In this document: positions 1-11,491 of the stretch, in pieces
Layout: the number at the start of each line of letters is the position of its first letter
Position numbering within the stretch: the first letter of the stretch is position 1
Assembly: GCA_030590765.1 (NCBI GenBank)
Contig: JAUVCP010000028.1
Span: forward strand, 1 to 11,491
Reading direction: 5' to 3'
DNA from: Flavobacteriaceae bacterium
Lineage (GTDB): Bacteria; Bacteroidota; Bacteroidia; Flavobacteriales; Flavobacteriaceae
Length of the DNA: 11,491 nucleotides
Program-made: the position numbers and the translations under genes
Notes under the pieces: generated by a model
The model's database searches: none
What the model was told of the DNA's origin: nothing
The model's input: only the letters and a program-made list of their open reading frames with translations

Positions 1-39
1 GGTTATTTTGTTGAATATACTGGTGATGTATTTGATAAA
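1..39 (+). repeat. Direct repeat copy 1 (identical to 607-645)
   Basis: All 39 bases are identical to 607-645, and the match stops at base 40, where the sequence becomes the conserved LeuC N-terminus (VWDSHIV). The copies are 606 bp apart, exactly 202 codons, and both are read in the LeuC frame. The match begins at the first base of the window, so it could continue further left. Position 607 is the native place for this peptide ([13 protein letters not shown] before MSIEGRMT). Confidence 0.95.
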
Positions 40-1410
40 GTTTGGGACAGCCATATTGTTAGGAAGGTAGAAAACGGACCTGATGTACTTTTTATTGACC
101 GTCATTTAGTTCATGAAGTGACAAGTCCAGTTGCATTTTTAGGACTTAAAAACAGAGGTATAAAGGTATTGCATCCTAACAAAACTTTTGCAACAGCAGA
201 TCACAATACACCAACCATTAATCAACATTTACCTGTTGAAGATCCATTATCTGCAAATCAGTTAAAGGCTTTGGAAGATAATGCTAAAGAATTTGGCATT
301 TTACACTGGGGGCTTGGTCATAAAAAAAATGGAGTGGTGCATATCGTAGGACCTGAAAATGGAATTACTTTACCTGGAGCCACGATTGTTTGTGGTGATT
401 CACATACATCCACCCACGGAGCTTTTGGGGCTATTGCCTTTGGTATTGGTACATCAGAAGTTGAAATGGTACTGGCAAGTCAGTGCATCATGCAACCTAA
501 GCCAAAAAAAATGCAGATCAATGTAAATGGTGAATTGGGCAAAGGTGTTACCCCGAAAGATGCAGCACTTTTTATCATATCTCAATTAACAACCTCAGGT
601 GCAACAGGTTATTTTGTTGAATATACTGGTGATGTATTTGATAAAATGAGTATAGAAGGCAGAATGACCGTTTGTAATTTAAGTATTGAAATGGGAGCTC
701 GTGGCGGAATCATTGCCCCTGATGAAAAAACCTTTACTTATATTCAAGGAAGAGAATTCACTCCAAAAAAAGGTGACTGGGATAAAGCAATGGAATACTG
801 GAAAACGCTAAAAACAGATGAAGGAGCTTCTTTTGATAAGGTAATTAATTTTGATGCATCAGATATTGAACCTATGATCACTTATGGTACAAATCCTGGA
901 ATGGGAATTGGTATTTCACAAAAAATACCTACTGCAAATAAAGCAAATGAACAAAAAGATACTTTTATTAAATCATTGGATTATATGAATTTCTCTGAAG
1001 AGGATAATATGATTGGTAAAAAGATAGATTATGTATTTTTAGGTAGCTGTACCAATGGTAGAATAGAAGATTTTAGAGCTTTTACATCTATTGTTAATGG
1101 AAGAAAAAAAGCTGATCATGTAACCGCATGGTTAGTACCTGGTTCACATGTTGTGGAAGATCAGATCAAAGAAGAAGGTTTGTTGGAAATTTTAAATGAA
1201 GCTGGATTTGAATTACGTCAGCCGGGTTGTTCGGCTTGTCTGGCAATGAATGATGATAAGGTACCCGCTGGAAAATATTCGGTTAGTACTTCTAACAGAA
1301 ATTTTGAAGGTCGTCAGGGTCCTGGATCAAGAACATTATTAGCAAGTCCATTGATGGCTGCAGCTGCAGCTGTTACAGGGGTGGTTACAGATCCAAGGAT
1401 GTTATTATAA
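1..1410 (+). CDS. leuC: 3-isopropylmalate dehydratase large subunit, 5' end missing or disrupted
   Basis: Large [4Fe-4S] subunit of isopropylmalate isomerase, which with LeuD interconverts 2- and 3-isopropylmalate; the same enzyme handles citramalate and beta-methylmalate. The frame is open from base 1 to the TAA at 1408-1410. Counting from window codon 1, the cluster cysteines are C350 (SCTN), C410 and C413 (PGCSAC), with the 60 and 3 residue spacings of E. coli Leu[13 protein letters not shown] and [17 protein letters not shown] are also intact. The family N-terminus is recognisable from [10 protein letters not shown] (codon 11 on), so the native Met should lie near codon 6. Instead codons 1-13 copy codons 203-215 of the same gene, so the true start is absent here. 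A GTG at 118 lies well inside the conserved N-terminal region and is not the start. The four-helix-bundle gene begins 49 nt downstream. Identity is very secure; the 5' boundary is not. Confidence 0.96.
607..645 (+). repeat. Direct repeat copy 2 (native position within leuC)
   Basis: Source copy of the 39-bp sequence at the window start. It encodes the conserved LeuC segment that precedes the SMEGRMTxCN-type motif, so it is in its expected place. Its last bases, TTTGATAAA, encode FDK; a native LeuC N-terminus would also carry FDK before VWD, giving a short microhomology at which the two regions could have been joined. Confidence 0.93.
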
Positions 1411-1412
1411 AA

Positions 1413-1453
1413 GCTTTATGCAATAAGCTTTAAGCATTAGGCTATAGCATTTA
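1413..1453 (+). repeat. Heptamer-phased array A1 (leuC to four-helix-bundle spacer)
   Basis: GC dinucleotides fall at 1413, 1420, 1427, 1434, 1441 and 1447, so five units of 7 nt (the last one 6) fill the spacer from 2 nt after the leuC stop to 6 nt before the next ATG. Units include GCTTTAT, GCAATAA, GCTTTAA and GCATTAG. Only GC and the period are conserved; the other five positions are mostly A/T. Positions 1418-1432 are the perfect inverted partner of 1831-1845, and 1440-1446 of 1824-1830. The function is unknown. Confidence 0.85.
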
Positions 1454-1845
1454 CAAATAATGAGAGATTTTAAAAAATATGAAGTTTGGCAATTAGGACG
1501 AAAATTTAGTTCGGCAATTTATTCCCATACGAAATATTTTCCAAAAGAAGAATTATATGGAATAACAAGTCAAATCAGAAGGGCTACCATATCAATACCA
1601 ACAAACATCAGTGAAGGGTGTGGTAGAAATAGTGATAAAGAATTTGCTCATTTTGTGAATATAGCATTAGGATCAGCTCTTGAAGTAGAAAACTTATTAA
1701 TTCTTTCAAATGATCTTTTGTATCTGGAAGATAAAATATTTAATGAATTAGAAAACGAGATAAATAAAATAAAAAGAAAATTATATAATTTACATTTAAA
1801 ATTAACAGAATAAGCCAAAAGCATATAGCCTAAAGCTTATTGCAT
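1418..1845. other. IVS-like cassette: inverted heptamer arrays enclosing the four-helix-bundle gene
   Basis: Left arm ATGCAATAAGCTTTA (1418-1432) is perfectly complementary to 1831-1845. After a 7-nt left-side bulge (1433-1439) pairing resumes for 7 bp (1440-1446 with 1824-1830). The whole coding region, start to stop codon, lies in the loop. In several bacteria, 23S rRNA intervening sequences have this shape: a base-paired stem, cut by RNase III, with a gene of the same four-helix-bundle family in the loop. That the leu mRNA behaves like this is inference. No target-site duplication was found outside the arms. Confidence 0.6.
1460..1813 (+). CDS. Four-helix-bundle protein (23S rRNA intervening-sequence / S23 family)
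   Basis: The 117-residue product is full length for the four-helix-bundle family first found in ORFs of 23S rRNA intervening sequences. Diagnostic segments are FKKYEVWQLGRKF (residues 4-16), YGITSQIRRATISIPTNISE (33-52), GRNSDKEFAHFVNIALGSA (55-73) and EVENLL (75-80), with a charged C-terminal helix (91-116). The fold is shared with Avd, the accessory protein of diversity-generating retroelements, but no reverse transcriptase or template/variable repeat is present. There is no signal peptide or membrane segment, so it should be cytoplasmic. It interrupts leuC-leuD, genes for two subunits of one enzyme, and has nothing obvious to do with leucine synthesis, which suggests insertion of a small cassette. 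Both flanks are heptamer arrays in inverted orientation. ATG 1460 matches the usual MRDFxKxEVW start. The molecular role of stand-alone members is not established. Confidence 0.9.
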   Translation: MRDFKKYEVWQLGRKFSSAIYSHTKYFPKEELYGITSQIRRATISIPTNISEGCGRNSDKEFAHFVNIALGSALEVENLLILSNDLLYLEDKIFNELENEINKIKRKLYNLHLKLTE

Positions 1846-1848
1846 TTT
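1814..1848 (+). repeat. Heptamer-phased array A2 (four-helix-bundle to leuD spacer)
   Basis: Five strict 7-nt units start at 1814, 1821, 1828, 1835 and 1842 (GCCAAAA, GCATATA, GCCTAAA, GCTTATT, GCATTTT), beginning on the base after the stop codon and ending 3 nt before the leuD ATG. The reverse complement of 1811-1845, which includes the stop codon, matches 4036-4070 at 33 of 35 positions and also matches A1 apart from one missing unit. The 11-mer AAGCCAAAAGC (1812-1822) recurs in direct orientation at 4102-4112. Confidence 0.88.
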
Positions 1849-1851
1849 ATT

Positions 1852-2448
1852 ATGGCATACGATAAATTTACAATATTAAAGAGTACAGCATATCCGCTAC
1901 CAATTGAAAATGTTGACACAGATCAGATCATTCCGGCAAGGTTTTTAAAAGCTACGGAAAGAAAAGGATTTGGAGATAATTTATTTAGAGACTGGAGATA
2001 TAATTCTGATGGATCACCTAAAACAGATTTTGTTTTGAATAATCCAAAATATAGTGGTAAAATATTATTGGGAGGTAAGAACTTTGGCTCTGGTTCGTCC
2101 CGTGAGCATGCTGCGTGGGCAGTTTATGATTTTGGATTTCGATGTGTGATCTCAAGTTTCTTTGCAGATATTTTTAAGAATAACTGTTTGAATGTAGGGG
2201 TTTTACCGGTTCAGGTAAGCGAAACATTTGCACAGGAGATCTTTGATGCCATTGAGAAATATCCAGATACTGAAATTGAAGTTGATCTTGAAAATCAAAA
2301 AGTTACTTTATTAGCAACTAACAGATCAGAAAGTTTTGAAATCAATGGCTATAAAAGAGACAATATGCTTAACGGTTTTGACGATATTGACTATTTACAA
2401 AACATGCAAAGTGATATTGAGAAATTTTCGAAATCAAGACCATTTTAA
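1852..2448 (+). CDS. leuD: 3-isopropylmalate dehydratase small subunit
   Basis: Small (swivel-domain) subunit partnering LeuC; it helps to form the substrate-binding part of the isomerase. The 198-residue product has the family landmarks VDTDQIIPARFL (21-32), then LLGGKNFGSGSSREHAAWAV (72-91), which is the loop that contacts substrate, and FADIFKNNCLNVGVLP (104-119). Length is normal for LeuD. The frame is open upstream to a TTG at 1840, but that codon lies inside the heptamer array, and ATG 1852 gives the usual MxYDKFxxL start, so 1852 was chosen. Normally leuD follows leuC directly; here the four-helix-bundle cassette separates them by 441 nt. Co-transcription within the leu operon is inferred from the common strand and lack of a terminator. 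Confidence 0.96.
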   Translation: MAYDKFTILKSTAYPLPIENVDTDQIIPARFLKATERKGFGDNLFRDWRYNSDGSPKTDFVLNNPKYSGKILLGGKNFGSGSSREHAAWAVYDFGFRCVISSFFADIFKNNCLNVGVLPVQVSETFAQEIFDAIEKYPDTEIEVDLENQKVTLLATNRSESFEINGYKRDNMLNGFDDIDYLQNMQSDIEKFSKSRPF

Positions 2449-2454
2449 CTAATT

Positions 2455-2516
2455 GCTCAAGCAAATTCGCTATAAGTTTTATGCTTATAGCCTATAGTAA
2501 AAGCATAATGCACTTC
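2455..2516 (+). repeat. Heptamer-phased array A3 (leuD to synthase spacer)
   Basis: This is the least regular array. Units begin at 2455 (6 nt), 2461 (8 nt), 2469, 2476, 2483, 2490, 2497 (6 nt), 2503 and 2510; two of them carry GT instead of GC. Positions 2469-2476 (GCTATAAG) and 2484-2491 (CTTATAGC) form a perfect 8-bp inverted repeat with a 7-nt loop. The array ends 4 nt before the next start codon. Confidence 0.75.
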
Positions 2517-2520
2517 AATA

Positions 2521-4035
2521 ATGAAAAGAAAGATTGAAATAATGGATACAACACTTCGTGATGGTGAACAAACCAGCGGAGTTTCTTTTTCTGCATCCGA
2601 AAAACTTACAATAGCCAAGCTTTTGCTAAACGAATTAAATGTTGACCGAATTGAAATTGCTTCAACAAGAGTTTCAGAAGGTGAATACCAGGCAGTTAAG
2701 AATATTTGTAACTGGGCAAATAAAAAAGGTTGTATTGATAAGGTAGAGGTGCTATCATTTGTTGATAAAGGTTTATCCATTAAATGGATGGTGGAAACCG
2801 GAGCAAAAGTGCAAAATTTGCTTACAAAAGGATCTTTGAATCATCTTACACATCAATTAAAGAAAACTCCTGAACAACATTTTGCAGAGATTGCTGAAGT
2901 AATTGAAATGGCGAGTCAAAAAGGAATAGATAGCAATGTCTACTTAGAAGACTGGAGTAACGGAATGATCAATTCGCCAGATTATGTGTATGATTTTTTA
3001 AACTTTTTATCTACCCAGAATATAAAAAGAGTTTTGTTGCCAGATACTTTAGGTGTTTTATCTCCAAGTGACAGCAGTAAATATTTACTAGATATTAGGA
3101 ATAAATTTCCGGATATGCATCTTGATTTTCATGCACATAATGATTATGACCTTGGTGTGGCCAATGTATTGGAATCTATAAAAGCAGGTGTTGATGGAAT
3201 TCATCTTACACTTAACGGAATGGGAGAGAGAGCAGGAAATGCTCCAATGGCAAGTGTTGTTGCTGTAATCAATGATTTTTTACCCGAAATTGAGATATCA
3301 GTAAATGAAAAAGCGCTTTACTCTGTAAGTAAACTTGTCGAAACTTTTTCAGGATTTAGAATCCCGGTAAATAAACCAGTACTAGGAGAAAATGTATTTA
3401 CACAAACAGCTGGAATACATGCAGATGGAGATAGTAAGAATAACTTATACTTTAATAATTTAATTCCAGAAAGATTTGCCAGAAAACGTCAATATGCACT
3501 TGGAAAAACATCCGGAAAGGCTAATATACAAAAGAATTTAGAAGAATTAGGATTGCATTTAAGCAATGAAGATGTGTTAAAAGTAACCCAGAGAATTATT
3601 GAATTAGGCGATAAAAAAGAGGTGGTTACTCAGGATGATCTCCCTTACATTATCAGTGATGTTCTTAGCAGTAATTTGTATGAGGAAAAGATCAAAGTTG
3701 ATTCTTATGTTTTAACCCATTCCAAAGGATTACGACCATCAACAACGCTTTCTGTTTCTATTGATGAAGAAAAATTTGAGGAACATGCACAGGGAGATGG
3801 ACAATTTGATGCTTTTATGAATGCATTGAGAAAAGTATATGGAAGCAAAGGATTGGAATTACCAATCTTAACAGATTACACAGTGAGAATTCCTCCTGGA
3901 TCTGCTTCTGATGCGCTATGTGAAACAGTGATCACATGGAAAAAAGGAGAAAAAACATTTAAAACAAGAGGTCTGGATTCAGACCAAACAGTTTCAGCAA
4001 TTGTGGCAACACAAAAAATGTTGAATATCATATAA
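2521..4035 (+). CDS. cimA: (R)-citramalate synthase-like enzyme with LeuA-type regulatory domain (alternatively 2-isopropylmalate synthase)
   Basis: Acyl-CoA-dependent synthase of the HMGL/LeuA family, 504 aa: TIM barrel (about 4-265), linker region, and C-terminal LeuA dimer/regulatory domain (about 385-504). Metal and catalytic residues are visible: R13-D14 in TLRDGEQ, E143, H204 and H206 in FHAHND, and N240 in GERAGN. The sequence resembles the Leptospira citramalate synthase throughout (SEKLTIAKLLL, NLLTKGSL, VYLEDWSNG, TQTAGIHADGD). By my recall of the Leptospira structure, the hydrophobic pocket selecting pyruvate is L81, L104 and Y144; the aligned residues here are L78, L101 and Y141, all identical. 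Several isoleucine-site residues are kept (L450, Y453, I457), but others differ (S463, C467, S487). Citramalate made from pyruvate and acetyl-CoA would feed LeuCD and LeuB to give 2-oxobutyrate. Many pipelines would label this leuA. The family is certain; the substrate is probable. Confidence 0.8.
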   Translation: MKRKIEIMDTTLRDGEQTSGVSFSASEKLTIAKLLLNELNVDRIEIASTRVSEGEYQAVKNICNWANKKGCIDKVEVLSFVDKGLSIKWMVETGAKVQNLLTKGSLNHLTHQLKKTPEQHFAEIAEVIEMASQKGIDSNVYLEDWSNGMINSPDYVYDFLNFLSTQNIKRVLLPDTLGVLSPSDSSKYLLDIRNKFPDMHLDFHAHNDYDLGVANVLESIKAGVDGIHLTLNGMGERAGNAPMASVVAVINDFLPEIEISVNEKALYSVSKLVETFSGFRIPVNKPVLGENVFTQTAGIHADGDSKNNLYFNNLIPERFARKRQYALGKTSGKANIQKNLEELGLHLSNEDVLKVTQRIIELGDKKEVVTQDDLPYIISDVLSSNLYEEKIKVDSYVLTHSKGLRPSTTLSVSIDEEKFEEHAQGDGQFDAFMNALRKVYGSKGLELPILTDYTVRIPPGSASDALCETVITWKKGEKTFKTRGLDSDQTVSAIVATQKMLNII

Positions 4036-4037
4036 AT

Positions 4038-4072
4038 GCAATAAGCTATAGGCTATATGCTTTAGGCTTAAA
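4038..4072 (+). repeat. Heptamer-phased array A4 (synthase to leuB spacer, first block)
   Basis: Five strict units start at 4038, 4045, 4052, 4059 and 4066 (GCAATAA, GCTATAG, GCTATAT, GCTTTAG, GCTTAAA), beginning 2 nt after the synthase stop codon. Positions 4036-4070 are an inverted copy of 1811-1845 with two A/T mismatches in 35 bases. They are in the same orientation as the left arm of the four-helix-bundle cassette, although no such gene is present here. Confidence 0.88.
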
Positions 4073-4089
4073 AAAAGTAATATAAATTA

Positions 4090-4124
4090 GCTTATGGCTC
4101 AAAGCCAAAAGCTTAAAGCTTAAA
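4090..4124 (+). repeat. Heptamer-phased array A5 (synthase to leuB spacer, second block)
   Basis: Five strict units start at 4090, 4097, 4104, 4111 and 4118 (GCTTATG, GCTCAAA, GCCAAAA, GCTTAAA, GCTTAAA), ending 4 nt before the leuB ATG. An array-free AT-rich gap of 17 nt (4073-4089) separates it from A4. The last two units are identical, the only perfect tandem pair in the window. Confidence 0.88.
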
Positions 4125-4128
4125 ATAC

Positions 4129-5187
4129 ATGAAACTAAACATAGCATTATTGGCCGGAGACGGTATCGGACCAGAAGTTATTGATCAGGCAGTAAAAGTT
4201 TGTGATGCGGTTGCAAACAAATTTAATCATACAATTAACTGGACACCTGCTTTAACAGGAGCAGCTGCGATAGATGCAGTTGGAGAGCCCTACCCTGATG
4301 AAACACATGAAATTTGTATAGCAGCAGATGCTGTCCTTTTTGGTGCCATTGGTCATCCGAGATTTGATAATGATCCAACAGCAAAAGTAAGACCCGAACA
4401 GGGACTATTAAAAATGCGTAAAAAATTAGGCTTGTTTGCTAATGTTCGTCCAACTTTTACTTTTCCTTCTTTAATTGATAATTCACCTTTAAAAAGAGAA
4501 AGAATAGAAGGAACTGATTTGGTTTTTTTACGTGAGCTGACAGGAGGTATTTATTTTGGTAAAAAAGGGCGTAAAGATAATGGTAACACTGCTTATGATA
4601 ATTGTGTTTATACCAAAGAAGAAGTTACCCGTTTGGCAAAAAAAGGTTTTGAACTTGCAATGACAAGAACTAAAAAACTATGCTGTGTTGACAAAGCTAA
4701 TGTTTTGGAAACTTCTCGTTTATGGAGAGAAACTGTGCAGAACATGGAAAAAGATTACCCTGAAGTAGAAGTAAGTTACGAATTTGTTGATGCGGTTGCC
4801 ATGAGATTGGTTCAATGGCCAAACTCTTATGATGTTTTAATTACTGAAAATCTTTTTGGGGATATACTTACAGATGAAGCCTCTGTAATTTCAGGTTCTA
4901 TGGGCTTGATGCCTTCTGCATCAGTTGGTAAAGAAAATTATTTATATGAACCAATTCATGGTTCCTATCCTCAGGCTGCTGGTAAAGACATTGCAAATCC
5001 TTTGGCAACGATATTATCAGCTGCTATGATGTTTGAAGATGCTTTCAAATTGAAAGAAGAGGCAAAAATGATCAGAGATGTTGTAAACAGATCTTTAGAA
5101 GAAGGAATTGTAACAGAAGATCTATCAGGTAATCAAAGAGCTTATAAAACAAGTGAAGTAGGTGACTGGCTTGTTGAAAATATTTAG
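4129..5187 (+). CDS. leuB: 3-isopropylmalate dehydrogenase
   Basis: NAD-dependent oxidative decarboxylase giving 2-oxoisocaproate in leucine synthesis; it also accepts beta-methylmalate in the citramalate route. The 352-residue protein is the normal LeuB length. GDGIGPEV is at 10-17, the LeuB-specific loop with RPEQGLLKMRKKL at 88-100, the catalytic Tyr at Y142 (LTGGIYFG), the catalytic Lys at K189 (VDKANVLETSRLWR), the metal-binding Asp residues at D221, D245 and D249 (DILTDEAS), and the NAD-site motif EPIHGSYP at 274-281. ATG 4129 places this motif set at standard distances from the N-terminus. It is the last gene of the operon: a hairpin terminator starts 42 nt after its stop. Confidence 0.97.
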   Translation: MKLNIALLAGDGIGPEVIDQAVKVCDAVANKFNHTINWTPALTGAAAIDAVGEPYPDETHEICIAADAVLFGAIGHPRFDNDPTAKVRPEQGLLKMRKKLGLFANVRPTFTFPSLIDNSPLKRERIEGTDLVFLRELTGGIYFGKKGRKDNGNTAYDNCVYTKEEVTRLAKKGFELAMTRTKKLCCVDKANVLETSRLWRETVQNMEKDYPEVEVSYEFVDAVAMRLVQWPNSYDVLITENLFGDILTDEASVISGSMGLMPSASVGKENYLYEPIHGSYPQAAGKDIANPLATILSAAMMFEDAFKLKEEAKMIRDVVNRSLEEGIVTEDLSGNQRAYKTSEVGDWLVENI

Positions 5188-5228
5188 TCTACATTTAAGA
5201 TAAGATCATTTTTTTTAGATGATAGTTT

Positions 5229-5280
5229 ATGCTGATCTATAGGAATTAACCAAATTTTTTATAGATCAGCATTTTATTTA
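5229..5280 (+). terminator. Rho-independent-type terminator after leuB
   Basis: A perfect 13-bp inverted repeat, ATGCTGATCTATA (5229-5241) and its complement (5260-5272), encloses an 18-nt loop and is followed by the T-rich stretch TTTATTTA. It lies 42 nt after the leuB stop and before a gene set of different function, marking the end of the leu operon. The T tract is interrupted, so efficiency is uncertain. Confidence 0.75.
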
Positions 5281-5285
5281 CTATT

Positions 5286-5319
5286 TCACTTTTAATTAAT
5301 TAAAGTGAGAATCATGATT
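5286..5319. promoter_or_regulatory. Palindromic AT-rich elements upstream of the GH92 gene
   Basis: TTTAATTAATTAAA (5291-5304) is a perfect 14-bp palindrome, bracketed by TCAC and GTGA so that TCACTTT (5286-5292) can also pair with AAAGTGA (5302-5308). AATCATGATT (5310-5319) is a second palindrome just beyond it. Their position 80 to 113 nt before the gene would suit an operator, but AT-rich DNA produces such palindromes by chance. Confidence 0.25.
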
Positions 5320-5360
5320 AATTTAGCAAAATATTCTACCTTCAACTCCATATTATTATG

Positions 5361-5392
5361 TTGGAATATTATATTTTAGCATACTAAATTTA
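5361..5392 (+). promoter_or_regulatory. Weak candidate Bacteroidota-type promoter for the GH92 gene
   Basis: TTGG at 5361-5364 and TAAATTTA at 5385-5392 resemble the Bacteroidota -33 (TTTG) and -7 (TAnnTTTG) elements at plausible spacing; the second lacks the final G. The predicted start site would fall at or next to the TTG start codon, which would imply a leaderless transcript. Chance matches are likely in such AT-rich DNA. Confidence 0.2.
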
Positions 5393-5398
5393 TATTCT

Positions 5399-7672
5399 TT
5401 GAAAAAAATATCTTACTCCTTAGTAATGCTGCTTAGTCTGTTTTTTTTGACTAGTTGTTCCAATAAAGAAAATGTTTCTGCAAAGGAGAATACAGACCTA
5501 TTACAATATGTTGATCCTTTTATTGGAACTGGATTTCATGGACATACATTTCCTGGACCTGTAAGGCCACATGGCATGTTACAGCTTAGTCCTGACACCA
5601 AATTAAATGGCTGGGATGCATCCAGTGGTTATCATTATGACGACAATTCAATTTATGGATTTTCGCATACACATTTAAGCGGAACAGGTATTGGAGATTT
5701 AGGAGATATACTTTTACTTCCTTATACAGAGAAAACTACGGGTAAACCTATTGCGTCATTTGATAAAAATGATGAACAAGCAAAGGTTGGCTATTATTCA
5801 GTAAAATTCAACAATTACGATGTAAAAGCTGAGCTAACAGCTTCAAATAGAGTAGGTATGCATAAATATCATTATGGAGCAGATACAGAAAAAAAACTTT
5901 TAGTAGATATTGGTCATATTTTGCAACGCACATGGGGGCATAGTAATGTGTATAACGAATTGGAAATTATTAACAATAAAACTATCAGAGGATTAAAACA
6001 TTCCAAAGGGTGGGCAAATAACCACAAAGTTTATTTTTATGCCGAGTTTTCCAGTCATTTTAAAATAGATTCTGTTATTGTTGATAAAAAATCAATTAAT
6101 AGATCTAATATATACAGAGGAAAAAATATATATGCTAAATTTAGTTTTAATAAATTACAAAATAATGAACCTCTGCTTATTAAATTAAGTATTTCACCTG
6201 TTGATACGGAAGGGGCTCAAAATAATATGAAAGCCGAATTAGATCACTGGAGTTTTAACGAAGTAAGAAAAGAAAATGAAGATGCCTGGGCTAAAGAACT
6301 TCAAAAAATTAAAGTAACAACAAATAATAAAGATGATTTGGTTATTTTTTATACCGCTTTGTACCACAGCATGATTGCACCAATGGTTTATCAGGATGTA
6401 GATGGAAGATACAGAGGAATGGATAAAATGATTCGAAAATCAACAGGTAACCAAGTCAATTATACCGTGTATTCTTTATGGGATACATTTAGAGCTTTAC
6501 ATCCATTGATGACAATTTTGGATGAGAAAAAATCTGCCGAATGGGTTAACAATTTGTTATTAAAATACAAGGAAGGTGGTATTTTACCAATGTGGCCTTT
6601 AGCATCTAATTATACAGCTACTATGGTTGGTTATCCTGCAGTTGCGAACATTGCAGATGCTTTAAATAAAGAGATACCGGGAATTGATAAAAAACTAGCA
6701 TTAGAAGCTTCGTTAACAAGTGCTTCTTATAAGCCTGAACTTGTGACTAATACGAAAAATATAAGAAAAAAAGCATTAATGCCCTTATATAACAAATACG
6801 TAAATGAAGGAAAGCATATTCCGGCAGACAAAATTATTAAATCTGTCTCTTTTGGATTGGAAATGGCTTACTATGATTGGTGTATTGCCGAAATTGCAAA
6901 ATTATCTAAAAATGATTCTATTGCCGATATTTTCAAAAAACGATCAAATAATTATAAACTGTATTTTGATGCAGAAACAGGTTTTATGCGAGGGAAAAAT
7001 GAAAATGACTCCTGGGTTAAACCATTCAACCCTAAATATTCCAGTCATGAAAAATCACAATATGTGGAAGGAAATTCATGGCAATGGACTTGGTTTGTTC
7101 CTCAAGATGTAAAAGGGTTGATCAAACTTTATGGAGGAGAAGAAGCTTTTACAGAAAAATTAGATACGCTGTTTACAACATCTTCAGAGATCGAAGGCGA
7201 AAATGCAAGTGCAGATATTACCGGATTGATCGGACAATATGCACATGGTAACGAACCTGGTCATCATGTAGCTTATTTATTCAATTATGCCGGTCAGCCA
7301 TGGAAAACACAAAAACTTGTAGATCAGATTTTAAAAGAGTTTTACTCCTCTAAACCTGATGGAATTATTGGGAATGAAGATTGTGGACAAATGTCTGCAT
7401 GGTATATTTTAAGCGCCATGGGCTTTTATCAGGTAGCGCCCGGTGATCCAACTTATACCATTGGAAGACCCATATTTGACAAGGTGGAAATTCCGTTGGA
7501 AAACGGAAAAACTTTTACAGTTATTACTGAAAATAATAGTTCTGAAAACAAATATGTTCAGGAAGTATATTTGAATAATCAAAAAATGACTGATCTGTTT
7601 TTCAGTCATGCTGATATAAAGACAGGAAGTACTTTAAAAATTATTATGGGGAAGAATCCAAAGCTAAACTAA
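5399..7672 (+). CDS. GH92 family glycosidase (alpha-mannosidase type), lipoprotein
   Basis: Exo-acting, calcium-dependent inverting alpha-mannosidase family; the exact linkage cannot be read from sequence. The 757-residue length is typical. Residues 1-20 form a lipoprotein signal peptide (MKK, hydrophobic core, then LTSC with C20 as the lipidated Cys), so the enzyme should be membrane-anchored and may be surface-exposed. Family motifs in order: YVDPFIGTG at 37-45, HTFPGPVRPHGM at 49-60, GYHYDDNSIYGFSHTHLSGTG at 77-97 region, YVEGNSWQW with E557 in the general-acid position, HGNEPGHH at 616-623, and GNEDCGQMSAW from 658. Some GH92 enzymes have Asp where N659 is found here. The start is TTG 5399: no in-frame ATG lies between it and the upstream region, and TTG gives a normal signal peptide. 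The GH3 gene follows 18 nt later, suggesting co-transcription. Confidence 0.93.
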   Translation: MKKISYSLVMLLSLFFLTSCSNKENVSAKENTDLLQYVDPFIGTGFHGHTFPGPVRPHGMLQLSPDTKLNGWDASSGYHYDDNSIYGFSHTHLSGTGIGDLGDILLLPYTEKTTGKPIASFDKNDEQAKVGYYSVKFNNYDVKAELTASNRVGMHKYHYGADTEKKLLVDIGHILQRTWGHSNVYNELEIINNKTIRGLKHSKGWANNHKVYFYAEFSSHFKIDSVIVDKKSINRSNIYRGKNIYAKFSFNKLQNNEPLLIKLSISPVDTEGAQNNMKAELDHWSFNEVRKENEDAWAKELQKIKVTTNNKDDLVIFYTALYHSMIAPMVYQDVDGRYRGMDKMIRKSTGNQVNYTVYSLWDTFRALHPLMTILDEKKSAEWVNNLLLKYKEGGILPMWPLASNYTATMVGYPAVANIADALNKEIPGIDKKLALEASLTSASYKPELVTNTKNIRKKALMPLYNKYVNEGKHIPADKIIKSVSFGLEMAYYDWCIAEIAKLSKNDSIADIFKKRSNNYKLYFDAETGFMRGKNENDSWVKPFNPKYSSHEKSQYVEGNSWQWTWFVPQDVKGLIKLYGGEEAFTEKLDTLFTTSSEIEGENASADITGLIGQYAHGNEPGHHVAYLFNYAGQPWKTQKLVDQILKEFYSSKPDGIIGNEDCGQMSAWYILSAMGFYQVAPGDPTYTIGRPIFDKVEIPLENGKTFTVITENNSSENKYVQEVYLNNQKMTDLFFSHADIKTGSTLKIIMGKNPKLN

Positions 7673-7690
7673 CCATCAAAAATATTAGAA

Positions 7691-10310
7691 ATGAAAGAAC
7701 AGAAAACAATTGAAAATTATAGAATTTCAAAAAATATAAATCTGTTGATATTTTTTTTTTGGTATACAATTTCATTTTGTTTTACATGCTCAAAAAGCAA
7801 CCTATCCTTTTCAGGATACAAAATTGAGAACAGAATTAAGGGCTGATGATCTATTGAGCCGACTTACTTTATCAGAAAAAGTGACACAAATGCAGGATGT
7901 AGCACCTGCTATTGATCGTTTAGGAATACCCGAATACAACTGGTGGAACGAAAGTTTACACGGCGTTGCAAGGGCAGGAGCTGCAACTTCCTATCCTCAG
8001 GCAATTGGAATGGCTGCGACCTGGAATCCTGATTTGATTCATAAAGTGGCAGATGCAATAAGTACAGAGGCAAGAGCCAAATTCAATCACAGTATCAAGC
8101 TGGGGCAAAGAAACAGATATCAGGGCTTAACAATGTGGAGTCCAAACATCAATATTTTTAGAGATCCAAGATGGGGTCGTGGACAGGAAACCTATGGTGA
8201 AGATCCTTATTTGACTTCCAAAATGGGAGTTGCTTTTGTAAAAGGTTTGCAGGGTGATGACCCCAATTATTTTAAGGTAATTGCAACACCTAAACATTAT
8301 GCTGTGCATAGTGGCCCCGAATATAATCGGCATAATTTTGACGCTTACACAGACAAAAGGGATTTATGGGAGACCTATTTACCGGCTTTTAAAGCAACAA
8401 TTACTGAAGGAAAGGCATTTTCAATTATGTCTGCCTACAATAGATATTTGGGTGAATCTGCAACAGCAAGTACTTTATTATTAAACGATATTTTAAGAGA
8501 CAAATGGGGTTTTAAAGGTTATGTGGTTTCTGACTGTGGAGCTGTTTATGATATTTATAAGTTTCATAAGATTGTTCCAACTGCAGAAGAGGCATCTGCA
8601 TTAGCTGTAAAGGCCGGATGTGACCTTAATTGTGGATCCAGTTATAAGCATTTGGTAGAATCTGTAAAAAAAGGATTGATTAGTGAAGAAGAAATTGATA
8701 AATCGTTGAAAAGACTTATCATAGCACGTATTAAACTAGGTTTATTTAATCCGCAAGATCAGACTCCTTTTTTAAAGTATGACGATAGCTTTATCGAATC
8801 TGAATCTTCTAAACAACTAGCTATTCAAACAGCAAGAGAATCCATTGTTTTATTGAAAAATGAAGATCAAACACTTCCAATATCCAAAAAAGTTAAAACA
8901 ATTACTGTAATTGGGCCAAATGCAAATGAAAGACATTTCTTTCTTGGAAACTATTTTGGTACACCAACCAGCAGCAAGACCATTTTAGAAGGAATCAAAA
9001 ACAAAGTCAGTAATAAAACAAAGATCCATTATTTTAAAGGAACAAATCTCATCAATAATGATACTATATTTGATGTGGTTGATCGTGATTCCTATCAAGG
9101 GAAAATTGTTGCAGAATATTTTGCTAATTCAAAGTTAGAAGGAACCCCTGTATTTAAAAATAGTAAAGAATTTATTGATTTTGAATGGGGAGGAGCAGCT
9201 CCAATAAATCTTCTTAAACCTGGTAAATTTTCAATTAAATATACAGGCGTATTGAATCCTGATTTTTCAGGGGAAGTATTGCTTGGTGTATTAGAAAGTG
9301 GTGGTTCTTACCGTTTGTTTTTAGATGGAAAAAAAGTTTTAATAGGATCAAGTGGCAATGGAAACAATGCATTATCAACAAAAATAAAAGTTGTTAAAAA
9401 TAAAAAATATTCTTTTAAATTAGAATATCAATGCACAAATCTTTGGATGGCTTCTATTCAATTAGTTTGGAATAGAGAAGAGATCAAAGGAAAAGATTAT
9501 AGGATGCAAAAAATTAAAGAGAGTGATGTAATTATATATGTTGGTGGTATTACAGCTCGTTTGGAAGGGGAGGAGATGCCTTTAAAAACTGAAGGTTTTG
9601 ATAAAGGTGACAGAACTAATTTGAAGCTACCAAAAGTGCAATATGAATTTTTAAAGGAAATGAAAAACACTGGTAAACCTATTGTTTTTGTGATGACAGG
9701 GGGAAGTGCTTTAGCTATTAATTGGGAACAGGAAAACTTATCGGCTATATTAAATATTTGGTATCCCGGACAAGCAGCAGGTGATGCTGTTGCAGATATA
9801 TTATTTGGTGATTATAATCCTTCAGGTAAATTACCGGTAACTTATTATAAATCCATAAATGACTTACCTCCCTTTGAAGATTATCATATGAAAGGAAGAA
9901 CATATCGCTTTTTTGAAGGAGATGTATTGTATCCGTTTGGTTATGGATTGAGTTATACACATTTTAATTTTTCAAAACCTATATTAGAAAAATCGGTTAT
10001 TGGCAAAAATGATAAAACAAAAATATCAATAACAATAAGCAATGATGGAAACTTTAATGGAGAAACCGTTGTGCAGTTATATGTGAACGATATAGAAGCA
10101 AGTGTAACCACTCCATTAAAAACATTGCGAAAATTCAAAAAAGTATTCTTAAAAAAAGGAGAATCAATAAATGTAGTATTTGAATTATCTCCTGAAGATC
10201 TTTCTATTTTTGATAAAAATGGAAGTTCTTTTGTAGAATCAGGTGAATTTGAAATTTTTGTTGGAGAAAATTCTGGGACAACCAATAAAGCAATATTGAC
10301 AGTCAAATAG
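7691..10310 (+). CDS. GH3 glycosidase with PA14 insert (beta-xylosidase/beta-glucosidase type); start frameshifted by a T10 run
   Basis: Retaining exo-beta-glycosidase. The enzyme frame is open from 7749 to 10310, but its first possible start there is TTG 7824, which would omit the signal peptide and the conserved YPFQD segment. The ATG at 7691, 18 nt after the GH92 stop, begins a signal peptide that leaves frame at ten T (7751-7760). With nine T (or twelve) the frames join; with nine the product is 872 aa with a leader ending near LHAQ. Numbering on that repaired protein: GH3 N-terminal barrel about 45-370, nucleophile D281 in VVSDCGA, PA14 insert about 470-597 inside the C-terminal domain, acid/base loop LEGEEMP (624-630), and a fibronectin-like C-terminal domain about 785-860. 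YNWWNESLHGVARAG and LEGEEMP place it near the BxlB-type xylosidases. Without slippage or correction the ATG-initiated product would end at 51 aa. Confidence 0.85.
7751..7760 (+). repeat. T10 homopolymer within the GH3 signal-peptide region
   Basis: Ten consecutive T encode part of the hydrophobic core. The ATG-side frame (from 7691) and the enzyme frame meet only if the run length is a multiple of three, so the sequence as given carries one T too many or two too few. The possibilities are sequencing error, slipped-strand phase variation, or transcriptional slippage. Confidence 0.9.
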
Positions 10311-10335
10311 AATGATCGTGTATAGAATAAAAAAA

Positions 10336-10360
10336 ACCACCGTTTTCTTGGTGGTCTTTT
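10336..10360. terminator. Bidirectional terminator between convergent GH3 and GH109-type genes
   Basis: ACCACC (10336-10341) pairs with GGTGGT (10350-10355) around an 8-nt loop. On the plus strand it is followed by CTTTT. On the minus strand it is followed by a run of seven T (complement of 10329-10335). It lies 26 nt after the GH3 stop and 24 nt beyond the stop of the opposing gene, as expected for a shared terminator. The minus-strand version looks stronger. Confidence 0.8.
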
Positions 10361-10383
10361 ATATAGTATTCTTTTAAGAAAAT

Positions 10384-11490
10384 CTATTCCAATCCAAAAA
10401 TAGGTTTATTGGTCATCCATTTTCCTCTGGTAAAATCAGGGAAAAACTGAGGAGATCCACCACTTGCGATAGAAGATTCTGATAATGGTGTAATTGCACT
10501 CCATACAGCAGCATCGTACACATCAATAGGTGGTTGTACTTCATTTTGTACGCTTTCAACAAATTGTTTGATCGTAAAATAATCAATACCTCCATGACCT
10601 GAACCCTCCGCTTTTGCAGCCTCTTCTTTCCATAATTTATGATCATATTTGTTAAAATATTTATCATAAGCTTCACCTGTACTCCATTTATGAGGTTCAG
10701 ATTCTCCTTCAATATAAATTCTTTTTCCTTCAAACTGACCTCCCCAAACACCTTTATTTCCATGCAATTCAAATCCCCATGAATAAGGTCTGGGTAAATT
10801 AGTATCATGACTTAGAATAATCGTTTCACCATTTGCCGTTGAAATGGTAGTGGTGACAATATCACCTAATTTCCATTTTAGTTTTGCATTTGGATGCTCT
10901 TTTCCTCCTTTTGGATGATCAACAATATATTTGTGTAAACCAGTTGATTTGGTTGCTACGGAGGTTAATGAAACAAATCTGTTTCCTCTATTGATGTCAA
11001 ACCAAGTTGCTACCGGACCAATACCATGAGTTGGATATATATCTCCATTTCTTTTTAAAGAATGTTCGGTTCGCCATCTGGCTTCTCCCGAGGCATTTTT
11101 TCCAAATTCCACTCCAGGATTAAATTTTACACCACGCAAGTCGTGTTTATATCCACAGGTTGCATGAACTATTTCTCCAAAAACTCCTTCACGAACCATT
11201 TTTAATACGGACAATGCTTCACGTGCATAACAAACATTTTCTAATATCATACAGGGAACTCCTGTCTCTTCAGAAGTATTCACCAAATCCCAACACTCTT
11301 CAATGGTATTTGCTGCACTTACTTCAACACCTGCATATATGCCTGCTCGCATTGTAGCCACAGCCATTGGAGTATGCCATAACCAAGGAGAAGCAATAAT
11401 TACACCATCAATATCATCACGCTCCAGCATTTTAAGATAGGCATGATCATCTCCGGTATAAACATTCGCTTCCTTACGTGAATGATTTCT
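10384..11490 (-). CDS. GH109-like Gfo/Idh/MocA family protein (alpha-N-acetylgalactosaminidase type), N-terminus outside window
   Basis: Resembles the GH109 enzymes, which use tightly bound NAD in a redox-assisted glycosidase reaction, classically removing alpha-GalNAc. The frame is open from 11490 to the stop at 10384-10386, giving 368 residues; the family is usually about 440-470, so roughly 80-100 N-terminal residues, including any signal peptide and the Rossmann GxGxxG, lie beyond the right edge. Visible landmarks in order: LERDDIDGVIIASPWLWHTP, AGVEVSAANTIEECWDLV, VPCMILENVCY, GYKHDLR, GEARWRTEHS, NGDIYPTHGIGPV and SHDTNLPRPYSWGFE. These match GH109 rather than ordinary sugar dehydrogenases. 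An internal Met at 11430 lies in conserved sequence and is not the start. It converges on the GH92-GH3 pair. Activity varies within this family, so the substrate is tentative. Confidence 0.88.
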   Translation of the reverse strand, partial: RNHSRKEANVYTGDDHAYLKMLERDDIDGVIIASPWLWHTPMAVATMRAGIYAGVEVSAANTIEECWDLVNTSEETGVPCMILENVCYAREALSVLKMVREGVFGEIVHATCGYKHDLRGVKFNPGVEFGKNASGEARWRTEHSLKRNGDIYPTHGIGPVATWFDINRGNRFVSLTSVATKSTGLHKYIVDHPKGGKEHPNAKLKWKLGDIVTTTISTANGETIILSHDTNLPRPYSWGFELHGNKGVWGGQFEGKRIYIEGESEPHKWSTGEAYDKYFNKYDHKLWKEEAAKAEGSGHGGIDYFTIKQFVESVQNEVQPPIDVYDAAVWSAITPLSESSIASGGSPQFFPDFTRGKWMTNKPIFGLE

Positions 11491-11491
11491 T

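Follow-up and report, generated by a model that had tools for sequence, protein, structure and literature searches.

Phased 7-nt arrays in a flavobacterial leu operon as likely inverted ends of a small element carrying a four-helix-bundle gene

The window examined here, an 11,491-nucleotide stretch of DNA from a Flavobacteriaceae bacterium, includes leu genes (named from their Pfam hits) separated by spacers in which GC recurs every seven nucleotides. We consider it likely that these arrays form the inverted termini of a small element of the intervening-sequence (IVS) type, consisting of an upstream (up) array, a four-helix-bundle (4HB) gene of the S23 type, and a reverse-complement downstream (down) array, with five 7-nt units as the most common number. 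As judged from sequence comparison, the arrays accompany 4HB genes, mostly in inverted arrangement, and their motif and unit length are shared with the protein lineage across genomic sites. The element looks like one of parasitic type, whose copy in the window resides in the mRNA spacer between leuC and leuD, oriented with the operon. ORF-less versions that retain the up and down arrays are best read in the leuA-leuB spacer and, probably decayed, in the leuD-leuA spacer. The features are as follows.

1413 to 1442, + strand: up-type 5′ arm of the 4HB element, with five GC units phased at 7 nt
1418 to 1432, + strand: 15-nt stretch that is the exact reverse complement of 1831 to 1845, read from the sequence
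1460 to 1813, + strand: 4HB/S23-type gene in the leuC-leuD spacer, 117 aa, PF05635 (23S_rRNA_IVP)
1814 to 1843, + strand: down-type 3′ arm of the 4HB element, five in-phase GC units
1831 to 1845, + strand: partner of 1418 to 1432 in the stem predicted to form around the 4HB ORF
2469 to 2511, + strand: irregular ORF-less up and down pair, probably decayed, in the leuD-leuA spacer
4038 to 4067, + strand: up-type five-unit arm of the ORF-less pair in the leuA-leuB spacer
4090 to 4119, + strand: down-type five-unit arm of the same leuA-leuB pair

A scan of the window for phased GC dinucleotides places those of the up arm at positions 1413, 1420, 1427, 1434, and 1441, beginning 2 nt past the leuC stop codon. 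The down arm at 1814 directly abuts the stop codon of the 4HB gene, and the arm at 4090 to 4119 stops 9 nt short of the leuB start. The runs from 1413, 1814, 4038, and 4090 each contain exactly five phased GCs. Because the next longest run in the window has only three, at 4904, no array is present around the genes that the initial annotation named GH92, GH3, and GH109, as it had stated. It had also correctly seen that the units are not identical while period and GC are held. Its first array, drawn from 1413 to 1447, is indeed a phased run, but the GC at 1447 lies 6 nt beyond the last member at 1441 and is out of phase.

Runs of five are rare in dinucleotide shuffles, being reached in 5 of 20,000 for positions 1411 to 1459, 2 of 20,000 for 1814 to 1851, and 13 of 20,000 for the whole leuA-leuB spacer (4036 to 4128); shuffling the whole window produced any run of five in 3 of 2,000 trials. 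A chance origin is therefore rejected for these three spacers, and the arrays withstand the comparison with shuffled spacers that had been proposed as a possible refutation. The claim that all four leu spacers are phased holds for these three but not for the leuD-leuA spacer (2449 to 2520), whose longest in-phase run of two is matched by 9,330 of 20,000 shuffles and is not above chance. That spacer is array-like solely when compared with relatives. The units are also directional. All eight units of the arrays at 1413 and 4038 conform to GC-N-N-T-A-N, whereas those at 1814 and 4090 carry A at position 5 in eight of eight cases, and four of these eight are GC-Y-T-A, the reverse-complement type found in relatives. 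CRISPR, with its near-identical longer repeats and spacers, is ruled out by the head-to-tail arrangement of degenerate 7-nt units and by the lack of a matching gene.

The ORF between the arms encodes a protein that matches PF05635 with an E-value of 4.2e-38 in a Pfam search. This is the sole family found in the protein, and no nuclease family was detected. Sequence relatives with structures (2gsc, E 4.7e-16; 2rld, E 0.0015) have five chains each, and a member of the S23p family has been described as a toroidal homopentamer (PMC4990558). Of 395 genomes sampled from the phylum to which the window belongs, 298 have a match to PF05635.

Loci related to this gene were assembled from the 80 best of the 115 relatives found for the window protein (the named loci), further sets that likewise comprise the best scorers, and 60 loci hand-picked down the listed part of the matches; of 24 plasmid records, 12 were examined. 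Repeated proteins and flanks that were shorter than 50 nt or contained N were dropped before counting. Because loci were selected unevenly, counts are also given per site and per protein cluster. The array-caller thresholds were chosen once the pattern was known, and other periods were run with identical settings.

In the flanks of 110 distinct 4HB loci (104 usable upstream, 101 downstream), identity at a lag of 7 nt is 0.515 on the up side and 0.555 on the down side, compared with about 0.29 after shuffling, and lags of 14, 21, and 28 are likewise raised. A window-based caller reports period-7 arrays upstream of 84 and downstream of 96 of these loci, versus at most 7 loci for each of the periods 5, 6, and 8 to 11. 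Period-7 calls are absent from both sides of 9 of the 110 loci and of 20 of the 60 hand-picked loci, some of which have 8-nt units. The best joint period among 210 loci is 7 in 152, 8 in 18, and 6 or 9 in one each, with 38 undecided. Period 7 is thus rejected as a universal feature, given the existence of a period-8 class. Nor is GC an indispensable pair of letters, since the GC motif class accounts for only 85 of the 210 loci; other 4HB lineages use different motifs, in part with 8-nt units. The links to 4HB genes and to operon junctions, which the initial annotation had suggested checking, both hold.

The arms follow the protein. After three loci were dropped, leaving 207, arm similarity between different sites climbs with 4HB identity, from about 9 below 0.5 to 12.5 (1307 pairs), then 16.7 (242 pairs), and finally 19.8 at identities of 0.7 to 0.8 (23 pairs). 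Thirty pairs of related 4HBs are followed by dissimilar genes, and the three pairs above 0.8 (L202/L212, L212/L213, and L034/L038) apparently each represent one site at which the next gene is clipped, so the different-site bin from 0.8 to 1.0 is to be disregarded. On the protein tree, membership in the GC class requires 12 changes, compared with a minimum of 58 in 100 shuffles, and unit length requires 8, compared with a minimum of 16. The number of units is likewise characteristic: five are present in 51 up and 47 down arms of 82 GC-class loci and in 26 up and 21 down arms of 66 other period-7 loci, where shuffles mostly give two. Five is the commonest count in 25 of 56 protein clusters, and a cyanobacterial locus with 14 and 15 units speaks against this number.

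In a predicted fold of positions 1408 to 1855, nucleotides 1418 to 1432 are mostly paired with 1831 to 1845. Folding z-scores are modest (-2.26, -1.85, and -1.66), the latter two belonging to a hairpin predicted for the leuA-leuB pair and a 9-bp stem predicted for the leuD-leuA pair. Arm inversion was scored at 180 loci. Among the 98 outside the GC class, the up arm scores 15.2 against the reverse complement of its own down arm, 9.0 against the direct down arm, and 7.9 against that of another locus; inversion is favored in 80 and unfavored in 18, and in 12 the locus's own arms match no better than those of other loci. The 82 GC-class loci exhibit no overall preference for inversion (14.2 inverted versus 15.0 direct; 47 of 82 loci) because their core is palindromic. 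Pair-specific complementarity within this class was tested and not seen, as in-register complementarity is 0.615 for own arms and 0.612 for those of other loci (33 loci, p 0.39), and 0.600 versus 0.609 for 18 up-side pairs.

ORF-less up and down arms like those at leuA-leuB recur elsewhere, including a series at steps of about 41 nt at locus L063. In the leuD-leuA spacer, approximately 41 nt are gone in one genome (G021) and kept in another (G016). A 4HB gene of Azospirillum lies inside LSU (23S) rRNA (L171), with inverted heptads visible by eye at its borders. No transposition was caught and no target duplication was mapped among the compared loci, and a search for recent copies that occupy two sites in the same genome and have a clean junction found none. 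As for arrays elsewhere in the genome of the window, a sample of 118,999 bases (20 contigs) holds one further five-unit run (L014:10498), located 2 nt after a stop codon, whereas runs of at least four units number 0, 0, 0, 1, and 0 for periods 5, 6, 8, 9, and 10. Within the sequence covered, the second refutation proposed at the outset, a lack of further arrays in the genome, is thus not borne out either. Strict calls in a sample from this genome number 3 for period 7 and 8 for period 9. Per 400 kb, two genomes of the same genus that have no 4HB hit give 1 and 3 strict period-7 calls, compared with 19 for G009 and 7 for G028. Raw counts of dispersed arrays by themselves prove little, however, because the same four samples give 6, 5, 13, and 10 calls for period 6 and 13, 23, 22, and 14 for period 9.

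The arrays might instead be regulatory sites of the leu operon, the phased GC units of every spacer serving as binding sites for a leucine-responsive factor. They occur in several leu spacers, both here and at L116, L119, L120, L125, and L129, and they adjoin stop and start codons. However, an examination by eye of the leuC-leuD and leuD-leuA spacers at 19 same-genus leu loci, the window included, revealed no array at 12, and presence at leuC-leuD is patchy within this one genus, such that the arrays are not the property of the leu operon they had been taken for. Moreover, the genes downstream of 207 4HB loci fall into 81 clusters. The one common to 65 of these loci we take to be groEL from its N-terminus (the groES of groES-4HB-groEL loci is likewise named from its sequence), and many loci have GC-class arrays around 4HB genes ahead of it; the L014:10498 array follows a gene that we assume from its sequence to be peptidase-like. 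Given the link to 4HB genes at many sites and the gaps among same-genus leu loci, leu-operon regulation was dropped as highly improbable. Only slightly less remote is the view that these are neutral AT-rich minisatellites, made and eroded by slippage and unrelated to the protein. The drift of the units, the ORF-less arrays of some genomes (perfect ones in G009), and the copy number variation described between Coxiella strains (PMC4990558) would suit such an origin, as would raw calls far from 4HB genes, which for period 7 number 111 in 110 loci versus 90 to 93 for periods 6, 8, and 10 and 174 for period 9. Against slippage stand the inverted arms, a motif that tracks the protein lineage across sites, and a unit count that peaks at five instead of decaying.

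It is also unlikely that the 4HB gene simply belongs to the operon like any other gene, with arms that serve as its autoregulatory RNA site and are not the ends of an element. The arms adjoin the 4HB start, and the downstream gene shared by 65 of 207 loci gives the association an apparently old and vertical character, but the down arm extends to the next host gene too, related 4HBs at different sites carry related arms (L196/L216 at 0.79 identity, L190/L194 at 0.74), and the patchiness at leuC-leuD argues against a resident gene. A stronger contender, though still somewhat doubtful, overlaps with the element that we favor: a 4HB ring would bind both ends as double-stranded DNA and assist a host enzyme in moving the unit, and the ORF-less pairs would be non-autonomous copies, comparable to the REPINs of RAYT. 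One motif inverted at both ends suits a single DNA-binding protein, and the ORF-less pairs (including the L063 series) and antisense cases in plasmids are in keeping with it. Against this, 67 of 79 sites have both neighbors co-directional with the 4HB gene, the protein carries PF05635 without a nuclease family, and the rRNA members are reportedly excised at the RNA level (PMC4990558). Strict sense orientation is nonetheless rejected: both neighbors are opposite at 6 of the 79 sites, three of which are annotated plasmid cases and one of which is an rRNA site, where ORF calls are meaningless.

For the IVS-type element that we favor, the arms would probably pair in the transcript to form a stem around the 4HB ORF. 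RNase III may cleave this stem, as it does those of rRNA IVSs, leaving the host cistrons usable, and the protein and arms would spread or be inherited together. More tentatively, a protein of this homopentameric-ring family might bind the array at a ratio of one unit to each protomer, which would keep period and unit number constant as other bases drift. TRAP offers a precedent, being a ring in which every protomer reads a single unit of an evenly spaced (G/U)AG RNA array; it is an 11-mer with short spacers between units, whereas the 4HB family is pentameric, its units are 7 nt, and its binding is putative. The unit peak at five, the relatives with five chains, and the reported homopentamer (PMC4990558) make a ring protein reading a five-by-seven array attractive by analogy, but we hold this reading to be possible rather than probable. 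Equally conjectural is a widespread family of bacterial elements whose pentameric ring protein would read an array of five 7-nt units (8-nt in some lineages) at both ends of its gene, one unit to each protomer, the motif co-evolving with the protein, with rRNA IVSs and at least part of the unexplained cyanobacterial, xanthomonad, and Bacteroidota heptamers as members or relics. If true, this would join rRNA IVSs with a protein of unknown function, spacer heptamer repeats, and very common four-helix-bundle genes; the 4HB family would gain a concrete ligand that can be tested, and the period and length of the repeats would be explained.

REP/RAYT and REPIN systems likewise comprise a single gene between inverted short repeats, along with dispersed hairpins of the same repeats. 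The 4HB element resembles them in its bounded gene and in its ORF-less pairs elsewhere, but RAYT is a Y1-type transposase and the gene enclosed here matches PF05635 only, so a RAYT system is rejected. The initial view that no standard feature class fits was too strong, given the resemblance to published intergenic heptamer repeats and to the stem arms of 23S rRNA IVSs. Direct repeats of TAACTGA in Beggiatoaceae, Cyanobacteria, and some Bacteroidetes are described as tandem, mostly intergenic 7-nt units, often near start codons and interspersed with other heptamers, but they are presented as one exact heptamer and as possible translational sites (PMC4679880). The Xanthomonas GGGAATC and Nostoc GGGGA(T/C)T repeats are likewise described as mostly intergenic heptamers, with 70 to 75 inverted pairs per Xanthomonas genome, but are treated as G-quadruplex repeats; most Xanthomonas arrays are given as four full units, a number that may or may not be equivalent to five anchors (PMC4692102). 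The solved relative XCC0516 also comes from X. campestris. Neither paper uses the terms S23 or four helix in its main text. The window arrays share with these repeats their tandem intergenic 7-nt units, and differ in heptamer sequence, which here is GC-anchored and drifting.

A close likeness is to 23S rRNA IVSs such as that of Coxiella, which encode S23p and are described as parasitic elements (PMC4990558). They have the same protein family, a unit of about 0.43 kb, complementary stem-capable borders, and, in Coxiella according to the same account, tandem heptameric repeats just 5′ of the ORF. Heptamers beside one IVS ORF are thus already in print, whereas the general rule was not found: titles and abstract openings of the mostly non-subscription literature surveyed contain no statement that 4HB/S23 genes generally have inverted heptad array borders. 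Unlike the rRNA IVS, the window copy is flanked by an array on each side and accompanied by ORF-less relatives in adjacent spacers, and its cutting by RNase III is putative. The copy combines a PF05635 ORF with stem-capable complementary borders (the 15-nt exact inverted repeat), but it resides between leuC and leuD rather than inside an rRNA gene, and we therefore describe it as IVS-like in its presumed working without classing it as an rRNA IVS.

The window, contig C110 (11,491 bases) of a 2.44-Mb genome in 400 contigs (estimated 67% complete), carries leuC, a 117-aa ORF, leuD, a leuA-type synthase gene, and leuB. Its first 39 nucleotides exactly repeat positions 607 to 645 inside leuC before the sequences diverge, probably an assembly end artefact. 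A scan of the window for GC at 7-nt spacing yields four runs of exactly five units, the next longest run being three.

1413 (start), run of five 7-nt GC units
1814 (start), run of five 7-nt GC units
4038 (start), run of five 7-nt GC units
4090 (start), run of five 7-nt GC units

The initial annotation held that all four leu-operon spacers are made of such units. In three spacers the phased pattern is real and beyond chance, a run of five being reached in 5, 2, and 13 of 20,000 dinucleotide shuffles, respectively. In the leuD–leuA spacer the phased run does not exceed chance, as its two GC in phase are matched by 9,330 of 20,000 shuffles.

The 117-aa ORF is a member of PF05635, the 23S rRNA-intervening sequence protein, here termed the four-helix-bundle (4HB) gene. 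At the two further PF05635 genes of this genome, GC runs above two are absent, and both genes are flanked by other degenerate 7-nt arrays, of which, by eye, the array after the gene resembles the reverse complement of the array before it. Because these flanks carry different 7-nt arrays, the pattern is wider than originally supposed and tied to the 4HB family, the GC motif being one instance of it. Another five-unit GC array of the type found before 4HB genes lies on contig C11 (L014:10498–10527), 2 nt past the stop of a peptidase-like gene and 27 nt from the contig end.

Nor are the arrays a feature of leu operons as such, given that 12 of 19 same-genus leu loci have a leuC–leuD spacer of 9 to 58 nt in which no arrays were seen by eye. 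Within the genus, a complete 4HB gene flanked by arrays occupies this spacer in the window and in G003; G021 has a remnant, and G016 and G019 have arrays of other motifs lacking the ORF. Arrays are thus gained and lost, and the leu genes manage without them. Among 81 clusters of 4HB sites, both neighboring genes could be called in 79; both run along with the 4HB gene in 67, both oppose it in 6 (one being an rRNA site where ORF calls are meaningless), and 6 are mixed. Three loci on cyanobacterial plasmids place the gene within CRISPR operons (L163, L167, and L173; cas6-4HB-cas4 twice and cas10-4HB-cmr3). Heptamer arrays lie on both sides of it in L163 and L173, and a long repeat lies upstream in L167.

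Loci were drawn from relatives, named species genomes, a hand-picked set, plasmids, and the phylum. Among 110 distinct loci, lag-7 identity is 0.515 in the flank before the gene (up arm) and 0.555 in the flank after it (down arm) versus ~0.29 when shuffled, with echoes at lags 14, 21, and 28. Period-7 arrays were called in 84 up and 96 down arms, and other periods in at most 7 of the 110 loci. The further sets gave the following counts.

Array calls by period (up arm, down arm)
Hand-picked, 60 loci: period 7, 29 and 35; period 8, 14 and 10; neither side called at period 7 in 20 loci
Phylum, 30 loci: period 7, 19 and 19; period 8, 7 and 5
Plasmid, 12 loci: period 7, 9 and 9

The joint best period of 210 distinct loci is 7 in 152, 8 in 18, 6 in one, and 9 in one, with 38 undecided. 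By eye, the arrays of L185, L190, L194, and L197 look like 8-nt units.

The two arms are commonly inverted relative to each other. For 98 of 180 loci, those outside the GC class, the up arm scores a mean of 15.2 against the reverse complement of its own down arm versus 9.0 against the direct down arm and 7.9 against another locus's arm; inversion is favored in 80 of the 98, and 12 do not beat other loci's arms. Up arms are G-rich in 109 of 125 non-GC loci, down arms C-rich in 101, and both hold in 88. In the GC class, whose core is palindromic, inversion is not ahead overall (14.2 inverted versus 15.0 direct). Its units are directional outside the core, with up arms favoring GC-T-N-T-A-A and down arms GC-C/T-T-A-A-A, and by this polarity the leuA–leuB spacer holds an up arm and, after it, a down arm, with no ORF.

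Arm similarity between different sites is ~9 when 4HB identity is below 0.5 and rises to 12.5, 16.7, and 19.8 in successive identity bins up to 0.8, the last equaling the 19.3 of same-site pairs. On the protein tree, 12 changes suffice for GC class, where 100 shuffles give no fewer than 58, and 8 suffice for period 7 or 8, where they give no fewer than 16. Judged by these sequence comparisons, the arms travel with the 4HB protein between sites.

In the GC class, 51 of 82 up flanks and 47 of 82 down flanks have a longest phased run of exactly five. The corresponding figures are 26 and 21 of 66 at other period-7 loci and 6 and 5 of 18 at period-8 loci, and in shuffled flanks the longest run is mostly two. 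When each protein cluster contributes a single count, five is the most frequent value (25 of 56). GC runs of at least four units lying >200 nt from a 4HB gene (783 kb, 80 loci) comprise fifteen of five units and eight of four, with five as the maximum; six loci account for the fifteen, of which six lie in L063 and nine in leu operons. Upstream of its 4HB gene, L063 has five-unit up and down arms at ~41-nt steps with no ORF (4516–4790). Given this peak at five, the five chains in each of the sequence relatives 2gsc and 2rld, and a Xanthomonas protein reported as a homopentameric toroid (PMC4990558), we hypothesize that one array unit may correspond to one protomer of a ring protein. Against a strict five-unit rule stand the 14 and 15 units of L163 and Xanthomonas heptamer arrays, reported to have usually four full units (PMC4692102).

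We infer a mechanism in which the arms would act either as an RNA stem or as DNA ends and a ring protein would read the five units. Consistent with a stem, the two arrays pair around the ORF in the predicted fold of the RNA between the leuC stop and the leuD start (−82.1 kcal/mol, z −2.26; 3 of 100 shuffles fold at least as well), and the two remaining leu spacers have predicted hairpins (z −1.85 and −1.66). Because the GC class's own arms are no more complementary in register than other loci's arms, a stem is weakened as a selected feature; this points to the unit motif, and not exact pairing, as what is constrained.

Two same-genus genomes lacking a 4HB match have 1 and 3 strict period-7 calls per 400 kb, G009 (11 matches) has 19, and G028 (16 matches) has 7. 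This is only suggestive of more dispersed arrays in genomes with 4HB genes, as it compares two genomes with two (G+C 0.38, 0.38, 0.31, and 0.45, respectively), and in the same samples the counts for periods 6 and 9 equal or exceed those for period 7. One G009 array is composite, with several heptad motifs in succession largely in 7-nt phase (L262:634–849).

We consider it likely that the arrays are the inverted ends of a 4HB/IVS-type element. A general rule that 4HB genes are bounded by inverted heptad arrays was not found in the literature searched; parts of the pattern are already known in single cases. In Azospirillum lipoferum, a plasmid PF05635 match lies inside a large-subunit rRNA gene, with borders that by eye resemble the inverted heptad arrays of other 4HB loci. 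The Coxiella intervening sequence is reported to have three tandem heptamers just before the start codon of its S23p protein, in copy numbers that differ among strains (PMC4990558). In light of these two cases, the best reading of the leu copy is that of an IVS-type element located in the spacer of an mRNA.
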